From: Bacteroidota bacterium
Lineage (GTDB): Bacteria > Bacteroidota > Bacteroidia > Bacteroidales > JAGONC01
Direction: 5' to 3'
NCBI GenBank assembly: GCA_022711405.1
Contig: JAKLFC010000007.1
Span: forward strand, 1 to 64,000
Length of the DNA stretch: 64,000 nucleotides
The notes under the pieces were generated by a model. The model searched no databases. It was not told the origin of the DNA and worked only from the letters and a program-made list of their open reading frames with translations. Below are positions 1 to 64,000 of this stretch, piece by piece; position 1 is the stretch's first letter; each line of letters begins with the position of its first letter. The position numbers were made by a program, and so were the translations under genes.

Positions 1-49
1 TTTTTTATTCTCTATACTCATGTCCCGATCTTGTCCCGTTTTTTCTGCT

Positions 50-87
50 AAAAAATCCCGGAAGCTTGGTAATTCAGCGCCTCCGGG
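50..87 (-). terminator. Rho-independent terminator after tRNA-Ser
   Basis: On the minus strand a 9-bp stem (positions 87-79 with 65-57, one G-T pair) is followed directly by an A and six T residues (55-50). It lies about 10 bases past the 3' end of tRNA-Ser, which is where a terminator for that gene belongs. Confidence 0.75.
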
Positions 88-95
88 GTATCTCG

Positions 96-184
96 CGGAG
101 AAAGAGGGATTCGAACCCCCGGTCCCGCCTGAGCAGGACAACTGATTTCGAGTCAGTCCCGTTCGACCACTCCGGCATTTCTCC
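96..184 (-). tRNA. tRNA-Ser(CGA)
   Basis: The minus strand folds into a class II tRNA of 89 bases. The acceptor stem GGAGAAA pairs with TTTCTCC, with G as discriminator. The anticodon stem ACTGA/TCAGT closes the loop CTCGAAA, giving anticodon CGA. A long variable arm and a TTCGAAT T-loop are present, as expected for serine tRNA. CCA is not encoded. A -7 box lies five bases upstream and a terminator just downstream, so it looks like a single-gene unit. Confidence 0.95.
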
Positions 185-188
185 GCTG

Positions 189-196
189 CAAAGATA
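189..196 (-). promoter_or_regulatory. -7 box (TATCTTTG) for tRNA-Ser
   Basis: TATCTTTG on the minus strand matches the Bacteroidota -7 consensus TAnnTTTG and ends five bases before the tRNA 5' end. No clear TTG -33 box is visible; the hairpin element at 203-228 occupies the space immediately upstream. Confidence 0.6.
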
Positions 197-202
197 ACGT
201 TT

Positions 203-228
203 ACAGACATTGCACCGCTACGCGGTGC
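203..228 (-). repeat. Hairpin element, diverged copy, upstream of tRNA-Ser
   Basis: Read on the minus strand, a perfect 7-bp stem GCACCGC/GCGGTGC with loop GTA (or TAC) is followed by AATGTCTGTAA. It resembles the elements at 54696-54722 and 61942-61968, which have ACCCC/GGGGT around the same three-base loop and then GCAAGTATTGTAG or ACAAGTATTGTAG. As in those copies it lies upstream of a gene in the same orientation. The relationship is inferred from shape and partial identity. Confidence 0.5.
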
Positions 229-333
229 TTAAGGAATGAGAAATTTTTATACAACCGGAAGTGTGACGTACCTGTTTTGTTAAAAAATGTTATCGCGTCC
301 TTACTTTATCCTGACCGTTTGCCGGCATCTTCT

Positions 334-341
334 TACCTTTG
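334..341 (+). promoter_or_regulatory. -7 box (TACCTTTG) for the M23 peptidase gene
   Basis: TACCTTTG matches the TAnnTTTG consensus and lies 30 bases before the GTG start at 372. A TTTG at 318-321 is too close (12 bases) to be a normal -33 element. Confidence 0.5.
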
Positions 342-371
342 CACCATCACTCCTGACAAGAATCTTACACA

Positions 372-1373
372 GTGGACGATCATCTGATAATCTTCGTTAT
401 AGGAATCATCCTTCTTCTTTCACTGCATACAACCTACGCCCAGGAAAACCTCATACCGCTGGATACCATCGAACTTCAGGGAAAACAGGTCATCATCTAT
501 CAGAACAATATCTGGCAGGAACTGCCAGCAGAAAATCCTCTGCTGGCTGATGCGCGCTCTGCTGATACGCTCGATATCTTTACACGCAACTGGGAACGAT
601 CTTCCATCTATGCCTATTCCTCAAACGGACTGGGACATACCATCCCGGAAGCAATCCTGCTGGTGCTCGCCGACGACGACCGGAAATTTGAACTGCCTTA
701 CTATGGCAGGATCCTCTCCGGTTACGGCTGGCGGGGAAGCAGATCACACGACGGACTCGACCTTGACCTTGAAAAGGGACAACCGATAAAAGCTGCGTTC
801 GACGGAAAAGTTCGATACGCACAATATCACCACAATGGCTATGGCAAACTGGTCATCATACGGCATTTTAACGGACTGGAAACCTATTACGCTCACCTCT
901 CCACAATATTTGTACAGCCGGATCAGATGGTGAAAGCCGGACAGATCATCGGGGCCGGTGGCTCTACGGGATCTACCTATCACGGACCACACCTGCACTT
1001 CGAAACGCGCTGGTACGACCTTCCCTTTGACCCGCTTTCCATCATCGACTATGAAAATGAATGCCTGGTGGCCGATACTGTGGTGCTGACACCCGAAGAC
1101 TTCAAACCCTCACAACCTGCCAAGGCGGCCAGAAACCTTCAACCCCTGGCACAGCAAAATCCATATTCTTCAGCACCTTTGCCAGTTGACACGGCTACAG
1201 TTAGCAGGGAGTCACAGGAGGAGGCTGCGCCTGAAACTTACACCATCAGGAAAGGGGATTCTCTCTATAAAATTGCCAGGAACTGCAACACAACCGTCAA
1301 AAAATTATGTGAGATCAATGATATTGATCCAAATTCTGTGTTGAAAATCGGAAAAAAAATAAAACTAAACTGA
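372..1373 (+). CDS. Secreted M23 metallopeptidase with C-terminal LysM domain
   Basis: Predicted peptidoglycan endopeptidase of 333 residues, or a regulator of one. Residues 1-24 are a signal peptide ending in TYAQ. The M23 (LytM/peptidase_M23) domain spans about 110-215 and keeps both zinc motifs: SHDGLDLD near residue 125 and GPHLHFE near 203. A LysM domain (about 290-333, starting YTIRKGDSLYKIA) should bind glycan. A Pro/Gln/Ala-rich linker separates them. The start is GTG; the frame is closed by TGA 18 bases upstream, no ATG precedes the hydrophobic core, and the -7 box at 334-341 fits. The gene is monocistronic and faces the convergent pyrI with 14 bases between. The exact bond cleaved cannot be read from the sequence. 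Confidence 0.9.
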   Translation: MDDHLIIFVIGIILLLSLHTTYAQENLIPLDTIELQGKQVIIYQNNIWQELPAENPLLADARSADTLDIFTRNWERSSIYAYSSNGLGHTIPEAILLVLADDDRKFELPYYGRILSGYGWRGSRSHDGLDLDLEKGQPIKAAFDGKVRYAQYHHNGYGKLVIIRHFNGLETYYAHLSTIFVQPDQMVKAGQIIGAGGSTGSTYHGPHLHFETRWYDLPFDPLSIIDYENECLVADTVVLTPEDFKPSQPAKAARNLQPLAQQNPYSSAPLPVDTATVSRESQEEAAPETYTIRKGDSLYKIARNCNTTVKKLCEINDIDPNSVLKIGKKIKLN

Positions 1374-1387
1374 CGGATGGTTGTTCT

Positions 1388-1855
1388 CTATAAAAATACC
1401 ATGTCGTCCCTCTCCATGATCTTTTCACAATAACGGCACTGTACCTTCAGTTCTGCTTTATCGACCACCCTGAAACGGGTGACCATCTGCTCATGGTTGG
1501 TAATGCAAAGGGGATTGAAACACTTGACCATGTTGACAAGCTCATCGGGGATCTCCACTTTTTTCTTTAACACCACCTGGTAATTCCTGATCTCGATCAG
1601 TGTGGCCGTTGGTGCAAACAAGGCGATCCTGTTGATCTCTTCCGCCCTGAAGAATTTGTCGCTGACTTTAATGATGGCTTTCTTCCCATATTTCTGGCTG
1701 TCGAGGTTGGTGCCAAAAAGGATCTGGTTCCTGAAGCCTTCCAGATGCAAAAGATGCAGTACCTGGAAAAGACTCAATGCAGGTATATGGTCAATGACGG
1801 TTCCGTTCTCAATGGCAGATACCTGCAATTCCTTTCGCTGTCCCTTGTTTTCCAT
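1388..1855 (-). CDS. pyrI: Aspartate carbamoyltransferase regulatory subunit
   Basis: Regulatory chain of aspartate transcarbamoylase, 155 residues, the normal length. In characterised holoenzymes it binds CTP/ATP through its N-terminal allosteric domain and docks on the catalytic trimer through a C-terminal zinc domain. That zinc site is visible as CFNPLC (Cx4C) followed by CRYC (CxxC) near the C-terminus. The N-terminal segment VIDHIPA is the usual start of the nucleotide-binding domain. Its ATG overlaps the pyrB stop codon by one base (TAATG), so the two are probably translationally coupled. It is the last gene of the operon GTPase-pyrB-pyrI. Presence of PyrI implies allosteric feedback control of pyrimidine synthesis. 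Confidence 0.96.
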   Translation of the reverse strand: MENKGQRKELQVSAIENGTVIDHIPALSLFQVLHLLHLEGFRNQILFGTNLDSQKYGKKAIIKVSDKFFRAEEINRIALFAPTATLIEIRNYQVVLKKKVEIPDELVNMVKCFNPLCITNHEQMVTRFRVVDKAELKVQCRYCEKIMERDDMVFL

Positions 1856-2772
1856 TATTTCACCCCCAGTATTGAAGTTAAAATGGCTTGCCGGACATAG
1901 ACACCATTGAGCGCCTGCTGGAAATAATAGGCCTTTTCAGTTTCATCCACATCCTGGCTGATCTCGTTCACCCGCGGCAAAGGGTGCATGATCTTCAGAT
2001 TGGCTCTCGTACTGCCAAGCATGTCACTCTTTAGCACATACGCATTTTTGACCTTTTCATATTCAATAGGATCCGCAAAGCGCTCCTGCTGAACCCGAGT
2101 CATATAGATAACATCAGCAAAGGAAAGCACCTGATCCAGCTCTTCATATTCTTTGTATGTCAGGTGATTGGATTGTATAAGCCACTTGATGGATTCAGGG
2201 AGCTGAAGGGCAGGAGGGGAGACCAGGTGAAACGTCGCCCTGTGATTGCACAGTGCGATGACCAGCGAATGAACCGTTCGACCATACTTCAGATCACCCA
2301 CGAAAGCAATGTTGATCTCTTCGAGCCGTCCCTGTGTCTTACGGATGGAGTACAAATCCAGCAGGCACTGCGTGGGATGCTGGTTGGCCCCATCGCCGGC
2401 ATTGACGATCGGAACGGGCGATACTTCACTGGCATAACGTGCGCTTCCTTCTTTGGGGTGACGCATGACGATGATATCAGAGTAGTTACTGACCGTAAGG
2501 ATCGTGTCTTTCAGCGTTTCTCCCTTTGAAACGCTGGATGAGGAGGATTCGGAAAAACCGATCACCCTGGCCCCGAGTCGCGATGCAGCACTGTCAAAGC
2601 TGAGACGCGTGCGCGTGGAAGGTTCAAAGAACAGGGTGGCTACAATATATCCTTTCAGCAGATCCTGGTTTGGATTTTTCTCGAAATCCTCCGCCATATC
2701 CAGAATGGATATCTGTTCCTCCCTGTTAAAATCACTGATGGATACAAGACTCCTGTTCTTGAGAGGATTCAT
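1855..2772 (-). CDS. pyrB: Aspartate carbamoyltransferase catalytic subunit
   Basis: Condenses carbamoyl phosphate with aspartate, the first committed step of pyrimidine synthesis, in the cytoplasm. At 305 residues it is full length. The carbamoyl-phosphate loop FEPSTRTRLSF is intact near residue 50, the HPTQ motif of the active site is present (GANQHPTQCLLD), and the aspartate-binding region reads MHPLPRVNEI. It lies 18 bases downstream of the GTPase gene and overlaps pyrI by one base. The three genes therefore form an operon driven from the promoter at 4167-4196. Confidence 0.97.
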   Translation of the reverse strand: MNPLKNRSLVSISDFNREEQISILDMAEDFEKNPNQDLLKGYIVATLFFEPSTRTRLSFDSAASRLGARVIGFSESSSSSVSKGETLKDTILTVSNYSDIIVMRHPKEGSARYASEVSPVPIVNAGDGANQHPTQCLLDLYSIRKTQGRLEEINIAFVGDLKYGRTVHSLVIALCNHRATFHLVSPPALQLPESIKWLIQSNHLTYKEYEELDQVLSFADVIYMTRVQQERFADPIEYEKVKNAYVLKSDMLGSTRANLKIMHPLPRVNEISQDVDETEKAYYFQQALNGVYVRQAILTSILGVK

Positions 2773-2790
2773 AAATGGTATATTGCTCTA

Positions 2791-4125
2791 TTAAGGTAGA
2801 TGGGTCTTCACAAAATGATCAATGATCTGTGAAAGATTCGGGTCGCCAATCTCCTGAAGGTCATAATAGACCCTCGTGCTGGGTTTGTCAATTTTTACGA
2901 TACGCCGGAGATCAATGGGAGTGGCCACGATCACACCCTCGCACTCCGTCCGGGCAATGGTGGCTTCCAGGTCCTTGACCTGCTGATCGCCATATCCCAT
3001 GGCCGGCAGCAGCTGACCAATGTTGGGGTAGATACGGAATGTTTCCGACAGTTTTCCAACCGTATACGGTCTGGGATCTACACAGGCTGCCGCCCCGTAT
3101 TTCCTGGCAGCAACAATACCGGCGCCTATCTTCATTTCTCCGTGGGTGAGCGTGGGTCCGTCCTCGATGACCAGCACCTTCCTGCCCCTGATCACGGAAG
3201 GATCGTCAACACGGATGGGTGAAGCGGCATCCACCACTGTAGCCTTCGGATTTACCCGTGCAATGTTTTCCCTGACGGTCTGGATACCCTCCGGGCTGGC
3301 ACTGTCGATCTTGTTGATCACCACTACATCTGCCGTGCGAAGGTTCACCTCCCCGGGGAAATAACTGACCTCGGTACCCGGCCGGTGAGGATCAGTGACG
3401 GTAATGGACAGATCCGGCTTATAAAATGAAAAATCATTGTTCCCGCCATCCCAAACCACCACATCACAGCCATCGGGGTCATTTTCAGCCGCCCGGAGGA
3501 TGGCTTCATAATCCACACCTGCATAAATCACATTCCCCCTCACCACATGGGGTTCGTATTCTTCCATCTCCTCGATGGTACATTCATGAAAGGCCAGGTC
3601 TTCCAGGGTGGCAAAACGCTGTACCTTCTGTCTGACAAGATCCCCGTAAGGCATGGGATGACGGATGGCAACCACCTTCAATCCCTTTGCCATCAGCAGC
3701 TCGATCACCTTTCGCGATGTCTGGCTCTTCCCGCAACCTGTACGCGTAGCACAAACAGAGATCAGCGGTTTTACACTCTTCACCATCGTATCCCTTGGGC
3801 CGAGCAAAATAAAATTTGCACCTGCCGAATGAACAATGGCACTGAGATTCATGACCTTCGTGTAGGAAACATCACTGTAAGAGAAAACACAATCATCAAC
3901 CTGGTGCTCCCTGATCAGGCCAGTCAGGTCACTCTCGGCATAGATCGGGATCCCTTTTGGATAAAGCTTTCCTGCAAGTTCGGCAGGATACTTCCTGCCT
4001 GCGATGTCGGGTATCTGAGCGGCTGTGAATGCAACCACCTCATACAGATCGTTATCCCTGTAATAGGTGTTGAAATTATGGAAATCCCTTCCTGCAGCTC
4101 CAATGATGATGACTTTTTTTCTCAT
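2791..4125 (-). CDS. P-loop GTPase-like protein of the cyclic 2,3-diphosphoglycerate synthetase type (COG2403-like)
   Basis: 444 residues. It has an N-terminal Rossmann-like half (KVIIIGAAGRDFHNF) and a central P-loop, ATRTGCGKSQT. A WDGGNNDF segment could serve as Walker B, and VINKIDSA is the NKxD guanine-specificity motif. This architecture is that of COG2403 'predicted GTPase' proteins related to cyclic 2,3-diphosphoglycerate synthetase; the in vivo reaction is not established. The frame is open for 33 more codons upstream, but the promoter -7 box lies at 4174-4167. An ATG at 4224 would therefore be upstream of transcription, so I start at 4125. It is the first gene of the pyrBI operon, which suggests a link to carbamoyl-phosphate or pyrimidine metabolism. 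Confidence 0.75.
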   Translation of the reverse strand: MRKKVIIIGAAGRDFHNFNTYYRDNDLYEVVAFTAAQIPDIAGRKYPAELAGKLYPKGIPIYAESDLTGLIREHQVDDCVFSYSDVSYTKVMNLSAIVHSAGANFILLGPRDTMVKSVKPLISVCATRTGCGKSQTSRKVIELLMAKGLKVVAIRHPMPYGDLVRQKVQRFATLEDLAFHECTIEEMEEYEPHVVRGNVIYAGVDYEAILRAAENDPDGCDVVVWDGGNNDFSFYKPDLSITVTDPHRPGTEVSYFPGEVNLRTADVVVINKIDSASPEGIQTVRENIARVNPKATVVDAASPIRVDDPSVIRGRKVLVIEDGPTLTHGEMKIGAGIVAARKYGAAACVDPRPYTVGKLSETFRIYPNIGQLLPAMGYGDQQVKDLEATIARTECEGVIVATPIDLRRIVKIDKPSTRVYYDLQEIGDPNLSQIIDHFVKTHLP

Positions 4126-4166
4126 AAACAAAAGATTGGTTATACGAATAACAAAAACACTTTTTG

Positions 4167-4196
4167 CAAAGGTAAATTTTTCGGCATGTCCGACAA
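4167..4196 (-). promoter_or_regulatory. Promoter of the GTPase-pyrB-pyrI operon
   Basis: On the minus strand TTG (4196-4194), a 19-base spacer and TACCTTTG (4174-4167) match the Bacteroidota -33/-7 pattern. The -7 box lies 41 bases before the ATG at 4125 and decides that start over the one at 4224. Confidence 0.7.
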
Positions 4197-4208
4197 TGAA
4201 AAAAGCGC

Positions 4209-4216
4209 TAATTTTG
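4209..4216 (+). promoter_or_regulatory. -7 box (TAATTTTG) for argS
   Basis: TAATTTTG fits TAnnTTTG and lies 28 bases before the argS ATG. No clear TTG is seen at the -33 distance. It is divergent from the pyrB operon promoter, about 20 bases away. Confidence 0.5.
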
Positions 4217-4244
4217 TCAACCACGCGGATCGAATTATCACCTT

Positions 4245-6032
4245 ATGCTTGATCAAATCCTTGCCCAACAAACCATCGCAGCTGTCAAAGAAATCTTTGA
4301 CACAGATATCGGACAAGAGCTGAACCTGATCCAAAAAACCCGTAAGGAGTTTGATGGTGACCTGACCATAGTGGTCTTTCCGCTGACTAAAATTCTGCGT
4401 AAATCACCGCAGCTCATCGGAGAAGAACTTGGAAAATACCTCCAGACCCATTCCGGAATGGTACAGGCATACCGGGTCGTCTCCGGTTACGTCAATATTA
4501 CCATCAAGCCTTCCTTCTGGAAAGATGTTTTCATCCGGAATTACGGCGATCCATCCTTTGGCATCCTTAAGCCAGCCGCTGAAGATCCGGTGGTCATCGA
4601 ATATTCATCGCCAAACACCAATAAGCCTCTTCATCTGGGGCATATCAGGAATAATCTCATCGGCTACTCCCTGGCCCGTATATTGGGAGCCTGCGGAGAG
4701 AACGTCGTAAAGGTCAACCTGGTCAACGACAGAGGAATACACATCTGTAAATCCATGCTCGCCTGGCAGCGATGGAGCAGGGGAGAAACCCCGGAATCCG
4801 CCGGCATGAAGGGTGACCACCTGATTGGCAAGTACTACGTCCTTTTTGAAAATGCTTACAGGGAACAGGTAAAAGAGCTGGTAGGTGCAGGGATGACAGA
4901 AGAGGAAGCCCTCAGGCAGGCACCTCTGATGGGCGATGCACAGCGCATGCTGAAAAAATGGGAAGAAAGGGATAAGGAAACGCTTGCCCTCTGGCACCGG
5001 ATGAACCAATGGGCATACAATGGCTTTGATGAAACCTACCGGCAGATGGGAGTCGACTTCGACAGAATCTACTATGAATCCGATACCTATCTTCTTGGGA
5101 AAGAACTGGTTGAAGAGGGATTAAGGCAGGGTCTCCTCCAAAGAAAAGAGGACGGATCGGTGTGGGCCGACCTGACCGCCGAGGGGCTGGACTGGAAGCT
5201 TCTGATCCGCTCCGACGGAACTTCTGTTTACATGACCCAGGACCTGGGGACAGCACAAATGAGATACGATGAATTTCACCCAAAAAAACTCATCTATGTC
5301 GTTGGGAATGAACAGATCTATCATTTCGATGTCCTGAAACTCATTTTGAAAAAGCTCGGCAAGAGATGGTCCGACAGCATCTATCATCTTTCGTACGGGA
5401 TGGTGGAACTCCCCGAAGGAAAGATGAAATCCCGCGAAGGCAAGGTCGTCGATGCCGATGACCTGATGCAGGAAATGTTCGTCACGGCTGGGAAAATGAC
5501 GCGTGAACTGGGCAAACTGGAGGATTTCAGCGATGAAGAAGCGTCAGGATTATTCCGGCAGGTGGGACTGGCGGCGTTGAAATATTTCATCCTGAAAGTA
5601 GATCCCATGAAGACCATGGTCTTCAATCCAGAAGAATCCATCGACTTCAACGGTAATACCGGACCTTTTATACAATACACGTATGCCCGTATTCAATCAG
5701 TGCTTCGCAAAGCAGCTGTGCCTGAAATGTCGGGTAACGATTTCTTTTCAATTGATTATCAGCCTATTCCAAAAGAAATATCCCTGATTAAGATCCTGGC
5801 AGTGTTTCCTTCCACTGTCAGAGAAGCTGGTGAGATGTACAGTCCTGCTGTTATTGCAGCCTATGTTTACGATCTGGCCAGGGAATATAACCAGTTCTAC
5901 CACGATCATTCCATCCTGAAAGCAACCGAACCTGCCCAGGTTCATTTCCGCATCGAATTATCCCGCTTTGTAGGCAATGTGATCAAAACAGCCATGGGAT
6001 TGCTCGGAATTGAAGTACCCGAAAAGATGTAA
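4245..6032 (+). CDS. argS: Arginyl-tRNA synthetase
   Basis: Class I aminoacyl-tRNA synthetase that charges tRNA-Arg with arginine in the cytoplasm. 595 residues, full length. The N-terminal additional domain typical of ArgRS is followed by the HIGH motif in the form HLGH (SSPNTNKPLHLGHIRNN, near residue 125). The second signature is MKSREGKVVDADDL, the usual ArgRS replacement for KMSK. The C-terminal DALR-type anticodon-binding domain begins near residue 475 (FIQYTYARIQSVLR) and ends VIKTAMGLLGIEVP. Only one argS is present in the window; the neighbouring tRNA-Arg(UCU) at 22.1 kb would be a substrate. Confidence 0.97.
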   Translation: MLDQILAQQTIAAVKEIFDTDIGQELNLIQKTRKEFDGDLTIVVFPLTKILRKSPQLIGEELGKYLQTHSGMVQAYRVVSGYVNITIKPSFWKDVFIRNYGDPSFGILKPAAEDPVVIEYSSPNTNKPLHLGHIRNNLIGYSLARILGACGENVVKVNLVNDRGIHICKSMLAWQRWSRGETPESAGMKGDHLIGKYYVLFENAYREQVKELVGAGMTEEEALRQAPLMGDAQRMLKKWEERDKETLALWHRMNQWAYNGFDETYRQMGVDFDRIYYESDTYLLGKELVEEGLRQGLLQRKEDGSVWADLTAEGLDWKLLIRSDGTSVYMTQDLGTAQMRYDEFHPKKLIYVVGNEQIYHFDVLKLILKKLGKRWSDSIYHLSYGMVELPEGKMKSREGKVVDADDLMQEMFVTAGKMTRELGKLEDFSDEEASGLFRQVGLAALKYFILKVDPMKTMVFNPEESIDFNGNTGPFIQYTYARIQSVLRKAAVPEMSGNDFFSIDYQPIPKEISLIKILAVFPSTVREAGEMYSPAVIAAYVYDLAREYNQFYHDHSILKATEPAQVHFRIELSRFVGNVIKTAMGLLGIEVPEKM

Positions 6033-6074
6033 AATAATTGACATGTGCGGGTAAGAGAAAATACCCTTGATTAA

Positions 6075-6219
6075 CCAACATACGAACATACGAAGGCGAA
6101 GTAGAATTGAAAGTCGAAGTTGATTGGTGATTAGAAGGAAAAAATCCGAATTCTCCAATCTATTCTAAAATCGATTTCAACTTAAACCTCTACTTCGCCT
6201 TCGTATGTTCGTATGTTGG
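6075..6219. repeat. Long inverted repeat between convergent genes
   Basis: Two perfectly complementary 31-base arms lie at 6075-6105 and 6189-6219, beginning CCAACATACGAACATACGAA. Each arm contains the octamer ACATACGA twice in tandem. The 83-base interior is A/T-rich and only partly self-complementary. It sits between the stop codons of argS and the T9SS protein gene, so it could act as a bidirectional terminator or RNA-stabilising hairpin, or be a non-autonomous repeat. No ORF is inside. Confidence 0.85.
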
Positions 6220-6241
6220 ATATTTAATCCCCTTCTTTTAA

Positions 6242-9200
6242 CTACTGGATCGTGACCTTCTTGGAGTAAGTTCCATCATTTGATTCGACAATGATGAAAT
6301 AAATACCCGCTTCGAGGGAAGAAGTATTGATCTTCACGATCTCATTGGACTCCACATCCTGATCATTGTAGATCATCTGTCCCGTATAGCTCATCATCCG
6401 GATGGATTTAAGCTGAACGGTGGTCATGATGTTCACGTTATCATTGGCCGGGTTCGGATAGATCTTAACCAGTGCGTTATCAATCTCCTTCATGCCGACG
6501 GAGATAACGATGCTTGTTTCGCCACACACGGCCGCTGATTCGCAATCCGTTCCGTAGTTGGCTGTCACACAGTATTCGTACGTGTCATTGGCAAGGCCCA
6601 GATCGGCATAGGAAGTTTCCATGACAGGCGTCTCATTGATGACTTCGCCATTGCGCCATACATTGTATCCCACCAGGGAACGTCCTGCAGCGTTGAAGGT
6701 GGCATTCTGAGCCTGTGGTAAAGTGCCGACGACGGGCTGAGAGATCACAGGATTGCCGTAGTGTTCTACATGGACAGGTCTGACGGGGTTGCCCGGTTGT
6801 GCCATCCAGTCAACATAGAACTGGATATTCCAGTTCAATGAATACCCAAGTCCGCCCATGGTTGTCCAGTCGCCGGATATCCGGATCAGATCGCCTCCGG
6901 TCACAACGGGACCGTTGTCAAAGCCAGCGGGAAATTCGCCGACAGGCTGATTGATACAGGTGTATCCGACATACAGGGCTTCGGCGCCGTCAATCATCAG
7001 AGGATCGTTCAGCTCGACATAGTTCCAGTTCTCGATCGAAGGTGTGACCGACTGTTCGAGCAGTACTCCTTCGCTGTTCCAGATCTTCACGGCATAACCG
7101 GTCATTTCACCCCTCGGGAAAAATGCAATCTTGGTGATGTACATTCCTTCATAGTCAGAGAGGAATTCCGCACTGAAAAGGGCAGATACGTCAAAGGAAC
7201 CGCCATTGTTCAGTCCGATCGCATCGTAATTCAATCCATCGTCCAGGTGTAGCCATTGCGGAAGTTCTCCCGGTGGCAGCCAGGTCAGGTACACATCCGG
7301 TGTTCCGGGTTCGTTGCTGACCTCAAGCTGGTTGATCGGATCAATCGCCTCCACAGATGCGGATACTGCATTGGATGACAGCGATAAGCCTTCATCATAA
7401 ACCGCTTTCACGATATAGGAATAAGAGCCCTCCGTCAATTCAGCATCCGTATAGGATGTTTCAGTCACCGGATCGGGGTTGATCAGGACTTCATCGCGGT
7501 AAATATTGTATCCTTCCAAAACTGCTTTACCGGCAGGTGCTTCCCAGTTCAGAACGATGTCCTTACATTGGGTGGCGGCGGTAAGGTTAGAAGGTGGTAC
7601 AAGCGGTGAAGCTGCCACATTGAATCCGCAGGGAACATATTTCTGCGAATTTTCCGGGTCATTGCTCAGCACATATAATTTACCGGCATAATTTCCCTGT
7701 GGTAGCTGGGAAGCGTCAAAGGAAATGGTCACGTTGGTGGATGCGCCCGGGACAATGGTACCGGAAGCTGGCTCGGCATATAGCCATTGCGCAATAGGTT
7801 CGCCCGTAAGATGGCCGGCAATGTTCCAGTTTGGATAGAATGGCGGATCGCCGACAGCACCGAGGTGACCCCAGCCCACTCCGGTTGACAGATAATCACC
7901 GTTGGGATTCTGCGGTCCGTCATCACAGCCGGGCGTGCCTACCAGGTCAACCTGGGTGAAATTATAGGTGATCCAGATGTCTTCGCCGGTGATCAACACT
8001 GGGTTAGACAATACAATGGTGTTCCAGCTTGTGCCGACAGGAGTGAAATTCTGAGTACGGATCAGCGTACCAGGAGTAGTGGCAGATCCATGTCCGTAAA
8101 TTCTCACAGAGCAGTTTGTTGCTGAAGCATCGCTGATAAAAATCTCCACTGATGTCAGTTCCATACCGGCAAAAGGTGTTGTCGTACCCGCCGGAAAGCG
8201 GGCACCCACTTTGACATCTATGGGTGCTGAATTCCAGTAAATGGAAGAGTAGTTGGTTCCGTCGTCCCACCGTAGCACTCCATCCCTGGTTTCGGGGGAA
8301 GGACCACCTGGCTTCGCATTCGGATCAACCTGAGGTCCCTGGTTGTGCGAAAGTGTCTTGTAAGTAAAGACCTGTTCTGCTTTTAAATTAACACCATTGG
8401 CGCGAACAGCGTCCAGTTCATAGATCGGGAATATTTCCCAGTTTAGGTCGCCATAACCAACGTTCTCAATGTTCAAGGTGCGGGTTTCAATTTCACCGGA
8501 TGTTCCGGAAACATTGAAGAAAATGGGAGAGATCTCGATCGCAGGATCGGTGGGTGCAGCAGTCTGTATGTATTCTACGTCATCCACATAGTAGGTATCC
8601 TGCGTTCCATCGTTGGCACCCGCAAAAAAATCGATACCACCCAGCTGGTTTGTTCCGGGATCGCCGAAGGATTGCAACGACCACTGCCATGTGTGAAGCA
8701 GGGTGCCATCAATGTACATTTCTGCAACATCTTCGTCCAGATTGATGATATGAACCAGGTGTATCCACTGGTCGTGTTCAAACACAAATGGGTAAGGATC
8801 GCTCTGTCCGGCATAAAGTTCTCCGTCTCCGGTGGTTTTGAAATGAACCTGTATGGCCCATTCAATGCCCGGATCCTGGAAATGCTGGAAGTTGTAATAA
8901 CCGCTGAAGCCACTGGCTATATAAATGTAAAAGTTGACTTCATACCCACCGGAAACCTTATCCCCAAGTTTCCATATCAGGTCGGTCTGGCCAGTATGGG
9001 TCGCAGTTTCATCAATGAGGATGGATTTGGTACCGCTGTGGGCATAGGTAGTGACGACCATGGCATCCACCGGCGTACCTTCATCGCCTGGGGTCCACGT
9101 TCCCCACCAATCAGGATTCTCCACCCCGATATAGGATCCCGTGGGATAGGACTCAAAATCGTCCTCATAAAGCACTGTCTGAGAAAAAGCCATCACCGAA

Positions 9201-9244
9201 AACAGCATGGCCACACTCCAAAAAAGTAATTTTTTCATGATCAT
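6242..9244 (-). CDS. Large secreted multi-domain protein with T9SS sorting domain
   Basis: 1000 residues, exported by Sec and then probably across the outer membrane by type IX secretion. Residues 1-21 are a signal peptide (ends MAFSQ). About 25-215 resembles a LamG/jelly-roll carbohydrate-binding fold. Around 235-275 is a BACON/ASPM-like segment, then two related beta domains (each beginning with a W.DDG.NY-type motif, near 325 and 665) and fibronectin-like modules near 550-630. The last 75 residues (VKIYPNPANDNVNI ... ending KKVTIQ) are a type A T9SS C-terminal domain. No catalytic domain was recognised, so adhesion or substrate binding is likely. M3 is an equally good start. A -7 box TATTTTTG lies at 9282-9275. 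Module pattern resembles gingipain-associated adhesins. Confidence 0.85.
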   Translation of the reverse strand: MIMKKLLFWSVAMLFSVMAFSQTVLYEDDFESYPTGSYIGVENPDWWGTWTPGDEGTPVDAMVVTTYAHSGTKSILIDETATHTGQTDLIWKLGDKVSGGYEVNFYIYIASGFSGYYNFQHFQDPGIEWAIQVHFKTTGDGELYAGQSDPYPFVFEHDQWIHLVHIINLDEDVAEMYIDGTLLHTWQWSLQSFGDPGTNQLGGIDFFAGANDGTQDTYYVDDVEYIQTAAPTDPAIEISPIFFNVSGTSGEIETRTLNIENVGYGDLNWEIFPIYELDAVRANGVNLKAEQVFTYKTLSHNQGPQVDPNAKPGGPSPETRDGVLRWDDGTNYSSIYWNSAPIDVKVGARFPAGTTTPFAGMELTSVEIFISDASATNCSVRIYGHGSATTPGTLIRTQNFTPVGTSWNTIVLSNPVLITGEDIWITYNFTQVDLVGTPGCDDGPQNPNGDYLSTGVGWGHLGAVGDPPFYPNWNIAGHLTGEPIAQWLYAEPASGTIVPGASTNVTISFDASQLPQGNYAGKLYVLSNDPENSQKYVPCGFNVAASPLVPPSNLTAATQCKDIVLNWEAPAGKAVLEGYNIYRDEVLINPDPVTETSYTDAELTEGSYSYIVKAVYDEGLSLSSNAVSASVEAIDPINQLEVSNEPGTPDVYLTWLPPGELPQWLHLDDGLNYDAIGLNNGGSFDVSALFSAEFLSDYEGMYITKIAFFPRGEMTGYAVKIWNSEGVLLEQSVTPSIENWNYVELNDPLMIDGAEALYVGYTCINQPVGEFPAGFDNGPVVTGGDLIRISGDWTTMGGLGYSLNWNIQFYVDWMAQPGNPVRPVHVEHYGNPVISQPVVGTLPQAQNATFNAAGRSLVGYNVWRNGEVINETPVMETSYADLGLANDTYEYCVTANYGTDCESAAVCGETSIVISVGMKEIDNALVKIYPNPANDNVNIMTTVQLKSIRMMSYTGQMIYNDQDVESNEIVKINTSSLEAGIYFIIVESNDGTYSKKVTIQ

Positions 9245-9321
9245 TTTATTTTAGTTAGTAATTGATTTCGTAAACAAAAATACACATTAATCCAATAACT
9301 GTTTTACAAGGACAGATTTTT

Positions 9322-9436
9322 GTCGACTGTTGACAAATTGACAAATTGACAAATTGTTAAACTGTTAAATTGTTAAACTGCTGACTGCTGATCCTTCGGG
9401 CTTCGCCCTCAGGACATGCTGCTGACTGCTGACTGC
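9322..9436. repeat. Composite octamer/heptamer tandem-repeat tract with hairpin
   Basis: The tract reads as three TTGACAAA octamers, then TTGTTAAA and CTGTTAAA octamers, then heptamers of the GCTGACT type. A GC-rich hairpin (GGGC-TTC-GCCC near 9398-9408) follows, and then more GCTGACT heptamers. It fills most of the 227-base gap between the T9SS protein gene and the GH92 gene. No gene is visible in it. Confidence 0.8.
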
Positions 9437-9471
9437 ATCGGCATACCTGGATCCACCCAAATAGAAAACGA

Positions 9472-12414
9472 TCACTCGACAGTAATTTCATCCGCAAAGA
9501 TCCAGGCCTTTTTCCCGGAGCCTTTGTGCCAGTCGGGGCAGGTTCCCATGTTGATGGCAGTAATACGCAGATACCTTGCTTTTTTACCAACCACGGTCTT
9601 GAAAGAAGCTTTCACTGTTCCGGGCTCCCTGGGAGAATGTTCGTTTGTTACCGTTTGTGCCTTTTCGAAAAAATTTCCATCACTGGAGACCTCAAAAGAC
9701 ACTTCTGAAGGAAGGAAGATCCATGCATTGTTATCCTGAAGAAAACTGATGGAAACACTTCTGACATATTGCGTTTGCCCCAGATCTATGGTAGCATCCA
9801 GGTTCACACCTTCATATCCCTGCCAGGTACCTGTGCGGAAATTCAAAGGGCCGGTCAACCCATCGATCAGTGCCCTGTCGCCGCCGGCTGCATACTGCCC
9901 CGCATAGGAAGTTCCAAGCTTGATGGTTCTGCCTTTGGGGAGTTTTATGAAATCGGCCGATAAAATGCTGCTTTTGTTTTCTCCCCGAGCAGATATCGCT
10001 TTCAGCATCATGGATTCTGATATTTTCAAAGGCTGCAAATATTCCGATGAATGTGCATCAGGGGCCGATCCATCGGTCGTATAAAAGATCCTTGAACCCG
10101 GTGTGCCTGCGATCACAATTTCAGCGCTGTCGGTAAAGGTACGGTCTCCTTTGACAAGGTAGGGGACAGGCTCTATCAGGTGATCGCGAATCGCTGAAGA
10201 TGGAATGTCTTCCTGCTTCAGTCCCTGATCAATGGATGGAGCTCCGGCCATCTCCAGTACCAGCTCACCTCCCCGTGTCAGGTCATCGTGGGTTATGAAT
10301 AGTCCTGAATAGTCTTCCCCGTTCATCGTCGCAGAGCGGACATATTTATTCTCCATGCTGTTATTGAGTGCTTTGATAGTAAATGACCGTCCGTTGTCAA
10401 ACCGGATGGTGACTTTATCAAACACAGGGGAGCCAATGACATAGGTGTTATCTCCCGGACAAACAGGATAGAATCCCATTGCACTCAGCACGTACCACGC
10501 CGACATCTGCCCACAGTCTTCATTGCCGCATAATCCATCATGCCTGTCAGTATATAGCTCCGTCATGATCCTCCTGACGACTTCCTGTGTCTTCCAGGGT
10601 TTTCCGGCATATGTATAAAGGTAGGCCATGTGGTGACTGGGCTCATTGCCATGAGCATACTGTCCAACCATGCCTGTGATATCGGATTGATCCCGTCCGG
10701 TCGTCTCCGATGATTCGGTAAAAAGCTGATCCAGTTTTTCACTGAAGGATTCTGCACCACCCATATACTCCATCAGGCCTGATATATCCTGCGGAACAAA
10801 GAAGCTGTACTGCCAGGTATTTGCTTCTGTCAATGTAAAATTGACCTCTTTCGGATCAAAGGGAGCGAACCACCGGCCGTTCATCTTTGCCCTCATGAAG
10901 CCGGTCGAAGGATCGAAAATATTTTTCCACGACTGAGCCCTTTTTCTGAAAAGAGCATCATCTTCCGTTTTGCCAAGCGCCTTTGCCATTTCGGCAATGC
11001 ACCAGTCATCATAGGCATATTCCAGCGTCCGGGACACGGATTCAGCCTCATCCTCGGCAGGAATATAACCATTTTCCCGGTAAGATCTCAACCCGAAGTG
11101 ATCCAGCATTGCACTGTGTTTCATAGCCTGAAAAGCAAGGTCCACATCAAAATCTCGAAATCCTTTCTGATAGGCATCCGCAATGACCGGGATGGAATGG
11201 TAACCGATCATGCAATCGGTCTCATTGGCCGCAAGCTCCCATACTGGCAGGCGTCCGCCCTGTTCATACTGATGGATGAACGTCCGGATGAAATCCAGTG
11301 TGCGCTGCTGCTGAACCAGCGTCAGCAGGGGATGCTCCGCTCGGAACGTGTCCCACAGGGAGAATACGGAATAATGCGTATGATGATCTGCTTTGTGAAC
11401 CTGGAAGTCTGTCCCCAGATAACTGCTGTCGGCATCCATGAACAGGTTGGGAGTGAGAAAGGCATGATATAAGGCCGTATAGAAGATCGTTTTCTGTTCG
11501 TCATTGTCTCCTTCCACGTGGATCTTTCCCAGCTCTTTATTCCATGCCGCCCTTGCTTCGCTGCGTACTTTATCAAAATCCCATCCCGGTATTTCGGTAT
11601 CCAGGTTCTTCCTGGCACCTTCTGTACTGATGGCTGATAATCCCACACTGATGAGTAGTGGTTCCTTGCTTTCTGTATGAAACGTCAGGCATGCCTTGAC
11701 ATTTGTACCATTGACAGGATTATCAGGACTGATCCGGTCGTCGTGAAATAATGATGTGCCCGTGAACGGTGCTGAAAATTTGGCCACAAAATAGATCCTC
11801 TGATCATCGGCCCAGGATGAGGATCGCCGGTACCCTTCCACTTCCGTATCGCTGACAATTCTGAGGAACGATTCAACCACCTTGTCGCGGTGTTGCAGAT
11901 CGATGATGACATGAGAGGAATCACTGTCAGGAAAAGTGTACCTGTGTATCCCAGCACGTTTTGTTACGGTCAGCTCGACAGTGATTTCTTCATCGTCGAG
12001 CCAGGTTCTGTAGTATCCCGGTTCCGCTGATTCATTCTTATGACTGAACCTGGATGCATAACCCTTATCCGGATCATCATGTCCGTTCATGATCTGGATT
12101 TCGCCTACGGTGGGCATGAAAAGCACATCGCAATAATCAGGTATCCCCGTGCCGCTCAGGTGAGTATGACTGAAGCCATACACCACGCTATCGTCATAAT
12201 GGTATCCCGCACATCCGTCCCAGCCTTCCAATCGGGTATCCGGGCAGAGCTGCACCATCCCGAAGGGCATACTGGCCCCCGGATACGTATGACCATGACC
12301 GCCCGTCCCGATGAACGGATCGACAAACCCTGCCGGGTCATCGTTATCGTGGATGCAGGAAAAAAGAAAAACAATCACAAAGAACAATACGTAAGAATGT
12401 TTCATGACGAACAT
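9472..12414 (-). CDS. GH92 alpha-mannosidase lipoprotein
   Basis: 980 residues. GH92 enzymes are calcium-dependent exo-alpha-mannosidases that trim N-glycan mannose. The N-terminus ends in the lipobox FLFSC, so it should be lipid-anchored. GH92 motifs are clear: DPFIGTGGHGHTYPGA near residue 32, WDTFRAEHPL near 360 and GNEDCGQMSAWYVLSAMGFY near 640. After about residue 755 come a chitobiase-like C-terminal module (IFYTTDGSAPD) and a discoidin/F5-8 type C domain (about 840-980) that could bind glycan. Its ATG overlaps the stop of the C69 peptidase (TAATG), so the pair is co-translated; M4 is an alternative start. No SusC/SusD pair accompanies it. Linkage specificity cannot be read from the sequence. 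Confidence 0.93.
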   Translation of the reverse strand: MFVMKHSYVLFFVIVFLFSCIHDNDDPAGFVDPFIGTGGHGHTYPGASMPFGMVQLCPDTRLEGWDGCAGYHYDDSVVYGFSHTHLSGTGIPDYCDVLFMPTVGEIQIMNGHDDPDKGYASRFSHKNESAEPGYYRTWLDDEEITVELTVTKRAGIHRYTFPDSDSSHVIIDLQHRDKVVESFLRIVSDTEVEGYRRSSSWADDQRIYFVAKFSAPFTGTSLFHDDRISPDNPVNGTNVKACLTFHTESKEPLLISVGLSAISTEGARKNLDTEIPGWDFDKVRSEARAAWNKELGKIHVEGDNDEQKTIFYTALYHAFLTPNLFMDADSSYLGTDFQVHKADHHTHYSVFSLWDTFRAEHPLLTLVQQQRTLDFIRTFIHQYEQGGRLPVWELAANETDCMIGYHSIPVIADAYQKGFRDFDVDLAFQAMKHSAMLDHFGLRSYRENGYIPAEDEAESVSRTLEYAYDDWCIAEMAKALGKTEDDALFRKRAQSWKNIFDPSTGFMRAKMNGRWFAPFDPKEVNFTLTEANTWQYSFFVPQDISGLMEYMGGAESFSEKLDQLFTESSETTGRDQSDITGMVGQYAHGNEPSHHMAYLYTYAGKPWKTQEVVRRIMTELYTDRHDGLCGNEDCGQMSAWYVLSAMGFYPVCPGDNTYVIGSPVFDKVTIRFDNGRSFTIKALNNSMENKYVRSATMNGEDYSGLFITHDDLTRGGELVLEMAGAPSIDQGLKQEDIPSSAIRDHLIEPVPYLVKGDRTFTDSAEIVIAGTPGSRIFYTTDGSAPDAHSSEYLQPLKISESMMLKAISARGENKSSILSADFIKLPKGRTIKLGTSYAGQYAAGGDRALIDGLTGPLNFRTGTWQGYEGVNLDATIDLGQTQYVRSVSISFLQDNNAWIFLPSEVSFEVSSDGNFFEKAQTVTNEHSPREPGTVKASFKTVVGKKARYLRITAINMGTCPDWHKGSGKKAWIFADEITVE

Positions 12415-13877
12415 TATTTGAATAGCTTTAATGCTTCTGTGCTGGCCTGGAGAGTGAATCCGGTGACTTCCCGCCTGATGGCGTCAGGATCATTTTTATC
12501 GTTAAAAAGGACATCCTTCTCGAAGACAGCCTGTTTGCGGATGTACTTATTCTCAAACGCCTCACTGTCCCTTCTGGATTTGCCGGACAGCTCGCCGAAC
12601 TCTTTGTCGATACCATCAGCATGAGAATGGAAGTACCAGTATGCCAGGGTTTCATCTACTGTATAAAGTCCCTCAGGCGGTTTAAAGTGATGATCAAGCG
12701 CCTCAGCAACGGGATACTTCTGGTATGCCTGGGGTATTTCCTCAACTCCGCAGTACCAGGGTATGAAAGGATGAATGCATGGCCGGTAGGGTGCAATCCA
12801 CAGGACAACCCCCAGGTCGGCAGGAAGATAATTCCTGAGCTGAGCCACAAAACCGTACTGTGTGGTGGGGGAGCAGATGGGATCATTTTCCGTGAAATGT
12901 GGATTCCCGCTCTTATATCCGTTTGTCAGATCCAGTGGCGTACCTTCATAATGATCCCTGAGCAGGTTCATGAGGTCTTTGAGGCTTACTTTCTGCCGGG
13001 GAAGGAACGCAAACGGGAATTCATCTTCCCGTTTATATTCATACATGGAGAGTGCATTGATGCCTTTCCATCTTCTGGAGATGTTGCTTTTGTGAATCAA
13101 CTTATCAGGTGCGCTGTAGGCCTCACGGAAGCTGAACTCACCATCTTTGCCCGGGTCATACCATCCTTTTGCCGTGGCATAACCGATAAGGTCGGACGAG
13201 CCCAGGAAATTGGCTGTATCGCTGAGATTCACCTGGCTGATCGTGTAATAGTTCGGCACCACCGCCACTCTGTCGTCGGGAACCCGCTGTGCGACCCAGT
13301 GCTTGCCCTGTACCACATTCATGATCCATGCTTCGTTCGGATCAGCAATGAAATAGCTCCGCCCTGAATAAGTATATCCAAACCTGGTGATCAACTCGCC
13401 ACCGATTTTGACTCCTTCCTTTGCCGATCTTGCCCTCTCGGCGATGATCCTCCTCAACCAGTAGCCAATTCCCCCTTCCGTGATTTCAGGATCGTCTTCC
13501 CGTGAATCACACTGATCTGAGGCAATCACCACACCGTATTCATTCATATAACTGTCTGAGAATTCCATCTCCGGCATGTCCAGCCACAAGTATGCATTCG
13601 TTTCATCCGCCTGGCTGATGATAGCACCACTGTCATTGATGATGAGATTTTCTCCCGCGCTATAAATCTTGCGCTCTACCCTGTACCAGTTAACAATCCT
13701 CGTCCCGTAATCGTCTTCATTGTGGGCAAACAGCACCGAACCGTCGCTGGTGGCATTTCTGCCGGCTATGACCGTAAAGCAGTTGAAATGAGTCAGGCAG
13801 GGCTGCTGGGAGGTAAGTGAAAAATGAATCAAAATAGCAAGAGCCGAATAAATGGATTTCCTCAGCATGGAGTTCAT
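12414..13877 (-). CDS. Secreted C69-family dipeptidase
   Basis: 487 residues, peptidase family C69 (U34), N-terminal nucleophile dipeptidases. A signal peptide (1-24) precedes NCFTVIAGRNATSDGSVLFA; the Cys of this motif is the expected nucleophile after processing, and the AHNEDD stretch is conserved in the family. GRSYFIADPNEAWIMNVV and the EERAR-like region further support the family. It is the first gene of a two-gene operon with the GH92 mannosidase (one-base overlap), which suggests joint breakdown of glycopeptides outside the inner membrane. A -7 box TATATTTG lies at 13934-13927. Substrate specificity is unknown. Confidence 0.88.
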   Translation of the reverse strand: MNSMLRKSIYSALAILIHFSLTSQQPCLTHFNCFTVIAGRNATSDGSVLFAHNEDDYGTRIVNWYRVERKIYSAGENLIINDSGAIISQADETNAYLWLDMPEMEFSDSYMNEYGVVIASDQCDSREDDPEITEGGIGYWLRRIIAERARSAKEGVKIGGELITRFGYTYSGRSYFIADPNEAWIMNVVQGKHWVAQRVPDDRVAVVPNYYTISQVNLSDTANFLGSSDLIGYATAKGWYDPGKDGEFSFREAYSAPDKLIHKSNISRRWKGINALSMYEYKREDEFPFAFLPRQKVSLKDLMNLLRDHYEGTPLDLTNGYKSGNPHFTENDPICSPTTQYGFVAQLRNYLPADLGVVLWIAPYRPCIHPFIPWYCGVEEIPQAYQKYPVAEALDHHFKPPEGLYTVDETLAYWYFHSHADGIDKEFGELSGKSRRDSEAFENKYIRKQAVFEKDVLFNDKNDPDAIRREVTGFTLQASTEALKLFK

Positions 13878-13926
13878 AGTTTAGCGGTTTTAATCGTTCG
13901 ATGCCAGTCCTTTGAAAGTGATTCAG

Positions 13927-13934
13927 CAAATATA
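13927..13934 (-). promoter_or_regulatory. -7 box (TATATTTG) for the C69-GH92 operon
   Basis: TATATTTG on the minus strand fits TAnnTTTG, 49 bases before the C69 peptidase ATG. No TTG -33 box is visible. Confidence 0.4.
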
Positions 13935-14026
13935 TTAAATCCCTTCGAGTGGTCTGTCTGAGCGGGATCTTAAAGATTAAATAAAAATGAAAATGCATTA
14001 ACTGTCAGAAATTCATATAATAACCG

Positions 14027-14034
14027 TACCTTTG
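14027..14034 (+). promoter_or_regulatory. -7 box (TACCTTTG) for the KAS III-like gene
   Basis: TACCTTTG lies 35 bases before the ATG at 14070. It is divergent from the C69-GH92 promoter. No TTG at the usual distance. Confidence 0.5.
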
Positions 14035-14069
14035 TACTTGCAAATAATTTATTCATCGCACCCGTAAGT

Positions 14070-15155
14070 ATGTTTCCTTCAGTGTATTATTCAGTCATTA
14101 AAGGCACCGGCAGCTACCTTCCCTGCAATCCCGTCCCCAACGACGATTTCCTTCAGAGTCAATTCTATGATGCCCGTGGCAATAAGATTGAAACCCCTGC
14201 AAAGGAGATCATCGAAAAATTCAGGGCGATCACCGGTATTGACGAAAGAAGGTATATATCCTCTGAGAAAGTGACTTCCGACATCGCCTGCCTGGCGGCT
14301 GAACAGGCCATCCTTTCATCGGGCACCGATCCTGAATCGCTCGATTACATCATTGTAGCCCACAACTTTGGAGACGTCCGGTTTGGAGACAACCGTACGG
14401 ACATGGTGCCCTCCCTGGCAGCACGGGTCAAGTATAAGCTTGGCATCAAAAATCCGATGACCGTGGCTTTTGATCTGCCGTTTGGATGCCCGGGATGGTT
14501 ACAGGCCATGATCACGGCCGATTATTTCATTAAATCGGGTAATGTTAAAAAAATTCTGGTTGTTGGTGCTGAAACGCTATCACGGATCAGCGATCCACAT
14601 GACAGGGACAGCATGATCTATGCAGACGGAGCAGGGGCCACCCTTCTGGAAGCAACTCAAAACAGCGAACCGGTGGGAATCATTTCCCATTCAGCAAGGT
14701 CCGACACCGTCAATCATTTCAGGCTGATGTGGATGGGAAAATCAAATAATCCGCTCTACGGAAACGGGGATTATTTTATTAAGATGAACGGGCACAGGCT
14801 ATATGAGTATGCCATATCCTATGTACCGCAGCTTGTGAAAGAGACCATTGAAAAAGCTGGTATCGAACCGGTACAGGTCAAAAAGATACTGATCCATCAG
14901 GCCAATGAAAAGCTTGACCAGGAGATCATCAACAGGCTTTACAAGCTGTACGGTTATGAACGTCCGCCTGAAGATATCATGCCCATGACGATTTCTTATC
15001 TTGGCAACAATTCAGTGGCCACCATTCCCATTCTGATCGATCTTCTCTGGAAAAAGAAACTGAACAGCCATACGCTATCCGCTGGGGATTATGTTGTCTT
15101 CGCATCGGTCGGCGCGGGTATGAACATCAACGCGATCGTTTACCGTATGGTTTAG
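14070..15155 (+). CDS. 3-oxoacyl-ACP synthase III family protein
   Basis: 361 residues, thiolase-fold condensing enzyme like FabH, which joins acyl-CoA to malonyl-ACP. All three catalytic residues are visible: Cys in DLPFGCPGWLQAM, His in ILIHQANEKL and Asn in YLGNNSVATIP. It is longer than housekeeping FabH (about 320-335) because of an N-terminal insertion (residues 15-45). It also stands alone, not in a fab cluster. It may therefore serve a side pathway such as an aryl-polyene-like, olefin or quorum-type lipid, rather than primary fatty acid initiation. That is inference; the substrate is not determined by the sequence. Confidence 0.85.
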   Translation: MFPSVYYSVIKGTGSYLPCNPVPNDDFLQSQFYDARGNKIETPAKEIIEKFRAITGIDERRYISSEKVTSDIACLAAEQAILSSGTDPESLDYIIVAHNFGDVRFGDNRTDMVPSLAARVKYKLGIKNPMTVAFDLPFGCPGWLQAMITADYFIKSGNVKKILVVGAETLSRISDPHDRDSMIYADGAGATLLEATQNSEPVGIISHSARSDTVNHFRLMWMGKSNNPLYGNGDYFIKMNGHRLYEYAISYVPQLVKETIEKAGIEPVQVKKILIHQANEKLDQEIINRLYKLYGYERPPEDIMPMTISYLGNNSVATIPILIDLLWKKKLNSHTLSAGDYVVFASVGAGMNINAIVYRMV

Positions 15156-15168
15156 GGGAAGGATCTGC

Positions 15169-15206
15169 GGTTGACAGTTGACAGTTGACAGTCCGCAGTT
15201 AACAGT
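15169..15206. repeat. GTTGACA heptamer tandem repeat
   Basis: Three consecutive GTTGACA units start at 15170, followed by degenerate copies (GTCCGCA, GTTAACA). It begins 14 bases after the KAS III-like stop codon. Confidence 0.85.
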
Positions 15207-15207
15207 A

Positions 15208-15262
15208 TTGGAATTTGGATCTTGTGATTTATTTGGACCTTGGGTCTTGGGATTTGGAATTT
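15208..15262 (+). repeat. TTGGnnT heptamer tract (family found at three gene ends)
   Basis: Degenerate heptamers TTGGAAT, TTGGATC, TTGTGAT, TTGGGTC, TTGGGAT, TTGGAAT. The same order of words recurs on the minus strand at 23348-23406 and 57291-57346. It lies between convergent genes and ends 11 bases before the BamA-type stop. Confidence 0.8.
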
Positions 15263-15273
15263 AACTATCTCTT

Positions 15274-16632
15274 TCAGAATAAGTTCCCTATATTAATGTA
15301 CAACCCGCTTGAACCGTCCCTTTTATCCCCGGCGAAACCATAATCCACCGCAACGATAAAATTATCATTGAGCACGAACCTCAGGGCAGCTCCATACCCG
15401 AGATGCCCGAAGTGATTCTGCTCCGCATCGGGTTCAAAATTCTGATCATAGTCGGGGGTGCCTTCAATTAGGCTCATATCCAGATCACGGTATTGAACGG
15501 TCTTGCCATAATCAGCAAAGCCAATGGCAGCGATGTAGAAATTTTGCTTGAACAGCTTGGTCTGCCATACCTTATACCTCAGTTCCACGTTGGCCAGCAG
15601 GGTTCCGTCACCCACCACCCGGTTCCTTTTGATCCCCCTGAGTGACTTGGCTCCGCCCAGCCCGTCATTGTTGGTAGCATTTGAGAAGGAATTGATCAGC
15701 AGCGACTGCACATAAAAGGGTGCCGCTTCCTTACCGCTGATCGTACCCTGGTAAGCAAGCCGGTATGCCAGGGTGAGCCTGTTCTGGACCAGTGGAACGT
15801 ACTGGCGGTGGGTGATCTCAAACCTGGCAAACGTGGATTCGACCGAACCGATGGGAGGCGCCGTCAGCAGGATGATCTCATCCCATAGTCCTTTGTTCGG
15901 AGCAGGTTCATTATCGCGCGTATCATAGATCAGCCCGGTTTTGACATAAAATATGTTGCCTCCGTCTTTTTCACCCTCTCCGATCAGTCCATAGTTCACG
16001 TACTTGTCGTACAGCAGGAGCGTGGAATCTGGAAGTTTATCCTCATCATCCTTTCCCTTGTTCAGCCGGTCAATATCCACGGTTCCTATCTTGAAATTAT
16101 AGTAGGACACCCCTGCCAGCCAGCGAAATTTCTGGGATGTGATCCTTCCCTGGAAATCAAGGATGGTCCGTAACTGTTTACGCTCCAGTTTGTAATACAC
16201 CCTTGAAATGTAGTTTAACGGATCCTCATCATCAGCATATTCCTTGTGATAGGAGGCATCGTATCCGTTAAATCCATAGAAATCAAGTGCCTTTTCAGTC
16301 AGATAGCTCACATCGACGGTCATCCTCAGGTGCTTCGGCAGAAGCGATTTTGTATCATAAAAGATCTGGTTGACGCCGGTTCCTTTGGTGTAGCGCGACC
16401 ATTCCACATAGATCATGTGTTTATAATCAGGATAAATGGTGCCGTCGCCGAAATCGTTCAGCTGCGCCAGGGCACCGTACTGGAATCCCAGGTCAGCGTC
16501 ATAGGCCACCACCGGCAACGCGCCCAGTTTCCACCCTTTTTTGACCTTTGTCGGTACGCTATCCGTTTGCCCAGCGGAAGAAAGGGAGAGGAGGAGGGGA
16601 ATAAAGAGCAGTAAACTGTAAAGTTTTTTCAT
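15274..16632 (-). CDS. BamA/TamA-type outer-membrane barrel protein
   Basis: 452 residues with signal peptide (MKKLYSLLLFIPLLLSLSSA, cleavage near GQ). It resembles the surface-antigen (D15/Omp85) barrel: the C-terminal half carries alternating beta strands, a GGAKSLRGIKRNRVVG segment matching the conserved RG-containing barrel region, and a terminal aromatic residue (NIGNLF). No POTRA domains fit before the barrel, so it is a short barrel-only member, not BamA itself. The frame is open to 16890, but that extension crosses a GC-rich palindrome and the signal peptide starts at the Met at 16632, which I use. Its role may be lipid or surface-protein export, or it may simply be a porin-like barrel. 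Confidence 0.8.
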   Translation of the reverse strand: MKKLYSLLLFIPLLLSLSSAGQTDSVPTKVKKGWKLGALPVVAYDADLGFQYGALAQLNDFGDGTIYPDYKHMIYVEWSRYTKGTGVNQIFYDTKSLLPKHLRMTVDVSYLTEKALDFYGFNGYDASYHKEYADDEDPLNYISRVYYKLERKQLRTILDFQGRITSQKFRWLAGVSYYNFKIGTVDIDRLNKGKDDEDKLPDSTLLLYDKYVNYGLIGEGEKDGGNIFYVKTGLIYDTRDNEPAPNKGLWDEIILLTAPPIGSVESTFARFEITHRQYVPLVQNRLTLAYRLAYQGTISGKEAAPFYVQSLLINSFSNATNNDGLGGAKSLRGIKRNRVVGDGTLLANVELRYKVWQTKLFKQNFYIAAIGFADYGKTVQYRDLDMSLIEGTPDYDQNFEPDAEQNHFGHLGYGAALRFVLNDNFIVAVDYGFAGDKRDGSSGLYINIGNLF

Positions 16633-17146
16633 GGCGGAGGGAATTTGTTTTAAAATCAAAAAGCAAAAAATCACTGGTACGAACCCCAGGGCATCCAGAT
16701 AACTATCGGGACTGGACCCTAATTCCGGCGCAAGCACCGGGGAATTAATCCTTTTACCCCTCCCCCGTCCCCTCCCCTGCAAGCAGGGGAGGGGTGTAGG
16801 GGTGGGGTACATTAAAAAGCAAAAACAACGAACGAAACTTTCTCCGCTGATGGCGGAAGATTGACCGGTAAAAATAGTAAAACAATTCATAAAGAACGTA
16901 CTTCAAATTTATCAATAGAATCCCTGAATGTAATGGTGCGGTTTCCTGCCATACATCTGACAAGTCATCTAAACTGAGATAAACGGATGCAGCATGATCC
17001 GGTCATTGGAATCCCTGACATAAAGAGGACACTCAAAGGGCAAAAATTTGCAGGAACTGCAAATAAATACACGTTGATCAGGCGATACTTGCAAAATTTT
17101 TGAGAAATTTGTAAAAGAACTTCCAGTCACTTCAACAACCTGAAGG
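16633..17146. other. 514-base divergent spacer without a gene
   Basis: No credible CDS. It holds the GC-rich palindrome at 16756-16808. It also has a perfect 7-3-7 inverted repeat TTTGCAG-GAA-CTGCAAA at 17047-17063, about 85 bases before the start of the surface operon at 17147, which could be an operator. No TAnnTTTG box was found in a convincing position for either flanking gene. Confidence 0.6.
16756..16808. repeat. GC-rich palindrome with four G4 runs
   Basis: Perfect 12-base arms (16769-16780 and 16783-16794, CCCCTCCCCTGC and its complement) flank a two-base loop. An imperfect extension takes the arms to about 26 bases. The right half carries GGGG-A-GGGG-TGTA-GGGG-T-GGGG, able in principle to form a G-quadruplex. 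A similar single-armed G-run element lies at 60112-60132. Confidence 0.85.
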
Positions 17147-18304
17147 ATGATCAAGTACATACTCGCCACTGTCATCTGCTTCTTTGCGGCAGTCTACCCA
17201 ATCCAGCTTTATTCCCAGAAGGGACCCTGGGAAAAGGGCATGGTGATCACTTCTGACGGCGATACGCTCGCAGGGAACCTGATGGAAAATTCGGATCTGA
17301 AGCTGGCAGGGCAGGTCACCTTTTATCCGGGGAATGATCCTGCATCCCTTACGGTTTACACAACTGCAGAACTGAAAAAGTTTGCTTTTTCCTATGGAAG
17401 GACCTTCGAACGATTCTCCTCTTCATCCTTTGTCCCTGCCGATTCGGTGGAGTCCGCTTTCTTTGCCAAAAAGATCCTCACCGGCCGGATCGACCTGTAC
17501 GTGCAGCGGACAACAGGAAACATGACCGGTATTATTTTGCGCAATAACAGCACCGGCAAAATGGTGCACCTGAAACAACCCCAAAAAACAAAAGTGGAAA
17601 ATGAAAAAGGAGAACAGGTGGAAATCAAGGACAGGAAATACATGGGATTACTGACCGTCATTAAGACCGACTCTGCCCAACCTGTCATACTGACACCTGA
17701 AGATCTCAGGTACTCTCTCAAGGAAATCAAAAATAATATCCTGCAATACAACCAGCGTTTTCAAAATAAGTACCCTTCCAGAGAGTATCGTGAAAGGAAA
17801 TTGATCAGCTACGAGGTTTCCGGAGGAATGAATCTCATCCCATGGGGGGAGGGATATGATGTTAAGAGCTTTCGGGTCAGTGGCTACAGAAACAGAACCA
17901 ATATCGAAAAGAACCGGAACCTGACCCTCATTCAGGGACTGACATTTAATTATCTCTCTGAAAAGGATTCAAGCACCATTTATCGAAATGAGACCTACAA
18001 GTATAACCGCATCTTCTTCAATCTCATCCCGGTCGGGGTAAAGCTTCAAACCAGACCAGGCTCGGTGACAGGCTATGCCTATATCGGTATTGGCGTGGGA
18101 ATGTTAATCGATGTATCGGAAACGTATAAAGAGGATGTACTTTCGTACACCGACAAGGATTTGATACCCTTACCTCTGGCTGTTATCGGACTGGGCGCAA
18201 AGATCAAAGCAGGCCCGGTCGGGATACTGGCAGAGGTCGTGCCGGCCTATAATGGCATCTTTTTTAACCTGGGTCTGAATTTTCTGGAACATTTCAAACA
18301 ATAG
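17147..18304 (+). CDS. Predicted outer-membrane beta-barrel protein (unknown function)
   Basis: 385 residues, signal peptide 1-24 (ends LYSQ). The N-terminal part (about 30-170) has the pattern KGMVITSDGDTLAGNL seen in a family of Bacteroidota envelope proteins with a small N-terminal beta domain. The C-terminal part (about 215-385) shows alternating strands and glycine-rich turns (GYAYIGIGVGMLID) like an eight-strand-type barrel. It heads a four-gene operon, with 8 bases to the TIG/Kelch lipoprotein gene. I do not recognise a named family. The sequence supports an outer-membrane location, not a specific activity. Confidence 0.65.
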   Translation: MIKYILATVICFFAAVYPIQLYSQKGPWEKGMVITSDGDTLAGNLMENSDLKLAGQVTFYPGNDPASLTVYTTAELKKFAFSYGRTFERFSSSSFVPADSVESAFFAKKILTGRIDLYVQRTTGNMTGIILRNNSTGKMVHLKQPQKTKVENEKGEQVEIKDRKYMGLLTVIKTDSAQPVILTPEDLRYSLKEIKNNILQYNQRFQNKYPSREYRERKLISYEVSGGMNLIPWGEGYDVKSFRVSGYRNRTNIEKNRNLTLIQGLTFNYLSEKDSSTIYRNETYKYNRIFFNLIPVGVKLQTRPGSVTGYAYIGIGVGMLIDVSETYKEDVLSYTDKDLIPLPLAVIGLGAKIKAGPVGILAEVVPAYNGIFFNLGLNFLEHFKQ

Positions 18305-18312
18305 CTTATAAT

Positions 18313-20364
18313 ATGTCATCATCCACCTGCATGTGGTCGAAAATTATTATATGGATATTGTCGTTGATCCTGGTCGTTGTTGCCTGTTCGAAAGAAAAGG
18401 AATACGAATTTCCGATGATCTTTACCGGTGAGGTAACCGGCATTGATAGTACAGGAGCTGTTTTTCATGGCAAGATAACAGATCTGGGCCGGGAACCCAT
18501 CGAAGAATTCGGTTTTGTCTGGGACGCCAGACAGGATCCCCTGGTCGAAAGTGCAGAGCGACTGGCCATCAGGCAATCGCCACGGGAAGGGACATTTCAG
18601 CAGCAGGTTGCGACAACACTGAAGGATGGGGAACTCTATTTTGTCAGAGCTTACATAAAGACAGAGCATGCAACTTCCTACGGCAAGCAGGTGACTTTTA
18701 CCAGCCTTGGGAGCAAGGCACCGGTGGTCTACGCTGTCGACCCGAATCCAGCCAACATCGGGGATACCGTGGCAGTCACGGGGATGAATTTCAGTTACAG
18801 GCTGTCCGGCAATGTCGTACGGTTCAATGAATTAAATGCTTCCATTGTCAAAGGCAATCAGGATACGCTGTGGGTGATCGTCCCAAAGAAACTCGATACG
18901 GTTGCTTCAGAAGTTTCCGTATCGATACTGGGGAACATCAGCACCGCGGAAGAACCTTTCCGGCTGATCACACCCAAGATCGCTGATTTCAGTCCCAAAA
19001 CGGGAACCTTTGGTTCGCTGATAACGATCACAGGTTTGAATTTTTTATCCAATCCTGCCTCATTCCATGCCTGGGTGGGAGACCTGGAAGTAGCCCTCAT
19101 TGATTATCAGGACGACCGGCTGGTCATTGCGATCCCCGACAGCCTGGATGAACGTGAAGTACATTTTCGCCTGGGAATGAACAACCTCTCTGTCACCTCA
19201 GTGGAAACGTTCCGGCTCGAATCGTTCATCCTGTACGATTTTTCTCCCAAAACAACGCTGACGGGGGAAAGCATCCATATCACCGGTAAAAATTTCTCAC
19301 CCGTGGCAGCCAACAACTACGTCATGATAGGACCGCTGACGGGTAAGATCTCGCATGCTTCGCCGAACGAGCTGACTGTTATTTTACCCAGGCAGGACAT
19401 TGGATATTATGGTTCACGGGAAAACACGGTCCGTGTAAGCATCCTGGATGAACAACAGCAATTTACGGAGAAACTGACCATCAATGACCCTTGGTTCAGG
19501 CTACAGGATTCGCCCATCGTCTATTATAACCATGAAATGTGCTCACAGCCGACCATCAGCTGTTTTGTGGTGAATGAAAAAGCATACATCGGACTCAATG
19601 GCTCGGCTGACCTGTGGGAGTTTGATCCGGCCACATACGAATGGAGAAAAGTGGCTCCCTTTCCCGGTACACCGAGATACATGGGAACCGGATTCGCCGT
19701 GGGAAACAGGATATACTTTGGTACAGGCCGCAGCAGCAACAACTTTCTTTATGATTGGTGGGAATATAATGTGGATCAAAATGTCTGGAGACAGAGAGCT
19801 AATTTTCCGGGTAATCCAAGGGCCGGTGCTGTTGCGTTTCCGTGGGGAAACAATGGGTATATGGGTACGGGATATCAGTCTGTCGATTTTTCCTTACAGG
19901 ATTTTAAGGATATTTGGTTGTACATCACTGAACTGGATGTCTGGCTGAAGATGACAGATTACCCGGTGGATCCCGACTTGTTTTATGGAATGTGGTTCGG
20001 CATCGCGCTCCCGTCAGGTCAGGATACATACATCGGACTTGGAAATTCACGCAATTTTGGATATCAGTCCAGGATCTTCAAATATTTTCCTTCTACCAAC
20101 TCCTGGGAAAGCATGAGTGATTATCCATACAATGGAGAAGATAATTTCCCGATAGGATTTAACCTGAATGGTAAAACATATTTAAAAACAAGGTATTCGA
20201 AGCATTTCTGGGCTTATAATGAAGAAGTGGACAAATGGTGGGACATGCTGAGATCCGATATACTGACCGATGTCAGTACTGGAATCGCTTTCAGTATAGG
20301 TGACAAGGCTTACGTTGGTCTGGGTACGAACCATGCAATGTGGGAATATGATCCCTCGAGGTAA
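18313..20364 (+). CDS. Lipoprotein with TIG/IPT domains and Kelch propeller
   Basis: 683 residues. The lipobox VVVAC (Cys26) indicates lipid anchoring. After a short N-terminal beta domain (about 30-130) come three IPT/TIG immunoglobulin-like domains (about 135-215, 217-300, 303-390), each opening with a variant of P.....GD.V.I.G.NF. Residues about 410-683 are a Kelch-type beta-propeller with repeated YMGTGF, YFGTGR, YMGTGY, YIGLGN and YVGLGT blades. Such lipoproteins are usually surface-exposed binding proteins. Its stop codon overlaps the next ATG (TAATG). The ligand is unknown. Confidence 0.85.
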   Translation: MSSSTCMWSKIIIWILSLILVVVACSKEKEYEFPMIFTGEVTGIDSTGAVFHGKITDLGREPIEEFGFVWDARQDPLVESAERLAIRQSPREGTFQQQVATTLKDGELYFVRAYIKTEHATSYGKQVTFTSLGSKAPVVYAVDPNPANIGDTVAVTGMNFSYRLSGNVVRFNELNASIVKGNQDTLWVIVPKKLDTVASEVSVSILGNISTAEEPFRLITPKIADFSPKTGTFGSLITITGLNFLSNPASFHAWVGDLEVALIDYQDDRLVIAIPDSLDEREVHFRLGMNNLSVTSVETFRLESFILYDFSPKTTLTGESIHITGKNFSPVAANNYVMIGPLTGKISHASPNELTVILPRQDIGYYGSRENTVRVSILDEQQQFTEKLTINDPWFRLQDSPIVYYNHEMCSQPTISCFVVNEKAYIGLNGSADLWEFDPATYEWRKVAPFPGTPRYMGTGFAVGNRIYFGTGRSSNNFLYDWWEYNVDQNVWRQRANFPGNPRAGAVAFPWGNNGYMGTGYQSVDFSLQDFKDIWLYITELDVWLKMTDYPVDPDLFYGMWFGIALPSGQDTYIGLGNSRNFGYQSRIFKYFPSTNSWESMSDYPYNGEDNFPIGFNLNGKTYLKTRYSKHFWAYNEEVDKWWDMLRSDILTDVSTGIAFSIGDKAYVGLGTNHAMWEYDPSR

Positions 20365-21062
20365 TGAAGAAAACTTACAAGATACAGGCGCTGTCAGTTT
20401 TGATCCTTCTAATGGGAGTTGAACTTCATGCCCAGTTCACTGAAGGGCGGATAAACCTGTATGCAGGTTATTCGATGGGAACATACCGGGGGGACAGCCT
20501 GATCAATGAAGATGGGTTTGTCACACCTGCCCTTTATCCGAATTTCAGTGGCATGAACGGTTGGATGGTAAAAGCACTTGCGGGAGGTAACAAATACATC
20601 AGGATAGGGGCAGGATTCGATCATGTGAAGGCAAGGGGGTGGGAATACCGTGAGGAAATAGATTATGAAGGATCTGAGATGGTGATGAACAGTTATTCCC
20701 TTATCGCACAATTCCGTACGAAGCTAGCCCGGGCAGGAATCCTGAACCGTATCAGTGTCTGTGCAGAGCTGGCACCCGTGGTGGGTACCGCCAGACTGAC
20801 GCTCAGTCACCCTTTGGTTGATATTGAAAGTGAGGATGATTCAGCAGAACAGCCCATGGAGACCAGCGACCTCTTTGCAGGCGGGAGAGTCGCCGCCGGA
20901 TTCGAATGCCTGATCACCAACACATTTGGATTTTATATCTCCTGCTCTTTTAGCTATCAGCAGGTAGATTCGAAGCTCTACCACGATGATCGCATCATCA
21001 GTCCTGGATTGGATGCCGGATTTATTGTCCGGTTGATGAACGACAAACGCTATTACTACTGA
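20364..21062 (+). CDS. Predicted outer-membrane beta-barrel protein
   Basis: 232 residues with a signal peptide (1-24, ends ELHAQ). The remainder alternates hydrophobic and polar residues with glycine/tyrosine-rich strands (INLYAGYSMGTYRGD, FGFYISCSFSYQQVD). It ends in a run of aromatic residues (RYYY), consistent with a small barrel. It overlaps the TIG/Kelch gene by one base and is two bases from the WD40 gene, so it is an integral part of this operon. No enzymatic motif. Function unknown. Confidence 0.65.
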   Translation: MKKTYKIQALSVLILLMGVELHAQFTEGRINLYAGYSMGTYRGDSLINEDGFVTPALYPNFSGMNGWMVKALAGGNKYIRIGAGFDHVKARGWEYREEIDYEGSEMVMNSYSLIAQFRTKLARAGILNRISVCAELAPVVGTARLTLSHPLVDIESEDDSAEQPMETSDLFAGGRVAAGFECLITNTFGFYISCSFSYQQVDSKLYHDDRIISPGLDAGFIVRLMNDKRYYY

Positions 21063-21063
21063 C

Positions 21064-22056
21064 ATGTCCATAAAGCGTATATTCCTCTTGCCGCTGTTGG
21101 CTCTGCTTTTTGTTACCGGTGTTTTTGGGCAGAAACGAAGCGATATGACACGGATCCGTACGAGAGATCCTGTGGTTTATGGGGTGAGCTTCACAGAAAA
21201 CGGGGAAGCGCTGGCTGTGGCGGATGATCAAGTCATCAATGTGTTTTCGGTTAGGACCCTTGCCCTGCTGAACACGTTCGCCGGCGGGCATACGGATCGG
21301 ATCATGTCGGTGGATATCTCATTCGACAGTACACTGATGGTCAGCGGGGGAAAGGACGGCACCCTTGTCATCTGGGATTTCACTACAGCACGCATTATTG
21401 AAACTCTTCACAGCCATAACGGTATCATCACTTCCGTTCAGCTTTCACCCGATTGCAGGTACCTGGTTTCCGGCGGTACCGACGACAGGGTTGTCCTGTA
21501 CGATATGATGCAGAACCGGATCACCCATGAATTTACACTGCATGATGACGACGTAACATCGGTCGTTTTCAGTCCTGATGGCCAGTGGCTGGCATCCTCC
21601 GGAGCCGACGGGAAGATTTTTCTGTACGACACAAGAACATTCCAGGTTGCGGATACACTTACCGGGCACAAAAGCTGGGTAAGGAGCCTTTGTTTCAACC
21701 GGGATGGCACCAGGCTGCTGTCGTGCGGCGATGACGGACAGGTCATAACCTGGGATCTGGAAGATCCTGCGCAAATCAGCAAGCAGTACATCAACAGGGT
21801 GTCCTTAACCTGGATCCTCACGCTGGACGTAAGAGGAGACGACTGGGTGTACGCCTGCGGGGATCTGAACGGCCGGGCTTACATCGTTACCCATTTTGGA
21901 ACTTACAGGGCCGGTGTGGGTGCCCCGGTCACCCGGATACTATTCAAGCCCACTCAAAAGGAATTATTGATGATTGCTGTCGCCACCCGGGGGAATGGAG
22001 TTGTATTACTGGATGGCATCGGCATGAAATGGAATCAGAAGAAACGAAGCCGGTAG
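21064..22056 (+). CDS. Secreted WD40-repeat protein
   Basis: 330 residues. Signal peptide 1-23 (ends GVFGQ). About six WD40 repeats follow, several with GHTDRIMSVDIS, HNGIITSVQLSPD and GHKSWVRSLCFNRDG starts and VIWDF, VLYDM, FLYDT and ITWDL ends. The product is a beta-propeller scaffold in the periplasm or on the cell surface. Last gene of the operon beginning at 17147. Two propeller proteins (Kelch and WD40) and two barrels in one transcript suggest an envelope complex. The partners are not known. Confidence 0.85.
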   Translation: MSIKRIFLLPLLALLFVTGVFGQKRSDMTRIRTRDPVVYGVSFTENGEALAVADDQVINVFSVRTLALLNTFAGGHTDRIMSVDISFDSTLMVSGGKDGTLVIWDFTTARIIETLHSHNGIITSVQLSPDCRYLVSGGTDDRVVLYDMMQNRITHEFTLHDDDVTSVVFSPDGQWLASSGADGKIFLYDTRTFQVADTLTGHKSWVRSLCFNRDGTRLLSCGDDGQVITWDLEDPAQISKQYINRVSLTWILTLDVRGDDWVYACGDLNGRAYIVTHFGTYRAGVGAPVTRILFKPTQKELLMIAVATRGNGVVLLDGIGMKWNQKKRSR

Positions 22057-22119
22057 GAGAATCAATTTATCCATTTCCCGGCAGAATGATTGCCATCCGT
22101 CGCGTATAAAATTATTTTC

Positions 22120-22196
22120 TGGTGATCCCGGCAGGATTCGAACCTGCGACCCGCAGCTTAGAAGGCTGCTGCTCTATCCAGCTGAGCTACGAGACC
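22120..22196 (-). tRNA. tRNA-Arg(UCU) with encoded CCA
   Basis: 77 bases on the minus strand. Acceptor stem GGTCTCG pairs with CGGGATC through one G-T pair, discriminator A, then CCA encoded at 22122-22120. Anticodon stem GCAGC/GCTGC encloses CTTCTAA, anticodon TCT. T-loop TTCGAAT. No terminator is obvious downstream. Confidence 0.95.
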
Positions 22197-22207
22197 AGAG
22201 CAATATC

Positions 22208-22280
22208 AGATTAACGATTAACGATAATTGATTTTTGATTTATTTTTGATTTATGATTTTTGCCGTTTGATTTTTGATTT
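22208..22280. repeat. GATTAAC and GATTTTT heptamer tract
   Basis: Two GATTAAC units are followed by degenerate GATTTTT/GATTTAT units up to 22280. It lies between tRNA-Arg and rlmN and takes up most of that spacer, including the place where an rlmN promoter would be expected. Confidence 0.8.
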
Positions 22281-22314
22281 TAGAAACTGGACAAAGATAC
22301 AAAATTCCTGAGAT

Positions 22315-23349
22315 ATGATGGAACCTCTCTTTGGTAAAAAGCAGATGGAACTGGTGGAAATCGCCCTGCGTCAGGGGCTTCCTGCCTATAATGGCCGGCA
22401 GATAACGGAATGGCTGTACAAAAAGGGGATCGCCAGCCTCGATGAGATGTCCAACCTCTCAAAAAAGACCAGGGACCTGCTGAAAGAGCATTATGAGGTG
22501 GGAAGGCAACCACATGTCAGCGTGATTGAATCGGCCGACGGAACCAAAAAGTACCTGTTCCCGGCAGGGGAGGGGCGTTTTATTGAAACTGCCTGTATCC
22601 CCGACCGCGAAAGGGCTACCCTGTGCATCTCCACGCAGGTGGGATGCAGGATGGGATGCCGGTTTTGCATGACAGCCCGGCAGGGCTTGCAGGGACAACT
22701 TTCCTGCGGGGAGATCCTGAATCAGTACCAGAGCCTGCCGGAACGTGAAACGATCACGAACATCGTTTATATGGGCATGGGGGAACCGTTCGATAACCTC
22801 TCCAGTGTGCTTGACAGCATGGAGATCCTGACCTCCGAATGGGGCTACGCCATGAGCCCCCGCCGTATAACGGTTTCAACCATCGGGGTGATACCGGGCA
22901 TGAAAGAGTTCCTCGAAAAAAGTAAATGCCATCTGGCCATCAGCCTCCATACGCCTTTTGAGGATGAAAGAAAACGATTGATGCCCGCTGAAAATAAGTA
23001 TCCAGTCCGTGATGTACTGAATTTGATCCGTAATTATGATTCCGGCCTGCAGCGGAGGATATCCTTTGAATACATCATGTTGCGGGGGGTGAATGATTCA
23101 CAGCGCCATGTCAATGAACTGGCCCGAATCCTCAACAAGATAAGGTGCCGCATCAACCTGATCCGCTATCACCCTATTCCGGATTCGGGACTCGAAGGTT
23201 CGGATGACAGAACGATCATGAACTTCCAGCAGGCGCTCAAAGACAAAGGGATCATCACCACATTGAGAGCCTCCAGGGGGAAGGATATTGCCGCGGCGTG
23301 CGGATTGCTGTCAACCAAGGAAATCAAGTTACACGACGAAACTTCGTAA
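22315..23349 (+). CDS. rlmN: 23S rRNA (adenine(2503)-C2)-methyltransferase
   Basis: Radical-SAM methyltransferase for A2503 of 23S rRNA; family members also modify A37 of some tRNAs. 344 residues, normal length. The [4Fe-4S] motif CRMGCRFC (Cx3Cx2C) is intact near residue 108. The two methyl-transfer cysteines have their usual settings, LCISTQ upstream of the cluster and AAACGLL near the C-terminus. Starts at codon 1 or 2 (MMEP) are equally possible. The gene appears monocistronic. Its TAA stop is the first part of the repeat tract that follows. Confidence 0.96.
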   Translation: MMEPLFGKKQMELVEIALRQGLPAYNGRQITEWLYKKGIASLDEMSNLSKKTRDLLKEHYEVGRQPHVSVIESADGTKKYLFPAGEGRFIETACIPDRERATLCISTQVGCRMGCRFCMTARQGLQGQLSCGEILNQYQSLPERETITNIVYMGMGEPFDNLSSVLDSMEILTSEWGYAMSPRRITVSTIGVIPGMKEFLEKSKCHLAISLHTPFEDERKRLMPAENKYPVRDVLNLIRNYDSGLQRRISFEYIMLRGVNDSQRHVNELARILNKIRCRINLIRYHPIPDSGLEGSDDRTIMNFQQALKDKGIITTLRASRGKDIAAACGLLSTKEIKLHDETS

Positions 23350-23406
23350 ATCCCAAATCCCAGGATCCAGGGTCCAAACAAATCACAATATCCAAATCAC
23401 AATACC
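23348..23406 (-). repeat. TTGGnnT heptamer tract beginning at the rlmN stop codon
   Basis: On the minus strand it reads as degenerate TTGGATA, TTGTGAT, TTTGGACC, TGGGATT words in nearly the same order as 15208-15262. The first repeat bases overlap the last two of the rlmN TAA. It lies between convergent rlmN and ndk. Confidence 0.8.
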
Positions 23407-23498
23407 TTATTGCGTAAAATTAAAATAAGCGGATCGTTGCCTTCTTTGCCTTTCGGCAGGCATCTTCTGCAGGTACGCCTCCCGATCCAAGGCAGAGA

Positions 23499-23924
23499 TT
23501 AATCAATAAATCTTTCCAGCTGTGAGAAAAAGAAATTGCTCTCAATGATGGCATTTTCGTCACTGTCGGATCCATGTACGGCGTTGGCTTCGATGGATAC
23601 GCCAAATTGCCTGCGTATGGACCCTTCCGGGGCTTTTGCCGGATCCGTCGGACCAATCAGTGCCCTGTAGGCTTCCACCGCATTTTCCTTTTCAAGAATG
23701 GCCGCAACGATCGGTCCTGAGGTCATCGACTTTACAAGGTCTTGGTAAAAGGGTCTCTCCCTGTGGACATCATAAAAGGCCTTTGCCTGTGCTTCGCTTA
23801 AACGCATATATTTCATGGCAATGATCCGGAATCCGGCGTCGTTGATACGGGCAAGTATGGGCCCGGCAAACCCCTGTTTTACAGCAAGTGGTTTGATCAT
23901 GGTCAATGTAATATTCCCTGTCAT
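23499..23924 (-). CDS. ndk: Nucleoside diphosphate kinase
   Basis: Transfers the gamma phosphate from ATP to NDPs through a phosphohistidine. 141 residues, the normal size. The catalytic histidine lies in NAVHGSDSDENA, the family signature. The N-terminal TLTMIKPLAVKQGF and the RERPFYQDLVKSMTSGP nucleotide-binding stretch are intact. Monocistronic, with a -7 box TATTTTTG at 23960-23953, about 29 bases before the ATG, and divergent from the nrnA-like gene. Confidence 0.97.
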   Translation of the reverse strand: MTGNITLTMIKPLAVKQGFAGPILARINDAGFRIIAMKYMRLSEAQAKAFYDVHRERPFYQDLVKSMTSGPIVAAILEKENAVEAYRALIGPTDPAKAPEGSIRRQFGVSIEANAVHGSDSDENAIIESNFFFSQLERFID

Positions 23925-23952
23925 AGGTTGGTTTATTTCTTTGAATGCGGCG

Positions 23953-23960
23953 CAAAAATA
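23953..23960 (-). promoter_or_regulatory. -7 box (TATTTTTG) for ndk
   Basis: Fits TAnnTTTG, 28 bases upstream of the ndk ATG. No TTG -33 box. Confidence 0.45.
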
Positions 23961-24016
23961 ATGGATATCTTGATAATTAAGGCCATTTTACTAAAATACC
24001 ATTCATTCAAATCCAT

Positions 24017-24024
24017 TATCTTTG
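24017..24024 (+). promoter_or_regulatory. -7 box (TATCTTTG) for the nrnA-FKBP operon
   Basis: Fits TAnnTTTG. It implies a leader of about 75 bases before the TTG start at 24102. No TTG -33 box. Confidence 0.45.
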
Positions 24025-24101
24025 CAAACCCTTGACATAAATACCAGTTGAAGGGCAGGATCATCAATCACTTGCCGCTAAAATAAATAAATAGAACTAA
24101 T

Positions 24102-25115
24102 TTGGATTCATCAGTTGCTGAGCAAGTTAGGAATTTACTGTCTGTGCCCAGGAAAATCGTGATCACATCTCATGTCAATCCTGACGGGGATGCCGTGGGC
24201 TCCAGCCTTGGATTGTTCTGGTTCCTTTCGGGTCTCGGCCATGAAGTACACGTGATCATACCGAATTCATTCCCAAACTTTCTTATCTGGATGCCGGGAT
24301 GTGACCAGATACTCCATCACAAAGACCAACTTCAGCTGTCAAAAGAGCATATCGCTTCGGCTGATCTGATCTTTTGCCTTGATTTTAATGCACTTAACCG
24401 CCTGGATATGCTGGAAGAGGCCGTCAGGAGCTCCAGCGCATTAAAAGTGCTGATCGACCATCATGTGCAGCCTGTTCAGGAATTTGACCACATCATCTCT
24501 GTCGTTGAAACTTCATCCACCTCTGAGATCATCTTTGATTTTATCACTTCTTTCGATAAACCACACCTGATCGATAAGAGAATTGCAGAATGCATCTACG
24601 CCGGCATCATGACCGACACGGGCTCCTTCAGCTACTCCTGCAACTATGAGCATACCTTCGCCATCGTCGCCAGCCTGATCGCCCTGGGAATTGATGTGGA
24701 ACACATCCACAGGCTTGTCTATGACACCTATACTGAGTCGAGAATGCGCCTGCTGGGATTTTCCCTGAGTGAAAAACTCAAAGTGCTTAACCAGTACCAC
24801 ACTGCCTATATTTCTCTTACAAAACAGGAATTAAGAAGGTTCAAACATCAGATAGGGGATACCGAAGGTATCGTCAACTACGCACTTTCCGTTAGAGGGA
24901 TCAACCTTGCCATTCTTCTGATGGAAAGGGAGAAATATATCCGGCTTTCGTTCCGGTCAAAGGGTAATTTCTCTGTGAATGAGCTTGCTCGGCGATATTT
25001 TAACGGGGGAGGTCACAGGAATGCTGCTGGTGGCAACTCATACCTCGGCATGGAAAAGACGCTCGGGCAAATCCACGATCTTCTTCCCGCCATTAAGGAT
25101 CAACTGGACTATTAA
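24102..25115 (+). CDS. DHH/DHHA1 phosphoesterase, NrnA-like
   Basis: 337 residues. DHH-family phosphoesterase of the type that degrades nanoRNA or dephosphorylates pAp (NrnA). Motifs seen: NPDGDAVGSSLG (motif I with DxD), CLDFNALNRLD, the name-giving DHH in LIDHHVQP, MTDTGSFSY, and the DHHA1 substrate motif GGGHRNAAGG near residue 305. The start is TTG: TAA closes the frame 18 bases upstream, and no ATG comes before the first conserved motif. A FKBP lipoprotein gene starts 12 bases downstream, so it probably heads an operon. Whether RNA, pAp or cyclic dinucleotide products are the main substrate cannot be told. Confidence 0.88.
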   Translation: MDSSVAEQVRNLLSVPRKIVITSHVNPDGDAVGSSLGLFWFLSGLGHEVHVIIPNSFPNFLIWMPGCDQILHHKDQLQLSKEHIASADLIFCLDFNALNRLDMLEEAVRSSSALKVLIDHHVQPVQEFDHIISVVETSSTSEIIFDFITSFDKPHLIDKRIAECIYAGIMTDTGSFSYSCNYEHTFAIVASLIALGIDVEHIHRLVYDTYTESRMRLLGFSLSEKLKVLNQYHTAYISLTKQELRRFKHQIGDTEGIVNYALSVRGINLAILLMEREKYIRLSFRSKGNFSVNELARRYFNGGGHRNAAGGNSYLGMEKTLGQIHDLLPAIKDQLDY

Positions 25116-25127
25116 TCCTGTACAAAA

Positions 25128-25679
25128 ATGCCTTCCGCCGGTAAAATGTCAACCAGGATTCGTGCTGCAGGATGGATACTTGTTATCATTCTTGCAGCCT
25201 GCACGCAGGAACATCCAACCCGTGAAAAAGAAGCTTCAATGGAGGATTACAGAGATCAACTGATCAACGTCAACAAGAAGATGGTCAGGTCAGAGGATGA
25301 GCTCATCGATGATTTTATTGGCAGGTACGGCTGGAACATGAACAAAACCGGCACGGGGTTGCGTTACATGATCTATTCAGAAGGGAAGGGATCCGCTGCT
25401 AACCCGGGAATGAGGGCTATCCTTACCTGCTCGGTGGTCCTTCTGAATGGCGACACTTGCTATTCCTCTCAGGAAAGATCCTTCATTATTGGGAAGGATA
25501 ACGTTGAACCAGGTCTTGATGAAGGAATACGATACATGCATGCAGGTGATAAAGCGAAATTTATATTACCTTCGCACCTCGCTTTTGGCCTTCTGGGAGA
25601 CAGGAAGTCAATCCCCCAGAAAGCGACACTGGTATACGACATACATCTTATTGATATAGTGAGCATTAAATCAAAATAA
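25128..25679 (+). CDS. FKBP-type peptidyl-prolyl isomerase lipoprotein (GldI-like)
   Basis: 183 residues. A lipobox LAAC (Cys25) follows a hydrophobic signal. One FKBP domain spans about 70-180, with the C-terminal ILPSHLAFGLLG and LVYDIHLIDI strands typical of the family. In Bacteroidota, small FKBP lipoproteins of this kind include GldI, linked to gliding and type IX secretion; that role here is inference. M7 is an alternative start. It lies 12 bases after the nrnA-like gene and 28 before a second FKBP lipoprotein gene. Confidence 0.8.
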   Translation: MPSAGKMSTRIRAAGWILVIILAACTQEHPTREKEASMEDYRDQLINVNKKMVRSEDELIDDFIGRYGWNMNKTGTGLRYMIYSEGKGSAANPGMRAILTCSVVLLNGDTCYSSQERSFIIGKDNVEPGLDEGIRYMHAGDKAKFILPSHLAFGLLGDRKSIPQKATLVYDIHLIDIVSIKSK

Positions 25680-25707
25680 ATCATAAAAATCTAAACAAGA
25701 GAATCCC

Positions 25708-27033
25708 ATGAAAAAATTGTTTTTCTTTAGCTCGGTGATACTTTCAGGTATGCTGATTCTTTGGGCAGGCTGCAACCAATCCCCGTACAGAGGATTTAAA
25801 AAGACCGACAGCGGTCTCTATTATAAATTCCATGAACGCTCGGGCGACACCAACAAGCCTCAGCTGAACGAACTCATGACCCTGACGATGCGGTACGGTA
25901 CCGAGGACAGCAACCTTTTCGACAGCAGGCTGAATCCGCGCCCCATGATCCTTCCGCAATCGCCTCCTCAATACAAGGGAGACATTTATGAAGCCCTGTC
26001 CATGATGTCCAAAGGTGACAGTGCCACCTTCATCCTGGCAGCTGACTCGTTTTTCCTGGTCACAGCAGGCTCGCGCTTCATACCTGATTTTATCGACAGC
26101 AACGGCGTCCTGTTTTTTGATGTGAAGATGGCTGATTTGCAGACCCAGGAGGAGTACCAGAGGGCAGAACAGCTCAGGAATGAACAGAGATCAAAGGAAG
26201 AAGCCGACAAGCTTCAGGAATACCTGAAGGCAAATAACCTGCAGGTGACTCCTACCTCCAGTGGCCTGTACTTTACCGAAACGACACCAGGCAATGGTAA
26301 AAAGCCTGCAGAAGGCGACTGGGTGAAGATCAATTTTGCCCTTTCACTTCTTGATAAAGTACCTATCTACTCCTCCTTTGAAGGTGAGCCAAGCTCTTTC
26401 GAATATGGAAAACAATTTGAGAACCAGGGAGTCACCGAAGCCATCTCCATGATGAGCGAAGGAGGGAGGGCCTCCCTGATCGTTCCGTCCAGCCTCGCAT
26501 TCGGCGCAGCGGGAAGAGGAGATATTGTACCGCCCTATTCCACGTTATTGTACGATATCCAGATCATGAAGATCCAAAGCAAGGAAGAACACCAGGCTGA
26601 TCTGGAAAAAGCCAAAATGGCGCGGCAGGCAAAGGAAGAAAAGAACAGGATAGAAAGTCAGCGGTTCCTTGAACAAAACAGCAAAAAAGAAGGAGTGACC
26701 ACCTTGCCCAGCGGACTTCAATATAAGGTGATTCAGATGGGAACCGGTGAAAAACCAGGTCCGACAGATATGGTGACCGTTCATTATCATGGAACCCTCA
26801 TCAACGGTACCGTATTCGACAGTTCCGTCGAAAGAGGACAGCCTGCCACCTTCAGGGTAAACGGTGTCATCAGGGGATGGACAGAAGCCCTGCAGCTGAT
26901 GCCGGTTGGATCCAAATGGACATTGTACATCCCTTCCGACCTGGCCTATAAGAACCAGCAAAGAGGTCAGTTCATAGAACCCAACATGGCATTGATCTTT
27001 GATGTTGAACTCCTTTCCATCAGCAAAGAATAA
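25708..27033 (+). CDS. Triple-domain FKBP peptidyl-prolyl isomerase lipoprotein
   Basis: 441 residues, lipobox WAGC. Three FKBP-like domains lie at about 25-145, 170-285 and 320-440, separated by charged, coiled-coil-like helices (QTQEEYQRAEQLRNEQRSKE and SKEEHQADLEKAKMARQ). The third is the most canonical (VHYHGTLINGTVFDSS, VIRGWTEALQLMPVG) and is probably the active isomerase. The first two have eroded active-site positions and may serve in binding. Periplasm-facing envelope chaperone by inference. Ends 10 bases before galK. Confidence 0.85.
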   Translation: MKKLFFFSSVILSGMLILWAGCNQSPYRGFKKTDSGLYYKFHERSGDTNKPQLNELMTLTMRYGTEDSNLFDSRLNPRPMILPQSPPQYKGDIYEALSMMSKGDSATFILAADSFFLVTAGSRFIPDFIDSNGVLFFDVKMADLQTQEEYQRAEQLRNEQRSKEEADKLQEYLKANNLQVTPTSSGLYFTETTPGNGKKPAEGDWVKINFALSLLDKVPIYSSFEGEPSSFEYGKQFENQGVTEAISMMSEGGRASLIVPSSLAFGAAGRGDIVPPYSTLLYDIQIMKIQSKEEHQADLEKAKMARQAKEEKNRIESQRFLEQNSKKEGVTTLPSGLQYKVIQMGTGEKPGPTDMVTVHYHGTLINGTVFDSSVERGQPATFRVNGVIRGWTEALQLMPVGSKWTLYIPSDLAYKNQQRGQFIEPNMALIFDVELLSISKE

Positions 27034-27043
27034 GAAAATCGAA

Positions 27044-28219
27044 ATGGTAGAGAGAATCCAGCACCTGGAACGTCAATTTATAAAGCGCTTCGGAAAAAGC
27101 GATCGACCGCTGTCCGTCTTTTTTGCTCCGGGCCGGGTAAACCTGATCGGTGAACATACTGACTACAATGGTGGTTATGTTCTTCCATGCGCCTTACAGT
27201 ATGGTACCATGCTGCTGATCCGTGTCAACGAGCTGCACCGGTTACGAATGGCCTCTGTTAATTTTCCTTATGCGGGCGAGATTCCTTTGGGAGGGACTCC
27301 CGGAAAAGTTGGACAGGAATGGGTCAATTACCCCCTGGGTGTGATCAGTCAGTTCCTGCCCCACCTTACTGAGTCAAGGGGAATGGATATGCTCTTTGAA
27401 GGAGACATACCCAACGGAGCAGGCCTGTCATCCTCTGCCTCCATTGAGATGGTGACGGCTTACGCGTTCAATGAACTGTACGGGCTCCGCTGGCAAATGA
27501 TTGACCTTGTCAGGGCATCCAAAAGAGCAGAGAACGAATTTGTAGGCGTAAATTGCGGAATCATGGATCAGTACGCCGTGGGATTCGGGAAGAAGAGCCA
27601 TGCTGTCTTTCTGGATTGCGACACCATCCGTCATGAATGGATCCCTCTGGATCTGAAGGATTACAGGCTGATGATCTCCAACACCAACAAGATACGCAAA
27701 CTGTCCGACTCAAAGTACAATGAAAGGGTACAGGAATGCTCGAAAGCGGTGGATTACCTGAAAAAGCGCATGGATATAAAGCACCTGGGACAGGTGACCA
27801 TGGCGGACTTTGAGAAGTACCAGGAAACGATCCCTGACGAAACCATAAGAAAAAGGGCCAGGCATGTTATATCTGAAAATAACAGGGTCATTCATGCTGT
27901 TGAAGCCATGCGGAAGGGCGATCTTGAAGAACTTGGCAGACTGATGGACCAATCCCATGAATCCCTGCGCAAGGATTATGAGGTCACAGGCTATGAGCTT
28001 GATTCCCTCGTGGATGCTTCCCGGCAGATACCCGGACTCCTGGGGAGCCGGATGACAGGAGCTGGCTTCGGAGGATGCACGGTAAGCATCCTCCATAAAG
28101 ACCAGATCGAAATATTTATGAAGGAAGCGGGTAAACGATACACAGAAATGACCGGTCTGGTGCCTTCATTTTATGCAGGGGAAGTCAGTAATGGCGTGAC
28201 CGCCCTGCAATACCCATAA
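27044..28219 (+). CDS. galK: Galactokinase
   Basis: Phosphorylates galactose at C1 with ATP (Leloir pathway), cytoplasmic. 391 residues from the ATG at 27044. The frame runs 15 codons further up into the previous gene, but that start would overlap it and lengthen the protein beyond the family. The GHMP motifs are present: the galactokinase signature GRVNLIGEHTDYNGGYVLP, the P-loop-like PNGAGLSSSASIE and the C-terminal MTGAGFGGCTVS. NCGIMDQYAV carries the catalytic Asp. galT and galE are not in the window; it is the last gene of the nrnA-FKBP operon. Confidence 0.95.
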   Translation: MVERIQHLERQFIKRFGKSDRPLSVFFAPGRVNLIGEHTDYNGGYVLPCALQYGTMLLIRVNELHRLRMASVNFPYAGEIPLGGTPGKVGQEWVNYPLGVISQFLPHLTESRGMDMLFEGDIPNGAGLSSSASIEMVTAYAFNELYGLRWQMIDLVRASKRAENEFVGVNCGIMDQYAVGFGKKSHAVFLDCDTIRHEWIPLDLKDYRLMISNTNKIRKLSDSKYNERVQECSKAVDYLKKRMDIKHLGQVTMADFEKYQETIPDETIRKRARHVISENNRVIHAVEAMRKGDLEELGRLMDQSHESLRKDYEVTGYELDSLVDASRQIPGLLGSRMTGAGFGGCTVSILHKDQIEIFMKEAGKRYTEMTGLVPSFYAGEVSNGVTALQYP

Positions 28220-28260
28220 TAATACAATCCTGAAACCGTTAATCATATTCCGAATTGTCG

Positions 28261-28268
28261 TATCTTTG
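28261..28268 (+). promoter_or_regulatory. -7 box (TATCTTTG) five bases before the bamD start
   Basis: Fits TAnnTTTG and ends five bases before the ATG at 28274. If used, the transcript would have almost no 5' leader. No TTG -33 box. Confidence 0.45.
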
Positions 28269-28273
28269 CGGCC

Positions 28274-29071
28274 ATGGTCAAAAATGGATCCAAAATAGTA
28301 TTTTTCATCTCCATCATATTGATTATCAGCGCATGCAGCGATTATCAAAAATTGATGAAAAGCCAGGACTATGGAGAGAAATATGAGATGGGAGTGGTGT
28401 ATTTCAACCAGGGTGACTACTACAGGGCACTTGAACTCTTTGAAACAGTTCTTCCATTTTACAGGGGCAGTGATAAGGCCGAGGACCTGAATTATTATTA
28501 TTCCTACTGCTATTACCATCAAAAGGATTATGAACTGGCCAGTCACTATTTTAAACGGTTTGCCAAGAACTTTCCAACCAGTAAATACACGGAGGAATGC
28601 CAGTTCATGAGTGCTTACTGCAAGTATCTGCTGTCTCCCTCGTACTCTCTCGACCAGACCAATACGCTGGATGCGATCAATGAGCTGCAGTTGTTCATCG
28701 ACGTCTACCCTCGGAGCGAACGGATCGCAGAATGCAACACCCTGATCGATAATCTGCGGGGCAAGCTGGAGAAAAAAGCATTTGAGATCGCTTCACTGTA
28801 CTTGAAAATGGAAAATTACAATGCCGCCATCACAGCCTTCAACAACGTAATGAAAGATTTCCCGGGAACTGATTATAAGGAAGAGATCATGTTCAATCTG
28901 GCCAAAGCCTATTATCTTTATGCGGAGAACAGCATCGAGGAAAAGAAGAAGGAGAGGCACCAGAGCGCTCTCGAAGCCTATGATGCGTTTGTGACGGCAT
29001 ACCCTGACAGCCAGTACATCAAACAGGTTAATAATTTTAGCAAGAACTCACGAAGACAGGTTAAAAACTAA
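28274..29071 (+). CDS. bamD: Outer-membrane assembly lipoprotein BamD
   Basis: 265 residues. Lipoprotein of the BAM machine that inserts barrel proteins in the outer membrane. Signal with lipobox IISAC (Cys20). The rest is TPR helices with Tyr/Asp-rich repeats (YFNQGDYYRALELFETVL, YYHQKDYELASHYFKRFA, YLKMENYNAAITAFNNVM), as in BamD/ComL. The following rpoZ-coaBC-DUF4835-recN order is the usual Bacteroidota neighbourhood. No other Met lies before the lipobox, so the start is certain even though the -7 box is unusually close. Confidence 0.93.
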   Translation: MVKNGSKIVFFISIILIISACSDYQKLMKSQDYGEKYEMGVVYFNQGDYYRALELFETVLPFYRGSDKAEDLNYYYSYCYYHQKDYELASHYFKRFAKNFPTSKYTEECQFMSAYCKYLLSPSYSLDQTNTLDAINELQLFIDVYPRSERIAECNTLIDNLRGKLEKKAFEIASLYLKMENYNAAITAFNNVMKDFPGTDYKEEIMFNLAKAYYLYAENSIEEKKKERHQSALEAYDAFVTAYPDSQYIKQVNNFSKNSRRQVKN

Positions 29072-29082
29072 ATAAACGATCC

Positions 29083-29421
29083 ATGGATTATAAAAAATCA
29101 AAAGCTGATTCTACCACCGTCACACGGACCATGCGCGATTTTGATAAGGACACCGGCAATATCTACGAATCGGTGGCCATACTGTCAAAACGTGCCAATT
29201 CTATTTCCCTCGAGATGAAGGAAGAACTCAGCAAGAAAATAGCTGAATTCGCTTCACCAACCGACAACCTGGAAGAGGTGTTTGAAAACAGGGAACAGAT
29301 CGAGATCGCCAAGTTTTACGAAAGGTTGCCTAAACCAACCCTCATCGCTATCAGCGAATTCCTGAATGATCAGATCTATTACAGGAATCCTGCAAAGGAT
29401 AAAAAACCGAAATCCATTTAA
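29083..29421 (+). CDS. rpoZ: DNA-directed RNA polymerase omega subunit (Bacteroidota type)
   Basis: 112 residues. Matches the Rpb6/omega family in its diverged Bacteroidota form: GNIYESVAILSKRANSIS corresponds to the conserved helix that clamps the beta-prime C-terminus. The position between bamD (11-base gap) and coaBC is also the position of omega in this phylum. The C-terminal half (FENREQIEIAKFYERLPKP) is a Bacteroidota-specific extension. Omega helps polymerase assembly. coaBC starts 22 bases downstream. Confidence 0.85.
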   Translation: MDYKKSKADSTTVTRTMRDFDKDTGNIYESVAILSKRANSISLEMKEELSKKIAEFASPTDNLEEVFENREQIEIAKFYERLPKPTLIAISEFLNDQIYYRNPAKDKKPKSI

Positions 29422-29443
29422 CGGATACGTTAACAGAACGCAC

Positions 29444-30649
29444 ATGCTGGCAGGAAAAAAAATCCTGGTAGGGATCACGGGGAGCATCGCTGCTTACAAG
29501 TCGGCGTACCTTGTACGTCTTCTGGTTAAGGAGCATGCGGAGGTCAAAGTAATGATGACCCCTGCAGCCCTCGACTTCATTACTCCGCTGACACTTTCCA
29601 CATTGTCGGGGAATCCCGTCATCTGTGAACCTTTTGATCCATCTGAAGGTACCTGGAACAGCCATGTTGACCTTGGATTATGGGCTGACCTGATCGTTCT
29701 TGCACCCCTGACAGCCAATACCATGGCGAAAATGGCACACGGCATAGCCGATAACTTCGTCCTCACAGCTTTTCTCTCCGCCCGTTGCCCGGTTTTTTTC
29801 GCACCTGCCATGGACATGGATATGTATAAACACCAAGCCACCCGGCAGAATATCCAGAAATTGACCGGCATGGGTTGCCGGCTCATCGAACCGCAAATAG
29901 GCGAACTGGCCAGCGGACTGAGCGGGGAAGGAAGAATGGAAGAACCTGAACGTATCGTGGAATGTATCAGGCAGTTCTTCACCAAAGGGCACAGCCTGAA
30001 AGGCAAAAAAATACTGGTATCTGCAGGCCCAACCCATGAAGCCATCGATCCGGTCAGATATGTCGCCAACCACTCCACAGGTACGATGGGTTTTGCCCTG
30101 GCAAACGAAGCTGCCCGGCGAGGAGCATCCGTGATCCTGGTGGCCGGACCGTCGACTCTTTCTGCGGATCATCCTGATATTGACAGGAAAGATGTGGTCA
30201 CTGCAGATGAAATGTATCATGAATGCCTGAAGCACTTTCCGTCCTGCGATATTGCGATCATGTCAGCGGCAGTAGCCGACTTCCGGCCTTCCCATCCTGA
30301 ACCACAAAAAATCAAAAAGGACCGGGCTTCCCTGACCATTACCCTCGAACCCACAGCGGATATCCTGAAAGCTATGGGACAAATAAAAAAGACTCATCAG
30401 TATCTGGTCGGCTTTGCACTGGAAACGGACAATGAACTCGAACATGCCAGGGAAAAACTGAAAAATAAAAAGCTCAATCTGATCGTTCTTAATTCGCTGA
30501 AGGAATCAGGAGCAGGATTCGGATTTGGGACCAATAAAATAACACTTATCGATGAAACTGGCGAAAACAGGGAATATGAAGCCAAACCCAAGCAGGAGGT
30601 GGCAGGAGATATTCTGGATTGGATCACCGCCAGGATCACCTATGAATAA
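29444..30649 (+). CDS. coaBC: Bifunctional phosphopantothenoylcysteine decarboxylase / phosphopantothenate-cysteine ligase
   Basis: 401 residues. Two steps of coenzyme A synthesis: the CoaB half joins phosphopantothenate to cysteine and the CoaC half decarboxylates the product using FMN. CoaC is residues 1-180 (GITGSIAAYKSAYLVR, PAMDMDMYKHQATRQN). CoaB is about 185-401 (KKILVSAGPTHEAIDPVRYV, GTMGFALANEAARRGASVIL, VGFALETDNE). The ATG at 29444 starts exactly at the conserved N-terminus; 26 upstream codons overlap rpoZ and are rejected. An essential enzyme in a conserved operon. Confidence 0.95.
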   Translation: MLAGKKILVGITGSIAAYKSAYLVRLLVKEHAEVKVMMTPAALDFITPLTLSTLSGNPVICEPFDPSEGTWNSHVDLGLWADLIVLAPLTANTMAKMAHGIADNFVLTAFLSARCPVFFAPAMDMDMYKHQATRQNIQKLTGMGCRLIEPQIGELASGLSGEGRMEEPERIVECIRQFFTKGHSLKGKKILVSAGPTHEAIDPVRYVANHSTGTMGFALANEAARRGASVILVAGPSTLSADHPDIDRKDVVTADEMYHECLKHFPSCDIAIMSAAVADFRPSHPEPQKIKKDRASLTITLEPTADILKAMGQIKKTHQYLVGFALETDNELEHAREKLKNKKLNLIVLNSLKESGAGFGFGTNKITLIDETGENREYEAKPKQEVAGDILDWITARITYE

Positions 30650-30660
30650 TCCTTGACCAG

Positions 30661-31563
30661 ATGATCAGACAGATTATTGCCATCTTACTGATATTGATCG
30701 GTTTATCAGTGCAAGCCCAGGAATTCAAGGCTTCCATTAGCGTGTCGGCCTCCGAACTGGAAGGAACTGACCGCAGAATCTTTGAAGAACTACAGCAGGG
30801 ACTGTACGAATTTGTCAACGAACGTGCCTGGACCAACTATACGTTTGCACCGGAAGAAAGGATCGAGTGCTCTTTCATGCTCTCCCTCTCCAACCGGATC
30901 AGCGGCAGTGAGTACGAAGGAAGACTGAACGTGGTGTTCAGAAGACCGGTTTTCCAGACCTCGTACGAAACACCCATGTTCAATTATATAGATAAGGACA
31001 TCAGAATAAAATATGACATGGGCGAACCCCTGAACTATTCGGATAACTCCTACACATCCAGCGTTACCTCCCTGTTTGCCTATTACATCTACATCATACT
31101 TGGACTGGACTTCGATTCCTTTTCCCCCAACGGCGGGACACCCTTCTATCAGAAGGCCCAGAATATTGTCAACTCAGCCCAGTCCTCCGTCGAAAAAGGC
31201 TGGAAATCATTTGAGAGTCAGCGAAACAGATACTGGCTGGTCGAAAACCTGCTGAATTCATCCTATTCATCAGCACGTCAGTTCATCTATAAATACCACC
31301 GCAGAGGGCTCGATGTAATGTCCAATAACCTGGAGATGGGAAGAGGAACCATCACCGAAGCACTTGAAGATCTCCGGAAGGCCAACAGGGCCAAGCCGGG
31401 CCTTTACCTGGTAAGCGTCATTCTCGATACCAAAAGGGAAGAGATCGGAAACATATTCAAAGAAGCGTCACCCATGGACAAGACCAGGGCCTTGAATATA
31501 CTTACTGAAATTGATCCTGCCAACTCCTCTTCCTACCAGCGTTTATTCGCTACCGAAAATTAG
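30661..31563 (+). CDS. DUF4835 family envelope protein
   Basis: 300 residues with signal peptide (1-19, ends VQAQ). It matches in sequence and position the DUF4835 proteins found between coaBC and recN throughout Bacteroidota. Conserved stretches include ERIECSFMLSLSNRISGSEY, FNYIDKDIRIKYDMGEP and SLFAYYIYIILGLDFDSFSP. No catalytic motif. Location is periplasmic or outer-membrane. Its constant neighbourhood with bamD suggests an envelope role, but none is proved. 11 bases separate it from coaBC. Confidence 0.88.
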   Translation: MIRQIIAILLILIGLSVQAQEFKASISVSASELEGTDRRIFEELQQGLYEFVNERAWTNYTFAPEERIECSFMLSLSNRISGSEYEGRLNVVFRRPVFQTSYETPMFNYIDKDIRIKYDMGEPLNYSDNSYTSSVTSLFAYYIYIILGLDFDSFSPNGGTPFYQKAQNIVNSAQSSVEKGWKSFESQRNRYWLVENLLNSSYSSARQFIYKYHRRGLDVMSNNLEMGRGTITEALEDLRKANRAKPGLYLVSVILDTKREEIGNIFKEASPMDKTRALNILTEIDPANSSSYQRLFATEN

Positions 31564-31586
31564 CACCTGCCAGTGATAATCTTTCT

Positions 31587-31594
31587 TATTTTTG
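31587..31594 (+). promoter_or_regulatory. -7 box (TATTTTTG) before recN
   Basis: Fits TAnnTTTG, 25 bases before the recN ATG. recN may therefore have its own promoter besides read-through from the bamD operon. No TTG -33 box, and no SOS box was recognised. Confidence 0.4.
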
Positions 31595-31619
31595 TTGATC
31601 AACGATCCGATTCACCAGG

Positions 31620-33281
31620 ATGCTGACACGCCTTACCATAAAGAACTATGCGCTGATCCGTGAGCTCGACATCGACCTGACCGGCGGATTTGAGGTCATA
31701 ACAGGAGAGACCGGTGCCGGCAAATCCATCTTGCTGGGAGCACTCTCGCTGATCCTGGGGCAGAGGGCAGAGACATCCCTGCTCAGTGAAAAGGATAAAA
31801 AATGTGTTGTGGAGGGAACCTTCCGCATCACTGGCTACACGCTGGAACCATTCTTCCGGAAGAATGACCTCGATTGGCAGGAGATAACACTCATCAGAAG
31901 GGAGATCAGTCCCAACGGAACTTCCAGAGCTTTCATCAACGATACACCTGTAACCCTCTCTCTGATCAGGGAACTGGGTGAAAAACTGGTCAACATCCAT
32001 TCCCAGTACCAGACCCTCACCCTGAACGAGGCAAACTTCCAGATGACCGTAGTGGATCATTATGCCGGTATCATCGGGCAGGTTAATGCGTACCGTGAGC
32101 AGTTCGATCAGCTGACCCACATAAAAACCTCGCTCCAGAAGCTCAATGAACAGGAAAATAAGTCAAGGGCCGAACTGGAATACTTTCAGTTCCTGTTTGA
32201 AGAGCTTGAAAAGGCACAACTGTTAACTGGAGAACAGGAGCAGGTCGAACGAGACCTGCAGATCGGAACCAATGCTGAAGAAATCAAATCTTGCCTTTAT
32301 CATGCATCACAATCCGTCCTGCATAACGATACCAACATTCTGGACCAGCTCAGGGAACTGATCGCCGGCCTGTCAAGATCAGTCCGCTATTACCCTGATC
32401 TGCAAATTCTGATTAACCGGCTCACGGAAACCAGTATCGAACTAAAAGATATTGCCCTTGAAATAGATCGCATTGAGAGTCAGATCACATTCGATCCGCA
32501 GCGCATCTCAGCCCTCAACGACAGGATCGATCTGATCAACAAACTGGAACATAAGCACCACGCGGGCTCAGTGGAAGAACTTCTGGCACTGAAAGATGAT
32601 CTTTCGGAGAAAATCCTTTCCAGACAGTCGCTTGCCGAAAAAATCGAACAACTCAAATCCGAAGCAGGCAAACTTGAGGAGGAGCTTAACCGGTCCGCCA
32701 GGGAGATTTCTATGAAAAGAAAGGAGATTCTGCCCGGTTTTGAGAAAGAGATCATCCGGCTGCTTCAGGATCTGGGAATGCCAGACGCCCGGTTTACCAT
32801 TGAACAAACACCTGTCAGTTCACTGACCAGGGATGGGTTGGATCAGTTGACGTTCCTTTTCAACGCCAACAGGGGAGGGGACATGAAAGAGATCTCAGGG
32901 GTTGCCTCAGGAGGAGAACGCTCAAGGTTGATGCTGGTCCTCAAGTCGCTCATAGCACGCAAAAACCTTCTCCCGACCATTATTTTTGATGAGATCGATA
33001 TGGGAATATCAGGAGAGGTGGCAGGGAAAATGGGTACGATCCTCAAACGCATGGCTGAGTTCATGCAGGTGATCGTCATCACCCATCTTCCTCAGATTGC
33101 CAGCAAGGCAGAATCACACTACCTGGTCTTTAAAACGGCAGATATCTTTTCAACTCAGACGTTTCTCAGGCGGCTGTCCGCTGAAGAAAGGCTCCAGGAA
33201 ATCGCCAAGATGCTAAGCGACCAGAAAGTGACCGATTCAGCGATCATGGCGGCAAGGGAACTTCTGAAGAACAAGTTGTAA
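31620..33281 (+). CDS. recN: DNA repair protein RecN
   Basis: 553 residues. SMC-like ATPase acting early at DNA double-strand breaks. Walker A is GETGAGKSILLGALS (near residue 30). Two long coiled-coil arms span about 160-230 and 275-385. The ABC signature is VASGGERSRLMLVLKSL and Walker B IIFDEIDMGISGEVAGKMG, then the His switch VITHLPQIA. Full length. End of the conserved block begun at bamD; fabI follows after 32 bases. Confidence 0.96.
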   Translation: MLTRLTIKNYALIRELDIDLTGGFEVITGETGAGKSILLGALSLILGQRAETSLLSEKDKKCVVEGTFRITGYTLEPFFRKNDLDWQEITLIRREISPNGTSRAFINDTPVTLSLIRELGEKLVNIHSQYQTLTLNEANFQMTVVDHYAGIIGQVNAYREQFDQLTHIKTSLQKLNEQENKSRAELEYFQFLFEELEKAQLLTGEQEQVERDLQIGTNAEEIKSCLYHASQSVLHNDTNILDQLRELIAGLSRSVRYYPDLQILINRLTETSIELKDIALEIDRIESQITFDPQRISALNDRIDLINKLEHKHHAGSVEELLALKDDLSEKILSRQSLAEKIEQLKSEAGKLEEELNRSAREISMKRKEILPGFEKEIIRLLQDLGMPDARFTIEQTPVSSLTRDGLDQLTFLFNANRGGDMKEISGVASGGERSRLMLVLKSLIARKNLLPTIIFDEIDMGISGEVAGKMGTILKRMAEFMQVIVITHLPQIASKAESHYLVFKTADIFSTQTFLRRLSAEERLQEIAKMLSDQKVTDSAIMAARELLKNKL

Positions 33282-33313
33282 ACTCTACATTTCTTAACAT
33301 CATTGATATACAC

Positions 33314-34159
33314 ATGATAAACCAGCTTTTACAGGGGAAAAAGGGAATCATCTTCGGTGCCCTGGATGAAAAATCCATTGCATGGCAGGTCGCACTGAAG
33401 GCTCATGAAGCGGGGGCCCGCTTTACCCTCTCCAATACCCCTACTGCCATCCGGTTTGGTACCATCGAACAACTGGCAGAATTGTGCCACGCTGAGATCA
33501 TCCCTGCAGATGCCACGGAAACGACGGATCTGGAGACTGTTTTTGGGCGTTCCATGGAGATCCTTGGTGGAAAAGTCGACTTTGTGCTTCATTCCATCGG
33601 GATGTCGATGAATGTGAGAAAGAAAAGGATCTACCCGGACCTGGATTACGAATACTTCATGAAGACCATTGATATTTCTTCGCTTTCGTTTCATAAGATG
33701 CTACAGACAGCGTTTAAGATGGATGCCATCAACCCATGGGGTTCAGTGGTGGCTCTGTCGTATATCGCCGCGCAGCGAACCCTTTACGCTTATAATGACA
33801 TGGCGGATGCGAAAGCCCTCCTGGAATCCATTTGCCGAAGTTTTGGATATATCTATGGAAGGGAACGGAAGGTAAGAGTCAATACCATATCACAGTCTCC
33901 CACCATGACCACCGCAGGCAGCGGAGTTCGTGTGATGGAGGGATTGATGGACTTTACCGACCGTATGTCTCCGCTTGGAAATGCTTCTGCTGAGGAATGT
34001 GCCGATTATTGCATCACACTGTTCTCGGACCTGACACGAAAAGTGACCATGCAAAACCTGTATCATGACGGTGGTTTCTCAAGCATGGGGATGAGTCTCA
34101 GGGCAATGCGGATGTACTCCCGCAGCCTTGAGTGTGATGAATGCCCGGAAGTGGATTAG
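33314..34159 (+). CDS. fabI: Enoyl-[acyl-carrier-protein] reductase, FabI type
   Basis: 281 residues. NADH/NADPH-dependent last step of the fatty-acid elongation cycle. Diverged SDR fold: the nucleotide loop is KGIIFGALDEKSIAWQVA. The catalytic FabI pattern is present as YIAAQRTLYAYNDMADAK, with Tyr-x6-Lys in YNDMADAK. VNTISQSPTMTTAGSGV is the substrate loop. Slightly longer than E. coli FabI because of its C-terminal tail. Convergent with the TonB-domain gene, with no bases between the two stop codons. Sequence alone does not settle triclosan sensitivity. Confidence 0.9.
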   Translation: MINQLLQGKKGIIFGALDEKSIAWQVALKAHEAGARFTLSNTPTAIRFGTIEQLAELCHAEIIPADATETTDLETVFGRSMEILGGKVDFVLHSIGMSMNVRKKRIYPDLDYEYFMKTIDISSLSFHKMLQTAFKMDAINPWGSVVALSYIAAQRTLYAYNDMADAKALLESICRSFGYIYGRERKVRVNTISQSPTMTTAGSGVRVMEGLMDFTDRMSPLGNASAEECADYCITLFSDLTRKVTMQNLYHDGGFSSMGMSLRAMRMYSRSLECDECPEVD

Positions 34160-34642
34160 TTAGTTTTCAGGTTTCCCGCCCGGAGTCTCGTGCTCAAACC
34201 GGATCGTGTAGGAGTACACATTCTTTTCCTGGGGACTGCGGTCTTCCGGATTTGCTTCGCTGCCTGCTACCGACGAATTATAAACTATCCTGAAGGAATC
34301 CTGATCTTTGTTCAGCCGAAAGGGTATCTTCGTTCGCATGGATGACTCCACACGCATTCCACGGTTCCTTACCTGCTCATATTTTAAAAGACGTACAATC
34401 CGTAGCGCTTCTTCATCGCACCCATGTCCTATCCCTTTCTCAACATGCGCCTCAATGACTTCACCCAGGTCATTGACCCTGAAGCGGACGTACACATCTC
34501 CTTCGATGCCCTTTGCCATCGCTTCCTCCGGGTAGACCTGGTTATCCATTAAAAAAAACCTGAACGCCCTGCTGCCTCCCGGGTACCTGGGCAAGGCAAG
34601 GAATTTCTTCTTTTTGGCCGGATTTTTATCTTTACTTGCCAC
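34160..34642 (-). CDS. TonB C-terminal domain protein without membrane anchor
   Basis: 160 residues. The middle is a TonB C-terminal domain: QVYPEEAMAKGIEGDVYVRF, VNDLGEVIEAHVEKGIGHG and CDEEALRIVRLLKYEQVRNRG follow the usual pattern. Unlike TonB it has no transmembrane segment or signal peptide; the N-terminus is lysine-rich (KDKNPAKKKKFLA). It may be cytoplasmic, or a truncated member whose anchor region was lost. No exbB/exbD nearby. The reported start is the only Met before the domain apart from an internal one. Confidence 0.7.
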   Translation of the reverse strand: MASKDKNPAKKKKFLALPRYPGGSRAFRFFLMDNQVYPEEAMAKGIEGDVYVRFRVNDLGEVIEAHVEKGIGHGCDEEALRIVRLLKYEQVRNRGMRVESSMRTKIPFRLNKDQDSFRIVYNSSVAGSEANPEDRSPQEKNVYSYTIRFEHETPGGKPEN

Positions 34643-34787
34643 TGGTGATGATTTTCACCACCCAAAGGTACAAAATCGCTGAAAACTGTAATTTAATAGG
34701 ATAAAGCGAATCAGGGATATATATTTATTTCATTAAATTTGTCAGAAGTATGATCTGTCAAACTAACCAATAATTCCGGAGGTGCTT

Positions 34788-35930
34788 ATGGTCGATTTTT
34801 CCTTATCCCCTGAACAACAAGCTATTGTTGAGAAATACCGCGACTTCACAAATCGCTGGATCATTCCCAACCGCATGAAATACGATGCGCTGGCCGAATT
34901 TCCCTGGGAGATCATCAAAGCTTCGTATGACGAGAAGATCATCAACGGTCCCATTCCGAAAGAGTACGGCGGCAATGGCTTCGACCAGATGGGCAGTGCC
35001 TTGCAATCTGAAGAGCTGGGAGCAGGATGCATCGGAATCGGAATCTGCATCGATGCCAATACGCTTGCGCTGACTCCCTTGCTTATTGCCGGTAGCGATG
35101 AACAAAAAAAGAAGTTCTTTGGCCGGATCAGGGAAGAGAAAGGGGTTGCAGCGTATTGCCTGACAGAACCCAACGCGGGTTCAGATGTTCAGGCCATCAG
35201 TTCCTACGCTGAAAAAAAAGGGGACAAATATATACTGAATGGTCACAAACGATTCATTACCAACGGCGAAGTTGCATCCTTTCACACGGTCTTTGCGATC
35301 ACCGATCCTGTTAAGGGAAGCCGCAGCCTGACTGCATTCATCGTACCCCTGGATCTCCCGGGAGTGGAGATTGTCAGCCGCCTGGACAAGATGGGGCAGA
35401 AGGCATCGGTTCAGAATGAGATCAAATATCATGATGTGGAGGTACCCGCTGATCATGTCCTTGGAGAGGAAGGCAGGGGATTTCTTATTGCGATGAAGAC
35501 CTTCGACCGTACGCGGACGGGGGTGGCAGCACTGAGCATCGGCGTGGCACGTTCAGCATTTGAAGTATCAAAGGAATGGGCGCAGAAGAGGATCCAGTTC
35601 GGAAAACCGATTGCTGCCAACCAGGCCATAGGATTTCTGCTGGCCGATATGGCCACTGAGATCGAGGCTGCCCGTACGCTGACATGGTACGCTGCCTGGG
35701 CACACGATGCAGGTCAGAAGAGTGCCTCAAAACTCGCCGCCATGTCAAAAATGTACGCGTCGGATATGGCAATGAAAGTGACTACCGATGCGGTCCAGGT
35801 GATGGGAGGGGAGGGGTATTCCAGGGAACACCCGGTCGAAAAGATGATGCGTGACGCCAAACTTTGCCAGATCTATGAAGGCACCAACCAGGTACAGCGG
35901 ATCGTAATCTCGAAAAGTATCCTGAAATAA
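34788..35930 (+). CDS. Acyl-CoA dehydrogenase
   Basis: 380 residues. FAD enzyme that introduces the alpha-beta double bond in acyl-CoA. Motifs: YCLTEPNAGSDVQA (FAD and substrate), and IYEGTNQVQR, where the Glu is the catalytic base of short/medium-chain members. Length is normal. I start at the ATG 34788 because GGAGG lies at 34778-34782, five bases upstream, a rare clear Shine-Dalgarno in this window. The open frame begins two codons earlier at a GTG inside that site. A -7 box TAAATTTG is at 34734-34741. Convergent with a second acyl-CoA dehydrogenase gene. No Etf genes in the window. Confidence 0.93.
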   Translation: MVDFSLSPEQQAIVEKYRDFTNRWIIPNRMKYDALAEFPWEIIKASYDEKIINGPIPKEYGGNGFDQMGSALQSEELGAGCIGIGICIDANTLALTPLLIAGSDEQKKKFFGRIREEKGVAAYCLTEPNAGSDVQAISSYAEKKGDKYILNGHKRFITNGEVASFHTVFAITDPVKGSRSLTAFIVPLDLPGVEIVSRLDKMGQKASVQNEIKYHDVEVPADHVLGEEGRGFLIAMKTFDRTRTGVAALSIGVARSAFEVSKEWAQKRIQFGKPIAANQAIGFLLADMATEIEAARTLTWYAAWAHDAGQKSASKLAAMSKMYASDMAMKVTTDAVQVMGGEGYSREHPVEKMMRDAKLCQIYEGTNQVQRIVISKSILK

Positions 35931-35936
35931 AAGGTT

Positions 35937-37745
35937 CTACAGGAAATAACGATTTTCCTCCAGCAGCTTATCTGCGATACGTAGCCTGGCTTCCTTGACA
36001 TTCACCGGAGGTACAATGGTGAAACGTCCAATCCTTTCCAGCCAGATACGGTGTTCGTCACCTGTGGCAAATGAATTCACTGCATCCGTTGCCGCTTTTT
36101 TGACCAGGTGAGCCATATCGTAAATGACCACCTCCAGGATGTCCTTATAAAGGCCAATCCCGGCCTCACCATAAAGCTTTTCCAGCTTCTGAACTCTAAG
36201 CAGAACAGATTCAGCTGTATAAACATTCATGATGATATCCGAAATGTTGAAAAGGATCATTTGCTCCTCGGTCAGGTTACGCTCAAATTTTTTCGAAATG
36301 GCTCCCAGCAGGAAGAGGGCAATGCGTTTGAAGTTCTTAATGTAAAAATATTTCTCCTTAAAATAGGGAAGTTTCGTGGGATCATCCTGGCGTATCTCTT
36401 TCCACTCCTTTACCACATGGTTTGCATAGCGCACCACATCAAATCCGCTGCGAAGCGCCTTTTTGATGGTAGTATCCGCCACCAGCAAGCGGTTGATCTC
36501 ATTGGTGCCTTCGAAGATACGGTTGATCCTTGAATCACGGTAAGCCCGGTCAACATTGGTCTCTGAAGAAAAGCCCATTCCGCCGAAGATTTGTACAGCT
36601 TCATCCACAATATAGTTAAGTGCCTCGGAACCAAATACTTTTAAGATGGCTGCCTCAATGGCATACTGGGCAATTCCCTCAATGGAAGCTTTATTCCTGT
36701 CCATTCCGGATTTTTTCAGTTCGGCGATGGCCTGGTCGACGTCATGACTGGCCCGGTATACAGCTGATTCCGTGACGAAGGTCTTGATCACCTGTTCTGC
36801 CAGCTTGTATTTGACCGCACCGAAACTTCCGATGGGGCGTCCAAACTGTTTGCGTTCACTGGCATAGTTCACCGATAGGGTAATAGCCCTTTTGGCAGCT
36901 CCCAGAACCGTACCGCCCAGTTTTATCCTTCCCATATGAAGTATGTTCAGCGCAATCCTGAATCCTTCACCCTGTCGTCCCAGGAGGTTTTGGACCGGTA
37001 CGCTGACATCGTTAAAGAAGATCTGCACGGTGGAGGAACCCTTGATACCCATTTTCTTTTCCTCAGGAAGTATCACCACGCCAGGCCAGTTGCGTTCCAC
37101 GATAAATGCACTGTGCACCCTGTCATTTCCGATTTTTGCAAAAACCGTCAGAATGTCGGCAAATCCACCGTTGGTAATCCACATTTTCTGGCCGTTGAGT
37201 ATGTAATGCGTGCCATCCGCTGATAATAAGGCCCTTGTTTTCCCCGCGTTGGCATCCGATCCCGCATTGGGTTCGGTCAGGCAGTAGGCAGCTGCCCACT
37301 CACCGGATGCAAGTTTGGGAAGGTAACGTTCTTTTTGTTGGTCGCTGCCATAATAAAGGATGGGAAGAGAGCCGATGCCGGTATGTGCGGAGTAGGCTAC
37401 CGAGAACGAATATCCCGAACCCATGGACTCGCTGGCCAGCATGGATGTAACAAAGGATTGCTCAAAACCCCCGTATTCTTCGGGTAAAGAGATACCCAGC
37501 AGGCCAAGCTCTCCCGCCTTGTGCAGCAAGCTGCGCATCAGGCCTTCCTCCTGGTTGTCGATCCGGTCGAGGAGGGGATAAACCTCCGTGTCAAGAAAAT
37601 CCTGGCATGTCTGCCGGATCATTCGTTGCTCCTCGTCGAATTCCTCCGGAATAAAAACAAGATCCGCTTCTGTTTCATGGATGAGAAATTCTCCTCCCGA
37701 TAATCTTTTTTTATCGTCCATGATCATTGTTTTGAGGGTTGACAC
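35937..37745 (-). CDS. Acyl-CoA dehydrogenase, long form with C-terminal extension
   Basis: 602 residues, about 200 longer than classic acyl-CoA dehydrogenases. The core (about 40-425) has YCLTEPNAGSDANAGKTRAL, MWITNGGFADILTVFAKI and the catalytic Glu in RIFEGTNEINR. The added C-terminal domain (about 430-602) is helical and resembles that of very-long-chain and ACAD9-type enzymes. This suggests long-chain substrates. M7 and M9 are alternative starts. It lies 4 bases downstream of clpC on the same strand, so the two may be co-transcribed. Together with the convergent gene it indicates beta-oxidation capacity. Confidence 0.92.
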   Translation of the reverse strand: MSTLKTMIMDDKKRLSGGEFLIHETEADLVFIPEEFDEEQRMIRQTCQDFLDTEVYPLLDRIDNQEEGLMRSLLHKAGELGLLGISLPEEYGGFEQSFVTSMLASESMGSGYSFSVAYSAHTGIGSLPILYYGSDQQKERYLPKLASGEWAAAYCLTEPNAGSDANAGKTRALLSADGTHYILNGQKMWITNGGFADILTVFAKIGNDRVHSAFIVERNWPGVVILPEEKKMGIKGSSTVQIFFNDVSVPVQNLLGRQGEGFRIALNILHMGRIKLGGTVLGAAKRAITLSVNYASERKQFGRPIGSFGAVKYKLAEQVIKTFVTESAVYRASHDVDQAIAELKKSGMDRNKASIEGIAQYAIEAAILKVFGSEALNYIVDEAVQIFGGMGFSSETNVDRAYRDSRINRIFEGTNEINRLLVADTTIKKALRSGFDVVRYANHVVKEWKEIRQDDPTKLPYFKEKYFYIKNFKRIALFLLGAISKKFERNLTEEQMILFNISDIIMNVYTAESVLLRVQKLEKLYGEAGIGLYKDILEVVIYDMAHLVKKAATDAVNSFATGDEHRIWLERIGRFTIVPPVNVKEARLRIADKLLEENRYFL

Positions 37746-37749
37746 ATGA

Positions 37750-40296
37750 TCAGACCGTGGGTGCTTTTTCGGTCTGTCTGTTGATTGTGATGCTTATGTC
37801 TTCTTTGGCTGGATCCAGATCCACCAGAATGGAATCACCGGATACATATTCGGTCTTGATCAGCTCTTCAGCCAAAGGATCTTCAATATATTTTTGGATG
37901 GCGCGTTTGAGGGGACGAGCTCCGAACTGGGCATCCCAGCCTTTTTCAACAATAAAATCCTTCGCAGGCCCGGTGACAGAGATAGGATATCCCAGGGCTT
38001 CCACACGCTTGAAAAGCAGTGTAAGCTCAATGTCGATGATTTTATGGATATCTTCACGTTCCAGTGGATTGAAGATGACCACGTCGTCAATTCGGTTCAG
38101 AAACTCGGGAGCGAATGTCTTTTTCAATGCATTTTCAATTACGCTCTTGGTGAAATCAGCGCTGGCCGATTTGCGGGCTGCCGTCGAGAATCCAACGCCC
38201 TGACCGAAATCCTTCAGCTGCCGGCTACCAATATTGGAAGTCATGATGACGATCGTATTCTTGAAATCCACCTTCCTGCCGAAACTATCGGTCAGCACTC
38301 CGTCGTCAAGCACCTGCAGCAACAAGTGAAAAATGTCAGGATGGGCTTTTTCGATCTCATCCAGCAGGACAATCGAATAGGGCTTTCTTCTGACTTTCTC
38401 CGTCAGCTGACCGCCTTCTTCATACCCGACATAGCCCGGAGGTGCGCCGACAAGCCGGGAAACAGCAAATTTCTCCATGAATTCGCTCATGTCGATACGT
38501 ACGAGGGCGTCAACAGAATCAAAAAGGTACTCTGCCAGCACCTTGGCAAGATGAGTCTTTCCGACACCGGTAGGGCCAAGAAAGATAAAACTGCCGATCG
38601 GTTTGGTGGGATCTTTTAATCCAGCGCGGTTCCTGCGGATAGCACGGACAACCTTTTTAATGGCTTCATCCTGACCAATGACCGCATGCTGCAGCTCTTC
38701 CTCCATTTTGATCAACCGGTTGCTCTCGTTCTGCGCAATACGTTGTACTGGGATTCCTGTCATCATGGCCACCACTTCGGCAACATTTTCTGCAGTCACC
38801 GTCTGGCGCTTAATATTGGATGTTTCCTCCCAGCTCTTTTTGGCAGCTTCCAGTTCTTCCTGGAGCTTCCGCTCGATATCCCTGAATTCAGCAGCCTCCT
38901 CGAATTTCTGACTGTTGATGGCTTTTGTTTTTTTCTTCCTGCTTTCTTCGATTGCATTCTCAATATCGATGATTTCCTGGGGAACATTGATATTGATGAT
39001 ATGAACCCTTGAGCCGGCTTCATCCAGTGCATCAATGGCCTTGTCGGGAAGGTATCGGTCAGAGATGTAGCGGGTGGTCAGGGAAACGCAGGCCTTTATG
39101 GCATCATCGGTATATTTCACCAGATGATGATCTTCATATTTTTCCTTGATGTTATGCAGTATCTCCACGGTTTCTTCAGGGGAAGTCGGATCCACCAGTA
39201 TTTTTTGAAAACGACGTTCCAATGCTCCGTCCTTTTCAATGTACTGCCTGTATTCATCGAGGGTTGTGGCTCCGATGCACTGTATCTCGCCGCGCGACAG
39301 GGCCGGCTTGAACATGTTGGAAGCATCCAGGGATCCTGATGCATTTCCGGCTCCCACAATGGTGTGGATCTCATCAATGAACAGGATGATGTCCCTGTTC
39401 TTCTCCAGTTCGTTGAGAACGGCTTTCATCCTTTCCTCAAACTGGCCCCTGTATTTGGTACCTGCCACCAGGGAAGCAAGGTCGAGGGTAAATATCCGCT
39501 TATTGAAGAGTGCCCGGGAGACCTTGCGTTCCACGATACGAAGTGCAAGACCTTCTGCTATGGCAGATTTCCCGACCCCGGGTTCTCCGATCAGAATGGG
39601 ATTGTTCTTTTTTCTGCGGCTGAGGATCTGTGCAATGCGTTCCAGCTCTTTTTCACGCCCGACGATAGGATCCAGCCTGCCTTCTTCGGCAGCCTTGGTG
39701 ATATCACGCCCAAAATTATCCAGAACAGGCGTCTTTGACTTTGATTCCGGTGTTTTCTTGATATTGCCGCTGAATCCGCGGCCACCTTCCTCCTGGTCAT
39801 CATCGGCCGTTCCGCCAGGAAGTTCATCCGAAGTCTCCATGGGGGAGGGGGCTTCCTTATCCGTGATGATCGCCTTCACCTCTGCCTTGACTGACTCATA
39901 ATCAATGCCGTACCTTTTCAGCGTCTTGCTGACCAGGTTATCTTCATCCTTGAGGATGGCTAGTAAAAGATGCTCGGTGCCAATGGTTTCGCTTTGAAAG
40001 ATACGGGCTTCCAGGTACGTGAGTTTTAAGGCGCGTTCCGCCTGTTTGATGAGTGGCAGATTGTCATTGCTGATGGTCCGGTTCCCTTTATTTACGATCG
40101 CTTGTTCAATACGATACCTGATTTCATTAATATCGGCGCCAAGATAATTCATTACCTGAATGGCCAGTCCCGCGCCGTCACGAATCATGCCCAGGAGCAA
40201 ATGCTCCACGCCAATGTATTCATTACCAAGCCGTATGGCTTCCTCCCTGCTATATGTCAGGACATCCTTGACCCGCTGTGAAAATTTTGCTTCCAT
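37750..40296 (-). CDS. clpC: ATP-dependent Clp protease ATP-binding subunit ClpC
   Basis: 848 residues. Hsp100 unfoldase that feeds ClpP. Two N-terminal Clp repeats (1-150: EAIRLGNEYIGVEHLLLGMI, SETIGTEHLLLAILKDED) precede AAA module 1 with Walker A GEPGVGKSAIAEG (near residue 225). A UVR-like segment (INSQKFEEAAEFRDIERKL, near 455) marks it as ClpC and not ClpB. AAA module 2 has Walker A GPTGVGKTHLAKVLAEYLF (near 570) and a C-terminal D2-small domain. A TATTTTTG -7 box ends five bases before the ATG. Divergent from gyrA. No McsA/McsB nearby. Confidence 0.95.
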   Translation of the reverse strand: MEAKFSQRVKDVLTYSREEAIRLGNEYIGVEHLLLGMIRDGAGLAIQVMNYLGADINEIRYRIEQAIVNKGNRTISNDNLPLIKQAERALKLTYLEARIFQSETIGTEHLLLAILKDEDNLVSKTLKRYGIDYESVKAEVKAIITDKEAPSPMETSDELPGGTADDDQEEGGRGFSGNIKKTPESKSKTPVLDNFGRDITKAAEEGRLDPIVGREKELERIAQILSRRKKNNPILIGEPGVGKSAIAEGLALRIVERKVSRALFNKRIFTLDLASLVAGTKYRGQFEERMKAVLNELEKNRDIILFIDEIHTIVGAGNASGSLDASNMFKPALSRGEIQCIGATTLDEYRQYIEKDGALERRFQKILVDPTSPEETVEILHNIKEKYEDHHLVKYTDDAIKACVSLTTRYISDRYLPDKAIDALDEAGSRVHIININVPQEIIDIENAIEESRKKKTKAINSQKFEEAAEFRDIERKLQEELEAAKKSWEETSNIKRQTVTAENVAEVVAMMTGIPVQRIAQNESNRLIKMEEELQHAVIGQDEAIKKVVRAIRRNRAGLKDPTKPIGSFIFLGPTGVGKTHLAKVLAEYLFDSVDALVRIDMSEFMEKFAVSRLVGAPPGYVGYEEGGQLTEKVRRKPYSIVLLDEIEKAHPDIFHLLLQVLDDGVLTDSFGRKVDFKNTIVIMTSNIGSRQLKDFGQGVGFSTAARKSASADFTKSVIENALKKTFAPEFLNRIDDVVIFNPLEREDIHKIIDIELTLLFKRVEALGYPISVTGPAKDFIVEKGWDAQFGARPLKRAIQKYIEDPLAEELIKTEYVSGDSILVDLDPAKEDISITINRQTEKAPTV

Positions 40297-40621
40297 TTAT
40301 ACAAAAATACAAAAAATTGTTTCGATGTCAGCTGCCAACCACGGAAAGCCGAATGAAATGGGCTGGCAGATCAAAAATCATTCCATCGGAATGCATCAAT
40401 AAACAACCTAAATCCCATTATGTTCAGACGCTCTTTCGTTTCCATTCTGAATGCTGTCCTTCAGTTCTTCCTCGACTCCAAAATTACTTCGAATATGAGG
40501 GTAAAAAATCACAGAACTCTATTATTATCAACACAATCGTGTTAGTATAAAAAGTGCAGGCTGCAAGGCTATGAATGCGAAAAAAACGTACCTTCGTGGC
40601 GCAAAAAGCCATAGGAAAAAT
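40297..40621. other. 325-base divergent spacer between clpC and gyrA
   Basis: Holds the clpC -7 box (40302-40309, minus) and a weaker TACCTTCG at 40589-40596 that could serve gyrA (one mismatch to TAnnTTTG). A small dyad AACAC-AATC-GTGTT lies near 40530-40545. The gyrA frame is open through its last 50 bases. Nothing else recognised. Confidence 0.5.
40302..40309 (-). promoter_or_regulatory. -7 box (TATTTTTG) five bases before the clpC start
   Basis: On the minus strand TATTTTTG (40309-40302) ends five bases from the ATG at 40296. If it is the promoter, the mRNA is nearly leaderless. Confidence 0.4.
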
Positions 40622-43117
40622 ATGCCAGAAGGAGAGAAGATCGTCAGCGTAAATATTGAGAACCAGATGAAGTCGGCTTACATCGATTATTCGATGTCGG
40701 TCATTGTGTCACGTGCATTGCCGGATGTCAGGGATGGCCTGAAACCCGTCCACCGCAGGGTTTTGTTCGGTATGCTCGAGCTGGGAGTGCTCTCCAATCG
40801 CCCATATAAGAAATCTGCCAGAATCGTTGGAGAGGTGCTGGGGAAATATCATCCCCATGGAGATACCTCTGTGTATGATGCCATGGTACGGATGGCCCAG
40901 GAATGGTCCTTACGCTATCCTATGGTAGACGGACAGGGCAACTTTGGCTCCATCGACGGCGACAGTCCTGCTGCCATGCGGTACACCGAAGCAAGGCTTA
41001 AGAAGATCGCAGAGGAGATGCTCGAAGACATCGATAAGGAAACGGTGGATATGCAGCTCAATTTCGATGATACGCTCTCTGAACCCACGGTGTTACCCTC
41101 CAAAATACCCAATCTGATGGTGAACGGCGCATCGGGCATTGCCGTCGGAATGGCCACCAATATGCCGCCTCATAACCTGGCTGAGGTGGTGGAAGGGATC
41201 ATCGCCTATATTGATAATAATGAAATGACCATCCCTGAACTGATGAAATTCGTCAAAGGACCGGATTTCCCCACCGCCGGGATCATCTACGGTACAGATG
41301 GCATCCTGGACGCATTTGAGACTGGCAGGGGCAGGATCGTTCTCAGGGGAGAAACGAAAATCGAAGAGGAAGACCACGGACGTGAGTGCATCATTGCCAC
41401 TTCGATCCCGTATATGGTCAATAAAGCGGAAATGATAAAAAAAACCGCTGATCTGATCAACGAAAAAAAGATCGAAGGCATCGCCGATATCAGGGATGAG
41501 TCAGACCGAAATGGCATGAGGATCGTTTACGAGTTGAAAAGAGATACCAACTCAAACGTAGTGCTCAATAAGCTGTATCAGCTTACCCCGCTGCAGACTT
41601 CTTTTAATGTCAATAACATTGCACTGGTCAACGGGCGTCCTAAATTATTGAACCTGAAACAGCTGATCAAATATTTCGTGGATCACAGGCACCAGGTCGT
41701 GATCCGCAGAACGGAATTTGATCTGAAAGAAGCTGAAAAAAGGGCACATATTCTCCAGGGGCTGCTCATTGCCATCGATCACCTCGACGAAGTGATCGCA
41801 CTGATCCGGGGATCCAGAACGCCGGAAGAGGCCAAGGCCGGTCTGATGGAACAATTCCAGCTTTCCGAGATACAGGCGAAAGCCATTCTGGATATGCGCT
41901 TGCAACGGCTCACAGGGCTGGAAAGGGAAAAGATCCGGAACGAATATGAAGAAGTGCTTCAGGTGATCCAGCACCTTAAAGATATTCTGGCTGATATCAT
42001 ACTGCGAATGAATATTATCAAGGAAGAGCTTCTCGAGATCAGGGAAAAATACGGAGATAAAAGACTGACATCCATCGAGGCTTCCGCACAGGATTTTCGC
42101 ATTGAGGATACGATCGACGATGCCGACTTTGTGATCACCATCTCACGAATGGGCTATATCAAACGTACTTCACTGTCTGAGTATAAAGTCCAGCACAGGG
42201 GAGGAAAAGGGGCAAAGGGATCAGAGCTCAGGGGAGATGACTTCCTGGAGTATATGTTCGTTGCCTCAGCTCATAATTACATGCTCTTTTTCACTGAAAA
42301 GGGCCGCTGTTTCTGGCTGCGGACCTATGAAATCCCTGAAGGTACCAAATCATCCAAGGGAAGGGCTGTCCAGAACCTGATCAGCATCTCACCCGACGAT
42401 AAGATCAGGGCGTTTATCAATATCAAAGACCTTAAAGATCCCGAGTACATTAAGAACAATTATATCATCCTGGCCACAAGGAAGGGAACCATCAAGAAGA
42501 CTTCCCTGGAAGCCTATTCCCGGCCCAGGGCCTCAGGGATCAATGCCATTGGCATCAAGGATGACGATCAGCTTCTGGAGGCCAGGCTGACCAATGGAAA
42601 CAATGAGGTACTGGTTGCGTTGAAATCCGGAAGAGCGATCCGCTTTCATGAAAAAACGGTCAGACCTATGGGAAGGAATGCGTCGGGCGTCAGGGGTGTT
42701 ACCCTCTCGGCAAAGGGAGATGAGGTCGTTGGTATGATTTGTGTTGAAAACGGCACCTACGATATTTTGGTGGTTTCTGAAAATGGTTACGGGAAACGAT
42801 CAAAATTGGAAGATTACCGTGTAACGAACAGAGGAGGGAAAGGTGTGAAAACGATCAATATTACGTCAAAGACAGGCCAGCTGATCGCCATCAAGAATGT
42901 CACCAACAACGACGACCTGATGATCATCAATCAGTCGGGACTCATCATCCGCCTGGCTGTGGCAGCGATCCGGGTCATGGGAAGGGCAACACAGGGAGTG
43001 AAGCTGATCGATATCCGTGAAGGTGATGCCATAGCAGCGGTAACAGCGGTGCCTGTAGATGTGGAAGAAGTGGAAATGGAAGACATCCAGGAAATTCAAG
43101 AATCTGATCAAGAATAA
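40622..43117 (+). CDS. gyrA: DNA gyrase subunit A
   Basis: 831 residues. Breakage-reunion subunit of gyrase. The N-terminus [20 protein letters not shown] and the catalytic Tyr in [10 protein letters not shown] (near residue 122) are intact. The quinolone region reads [19 protein letters not shown], with Thr at the position of E. coli Ser83 and Asp at Asp87. The C-terminal beta-pinwheel (about 500-815) has RxGxIKRT-type blades and a GyrA-box-like [11 protein letters not shown] (near 535), which argues for gyrase rather than ParC. The 17 codons upstream of 40622 lack conservation ([11 protein letters not shown]), so I start at [14 protein letters not shown] gene follows after 22 bases. Confidence 0.95.
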
Positions 43118-43139
43118 TCTAATCCAAAACCGATAACAA

Positions 43140-44315
43140 ATGAAAAAATTAATCTTAATGCTGGCTGTGTTACTGGGATTCCTCTTTGCTGATGCCCAGA
43201 GTGCAAAGGTCCAAAGCGCGATCAATTACCTGAGGAATGGCAAACTGGATAAGGCAAAGGAGAACATCGATGCGGCCATGACAAATCCATCCACCATGGA
43301 TAAAGCCAAAACATTGTTCTATTATGGGAATGTTTACCTGAATATTTATATGTCTCAGGTGCCGGAATACAAGAGCCTTGCGCCCAATGGACTTGAGATT
43401 GCGTATGATGCCTATAAGAAGACCAAAGAACTGGATACCAAGGAAGAGTTTAAAAATGAGCTACAGATCAACATGCTCATCAGTGCAGAACAGTTCTTCA
43501 ACAAAGCGGTGGGCGCCTTTGAAGAAACCAAATACCTGGAAGCAAGGGACGGTTTCCTGACATCCAAGGAAATCAATGAAGGATATGGCGGAGTTGACAC
43601 ATTATCAACATATTACGGTGGTATTTCCGCAGAATACGGAGGTGATACCCTGGTAGCCATGAAATTATACCAGACACTGATCGATGCAGGCTTTGGTGAA
43701 CCAAATCTCTATGCGTCCATGGCCAATATTTACAAAGGATTGAAACAATTCGACAAGGGATTGGAAGTCTGTGCATTAGGAAGACAAAAGTTTCCTGATG
43801 ATTTCAATATCATCATTGCAGAAACCAACCTTTACCTGGCTAACGGCAACTCAGAGATGGCCATAAAGGATCTTCAGCTTGCCCTGGAGAAAACGCAGGA
43901 TAATCCAACCATTTATTTTGCAGTAGGAGTGCAGTACAATATCATTGCAGATGATACCACCAAGCAGGAGACTGTCAGGGAGGAATCATTCGGGATGGCT
44001 GAAAAGGCGTATATGGATGCGATTCGCCTGGACGAGAATTATTACGACGCCAACTATAACCTAGGGGCACTCTATGTGAATAAAGTCGCTTCCATTATCG
44101 AAAAAGCCAACGCTTTACCGCTGGGGGATAAGGGTTATGACGCTTTAAAACAGAGAGCTGATGAGATGTTGCTCAAGGCAATCCCGTACCTTGAAAAAGC
44201 TGCATCTCTTAATCCGGAAGACAAAAATGCGCTGGTATCACTGAAAGAAATTTACGCCCGTCTTGGAATGTATGATAAGCTCAAAGATGTGGATACCAAA
44301 TTGCATAATGAGTAA
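43140..44315 (+). CDS. Secreted TPR protein
   Basis: 391 residues, signal peptide 1-20 (ends LFADAQ). Tetratricopeptide repeats run through the protein (AINYLRNGKLDKAKENIDAA, VAMKLYQTLIDAGFGEPNL, YMDAIRLDENYYDANYNLGA, YLEKAASLNPEDKNALVSL). No enzyme domain. Such periplasmic TPR proteins downstream of gyrA are common in Bacteroidota; the job is unknown. A strong terminator follows at 44334, so gyrA and this gene form one unit. Confidence 0.85.
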   Translation: MKKLILMLAVLLGFLFADAQSAKVQSAINYLRNGKLDKAKENIDAAMTNPSTMDKAKTLFYYGNVYLNIYMSQVPEYKSLAPNGLEIAYDAYKKTKELDTKEEFKNELQINMLISAEQFFNKAVGAFEETKYLEARDGFLTSKEINEGYGGVDTLSTYYGGISAEYGGDTLVAMKLYQTLIDAGFGEPNLYASMANIYKGLKQFDKGLEVCALGRQKFPDDFNIIIAETNLYLANGNSEMAIKDLQLALEKTQDNPTIYFAVGVQYNIIADDTTKQETVREESFGMAEKAYMDAIRLDENYYDANYNLGALYVNKVASIIEKANALPLGDKGYDALKQRADEMLLKAIPYLEKAASLNPEDKNALVSLKEIYARLGMYDKLKDVDTKLHNE

Positions 44316-44333
44316 GCCGGTCAAAATTAGCTG

Positions 44334-44357
44334 AAGGGGGATAGTTCCCCCTTTATT
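44334..44357 (+). terminator. Rho-independent terminator after gyrA-TPR
   Basis: Stem AAGGGGG (44334-44340), loop ATAGTT, stem CCCCCTT (44347-44353), then TTATTTTG. A seven-base G/C-rich stem with a T-rich tail, 18 bases after the TPR stop codon. Confidence 0.85.
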
Positions 44358-44415
44358 TTGCACACACTGGTTAACATAATATCTATTATAGGAAATCTAG
44401 ATTCATTCTGCCGAA

Positions 44416-44961
44416 TCACTTTTTGAGATACTCTTTGAAGCTCTTCCGAAACTTCTCAACCTTGGGTGAGATGATAAAACTGCAGTAAGGAGCACTCTGA
44501 TTGAGGTTGTAGTAATCCTGATGATAATCCTCAGCGTTGTAGAATTTAGAAAATGGTTGTATTTCCGTAACGATCTGATTGGTGAAGATTCCAGATTCAT
44601 TCCATTTCTTTTTGGATGCTTCTGCTATCCTGCGTTGTTCATCAGTGTGGTAAAATATGACAGATCGGTATTGTGTTCCAACATCGGCACCCTGCCGGTT
44701 CATCGTCGTCGGATCATGAATGCTCCAGAAAACCTCAAGAATTTCCTCAAATGGAATGATCAGCGGATCAAAGACGATCTGACAGACTTCCGCATGACCG
44801 GTTTCTCCCGTACAGACATCTTTATAGGTGGGATTCTCAGCGATCCCACCCGAGTATCCGGATTGTACCGATTGAACACCTTTCAATTGCTCGAAGATCG
44901 TTTCTACGCACCAAAAACACCCCGCACCCAGTGTAATAGTATCTAGCTTATTATCAGACAT
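44416..44961 (-). CDS. msrA: Peptide methionine-S-oxide reductase MsrA
   Basis: 181 residues. Reduces methionine-S-sulfoxide in oxidised proteins. The catalytic Cys is in GAGCFWCVETIFEQLKGV near residue 15. GYSGG, TGHAEVCQIVFDP, FWSIHDPTTMNRQGADVGTQ and YHQDYY are the family's conserved segments. I start at the Met at 44961 (MSDNKLDTITLGAGC), the family's usual length. The frame stays open to 45069; the extra 36 residues contain a short hydrophobic stretch (VVYIMFIMYSFI) that might be a membrane anchor. A TATCTTTG box at 45128-45121 would allow either start. Confidence 0.93.
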   Translation of the reverse strand: MSDNKLDTITLGAGCFWCVETIFEQLKGVQSVQSGYSGGIAENPTYKDVCTGETGHAEVCQIVFDPLIIPFEEILEVFWSIHDPTTMNRQGADVGTQYRSVIFYHTDEQRRIAEASKKKWNESGIFTNQIVTEIQPFSKFYNAEDYHQDYYNLNQSAPYCSFIISPKVEKFRKSFKEYLKK

Positions 44962-45175
44962 ATAATATGTATTTAAAATATTATTATTCGTTACATCTTT
45001 AACATCATATCCTCTTATAAAAGAGTACATTATAAACATTATATAAACAACTAAATGAACTTTTGGCATTGTGCAGTATTATCTTTAATAAACAAAATAG
45101 CACATGAAAATGTTCGATGGCAAAGATAGTTCTAATCCCTTTTTTGTAAATTGCCGGCCAATTTAAAAAAAGCGC

Positions 45176-46159
45176 ATGAGGATAGCCATTACAGGAGCAA
45201 GTGGTCATGTGGGTTCTACCCTGGTACGGGAACTGAACCACCAGAAACACAGCCTGAAGCTGCTTATACACCAGGATAAAAAAGGCCTTGAGGGAATTGA
45301 TTATATCCCATTGAGAGGAAATATTCTTGACTCCGGAGCAGTCCATGAATTATGCAAGGATGTGGATGTGGTAATCCACCTTGCAGCCAGGATCGCTATC
45401 AGTAAAGAACACCGGGATCTGGTTTACAAAACCAATGTGGAGGGCACACGGAATGTCGTGCATGCATGCCTTGATAATAAAGTGCCACGGCTTGTTCATT
45501 TCAGCAGCATCCATGCATTTGAACCTTATCCCTTGAATGAAGAGCTGGATGAATCCAGGGCACTGGTCACCGGTAAAGATGGTTCCTATGACCAGTCAAA
45601 AGCCGACGGGCTCAGGCTGGTACAGGAACATGTCCGTACATCGGGTCTTAATGCCGTCATTCTGAGCCCTACTGCCATTATCGGTCCTCATGATTACAGG
45701 CTTTCTTTTCTTGGTCAGGCATTAGAGCTTATTTACAAGGGAAGCCTGCCCATGCTGGTCCCTGGCGGATACGACTGGGTGGACGTACGGGATGTGGTCC
45801 GGGCCGCCGTCAATGCCATTGAGATGGGCAGAAAGGGTGAAAATTACCTCCTTCCAGGTTCCTATATGACCCTGAAGGAACTTTCCCTTCTGGTGCAGGA
45901 GATCACACCGCATAAAACACCTAAAGTGATCGTTCCCACTGCCCTGGCCAGGTTGGGCCTGCCCTTTATTTCTCTCTACGCCTGGATGAGGTCAAAAGAT
46001 CCTCTGTATACCCATGAATCCCTTACCATATTGAAGGAATGTAATCCCAGGATAAGTCATCAAAAAGCATCCGGAGAACTGAATTACACTCCACGTCCGC
46101 TAAAAGAAACACTGGTGGATACCTATGAATGGCAGAAGGAAGTCTGGAAACTAAAATAA
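45176..46159 (+). CDS. NAD(P)-dependent epimerase/dehydratase (3-beta-HSD / dihydroflavonol-reductase-like SDR)
   Basis: 327 residues, extended SDR. The Rossmann motif ITGASGHVGSTLVREL starts the protein. The acidic substitutions and VVIHLAARIA follow, with catalytic Ser in FSSIHAFEPY and YDQSK as the YxxxK motif (near residue 138). It looks most like the group of dihydroflavonol-4-reductase and 3-beta-hydroxysteroid dehydrogenase type. It lies 13 bases upstream of the 5-alpha-reductase homologue. The pairing makes a sterol, bile-acid or similar polycyclic substrate plausible, but sugar-nucleotide substrates are not excluded. No promoter recognised with confidence. Confidence 0.85.
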   Translation: MRIAITGASGHVGSTLVRELNHQKHSLKLLIHQDKKGLEGIDYIPLRGNILDSGAVHELCKDVDVVIHLAARIAISKEHRDLVYKTNVEGTRNVVHACLDNKVPRLVHFSSIHAFEPYPLNEELDESRALVTGKDGSYDQSKADGLRLVQEHVRTSGLNAVILSPTAIIGPHDYRLSFLGQALELIYKGSLPMLVPGGYDWVDVRDVVRAAVNAIEMGRKGENYLLPGSYMTLKELSLLVQEITPHKTPKVIVPTALARLGLPFISLYAWMRSKDPLYTHESLTILKECNPRISHQKASGELNYTPRPLKETLVDTYEWQKEVWKLK

Positions 46160-46172
46160 GCGCATTAAAATT

Positions 46173-46934
46173 ATGATCTCACTTCACACTTTCAACCTTA
46201 TCGTGATCGGATGGATCATCGCCGGGCTAATCACCTTCCCTTTAACATTAAGCATAACAGCACCCTACGGAAGACATACAAAAAAGGGATGGGGACCACT
46301 GATCAATAACCGAATTGCATGGATACTCATGGAAGCCCCGGTATTGATGATATTTGCCCTCTTATTTCTGCTGGGGCCCAATCCTAAATCCATCACGACA
46401 TGGATCTTCTTTGCCCTTTTCATGATTCATTATGTTCACCGCGTGTTCATTTTCCCGTTAAGGATCAGAACCAAAGGGAAAAAGATGCCGGTCTCGGTTA
46501 TGCTGATGGCTGTTTGCTTCAATCTGATAAATGGATTTCTCATCGGATACTGGTTCGGATTCCTTTCCCATGCCTATCCCCTCTCCTGGCTCTCCGATCC
46601 ACGATTCATCATCGGGGTCCTGGTTTTCATTGCAGGAATGGTCATTAATATTCATTCCGATCAGGTGCTTTTGGATCTTCGCAAAGGAGGCAGAACAGGG
46701 TATTCCATACCTTACGGAGGATTCTTCCGCTATATATCCTGCCCGAATTTCTTTGGGGAGATCCTGGAATGGTCGGGATATGCGTTGCTGACCTGGTGCC
46801 TGCCAACCCTATCCTTCCTGGTATGGACGATCATTAATCTTGTTCCGCGCGCACTGGACCATCACCGTTGGTACAATAATTCCTTCCCTGATTACCCTAC
46901 GGGCAGAAAAGCCATACTGCCATACATCCTTTAA
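46173..46934 (+). CDS. 3-oxo-5-alpha-steroid 4-dehydrogenase (SRD5A) family membrane protein
   Basis: 253 residues, about six membrane segments. The C-terminal half is close to animal SRD5A1: NIHSDQVLLDLRKGG, TGYSIPYGGFFRYISCPNFF, GEILEWSGYALLTW and finally HHRWYNNSFPDYPTGRKAIL align with its NADPH-binding and terminal motifs, including the paired His. The family reduces the 4,5 double bond of 3-oxo-steroids or, in related members, the double bond of polyprenols and enoyl-CoA. The substrate here is unknown. It is co-transcribed with the SDR 13 bases upstream. Bile-acid 5-alpha-reductases have been reported from gut Bacteroidota, which supports but does not prove a sterol substrate. Confidence 0.88.
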   Translation: MISLHTFNLIVIGWIIAGLITFPLTLSITAPYGRHTKKGWGPLINNRIAWILMEAPVLMIFALLFLLGPNPKSITTWIFFALFMIHYVHRVFIFPLRIRTKGKKMPVSVMLMAVCFNLINGFLIGYWFGFLSHAYPLSWLSDPRFIIGVLVFIAGMVINIHSDQVLLDLRKGGRTGYSIPYGGFFRYISCPNFFGEILEWSGYALLTWCLPTLSFLVWTIINLVPRALDHHRWYNNSFPDYPTGRKAILPYIL

Positions 46935-47663
46935 ATTGCCATCCTTCAGTGTCTCTCTCCCAGGGCCTGCACGAATCCCAACGCCCGATTGCTCTGTGCA
47001 GTGATGATAAGAAAAATGGTGCAGATATCCCGGCGGCGAGATCCGGTCAAAATGATGATGGTTAAGGAAATATAACCACCGGTTAATTTTTTTCAACAGA
47101 TCAGACAGAGAATGATTCACTCGTTTTCGCTTCAAAAATAGGTTTGAACGATTCCTGTTTTGTCCATTTCTCTCGTTCCTATGCCGAATCCGGACAGCAT
47201 CAGGTATACTGTAACCAGAGATCATCCGATCAGGATTTTTCGCAGCTATCATTAAACAGTGGTTCAGCGGATCTGTGGTAGAGACATTTGTGATCCTGTC
47301 AGGATCTTTTATTTCGACCTCTCCAGCAGAAATAGTAAAATAAAAATATTTCACTATATTCTTTATTTTTAAAAGGTTGGATAATTTAAATAAAGTATTT
47401 GTTGAAATATCGAATTCTTCAGTGCTGGATATAGCTGCCTCTGGGTCACACTTGAAAATCCATTCAACCGAATTTCCTGCGGAGATAATGGCAGGGCGAA
47501 TCCCGTAAGGGATCATTTGTTCTTCCTTATCCATAAAGAAATGTACAGACAGATAAGACAACAGCTCTCTGCACTTCAGCGGTAACCTGGAAAAGTAACT
47601 CCCCTGCCCTGTTTTCCCGAAGATCACTCTTAAATATGAAAATTCCACAGGAATCATGATCAC
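46809..47663 (-). CDS. Uncharacterised protein, uncertain; 3' part overlaps the SRD5A gene
   Basis: 284-codon frame that I do not recognise. The first 125 residues look protein-like (VEFSYLRVIFGKTGQGSYF, RPAIISAGNSVEWIFKCDPE). After about residue 150 the composition becomes Arg/His/Asn-rich (RHRNERNGQNRNRSN, NHHHF), and the last 42 codons are antisense to the end of the SRD5A gene. A likely history is a real gene that lost its 3' end by frameshift or decay and reads into antisense. Upstream it shares the ACTTAAT-rich region with the divergent gene at 47917. No signal peptide or known domain. Confidence 0.35.
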   Translation of the reverse strand: MIMIPVEFSYLRVIFGKTGQGSYFSRLPLKCRELLSYLSVHFFMDKEEQMIPYGIRPAIISAGNSVEWIFKCDPEAAISSTEEFDISTNTLFKLSNLLKIKNIVKYFYFTISAGEVEIKDPDRITNVSTTDPLNHCLMIAAKNPDRMISGYSIPDAVRIRHRNERNGQNRNRSNLFLKRKRVNHSLSDLLKKINRWLYFLNHHHFDRISPPGYLHHFSYHHCTEQSGVGIRAGPGRETLKDGNLKDVWQYGFSARRVIREGIIVPTVMVQCARNKINDRPYQEG

Positions 47664-47679
47664 AATTTGTTAAGCAGTT

Positions 47680-47861
47680 ACTTAATAAATTATCAACTAA
47701 ATGACATCATTATTTTCGTATATAAATGAGATTACAATATTAAGTCATTCATTATATGCATCAAATGAAATTAAACAAAGTATAAAAACTTAATCATCTT
47801 ATTAAGTCGACTTTATAAATCAGATTCATATTTTTAAGTTAACTTAATAATTTTACTTAAA
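47680..47861. promoter_or_regulatory. Cluster of ACTTAAT half-sites (candidate operator)
   Basis: The heptamer ACTTAAT occurs exactly at 47680 (+), 47739 (-), 47788 (+), 47801 (-) and 47842 (+). One-mismatch copies lie at 47833 (-) and 47855 (+). Sites 47788-47807 form a perfect 7-6-7 inverted repeat; 47834-47847 is a perfect 14-base palindrome TTAAGTTAACTTAA. The last copy ends five bases before the -33 box at 47866. The layout suggests a dimeric regulator bound cooperatively across this A/T-rich divergent spacer. Confidence 0.55.
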
Positions 47862-47865
47862 AAGC

Positions 47866-47896
47866 TTGATTTTCCATTATGTATGAATTAATTTTG
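47866..47896 (+). promoter_or_regulatory. Promoter of the gene at 47917
   Basis: TTG (47866-47868), 20-base spacer, TAATTTTG (47889-47896): a full Bacteroidota -33/-7 promoter, 20 bases before the ATG. Confidence 0.7.
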
Positions 47897-47916
47897 CAGG
47901 TCAAACGATTCAACTC

Positions 47917-49050
47917 ATGCTTCAGGAACTTGCTTTTTTGAAGAATCCATTTATCCGTTTACTGGAAAATGCCCATCATTTCTTTCCTGGTATTGAAAGG
48001 ATCGTTGTCGTGTATTATGACAGGCAAGCTAAGGATCTTGTTTCCGTTTGTGCAATACCGCGCATGAATCCCGGGCAGATCGACACGGTATCTCTTGGAG
48101 AGAACAAAGTACTCATTCAGAAATCCCGCAACAGCAAATCCCCTACTGCATGGCTCACCCGGCAGGAACTCCCCTACGACCTGAAGGAAATTGAAAACAA
48201 ACAGGTGGAGATCTTCGATGAACAGCACAAGACCGTCCTGGTACTTCGTTTTCCTAACAAATATGATGGTTTACAGGATATTATGTTCCTCTACTTCCAG
48301 GAATCGATGAACATGTTCGGGATCAATCTGAATTCACGCTCCCTTTCGACCGATTATAAAAGCATCATTGGGTATCTCACCTACCATTTTATTCTGACGT
48401 GCACACGTATCCTTGAAACAGATGCGGTTGCCGCACAAAGCATCGTTGAGTCGACAAAATCCGTCATTTCGTCCCTGATCCAGTCAAGTGAAGAGCTTTC
48501 CAGGACGCGTCAATATTACGGTCAGAGCCTGGTGGATCTCTGTCAGAATTATCTCGATGAGTTCCAGTCCGATTCCGGCCGCAGGTACAGGTTTCATGAA
48601 TCGGCCATTGGTAAGATCCAGAAGTACGCTGGGGAGATCAAATACCTGAGGACGATCATCAGGAAAGCGGTGATGTTTGCTGAATATCTAGAGAAGGATG
48701 CTGCAGCAGGATTGACTTACATCCACGACTGGCATCTGAATGCCGAAACATATGTTCCCGAGCAGCGAAAGGAAGAGCAATACTCCTATCCGGAGGATCG
48801 TTATACCAAAACTATTTATTTACTTGACAGGCTTGAAACAGCTGCAAAAGAAGTTGTTATGCTTAAGAAGAAATTAACCGGGAAAAATGTCGGAGAACTT
48901 TGTGACCGTCCAATTTCTGCTGCAGCAATCACCGATGCACTGGATAAACACAAGAAAAAGATCATTGATCTTTTTGAAAAATATCCAGAAAAATGGGAAA
49001 TTATAAGAAATGATTTCCGGCCTGTCAGAAATCTGGCCGGTAAGCTTTGA
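47917..49050 (+). CDS. Uncharacterised cytoplasmic protein, possible sensor/regulator
   Basis: 377 residues; I do not recognise the family. No signal peptide or membrane segment. Residues about 1-160 alternate strands and helices (IERIVVVYYDRQAKDLVSVC, TVLVLRFPNKYDGLQDIMFLY) in a way that recalls a GAF-type sensory fold. About 165-265 is helical (VESTKSVISSLIQSSEELSR, YAGEIKYLRTIIRKAVMFAE). The last 60 residues (AAAITDALDKHKKKIIDLFE) could be a helical DNA-binding end, but no clear HTH is seen. A full promoter and the ACTTAAT cluster lie upstream, so expression is probably controlled tightly, perhaps by itself. A sensor-transcription-factor role is a guess. Confidence 0.6.
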   Translation: MLQELAFLKNPFIRLLENAHHFFPGIERIVVVYYDRQAKDLVSVCAIPRMNPGQIDTVSLGENKVLIQKSRNSKSPTAWLTRQELPYDLKEIENKQVEIFDEQHKTVLVLRFPNKYDGLQDIMFLYFQESMNMFGINLNSRSLSTDYKSIIGYLTYHFILTCTRILETDAVAAQSIVESTKSVISSLIQSSEELSRTRQYYGQSLVDLCQNYLDEFQSDSGRRYRFHESAIGKIQKYAGEIKYLRTIIRKAVMFAEYLEKDAAAGLTYIHDWHLNAETYVPEQRKEEQYSYPEDRYTKTIYLLDRLETAAKEVVMLKKKLTGKNVGELCDRPISAAAITDALDKHKKKIIDLFEKYPEKWEIIRNDFRPVRNLAGKL

Positions 49051-49082
49051 CAGTATTTACTGAAGGGTGACCAGTAGCTCTT

Positions 49083-51113
49083 TTATGCTTTAATGAAGTA
49101 CATTTTCATCACTCCTTTTCCTTTCACCTGAACCTCTCCCCTTTCCTCAAATTTAAATTTATCTTTGAGCAGCTGGTAGGTGATTTCGGAAACATTGATC
49201 CGCATGGGGGCGCTGGAAGTTTCCATCCTTGACGCGGTATTGATGGTATCTCCGAAGACGTCATAGATGTATTTTTTAATGCCCACAACACCTGCAATGA
49301 CATCTCCGGAATGAATCCCAATCCTTATCTGCCATTCAACAGAGGATTCAAGATTTCTTTTCTCTATATACTGAACCATTTCGACTGCCGTCCGGATCAT
49401 CTTTTCCGCATGATTGGGATCAGGTTCAGGTAAGCCACAGAGCGACATGTATGAATCTCCGATGGTCTTGATCCGTTCACAATCATTTTTTTCAATAATG
49501 TTATCAAAAGCAGTGAAAATGGCATTCAATTCCTCGATAAGTACTTTTGGTTGTAGTTTGGTCGATTTTTCTGTAAATCCTACCATATCTGTGAAACAGA
49601 CAGTCACATTCTCAAAAAGTTTTGGCTCTGTGCTGCCTCTTTCCTTGAGGTCCGAGGCGATGCTGGCAGGCAAAACGTTCAGCAGCAGTTTATCTGTTTT
49701 AGCCTTTTCAGAGGCGATGATCCGGTTATCCCTCCTGCGTCTGTTCAGGCTCATCAGGATCACAACTGCCAGCAGTACGGAGAAGGTGATTCCTCCGTAA
49801 AGTGAATTCCTGAGGATGCGCTGTTTTTTGATTGTCAGGTTCTGGATCTCTTCCTTCTGTTTTAATAACTTGATTTCCTTATCCTTCTTTTCTGATTCAT
49901 ATTTGATCTCAAAATCGTTGATCTGCTTGTGGATGGCTTCAGAATACAGCGTATCCTTTAAAGCAATATGCTTCTTATAATACCGCAGTGCTTCGGAGTA
50001 ATTCCCCATGGAAGCGTATATTTCAGAAAACGTCAGATAGTTATCCTTGTTCAGATCCAAAAGATCAAAATTTTCTGCTATTTCTGTACTTTGTGAGAGA
50101 TAACCAAGAGACTGATTGTAATTTCCCAGGACCAGATCAATTTTGGCAAGGTTGGCCAGAACTGCAGCGACCTCAGCTTTCTGGCCTGATCTGTGGTAAC
50201 TTTCCAGCGCCTTGTTGAGGTATTCCCGTGAACGATTATACTCTTTTTTCTTAAGATAGATCATGCCCAGATTATTGTAAAGATTTGCCACAACACCCGG
50301 ATTTTTACTATCCAGTCCAATTTTGAGTGCTTTCGTGAAATACTCGATCGCTTTATCATAATCCCCTTTCAGATGATAGGAAGTGCCAATGTTATTGAAC
50401 CGTGTGGTAAAGTCCCTGTCATAACCCAGCAGACTGTCAATATGAAGGGCCTCCTGAAAATACTCGATGGCCTTGTCATATTTTTGCCATGCATTGTAGA
50501 CCAGGCCGATATTATTAAGAGTCACCGCCATTCCCGATGAGTCCCCGATATTTTTTTTGATCTCAAGGGAGCGTTGGAAGTAGTGTATGGTGCTATCGTA
50601 TTTAGCCATCTGATGGTACAGAGAGCCGAGGTTGTTCAGTGTTTTGGCGATCAGCGCCCCATCGCCTATCTCAAGATCAAGGGATAGCGCCCTGTTGTAG
50701 TAAATCAGGGCACTATCCCACACACCGAGTTTCCTGTAAGCGAATCCCAGGTTGCTGTACCGCGTTGAGATATTATCAATGTTTCCCAGCTCGCGGTCTA
50801 CCTGGAGAGCCTGATGATACCACCGGATGGCTTCCTGAAAATCGTTCATTTTGTGATAGCAGGTCCCGATATCGTTGAGGCATCCGGAGATTTTATCCTT
50901 ATCGGGTGAGGGGGATAGCTTTTCTTTATCTATACATTGTTGAAACAGATCAATGGCTTCTGAAAAATCCTGCTGTTCAAACAGTGCATAAGCCCTGGTA
51001 AGCATCTCATCTTCCGGCTTCTCATCCTGAGCGCTGGATGCAAGAGAGGTAAGCACCATCAGTAGAAAAGCAGGGAAGAATCTCAGATACATCCGGCATA
51101 TGTTAAAGCACAT
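49083..51113 (-). CDS. Class III adenylate cyclase with periplasmic TPR domain
   Basis: 676 residues. Signal peptide, then about nine TPRs (30-370: FQEAIRWYHQALQVDRELGN, YDKAIEYFQEALHIDSLLG). Next come a charged coiled coil (380-435), one membrane segment near 437-457 (GGITFSVLLAVVILMSL) and a C-terminal cyclase domain (500-676). Metal-binding Asp residues lie in VCFTDMVGFTEKS and in KTIGDSYM; the Lys of KTIGD favours ATP over GTP. FGDTINTASRME supplies the catalytic Asn and Arg. It probably makes cAMP in response to protein contacts in the periplasm. The start at 51113 overlaps the previous gene by 11 bases; M8 (51092) is an alternative with a cleaner signal peptide. Confidence 0.9.
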   Translation of the reverse strand: MCFNICRMYLRFFPAFLLMVLTSLASSAQDEKPEDEMLTRAYALFEQQDFSEAIDLFQQCIDKEKLSPSPDKDKISGCLNDIGTCYHKMNDFQEAIRWYHQALQVDRELGNIDNISTRYSNLGFAYRKLGVWDSALIYYNRALSLDLEIGDGALIAKTLNNLGSLYHQMAKYDSTIHYFQRSLEIKKNIGDSSGMAVTLNNIGLVYNAWQKYDKAIEYFQEALHIDSLLGYDRDFTTRFNNIGTSYHLKGDYDKAIEYFTKALKIGLDSKNPGVVANLYNNLGMIYLKKKEYNRSREYLNKALESYHRSGQKAEVAAVLANLAKIDLVLGNYNQSLGYLSQSTEIAENFDLLDLNKDNYLTFSEIYASMGNYSEALRYYKKHIALKDTLYSEAIHKQINDFEIKYESEKKDKEIKLLKQKEEIQNLTIKKQRILRNSLYGGITFSVLLAVVILMSLNRRRRDNRIIASEKAKTDKLLLNVLPASIASDLKERGSTEPKLFENVTVCFTDMVGFTEKSTKLQPKVLIEELNAIFTAFDNIIEKNDCERIKTIGDSYMSLCGLPEPDPNHAEKMIRTAVEMVQYIEKRNLESSVEWQIRIGIHSGDVIAGVVGIKKYIYDVFGDTINTASRMETSSAPMRINVSEITYQLLKDKFKFEERGEVQVKGKGVMKMYFIKA

Positions 51114-51798
51114 TCATGGTCCCATTCTGATAAACGAATATCGTAGGAGGGTCCGAGCCGGGAATGACATTTAAAAGCAGTCCTGCCCCATCATCTTCCA
51201 GTCGGATACCACTGCCTCCCGGCCTGTTTTTCAGGCAGATCACTTCGGTTACAGGAACTTCGTCGTTCGCATGATTAACGAAAAAATTATTGATTTCCAC
51301 CCTGTTCTGCGATGTGTCCTGGTAATGACAATAAATCTGCTTTGGAATCACACCGAGGCAGGTTGAACTGACAGGCATCAGCGGAGGGATAACATAATAC
51401 GGTGATACCAGCACGCTACCCTCATTCCATCCAAGATAGGGCGTCCCTTTTTGAATCTTGTATCTCAGGATATCAAAATGATTCACAGTGCCTGCAAGCA
51501 GCTTTGACAGGCTTCCTCCTCCCACGATAATGGCACTTGCAGCATTGATAAGGTCACCTGGATTACCGGCCGTCAGCAGCTTTACCTGAATTCCAAACTT
51601 ACCGAATATGGTTCGGACCTTCTGAATGTAGGTATTGTAAAAACCTCCGTCATACGCATACGGAATAAATAGGACCTCCAGTGGATATTTTCTGTTGAAA
51701 AGCCACATGATCTCTTCTGACAGCAGCTCTTCGTACAGGGATAAATTTTCATTGGAATCGAAATTGGTCAGGGAAAGTCGTAATGTGGTTGCCATCAT
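51103..51798 (-). CDS. Peptidase E-like (S51 family) protein lacking the catalytic serine
   Basis: 231 residues. The fold resembles alpha-aspartyl dipeptidase PepE: AIIVGGGSLSKLL matches its VGGGNTF-type loop, and LGVIPKQIYCHYQD matches the region with its catalytic His. The nucleophile elbow, normally GWSAGS or GWSAGA, reads GWNEGS. The Ser is replaced by Asn, so peptidase activity by the usual mechanism is unlikely. No signal peptide. The 3' end overlaps the adenylate cyclase start by 11 bases or ends 10 bases before it, so the two are co-expressed. A binding or regulatory role for the cyclase is possible but unproved. Confidence 0.65.
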   Translation of the reverse strand: MMATTLRLSLTNFDSNENLSLYEELLSEEIMWLFNRKYPLEVLFIPYAYDGGFYNTYIQKVRTIFGKFGIQVKLLTAGNPGDLINAASAIIVGGGSLSKLLAGTVNHFDILRYKIQKGTPYLGWNEGSVLVSPYYVIPPLMPVSSTCLGVIPKQIYCHYQDTSQNRVEINNFFVNHANDEVPVTEVICLKNRPGGSGIRLEDDGAGLLLNVIPGSDPPTIFVYQNGTMNVL

Positions 51799-51942
51799 AA
51801 ACTGGGTATTTGCTGTAAATAAATAATCACGGGTTAATTATCCGAAAAGTAAAAGTTCCGTCAATGGCATTTTGAGTGTAAAGATATGGAAATAAAACAG
51901 GGAAGTCAAGTGAAATTTTGATCCCGGAAACAATTCATCATT

Positions 51943-52938
51943 CTAATTAATTCTGTAGTAGATCATGGTCAGCCATTTGGATGTGTCGGGTTCAGCCATA
52001 GGATCGGTCACATACACTTCCCACGGAGACCCAATATACTGAACATGTTTGGCAGCAAGATACAGCTGGATCTTCTCGTGTACGGTCCCAGTGCCTCCAT
52101 AAGACCCATAATAGGGGGCACAGACTACCTCACCTGCAGCGATTTCTGTTGCCATGATCTCACCCTCACCCGCAACCTGCGATTGTATGGGAATGCCTGC
52201 TTCGAAAAGGAAAGGCCGGTTGAAATCCCAGGAATAATATATGGTAAATGGAGAGCCAGCCATCTGGATATTATTCCGGGACATGAAATCCATTATTTTA
52301 CCGTATGCCTCATCCATACTGGGCCCAAGTTCAGTGACCATTGCAGAATCTTTTATAGAAAGTGCAGGCTGTGCTTCAATGGTCAGCATGTCCAGACCCT
52401 CCAACATGGGCAGGGATTCACAAATGGTTTTCAGATTGGTCAGGCCCTTTTGAAAAACAGATCTCATCATTTTGTTCATAATCAATCCCATATATCTTTC
52501 AATGGGATATTTCAGATGCTCCATGGAAACATTCCATGACACGAGTGTACCACTCCCCGACGGTTCAAACTTCCAGTCGCTGAGGGCTGCATTCGGATCA
52601 TCCTCCATCAATTTCAGTTCATTGGAGATGAAAGAGTCGGGTGTGCTTTCAAGGATTCTCTGGCTGCCACTGCCACTTTTGCTCGTCCATTTCATAATGG
52701 CACCGACTCCGGATTTCGGACCCTGCAGTGTGACCACCATCGTAGTATCCAGTTGTTGAAACGGAGACCACCAGGCCCAGTTGCCATAGTTGTTCACCTC
52801 CTGGAAGATCAGTTTCTGCGGGGCATTGATGACCATTGATTCCTCAATGAAGGCTTTTTTCGGAAGAAATGCAGCTATCAGCAAAAAAGCTGCAATAAGG
52901 ATCAATAAGATAAGAGTAACGATGCGCAGTGCTTTCAT
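51943..52938 (-). CDS. Membrane-anchored SRPBCC / GyrI-like effector-binding protein
   Basis: 331 residues. One N-terminal membrane segment (5-27). Residues about 30-175 are a SRPBCC (START-like) ligand-binding domain (VINAPQKLIFQEVNNYGNWA, WWSPFQQLD, VGAIMKWTS). About 185-331 is a GyrI/AraC effector-binding-like domain (MDEAYGKIMDFMSRNNIQMA, GSPFTIYYSWD, GGTGTVHEKIQLYLAAKHV). The two-domain architecture is common in Bacteroidota and binds small hydrophobic ligands by inference. A TTG/TACCTTTA promoter candidate (one mismatch) lies at 52993-52962. It is 144 bases from the PepE-like gene, so probably independent. Confidence 0.8.
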   Translation of the reverse strand: MKALRIVTLILLILIAAFLLIAAFLPKKAFIEESMVINAPQKLIFQEVNNYGNWAWWSPFQQLDTTMVVTLQGPKSGVGAIMKWTSKSGSGSQRILESTPDSFISNELKLMEDDPNAALSDWKFEPSGSGTLVSWNVSMEHLKYPIERYMGLIMNKMMRSVFQKGLTNLKTICESLPMLEGLDMLTIEAQPALSIKDSAMVTELGPSMDEAYGKIMDFMSRNNIQMAGSPFTIYYSWDFNRPFLFEAGIPIQSQVAGEGEIMATEIAAGEVVCAPYYGSYGGTGTVHEKIQLYLAAKHVQYIGSPWEVYVTDPMAEPDTSKWLTMIYYRIN

Positions 52939-53012
52939 GGGTTTAGTGATTAAAATTTCTGTAAAGGTATGAAATTGAGTTAGGTAAAGTCAACTGATCA
53001 GTTGTTTAACGG

Positions 53013-53054
53013 TAATTTAACAATTTGACAGTTTGACAATAGAACCATCGAACA
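53013..53054. repeat. AACAATTTG/ACAGTTTG octamer tract
   Basis: Degenerate octamers (ACAATTTG, ACAGTTTG, ACAATAGA, ACCATCGA, ACAACGGA), 14 bases beyond the stop codon of the phosphatase-like gene at 53068 (minus strand). Confidence 0.7.
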
Positions 53055-53067
53055 ACGGAATATATTC

Positions 53068-54681
53068 TTATTTCAAGAGTACTTTCTTACCGTCAAGATA
53101 CACACGGTAGAAATGTTCCCCCTCGATCAGCAGGCATTGTTGATGATATTCAGGGTCATGGAAAGGAATATCAATAGGAAAAACTTTACCATTGTACATG
53201 GGAGCGATAAAAGGCACATCGGTGTGCCCTATGACCATGTGGGATACCTTATAAAAGTCGAGTACACGGTCGATTTGTTCCTGAGTGGTTTCCGGAGGCA
53301 GATGCCCATTCCTGAAATATCCCCTGTACCAGAAGGGTCCATAGGTAAACAGAAGCAGGTTGAGGGTTTCGCTGTTCTTTTTATCGTACTCCAGGTTCAG
53401 GTATTTCCTTACCATATGGTTTACTGAATCGATATTCAGATGCTTGGCTATCACCTGGGATGAAATTCCTCCATGTGTGAACAGTATGTCATTGATCCTG
53501 AGCATGGTCTTTTTCGAACGCAACCATTGTCCCAGCACAGTATATGGTGTAAAGAACTGTGAATAAGCAATATCAAAATAATAGCTGAAGAAATTGTTTT
53601 TCTCCGGTTGATAGGCCAGTTCATCGGACAGGGTCATCAGCTCATGATTACCAAGGATATAATGTACGCAGCCACCAGCGTTGAGTGCCTGTCGTTCCAA
53701 TTTATAGATCAGCCATAAACACTCGGTCACCTGATCGCCACGATCGAAGATATCGCCTGTAAACACAAGATGTCCGGTTCCCCATGACCAGTTCAGGTCC
53801 TCATCGATCACATTGTTAACTTGGAGCACTCTGGCCAGGGAGTCATATTGCCCGTGAATATCGCCAACGACAAAGATCTTTTCCACATGATCAAATTCAT
53901 GCGGGTAATGAACAGGATCCCGGTAGATCGTATAGCTGGATGTGTCGAACATGAATCCTTTAAAATGCAGCACACTATCCTTCATATCCATCATATGGTC
54001 TACCATAAGGGTTTGATTGGAAGAACTGTCTCTTTGCAGGTAAATAATAAATATCTGTGTATGGTTGTCCCATATCACATGAGGTCCGTCCTTATAGCCA
54101 GGCACCCGGTATGCCGAGTCCTTTTTCACTACCATGGTCCTGAGGTAGTGGACGATCGTATCCTTATTGCTGGAAAAAGCCATATCGTGAGGCATCCATC
54201 TGCGGTGATTCCTGTGGGATACATCTGAGCCTCTCTGCACCAGCAGCCTGTTCAACCGGAGGGTTCCGTACTTAGCCGCGTAGAACAGGGCCGTATTGCC
54301 CATGCGGTCCACAGGATCAACGCTGGCACCCCGATCAAGCAAATACCTGGATATCAATAGATTGTTATTAATTGCGGCCTCCATCAATGGAGTAATATCA
54401 TCCGAAGGTTTTTCGATGTCGGCTCCATGCCTGACGAGCAAGCGGACCATCTCGTACTTTTCTGCATCAATCGCCGTGTTCAGCAGGGTTCTGTTGGCAT
54501 TTTTACCATAGTACCCGTTGATGTCCAGTCCAGTAGAGATCATGGACTTAACGGCTGTTGTATCCCCATCGCGGATGGCTTTAAAAAGCGATTTCTCCAG
54601 GTCATCGGATTGGCCAAATGCGGATGCTCCGAATAAAACGGATAATATTACTATGATTGATTTGGGCATTAGCAACGACAT
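53068..54681 (-). CDS. Secreted ankyrin-repeat / PPP-type phosphoesterase fusion
   Basis: 537 residues. Signal peptide 1-23 (ends SAFGQ). About 28-190 are ankyrin repeats (NRTLLNTAIDAEKYEMVRLL, DITPLMEAAINNNLLISRYL, GNTALFYAAKYGTLRLNRLL). About 285-537 is a calcineurin-like phosphoesterase close to the PPP/bis-tetraphosphatase group, with all metal motifs: VGDIHGQYDS, TGDIFDRGDQ, LGNHELMTL, FTHGGIS and VIGHTD. It is thus expected to be active and to sit in the periplasm or outside. A hairpin leader element lies at 54696-54722. The CotH-like gene is 98 bases upstream on the same strand. Whether the target is a phosphoprotein or a nucleotide is not known. Confidence 0.85.
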   Translation of the reverse strand: MSLLMPKSIIVILSVLFGASAFGQSDDLEKSLFKAIRDGDTTAVKSMISTGLDINGYYGKNANRTLLNTAIDAEKYEMVRLLVRHGADIEKPSDDITPLMEAAINNNLLISRYLLDRGASVDPVDRMGNTALFYAAKYGTLRLNRLLVQRGSDVSHRNHRRWMPHDMAFSSNKDTIVHYLRTMVVKKDSAYRVPGYKDGPHVIWDNHTQIFIIYLQRDSSSNQTLMVDHMMDMKDSVLHFKGFMFDTSSYTIYRDPVHYPHEFDHVEKIFVVGDIHGQYDSLARVLQVNNVIDEDLNWSWGTGHLVFTGDIFDRGDQVTECLWLIYKLERQALNAGGCVHYILGNHELMTLSDELAYQPEKNNFFSYYFDIAYSQFFTPYTVLGQWLRSKKTMLRINDILFTHGGISSQVIAKHLNIDSVNHMVRKYLNLEYDKKNSETLNLLLFTYGPFWYRGYFRNGHLPPETTQEQIDRVLDFYKVSHMVIGHTDVPFIAPMYNGKVFPIDIPFHDPEYHQQCLLIEGEHFYRVYLDGKKVLLK

Positions 54682-54695
54682 AATTTTCTACCGGA

Positions 54696-54722
54696 CTACA
54701 ATACTTGCACCCCTACGGGGTA
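54696..54722 (-). repeat. Hairpin leader element, copy upstream of the ankyrin/PPP gene
   Basis: On the minus strand: ACCCC, loop GTA, GGGGT, then GCAAGTATTGTAG. It differs at two of 27 positions from the copy at 61942-61968. It ends 14 bases before the ATG at 54681, in the same orientation as the gene. Confidence 0.8.
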
Positions 54723-54750
54723 ATTGAATTTTTTCTATTCATACTGATTG

Positions 54751-54778
54751 TCGACTGCTGACTGTCAACCGCCAACCG
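54751..54778 (-). repeat. GGTTGAC-type heptamer tract
   Basis: On the minus strand GGTTGGC, GGTTGAC, AGTCAGC, AGTCGAC: four consecutive degenerate heptamers, starting two bases after the CotH-like stop codon. Confidence 0.75.
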
Positions 54779-54779
54779 A

Positions 54780-55862
54780 TTACCGTGCCGGCCAGCAGGT
54801 TTTCAGGAATTCTTTCTGCACCATTTTAGGATCGTTGATGATTTCATAGAACTTATCGAGATAGCGCAGGGACCAGTTCAGGCTGCGTTCGTCCAGATAA
54901 GGAAGTCCCTTGTACAAAGCATATATTTCTTCTTTTTTTGATCTGAACAGGTCGAAGCATGCATCGAATTCTTCCTTGGTACGGCAAAAGCCCAGGAACA
55001 CCCTCTGGGTCACGGAAGCGATGTTCAGTTCATCGGCAGGTGCTGCATAGGAGGTATTGACAAGTCCACAATAATCAAAATCATAGGGAATTGCAATGGG
55101 CTCAAGGAAAGGATTGGTCTGGACGATCTTCACATTGTGCTGAACCGAGACTGACCAATCGGGATTACCCACCATGTACATAAAAACTTCCAAAAGATCC
55201 GTGTGGTGCTGATCTGTTCTGTCCTGATGTATATTTTTTGTTTCGATGATCTTCCCTCCTATCCGTTCAGCCATCTGGTTGTCGTTTTCAATAAAAAAAG
55301 CAAACCGCTGTAGCGTATCCATTTTGTTTTCCGGGTCAATATAGGTGATCCTGGCCAGACGGACCCTCAGACTGGTATCGGTCAGCACATTGAAGATCCT
55401 GTACACCAGGTATTCACGTAAGACGTACTGTTCAAATATCTTTTCCGTATTGCTGCAGTGTGTGACCAGTTTCAGGCGCTTCAGATCTTCAAATGGGGTT
55501 GATCTGGATTCCTTTTTATCAAATTTTACGGACAGCGGTGGAAAAACGCAATGTGAGGGATCGCGGCGGTAGTTTCCCCTTGGCCTGATTTCAACCGCTA
55601 GTGTGTCCCAGGAGCCGTCTGGTCGTTTATAGATAGCGGTTCCGTCATGAAAAACCGTGTCGGCATTATCTTTTATCTCTTTGAACATTTCCCTGAAATC
55701 CGTTATGAGGTGTAATTCTACCAGGTCATGGGCGGTAAAGAGAGAGTTCTCCGCATATTTCAGGGATTTTACTTTTTCCTGAGTGTCGTTCTGGCTGAAA
55801 ACGGCATATGGAAGAAGGAAAGATGCTATCAGGATCACAAAAACCGTTGCAGGATTTCTCAT
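54780..55862 (-). CDS. Secreted CotH-like protein (candidate atypical kinase)
   Basis: 360 residues from the Met at 55862. Signal peptide about 1-23 (ends AVFSQ); 13 further in-frame codons upstream carry no signal and are rejected. The order of motifs recalls CotH: VEIRPRGNYRRDPSH, SVKFDKK, LKRLKLVTHCS, YVLREYLVYRIFNVLT, FAFFIEND (equivalent of the Glu-containing strand), then NPDWSVSVQHN and IPYDFDYCGLVN. The DFD would match the DWD-type metal site of CotH kinases. This is a distant resemblance judged by eye. -7 box TATTTTTG at 55906-55899. Next to a secreted PPP-type phosphatase gene on the same strand. Confidence 0.5.
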   Translation of the reverse strand: MRNPATVFVILIASFLLPYAVFSQNDTQEKVKSLKYAENSLFTAHDLVELHLITDFREMFKEIKDNADTVFHDGTAIYKRPDGSWDTLAVEIRPRGNYRRDPSHCVFPPLSVKFDKKESRSTPFEDLKRLKLVTHCSNTEKIFEQYVLREYLVYRIFNVLTDTSLRVRLARITYIDPENKMDTLQRFAFFIENDNQMAERIGGKIIETKNIHQDRTDQHHTDLLEVFMYMVGNPDWSVSVQHNVKIVQTNPFLEPIAIPYDFDYCGLVNTSYAAPADELNIASVTQRVFLGFCRTKEEFDACFDLFRSKKEEIYALYKGLPYLDERSLNWSLRYLDKFYEIINDPKMVQKEFLKTCWPAR

Positions 55863-55941
55863 GAGAATGATGGATTGCCAGCTGAGCTGATGTTTAAACA
55901 AAAATAAATAAAATATGTTTAAAGTGGATGGATGCTCTTAG

Positions 55942-56057
55942 AGGTTGCAGGTTTCAGGTTGCAGGTATCAGGTTTCAGGTTGCAGGTATCAGGTTTCAGG
56001 TTGCAGGTATCAGGTTACAGGTTGCAGGTATTAACCTGTAACTTGCAACTTGAAACC
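55942..56057. repeat. 13-unit AGGTTGC heptamer array with inverted arm
   Basis: Thirteen consecutive heptamers AGGT(T/A)(G/T/A)(C/T) run from 55942 to 56032, mostly in the order AGGTTGC-AGGTATC-AGGTTTC (a 21-base higher-order unit). They are followed at 56033-56057 by about three heptamers in reverse complement, so the end can fold back on the array. It fills most of the divergent spacer between the CotH-like gene and the flavin oxidoreductase gene. Confidence 0.95.
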
Positions 56058-56078
56058 ACTGAATTCAGTCAAATCCCT

Positions 56079-56086
56079 TAATTTTG
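56079..56086 (+). promoter_or_regulatory. -7 box (TAATTTTG) for the flavin oxidoreductase gene
   Basis: Fits TAnnTTTG, 18 bases before the ATG at 56105 and 21 bases after the end of the heptamer array. A TTG at 56050 is too far (26 bases) for a standard -33 box. Confidence 0.45.
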
Positions 56087-56104
56087 CCGGACATATTTTA
56101 AACA

Positions 56105-57292
56105 ATGTCGGGTAATTCATTCGAAAAAGCATATACGCCGATCCGCATCAGGGGGCTGGAGCTTCGGAACCGCTTCATCAAGTCAGCCACGTATGAAGGG
56201 ATGACCGACGAAGGGCATCCTACGCCGCAGCTGATCGAGCATCACCGCAGGCTGGCGCATGGAGGCATAGGGATGACGACCGTTGCATACGGCGCTGTGA
56301 GTCCCGAAGGCCGCACCAACAGGCAACAATTATTAATCGACGGCAGTGGAGCTGTGCATTTACACACCCTGGCGGATGCGGTCCATGCGGAGGGTGGCAG
56401 GTGCATGCTGCAGCTCACGCATTGCGGTTATTTTACCAAGAACCAGGATCTCCGGTTCAAGAGATCCCTTGGGCCCAGTGCCCGGATCAACCTTTACGGG
56501 ATCCTGGGGGGCATTATCCTGTCGCGCAGTATGACACAGGACGAGATGCACGGATTGGCGAAAAATTTCGCGGATTCTGCCACCTTTGGCAAAAAAGAGG
56601 GCTTTGATGCAGTGGAGCTCCACATGGGGCATGGATACCTGCTGAGTCAGTTCCTCAGTCCGCGCATCAACAGGCGAACAGATGGGTATGGCGGTTCTGT
56701 GACCAACCGGTTGCGTTTTCCGCTTGAGGTGCTGGAAGCTGTCCGGCAGGCCGTAGGAGAGGATTACCCTGTCTTCTGCAAGATCAACCTGGAGGATGGT
56801 TTCAGAGGTGGGCTGACGATCCGCGATTCAGTGGAAGTTGCGAAAGCGCTGGAGAAGGCGGGTGTGGATGCGCTGGTGCTGAGCGGCGGGTTCACGAGTC
56901 TAACGCCCTTTTATCTGATGCGGGGGAAAGTGCCCTTATGGGAGATGGCAAAAGCCGAGAAGGATATGGCGCAAAAGCTGGCCATGGTGATGTTCGGCAG
57001 GATCATCATGCGCAGGTATGCTTTTGAGGAGAACTTTTTCCTGCCGCTGGCGCAAAAGATTCGTGAAGCGGTGAGCATGCCGCTGGTATACCTGGGGGGA
57101 GTCTGTTCAAGGGAGGGTATTGAGCGGGCCATGGATGCCGGATTTGACATGATGGCGCTGGCGCGGGCGGTGATCCACGATCCGGATTTCCTGCTGAAGG
57201 TCAGGGACGGGATAGTAAAAACGTCGGAATGTAACCACTGTAATATCTGCGTGGCGGAGATGGATCGAGGGGGAGTCAAATGTGTCATTTGA
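56105..57292 (+). CDS. NADH:flavin oxidoreductase, old yellow enzyme family
   Basis: 395 residues, FMN-dependent TIM barrel. N-terminal IRGLELRNRFIKSATYEGMTDEG is the family opening. ELHMGHGYLLSQFLSPRINR and RTDGYGGSVTNRLRFPLEVL are the conserved core; LGGVCSREGIERAMDAG and MMALARAVIHDPDF bind phosphate. The C-terminus has Cys residues in SECNHCNICVAE. It could be a remnant of the Fe-S motif of 2,4-dienoyl-CoA-reductase-type members, although the large NAD domain is absent. Substrate unknown (enones or quinones are typical). The sequence is rich in G/C third positions compared with its neighbours. Confidence 0.9.
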   Translation: MSGNSFEKAYTPIRIRGLELRNRFIKSATYEGMTDEGHPTPQLIEHHRRLAHGGIGMTTVAYGAVSPEGRTNRQQLLIDGSGAVHLHTLADAVHAEGGRCMLQLTHCGYFTKNQDLRFKRSLGPSARINLYGILGGIILSRSMTQDEMHGLAKNFADSATFGKKEGFDAVELHMGHGYLLSQFLSPRINRRTDGYGGSVTNRLRFPLEVLEAVRQAVGEDYPVFCKINLEDGFRGGLTIRDSVEVAKALEKAGVDALVLSGGFTSLTPFYLMRGKVPLWEMAKAEKDMAQKLAMVMFGRIIMRRYAFEENFFLPLAQKIREAVSMPLVYLGGVCSREGIERAMDAGFDMMALARAVIHDPDFLLKVRDGIVKTSECNHCNICVAEMDRGGVKCVI

Positions 57293-57346
57293 AAATTCCA
57301 AATTCCAAGGTCCAAGATCCAAATAAATTCCAAACTACAAATTACA
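57291..57346 (-). repeat. TTGGnnT heptamer tract beginning at the OYE stop codon
   Basis: On the plus strand the TGA stop is followed at once by CCAAATT, CCAAGGT, CCAAGAT, CCAAACT words. On the minus strand the order matches 15208-15262. It separates the flavin oxidoreductase from the geranylgeranyl-reductase-like gene. Confidence 0.8.
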
Positions 57347-57374
57347 TTCGGATTTCCGGAGTTTTATCTGAGTA

Positions 57375-58502
57375 ATGATTAAGTATGCTGTCATTATTAT
57401 TGGAGGGGGGCCGGCGGGGGCGATGTGCGGGATCGGGCTGCAGCGGGCGGGGATCAGCACGTGCATCTTTGATAAGGCAGCGTTTCCAAGGGACAAGCTG
57501 TGTGGCGGGCTGCTGACCAAAAAGACAGTGGACATGATCCAGCATCATTGCCCGGAGATCAAGCCAGAGGAGTATGTGGTTGAGGAAACAAATTCCGTAG
57601 CGTTCTATTATCAGAACGAACCGATCATACATTTCAGCACAAGGATACCGCTGTACCTGACGGAACGAACGCTATTGGATGATAGCCTGATAAAACTTTA
57701 CCGGAATCTGGGGGGAACGGTTTTCGAAAATGAGACGATTCGTGCGCATCAGATCGATCCCGGGTCCAGAACCATTCATTTAGATACCGGAACCTACCAT
57801 TATGAAGTGCTGATTGGGGCGTATGGGTGCCGGAGTCTGCTGGCAAGGCTACATTCCATTGATCCGGATCATTCATTCTGTGTTGAGGGAACTGCTGACA
57901 AAGTTTCAGCAGAAAAGACGGTAACGATCTACTTTGGTCATGTCAGGAGCGGTTATGGATGGGACTTCCCCAAGAAGGATCATTCTACGGTCGGGACGCT
58001 GGAGGAAACGAAGGGAGACCGGATTTCGGGTTCTTTTTTCAGGGATATCATCAAGAAGGATATGCATTCCATCCGTGGAGCGTTGATCCCGTCGGGACGA
58101 AAGGTCGCTCTGAAAAAGCTGCGACAGAATGTGTTACTGGTTGGTGATGCAGCAGGTTTTACCGATCCGGTAACGGGGGAAGGAATCTATTATGCCCTAT
58201 TATCGGGGAAAATAGCCGCTGAATCCGTGCAAGAGGCCATTCGGAATGGGAACGAAAAGTACCTGGATGATTACTTGCAAAAAGTCAGAACCATCAGGAA
58301 AAATATCAGGGATGCCAACTTTTTGAAGAAGATCCTGTACCATCCGCTGGTTTTAAAGCACTTCATGCATTTCATCCGTCGCCACCGGTCGTTTGCGCTG
58401 TTTTATGTGGAAGAAATGGTGTCGCAGTACAAATACGGGTATAAGGATTTTCTGTTCCGCTATCTGAGGAGGAGGTTTATTAAGGGGGAGCGGTGGGGAT
58501 AG
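57375..58502 (+). CDS. Geranylgeranyl reductase family FAD-dependent oxidoreductase
   Basis: 375 residues. FAD-binding GGGPAGAMCGIGLQRAG at the N-terminus is followed by PRDKLCGGLLTKK, the typical family motif. GDAAGFTDPVTGEGIYYALLSG lies near residue 260. Members reduce isoprenoid double bonds of lipids, quinones or carotenoids, or act as halogenase-like monooxygenases. The basic C-terminus (FRYLRRRFIKGERWG) may bring it to membranes. It has no isoprenoid-synthesis neighbours, so the substrate is open. Preceded by a repeat tract, not by a recognisable promoter. Confidence 0.85.
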   Translation: MIKYAVIIIGGGPAGAMCGIGLQRAGISTCIFDKAAFPRDKLCGGLLTKKTVDMIQHHCPEIKPEEYVVEETNSVAFYYQNEPIIHFSTRIPLYLTERTLLDDSLIKLYRNLGGTVFENETIRAHQIDPGSRTIHLDTGTYHYEVLIGAYGCRSLLARLHSIDPDHSFCVEGTADKVSAEKTVTIYFGHVRSGYGWDFPKKDHSTVGTLEETKGDRISGSFFRDIIKKDMHSIRGALIPSGRKVALKKLRQNVLLVGDAAGFTDPVTGEGIYYALLSGKIAAESVQEAIRNGNEKYLDDYLQKVRTIRKNIRDANFLKKILYHPLVLKHFMHFIRRHRSFALFYVEEMVSQYKYGYKDFLFRYLRRRFIKGERWG

Positions 58503-58530
58503 GCAGATCCGGTGGACAACTGCCATCGGT

Positions 58531-59238
58531 TTAATCATCAATTGGCAACGACAGCTTATAAAACTCCTCACTCGTCTCCAGACAATCCACATACGTAACA
58601 GAAGTGTTGTTCAGAGGATTGCCTGTCACGCGGATTCCCGATCGCGTCCTGGTGTGCCCCACGATCTGATGATATCCTCTCAGCGGATCATCGCTGGTCT
58701 CTGCATTGTGCGCCCAGAAAATGCCGCCATCCTCGTGCAATCCACCCCTGATCACGCTGGCATGATACAGGGGCTGATAGTAGTCCCTGAAAAGACGGTT
58801 CAGGGTAGCTGCAAGATCGTTATCCCCGGGAAGAACCTGTTCACGGATATACGTATCATACCAGCGCTGCACAACCCCGGCATGCGTCCACAGGTGATTA
58901 CCAACCTGGAAGGCTGCCTGAAAAAGTCCGCGGTTGGAGGTAAAAATGGAAAAGAGCCGCGATAGCATACTCAACCTGTAACCGGAACAGTAGTGCCGCT
59001 CGTGTCCTCCGTAAAAATAGGCAAGGTCATGATTTCCCATCAACAGGACGATCCTGTCCGGTTGCTGCTTTTTCAGTTCGATGATCTCCTCCAGGTTAGC
59101 GATAATATCCTGGGGGGTAAAATCCCCAGAATCAACGTAGTCCCCGATAAAGACCACCCAGTCCCATTCATCCGTCCGGATCTGCTTCCAGACGGGCGAG
59201 CCATGCAGATCACCAATGGTAATGATATTAGTCATCAC
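58531..59238 (-). CDS. Metallophosphoesterase (calcineurin-like)
   Basis: 235 residues, no signal peptide, cytoplasmic. Metal-binding motifs: ITIGDLHGSPVW, FIGDYVDSGDFT, LLMGNHDLAYFYGG, LWTHAGVV and IVGHTRT. Together they place it in the PPP/ApaH-like group. Likely substrates are dinucleoside polyphosphates or phosphoproteins. It lacks the ankyrin part and signal of the protein at 53068 and is not a close copy. Convergent with the geranylgeranyl-reductase-like gene (28-base gap). M2 is an alternative start. Confidence 0.88.
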   Translation of the reverse strand: MMTNIITIGDLHGSPVWKQIRTDEWDWVVFIGDYVDSGDFTPQDIIANLEEIIELKKQQPDRIVLLMGNHDLAYFYGGHERHYCSGYRLSMLSRLFSIFTSNRGLFQAAFQVGNHLWTHAGVVQRWYDTYIREQVLPGDNDLAATLNRLFRDYYQPLYHASVIRGGLHEDGGIFWAHNAETSDDPLRGYHQIVGHTRTRSGIRVTGNPLNNTSVTYVDCLETSEEFYKLSLPIDD

Positions 59239-59306
59239 TCACGCACTCCAGCAACAGGTTTGTATAGAATATGGATGACACGGATAACGCGGATGATCGC
59301 GGAATA

Positions 59307-60050
59307 TTATTTCTTATCCGGCTCAGGTATGTCATCATCATCATCAGTTATCACGATGACCTTGATGATCTCTTCCTTGACCTTCTTGTCCTTTTTACTC
59401 TTGTCACACTGTTCATCATCGACCTTAATCATGATCACTTTTTCACCGTCTTTATCTTTAATGATCTTCGTTTCCCCTTCTTCAGTGATCAGGATCACTT
59501 TCTTGCCATCTCCTTCCTCGATCACCTTCGACTCCCCTTCTTCCGTAATGATCCGTAATACTTTTTCATCATCTCCGCCTTCTTTAATGGTGAATTTCTC
59601 CCCGTCCTTATTGATAATGTAGATCTTTTCAGCCCTGTCGGTGGAATCCGGCTCTTTTCCTATTTCTTCCCAGATCAATTCCTCATCTGAATCCCTGTTC
59701 ACTTCCTTAATAACGACTACTTTCTTTGCTTCTTTTCCGGTTTCAATCCCGACCGCATCCGCTTTTTCGCTGTCAACCTTTACCTTCACTCCCACTTCTC
59801 CCTCAAGATCCTCCATCTCAATCCCGTACTTTTCCTTCATTTCCTTTTTCAATGCCTCATTATCAAAATCCTCTCCATTGAAAGTTGTGTCAAAGGTGCT
59901 CTCTTCGCCATCTTTAACGGTGATCACCTTGACACGGATTTTCTTCTCCGGCTTAACTTCCTGGGAATAAGCGGTTTGCTGGATAAAGACTCCGCATACC
60001 AGCATGGTCAGTGCTACGGTTAAAAAATGTACTCGTGATAGTAGTTTCAT
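59307..60050 (-). CDS. Secreted acidic repeat protein (unknown function)
   Basis: 247 residues, signal peptide 1-29 (ends TAYSQ). The mature part is very rich in Glu, Asp and Lys and contains imperfect repeats of about 17-20 residues: EKVLRIITEEGESKVIEEG, KKVILITEEGETKIIKDKDG, EKVIMIKVDDE. It ends in an Asp run (DDDDDIPEPDKK). A strongly acidic periplasmic or surface protein of this kind might bind cations. Full promoter at 60171-60143. It is divergent from a histidine kinase gene, with three GTTAAA boxes between; it is therefore a likely target of that system. I do not recognise the family. Confidence 0.75.
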   Translation of the reverse strand: MKLLSRVHFLTVALTMLVCGVFIQQTAYSQEVKPEKKIRVKVITVKDGEESTFDTTFNGEDFDNEALKKEMKEKYGIEMEDLEGEVGVKVKVDSEKADAVGIETGKEAKKVVVIKEVNRDSDEELIWEEIGKEPDSTDRAEKIYIINKDGEKFTIKEGGDDEKVLRIITEEGESKVIEEGDGKKVILITEEGETKIIKDKDGEKVIMIKVDDEQCDKSKKDKKVKEEIIKVIVITDDDDDIPEPDKK

Positions 60051-60060
60051 GGATGCAAAT

Positions 60061-60084
60061 TGTTAATTATTAAATTGTTAAATG
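60061..60084. repeat. TTGTTAAA-type octamer tract
   Basis: TGTTAATT, ATTAAATT, GTTAAATG: short octamer tract between the acidic-protein gene and its promoter, related to the TTGTTAAA units at 9355-9380. Confidence 0.6.
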
Positions 60085-60111
60085 GTTGCCACTCACCTGC
60101 ACTACCTAAAT

Positions 60112-60132
60112 GGGGAGGGGTTGGGGGTGGGG
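60112..60132 (+). repeat. G-run element (possible G-quadruplex)
   Basis: GGGG-A-GGGG-TT-GGGGG-T-GGGG, four G runs with loops of one to two bases. It lies about 10 bases downstream of the -7 box of the acidic-protein gene, on its template strand. Similar to the right half of 16756-16808. Confidence 0.75.
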
Positions 60133-60142
60133 CTTGTGACCA

Positions 60143-60171
60143 CAAAGCTATACAACTCTTTCATAGCCAAA
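60143..60171 (-). promoter_or_regulatory. Promoter of the acidic secreted protein gene
   Basis: On the minus strand TTTG (60171-60168), a 17-base spacer and TAGCTTTG (60150-60143). Leader of about 90 bases containing the G-run element and an octamer tract. Confidence 0.6.
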
Positions 60172-60182
60172 CATTAACGATA

Positions 60183-60208
60183 GTTAAAAAAGGTTAAAGG
60201 AAGGTTAA
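60183..60208 (+). promoter_or_regulatory. Three GTTAAA boxes at exact 10-base spacing (candidate OmpR-type site)
   Basis: GTTAAA at 60183, 60193 and 60203; the last two extend to GGTTAAAG. Direct repeats one helical turn apart are the usual binding pattern of OmpR/PhoB regulators. The site lies between two divergent promoters, about 12 bases beyond the -33 box of the acidic-protein gene and 28 bases before the -7 box of the kinase gene. Confidence 0.6.
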
Positions 60209-60235
60209 AGTTATCTTTAAGGAAGGAAGTTTCTG

Positions 60236-60243
60236 TATTTTTG
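60236..60243 (+). promoter_or_regulatory. -7 box (TATTTTTG) four bases before the kinase start
   Basis: Fits TAnnTTTG. It ends four bases before the GTG at 60248, so the mRNA would be almost leaderless. No TTG -33 box; the GTTAAA boxes may substitute through an activator. Confidence 0.5.
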
Positions 60244-60247
60244 AAGT

Positions 60248-61915
60248 GTGAACCGGAAATTGCTCATCATCGTGATCGTATCACTGGTAATATCCCTTAC
60301 CGGAATCATTCTCATCCAGTTATTCTGGATCAGGAATGCCATCAGGGTTAAAGAAGAGCTGTTCGACAACAGTGTCAACCGTGCTCTTCAGGCTACCGCC
60401 AGTGCTCTGGAGATCAAGGATAATTACAGGATCATCAGCAATAAATTTAAAAATCCGGGTGAGGATTCAGCCCAGCTTTTCTGGGAAGACTCCATTGGTT
60501 CTCAAATCAATGTGCACAGGATATCCATTGATTCACTCCAGGACAGATCGTTGCCCGCTGGTCCCGGATTCGTTGCAATTTCAACGTCCGACGAGGACAA
60601 GCATGCATATACTATTAAATGGACTGACAGCGCCTCCAGGAATAAAGCGCTGGTTTACAATGGGGATGAGAAAGTTTTCATGCGGATTGACACACTGAAT
60701 GAAGGGCATGATGACGAAATGATTTTTATCACCCGGCAGAATGGAAACGACGATTCACTCTACATTGTCGTTAACCAGCAGGTCAGGAAAATAAAAACGA
60801 AAAAGGAATCCCTCGAAAAGGTCTTTGAGAAGATGGTGATCGAGGTAACCACCGACCCTGTTCCATTGAATAAAAGGATCCAACTATCCCAGACTCAGGA
60901 CCTGCTCCGGCTGGAGCTTCAAAACCAGGGGATTACACTTCCTTTTGAGTTTGGGGTCTTCACCGGTACAGACAACATGACCCTACCTGTTCACAGCGAA
61001 TCTTTTCATTTGTCGGACAGGCATTCTGCGTATAAAGTGAACCTGTTCCCCAACGATGCCTTTGCCCCTGCTACCTTTCTGGCGCTTAAATTTCCCGATA
61101 AAAGGGCACAACTGCTGCGTTCGGTGTTATGGCTTCTTGCCAGCTCAGCCCTGCTCACACTGTTCATAATTGTCACTTTTGGGATGACAGTATCCTTTAT
61201 CCTGAAACAAAAAAAGATCTCGGACATAAAATCTGATTTCATTAATAATATGACCCATGAGTTCAAGACTCCAATCGCTACCATATCACTTGCAGCGGAC
61301 GCCATTTCCGATGACCATGTTTTGTCTGACAAAAGCAGGGTGAATTATTTTCTTGGGATTATCCGGCAGGAGAACAAACGCATGAACAACCAGGTGGAAA
61401 ATGTGCTGCAGATGGCCCTCCTGGATAAAAAGGATTTCGCGCTTCATTTCGAGTTACTTGATATTCATGAACTCATAAAACAATCCGTGACCCATATCAG
61501 CCTTCAGGTTGAAAAGCTCAGCGGGACCCTTCATTCGGAGCTTCATGCTGAACATCGATGGCTCCAAACCGATCGGATTCATTTCACTAACCTGATCTAC
61601 AACCTGCTGGACAATGCCATCAAGTATTCGCAGGACAAGCCTGAGATCAGGATAACTACCTGGAATACAAAGGGAGGCATCAGCATTTCAGTGGAAGATA
61701 AAGGGATAGGACTTACTCCGGTCGAAAAAAGTAAGATATTTGATAAATTCTACCGCCAGGCAACAGGGAATGTTCATAACGTCAAAGGCTTTGGCCTGGG
61801 GCTGAGCTATGTTAAAGCGATCGTGCTTCTCCACAGGGGCGAAATAACAGTCGATAGTGAAGTTGGCAAGGGAAGCAGGTTTACGGTGTGGTTGCCGGGG
61901 GCGGTTGACGGTTGA
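60248..61915 (+). CDS. Sensor histidine kinase (RprX-like)
   Basis: 555 residues, GTG start. Membrane segments at 5-28 and about 287-318 flank a periplasmic sensor domain of about 255 residues. H box INNMTHEFKTPIATIS (His near 337), N box NLLDNAIKYS, G1 VEDKGIGLTP and G2 GFGLGLSYVKA are intact, so it should be active. Layout and sensor size resemble Bacteroides RprX. The last codons (AVDG and stop) are formed by the GGTTGAC heptamer tract, so the native C-terminus has been changed by the repeat. The response regulator gene follows after 54 bases. Signal unknown; the acidic protein across the spacer could take part. Confidence 0.92.
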   Translation: MNRKLLIIVIVSLVISLTGIILIQLFWIRNAIRVKEELFDNSVNRALQATASALEIKDNYRIISNKFKNPGEDSAQLFWEDSIGSQINVHRISIDSLQDRSLPAGPGFVAISTSDEDKHAYTIKWTDSASRNKALVYNGDEKVFMRIDTLNEGHDDEMIFITRQNGNDDSLYIVVNQQVRKIKTKKESLEKVFEKMVIEVTTDPVPLNKRIQLSQTQDLLRLELQNQGITLPFEFGVFTGTDNMTLPVHSESFHLSDRHSAYKVNLFPNDAFAPATFLALKFPDKRAQLLRSVLWLLASSALLTLFIIVTFGMTVSFILKQKKISDIKSDFINNMTHEFKTPIATISLAADAISDDHVLSDKSRVNYFLGIIRQENKRMNNQVENVLQMALLDKKDFALHFELLDIHELIKQSVTHISLQVEKLSGTLHSELHAEHRWLQTDRIHFTNLIYNLLDNAIKYSQDKPEIRITTWNTKGGISISVEDKGIGLTPVEKSKIFDKFYRQATGNVHNVKGFGLGLSYVKAIVLLHRGEITVDSEVGKGSRFTVWLPGAVDG

Positions 61916-61923
61916 CGGTTGAC
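61902..61923 (+). repeat. GGTTGAC heptamer tract overlapping the kinase stop codon
   Basis: Three tandem GGTTGAC units. The TGA stop of the kinase (61913-61915) lies inside the second. Confidence 0.9.
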
Positions 61924-61941
61924 AATCATAAACAATTCCAC

Positions 61942-61968
61942 TACCCCATAGGGGTACAAGTATTGTAG
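61942..61968 (+). repeat. Hairpin leader element, copy upstream of the response regulator gene
   Basis: ACCCC, loop ATA, GGGGT, then ACAAGTATTGTAG. It ends one base before the ATG at 61970. 25 of 27 positions match the copy at 54696-54722 in the orientation of the downstream gene. Confidence 0.8.
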
Positions 61969-61969
61969 C

Positions 61970-62659
61970 ATGGTAGCGAAAATATTTCTGGTAGAGGATG
62001 ACGAAAATTTCGGATCGGTGTTGAAGCTGTATCTGGAAATGCACAATTACGAAGTGCATTGGGAGATGGATGGCGCACGCGCCATCGCCGATTTTCGGAA
62101 AACGGTTTTCGATATCTGCATCCTGGATGTCATGCTGCCGCATATCGATGGGTTCTCCATTGCCAGGCATATAAAGAAGACCGAACCAGCATTGCCGGTG
62201 ATCTTTCTTACAGCAAAAACACTTAAACAGGATGAGGTTGAAGGATACAGGATCGGTGCTGATGATTACATTAAAAAACCTTTCGATTCAGAGGTTTTGT
62301 TATACAAGATACAGGCAGTACTAAAAAGAAATCCGGGGAAATCAACCTTACTGGAAGATCCACCCTTTTTTCAAATTGGCACCTTTCAATTTCAGTATAC
62401 GACCCGTTGCCTGATACTCGGGAAAAATCAAAAAACACTCTCCCCCAAAGAAGCGGATCTCCTGCACCTGCTCTGTCTTCACATGAACAACGTTCTGTCG
62501 CGTGAAACGGCACTTAAAACCATCTGGGGCAACGACACCTACTTCACGACCCGCTCCATGGATGTCTATATCACAAGGCTACGGAAATACTTTCAGGATG
62601 ATCCCATGATCGAGATTGAGAATATCCATGGCAGCGGGTATCGCCTGATTGCCAGATAA
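61970..62659 (+). CDS. Response regulator, OmpR/PhoB family (RprY-like)
   Basis: 229 residues. Receiver domain 1-120: acidic pocket VEDDEN, phospho-acceptor Asp in ICILDVMLP (near 53), Lys in IKKPFD (near 103). Winged-helix DNA-binding domain about 130-229 (KEADLLHLLCLHMNNVLSRE, TTRSMDVYITRLRKYF, GSGYRL). Partner of the kinase encoded 54 bases upstream; RprY of Bacteroides is the nearest family I recognise. Its own leader is the hairpin element, which may set its level relative to the kinase. The GTTAAA boxes at 60183 are a candidate target. Confidence 0.95.
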   Translation: MVAKIFLVEDDENFGSVLKLYLEMHNYEVHWEMDGARAIADFRKTVFDICILDVMLPHIDGFSIARHIKKTEPALPVIFLTAKTLKQDEVEGYRIGADDYIKKPFDSEVLLYKIQAVLKRNPGKSTLLEDPPFFQIGTFQFQYTTRCLILGKNQKTLSPKEADLLHLLCLHMNNVLSRETALKTIWGNDTYFTTRSMDVYITRLRKYFQDDPMIEIENIHGSGYRLIAR

Positions 62660-62679
62660 GATCCTCATTATCAATCTAT

Positions 62680-62730
62680 TTAACTATTTAACAATTTAAC
62701 AATCGAACAATTGAACAATGAAACAATGAA
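62680..62730. repeat. AACAATnn octamer tract
   Basis: AACAATTT, AACAATCG, AACAATTG, AACAATGA, AACAATGA: five consecutive octamers at 62690-62729 preceded by a degenerate part. The tract supplies the -33 TTG of the branching-enzyme promoter. Confidence 0.85.
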
Positions 62731-62739
62731 CTACCTTTG
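62711..62739 (+). promoter_or_regulatory. Promoter of the branching-enzyme gene
   Basis: TTG (62711-62713), an 18-base spacer and TACCTTTG (62732-62739), 24 bases before the ATG at 62764. The -33 part is inside the octamer tract. Confidence 0.65.
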
Positions 62740-62763
62740 TCCCCAATTATTAACCACAAAGGT

Positions 62764-64000
62764 ATGATACCCGAAAAATTTCGCATCCTGAAAATCGTAA
62801 AAGATGATCCCTGGCTGCTTCCAGCCGCCGGGGATGTATTTGCCCGGTATCAACGTTACAAGGAACGCCTCGGGTATATCGAAAGATATGCCGGAAGCCT
62901 CTCCGCCTTCGCTAATGCATATCAGCACTTTGGAATTAGCAGCGATCCAGTCAGGAAAGGATGGGTGTACAGGGAATGGGCGCCGAAAGCCAAGGCCCTT
63001 TTTTTAAAAGGCGACTTCAACAACTGGAATCCCTACGCGCATCCGCTTACTCCAGTCGGTAACGGTGTATGGGAACTATTTATCGACGGTGATATCTACA
63101 AGCATTCATTCATTCACGGAAGCAGGATCAAAGTGGTGGTGGGGGGGGGTAATCAGGTCCGCGACCGGATCCCTGCCTACATCCGGCGGGTGGTTCAGGA
63201 TGACCAGACTAAGGACTTCTCCGGACAGGTGTGGCTCCCCGGAAAATTCAACTGGGAAAACGACCGTTTTTCGCTGGGTGAACTGAAAGAATTACTGATC
63301 TATGAATGTCACATGGGTATGGCTCAGGAACACGAAGGCATCGGCTCCTATCATGAGTTCACATCCCGTATCCTTCCACGCATTAAAAAAGCAGGTTACA
63401 ACGCCATCCAGATGATGGCGATACAGGAGCACCCCTATTACGGATCGTTTGGGTACCATGTCTCAAACTTCTTTGCACCTTCATCCCGTTTCGGCACGCC
63501 GGAGGATCTGAAGAACCTCGTCAAGACCGCCCATCAGATGGGACTTGCCGTGATCATGGATATCGTCCATTCGCATACCGTAAAGAACCTCAACGAAGGA
63601 CTCAACGAATTTGACGGCTCCGATCACCAGTATTTTCATCCGGGCGGACGCGGGGAACATCCGGGATGGGACTCAAAACTCTTCGATTATGGAAAATGGG
63701 AAGTGCTGCAGTTCCTGCTGTCCAACGTAAAATACTGGATGAAGGAGTTCCATTTCGACGGATTCCGGTTCGACGGGGTGGGCTCCATGATGTACTTCCA
63801 TCACGGCAACGACGTGATCGACAGCCGCGACAAATATTTCAACGAAGGTGTGGAATGGGATGCAATCACCTACCTGCAGCTGGCCAACCAGCTGATCCAC
63901 ACGATCAATCCACATGCTGTGGTCATCGCCGAGGATGTCACGGGCATGCCCGGACTGTGCAAGCCGATCCCCGACGGGGGTATCGGCTTTGATTACCGGC
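62764..64000 (+). CDS. glgB: 1,4-alpha-glucan branching enzyme, GH13_8 type (partial, runs off the right edge)
   Basis: 412 codons to the window end, with no stop. Introduces alpha-1,6 branches in glycogen. N-terminal helical segment, CBM48 (about 60-110: REWAPKAKALFLKGDFNNWN, ELFIDGDIYKHSF), then the GH13 barrel: YECHMGMAQEHEGIGSYHEF, MAIQEHPYYGSFGYHVSNFF, VIMDIVHSHTVKN. The nucleophile Asp is in DGFRFDGVGSMMY (near 337) and the acid Glu in VVIAEDVTGMPG (near 390). Sequence resembles the eukaryotic-like branching enzymes of Bacteroidota. A run of nine G lies at 63141-63149 where relatives have a non-repetitive loop; the frame is intact as given. Confidence 0.93.
   Translation, partial: MIPEKFRILKIVKDDPWLLPAAGDVFARYQRYKERLGYIERYAGSLSAFANAYQHFGISSDPVRKGWVYREWAPKAKALFLKGDFNNWNPYAHPLTPVGNGVWELFIDGDIYKHSFIHGSRIKVVVGGGNQVRDRIPAYIRRVVQDDQTKDFSGQVWLPGKFNWENDRFSLGELKELLIYECHMGMAQEHEGIGSYHEFTSRILPRIKKAGYNAIQMMAIQEHPYYGSFGYHVSNFFAPSSRFGTPEDLKNLVKTAHQMGLAVIMDIVHSHTVKNLNEGLNEFDGSDHQYFHPGGRGEHPGWDSKLFDYGKWEVLQFLLSNVKYWMKEFHFDGFRFDGVGSMMYFHHGNDVIDSRDKYFNEGVEWDAITYLQLANQLIHTINPHAVVIAEDVTGMPGLCKPIPDGGIGFDYR

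Follow-up and report, generated by a model that had tools for sequence, protein, structure and literature searches.

The window analyzed here, a 64,000-nucleotide stretch of a Bacteroidota genome, carries two neighboring genes for proteins that are probably exported, a CotH-like kinase candidate (P0002) and an ankyrin-repeat phosphatase (P0001). Both open reading frames are intact and lie on the minus strand, with the P0001 gene downstream of the P0002 gene. The kinase gene ends at position 54780 and that of the phosphatase begins at 54681, leaving the 98 bases between them that the initial annotation reported. The features of the locus are as follows.

55899..55906, minus strand: possible Bacteroidota -7 promoter element TATTTTTG (relaxed motif), upstream of the kinase gene
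54780..55862, minus strand: P0002, CotH-like secreted kinase candidate, 360 aa (open reading frame; 71 non-redundant relatives; AF2 model; kinase and CotH fold matches)
55794..55862, minus strand: predicted signal peptide of P0002, residues 1-23, MRNPATVFVILIASFLLPYAVFS^Q
55158..55160, minus strand: D235 of P0002, predicted catalytic Asp, invariant in 71 sequences and aligned with the N-D motif of CotH (5jd9 D224)
55080..55082, minus strand: D261 of P0002, predicted metal-binding Asp of the YDFD motif, invariant in 71 sequences and aligned with the first Asp of CotH PWDxD (5jd9 D247)
54682..54779, minus strand: intergenic spacer of 98 bases between the P0002 and P0001 genes
53068..54681, minus strand: P0001, secreted ankyrin-repeat and Shewanella-like PPP phosphatase candidate, 537 aa (open reading frame; Pfam; PDB 2z72/1v73, E ~1e-65)
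54613..54681, minus strand: predicted signal peptide of P0001, residues 1-23, MSLLMPKSIIVILSVLFGASAFG^Q
54142..54606, minus strand: ankyrin repeats of P0001, residues about 26-180 (Pfam Ank_2 2.9e-19, Ank_3 and Ank; PDB ankyrin matches)
53080..53904, minus strand: PPP catalytic domain of P0001, residues about 260-534, with GDIHG, GDIFDRG, GNHE, HGG and GHT (Metallophos 1.7e-17)

The TATTTTTG element is the sole minus-strand -7 match between 52.9 and 56.1 kb and has no matching -33 element; the minus strand of the spacer lacks a Bacteroidota-type -7 motif (TAnnTTTG). A -7 element ahead of the kinase gene with no second one in the spacer is compatible with co-transcription, but this is suggestive only and no proof of it. 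Scans for sigma-70 promoters and for terminators were uninformative. Upstream of the kinase gene, positions 55940-56060 are occupied by direct repeats in tandem, each about 21 bases long (caggttgcaggtatcaggttt). A few kilobases from the pair, a second calcineurin-like phosphoesterase, this one leaderless, is encoded at 58531-59238 on the minus strand. A sensor histidine kinase and a response regulator (60248-62659, plus strand) are divergent from the gene for a small secreted acidic protein (59307-60050, minus strand), which is also found near the kinase in relatives. No gene for a substrate of the kinase/phosphatase pair was found.

The initial annotation gave both proteins signal peptides, and on inspection both N termini indeed resemble type I signal peptides without a lipobox. 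A hydrophobic N-terminal stretch, scored in the same way for family members and neighboring open reading frames and a crude measure rather than SignalP, is present in 93 of 103 kinase-like and 35 of 35 phosphatase proteins, versus 405 of 862 neighboring open reading frames.

P0001, first described as a secreted ankyrin/PPP phosphatase, keeps that description and can be placed more sharply. Its catalytic domain can be aligned over its full length with the Shewanella cold-active tyrosine phosphatase (E 9e-66, residues 64-333 of 2z72), and 2z72, 1v73, and 2zbm are the only PDB matches at an E value of 1e-5 or lower, which places it nearest to the Shewanella enzymes rather than to ApaH or the PPPs of eukaryotes; matches to ApaH are weak, and the tyrosine phosphatase alignment is far better. 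The PPP metal ligands are all kept in P0001 and are invariant in 29 partner phosphatases, save H486, which is present in 28 of the 29. Judged by its sequence, P0001 is a Shewanella-like PPP phosphatase (Shelph). The Shewanella enzyme is the founder of this group (PMC535813); its specificity for phosphotyrosine has been reported (PMC5454105, PMC535813), and a 2017 paper described it as the sole metallophosphoesterase until then with demonstrated tyrosine phosphatase activity (PMC5454105). Unlike the enzyme of 1v73/2z72, P0001 appears to be secreted, carries ankyrin repeats at its N terminus as well as a conserved DGP[HY] segment, and is genetically tied to a CotH-like kinase.

P0002 was harder to place. 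Direct sequence searches against Pfam, NCBIfam, and the PDB gave no usable match, a profile built from 71 relatives matched no PDB chain, and P0002 itself does not match the Pfam CotH family (PF08757) at the curated cutoff. The link to CotH therefore required structure models and intermediate sequences. Relatives were collected from the window's order and from named genomes, and the alignment comprises 71 non-redundant sequences, 3 of which have weak PF08757 matches (best, 3.2e-4). In named genomes, relatives occur at no fewer than 578 places, mostly in Bacteroidota; the 80 that were kept also include Gemmatimonadota and one Chlorobiota genome. Twelve residues are invariant across the 71 sequences (R95, G96, R99, C105, C136, E150, R168, E192, R200, D235, N243, and D261), and the two cysteines among them would suit protein folding outside the cytoplasm. 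A CotH profile built from genomes of the window's order matched a relative that is 39% identical to P0002 (L073) at an E value of 1.6e-6 (28.3 bits) and another (L065) at 1.8e-4, while the best control score, over five shuffled copies and one reversed copy of each member, was 7.7 bits. A further family member, in L175, matches both profiles (family, 1.9e-66; CotH, 2.6e-6). In a profile-profile comparison, the P0002 family and CotH are significantly similar around the catalytic motif only, with weak similarity in the N-lobe.

AF2 models of P0002 and L073 reached pLDDT values of 92.9 and 94.0, respectively. All 50 PDB matches listed for the P0002 model are kinases, none of them with an E value below 1e-3, and CotH (5jd9) is absent among these 50; in the viral library BFVD, the top matches include named CotH kinases (probability 1.00, E 2.7e-5 and 1.3e-4). 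For the L073 model, the top PDB matches are Bacillus cereus CotH structures 5jd9 and 5jda (E 2.7e-9 and 7.6e-9), with a probability of 1.00 and a TM score of 0.53 against 5jd9, and the secretory kinase Fam20C (4kqa) ranks sixth. These models predict that the P0002 family has the CotH kinase fold, which is what the initial annotation had proposed.

The proposed DFD metal site likewise holds up as a DFG-like motif, with D261 invariant and D263 nearly so. We take D251 to be the metal-binding aspartate of B. subtilis CotH and D261 of P0002 to be its equivalent; D235 of P0002 would correspond to D228. D224 and D247 of 5jd9 are 23 residues apart, as are D228 and D251 of the B. subtilis protein, of which D228Q is an inactive mutant (PMC7821199). 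Invariance of the catalytic and metal-site residues in 71 sequences argues against loss of function. The designation of P0002 as a CotH-like kinase thus stands as to fold and catalytic residues; because the protein falls outside Pfam CotH as drawn, it is better described as a member of a divergent sister family, with an apparently intact active site, than as a plain CotH. The family resembles CotH (PF08757; B. cereus 5jd9/5jda and B. subtilis) in its kinase-like fold, in N-D...N and PxDxD motifs that are in register, and in a predicted site of action outside the vegetative cytoplasm. It differs in its identity of about 13% across the structural match, in escaping detection by Pfam, in invariant C105 and C136 and an RGxxR motif, and in being paired with a phosphatase outside any spore context.

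The suggested kinase-phosphatase neighborhood is conserved in relatives. Among 97 loci in named genomes, a few of which duplicate one genome, there are 37 kinase-phosphatase pairs, all co-directional, with the phosphatase first in 20 and the kinase first in 17. Several of the pairs overlap by 4 bases, and two loci (L041 and L101) have a phosphatase flanked by a kinase on each side. Mapped onto the kinase tree, the neighbor state takes 9 changes, of which only a few are required by strongly supported branches. Ankyrin repeats accompany 25 of the 37 pairs and are missing from 12, and so they are not essential to the pairing; the role in the partnership first proposed for the repeats of P0001 is reduced to that of an add-on rather than a core part.

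Because the 97 loci were chosen by similarity to the window, we sampled the order evenly, taking 393 genomes. A sample drawn across the phylum was too sparse for a co-occurrence test: its overlap outside the window's genome (1/5) was not significant, and the association was patchy. Within the order, 58 genomes encode the kinase, 54 the phosphatase, and 42 both (Fisher p 2e-32, or 1e-28 without the window's family); these values ignore the relatedness of genomes, and the pair occurs in more than 10 family-level groups. The kinase is without the phosphatase in 16 of 58 genomes and the phosphatase without the kinase in 12 of 54; four lone phosphatases that we examined have no P0002-family kinase nearby. 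The two genes are neighbors in 33 of the 393 genomes, ordered kinase-phosphatase, phosphatase-kinase, or convergently. The convergent arrangement, with gene ends 15-36 bases apart, was seen in four genomes of one family (G493, G591, G674, and G735), and we rejected the generalization that all pairs are co-directional. Convergent genes cannot be co-transcribed and therefore stay neighbors without co-transcription; that the genes have been rearranged yet still adjoin one another points to a functional link rather than inertia. The pairing is real and far beyond chance, a stronger finding than first stated, and a search of open-licence papers yielded no earlier account of a CotH/PPP pairing.

Other genes accompany the kinase in subsets of relatives. 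The membrane protein family DUF4956 is encoded at 13 of the 93 loci surveyed, all but one of them paired (p 5e-6), so that it is found at 12 of 32 sampled paired loci. Elsewhere in the window's own genome (L177; contig C12, 436000-446000), positions 2776-7262 encode a canonical CotH with a beta-helix, then DUF4956, and then a VTC polyphosphate polymerase domain. A cluster of CotH, DUF4956, and VTC has been described beside Gram-positive Pel polysaccharide loci (PMC7112168). DUF4956 joins both window-type pairs and canonical CotH, and therefore the window's CotH-like family and true CotH share a partner. The window-type pairs differ from those clusters in that a Shelph takes part and no VTC polymerase lies beside the pairs examined. 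In Pontibacter and Hymenobacter, related genera with no Shelph near the kinase, a gene of the alkaline phosphatase superfamily (Phosphodiest) is directly upstream of the kinase gene at 17 loci (L071, L083, L088, L102, L105, L108, L111, L112, L125-L129, L133, L135, L139, and L141). Many of these Phosphodiest proteins carry a lipobox-like Cys, and they may represent a different phosphatase in the role of the Shelph. At five further loci (L078, L080, L082, L084, and L107), a gene for a membrane protein with weak similarity to bestrophin is directly upstream of the kinase gene; the bestrophin match stays below the cutoff, and we rejected a lasting three-gene unit.

We consider it probable that the pair constitutes a periplasmic phosphorylation module in which a CotH-type kinase and a Shelph phosphatase act on the same target or pathway. 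The divergent kinase would move phosphate onto an envelope or exported target, and the Shelph would take phosphate off the same target or act in the same pathway; ankyrin repeats, where present, could add substrate or partner binding, and the DUF4956 membrane protein may belong to the module in many relatives. Catalytic activity, a shared substrate, and reversibility of phosphorylation on one protein are what we infer for this module. CotH is a Ser/Thr kinase, whereas the best-characterized Shelph is Tyr-specific, and therefore the phosphatase may not simply undo what the kinase does: with specificities so mismatched, one enzyme may have changed its preference, or the phosphatase may have a different target. 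The kinase-like enzyme might instead act on a non-protein acceptor (for example, a glycan of the surface, a lipid, or a metabolite that is exported), with the phosphatase trimming or recycling the product. This reading would accommodate the resemblance of the fold to lipid kinases such as PI4K and PI3K, the DUF4956 and CotH of Gram-positive Pel clusters (PMC7112168), and the VTC polyphosphate polymerase that adjoins DUF4956 and CotH in the window's own genome. We nevertheless regard it as unlikely: CotH, a protein kinase, is the closest solved structure, the closest solved relative of the phosphatase is a protein tyrosine phosphatase, and no polysaccharide gene adjoins the pair in the window.

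Diadenosine tetraphosphatases are among the PPP relatives (PMC535813), and Shelphs of the same family also occur without the P0002-type kinase, which, with the weak ApaH matches, would fit a general secreted phosphohydrolase engaged, for example, in phosphate scavenging or nucleotide hydrolysis, one that has its regulation or pathway in common with the kinase but not its substrate. The far better alignment of P0001 with the tyrosine phosphatase and an adjacency that survives several rearrangements, including convergent pairs, make this improbable. Some protein-kinase-like folds do other chemistry, as in AMP transfer by SelO, and given the weak N-lobe similarity the CotH-like protein could be such a transferase or a pseudokinase that regulates the phosphatase. 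That is very improbable, since its catalytic and metal-site residues are invariant and CotH itself phosphorylates its substrates (PMC7821199).

A periplasmic phosphorylation module would be of interest in several respects. Phosphorylation of exported bacterial proteins is seen in proteomes, while a dedicated secreted kinase with a matched phosphatase is hardly known outside spores. The periplasm is not expected to contain free ATP, and a compact, widespread pair with clear catalytic residues makes testable both which Bacteroidota envelope proteins or glycans are phosphorylated and what serves as the donor where ATP is scarce. In a complete extracytoplasmic phospho-signaling system, membrane proteins such as DUF4956 would supply the CotH-like kinase with a phosphate donor, either nucleotide or polyphosphate, brought across the inner membrane, and the Shelph would reset the mark. 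We give such a system little credence at present; if true, it would be a bacterial counterpart of the Fam20C secretory kinase system. Fam20C, the Golgi casein kinase, is likewise an atypical secretory kinase, but it is eukaryotic and has no genetic link to a phosphatase. The P0002 relatives also extend the CotH kinases by a large family that Pfam misses. Across contigs C1, C11, C14, C26, and C12, the window's own genome encodes five more true CotH (PF08757) proteins, four of them longer than 800 aa.
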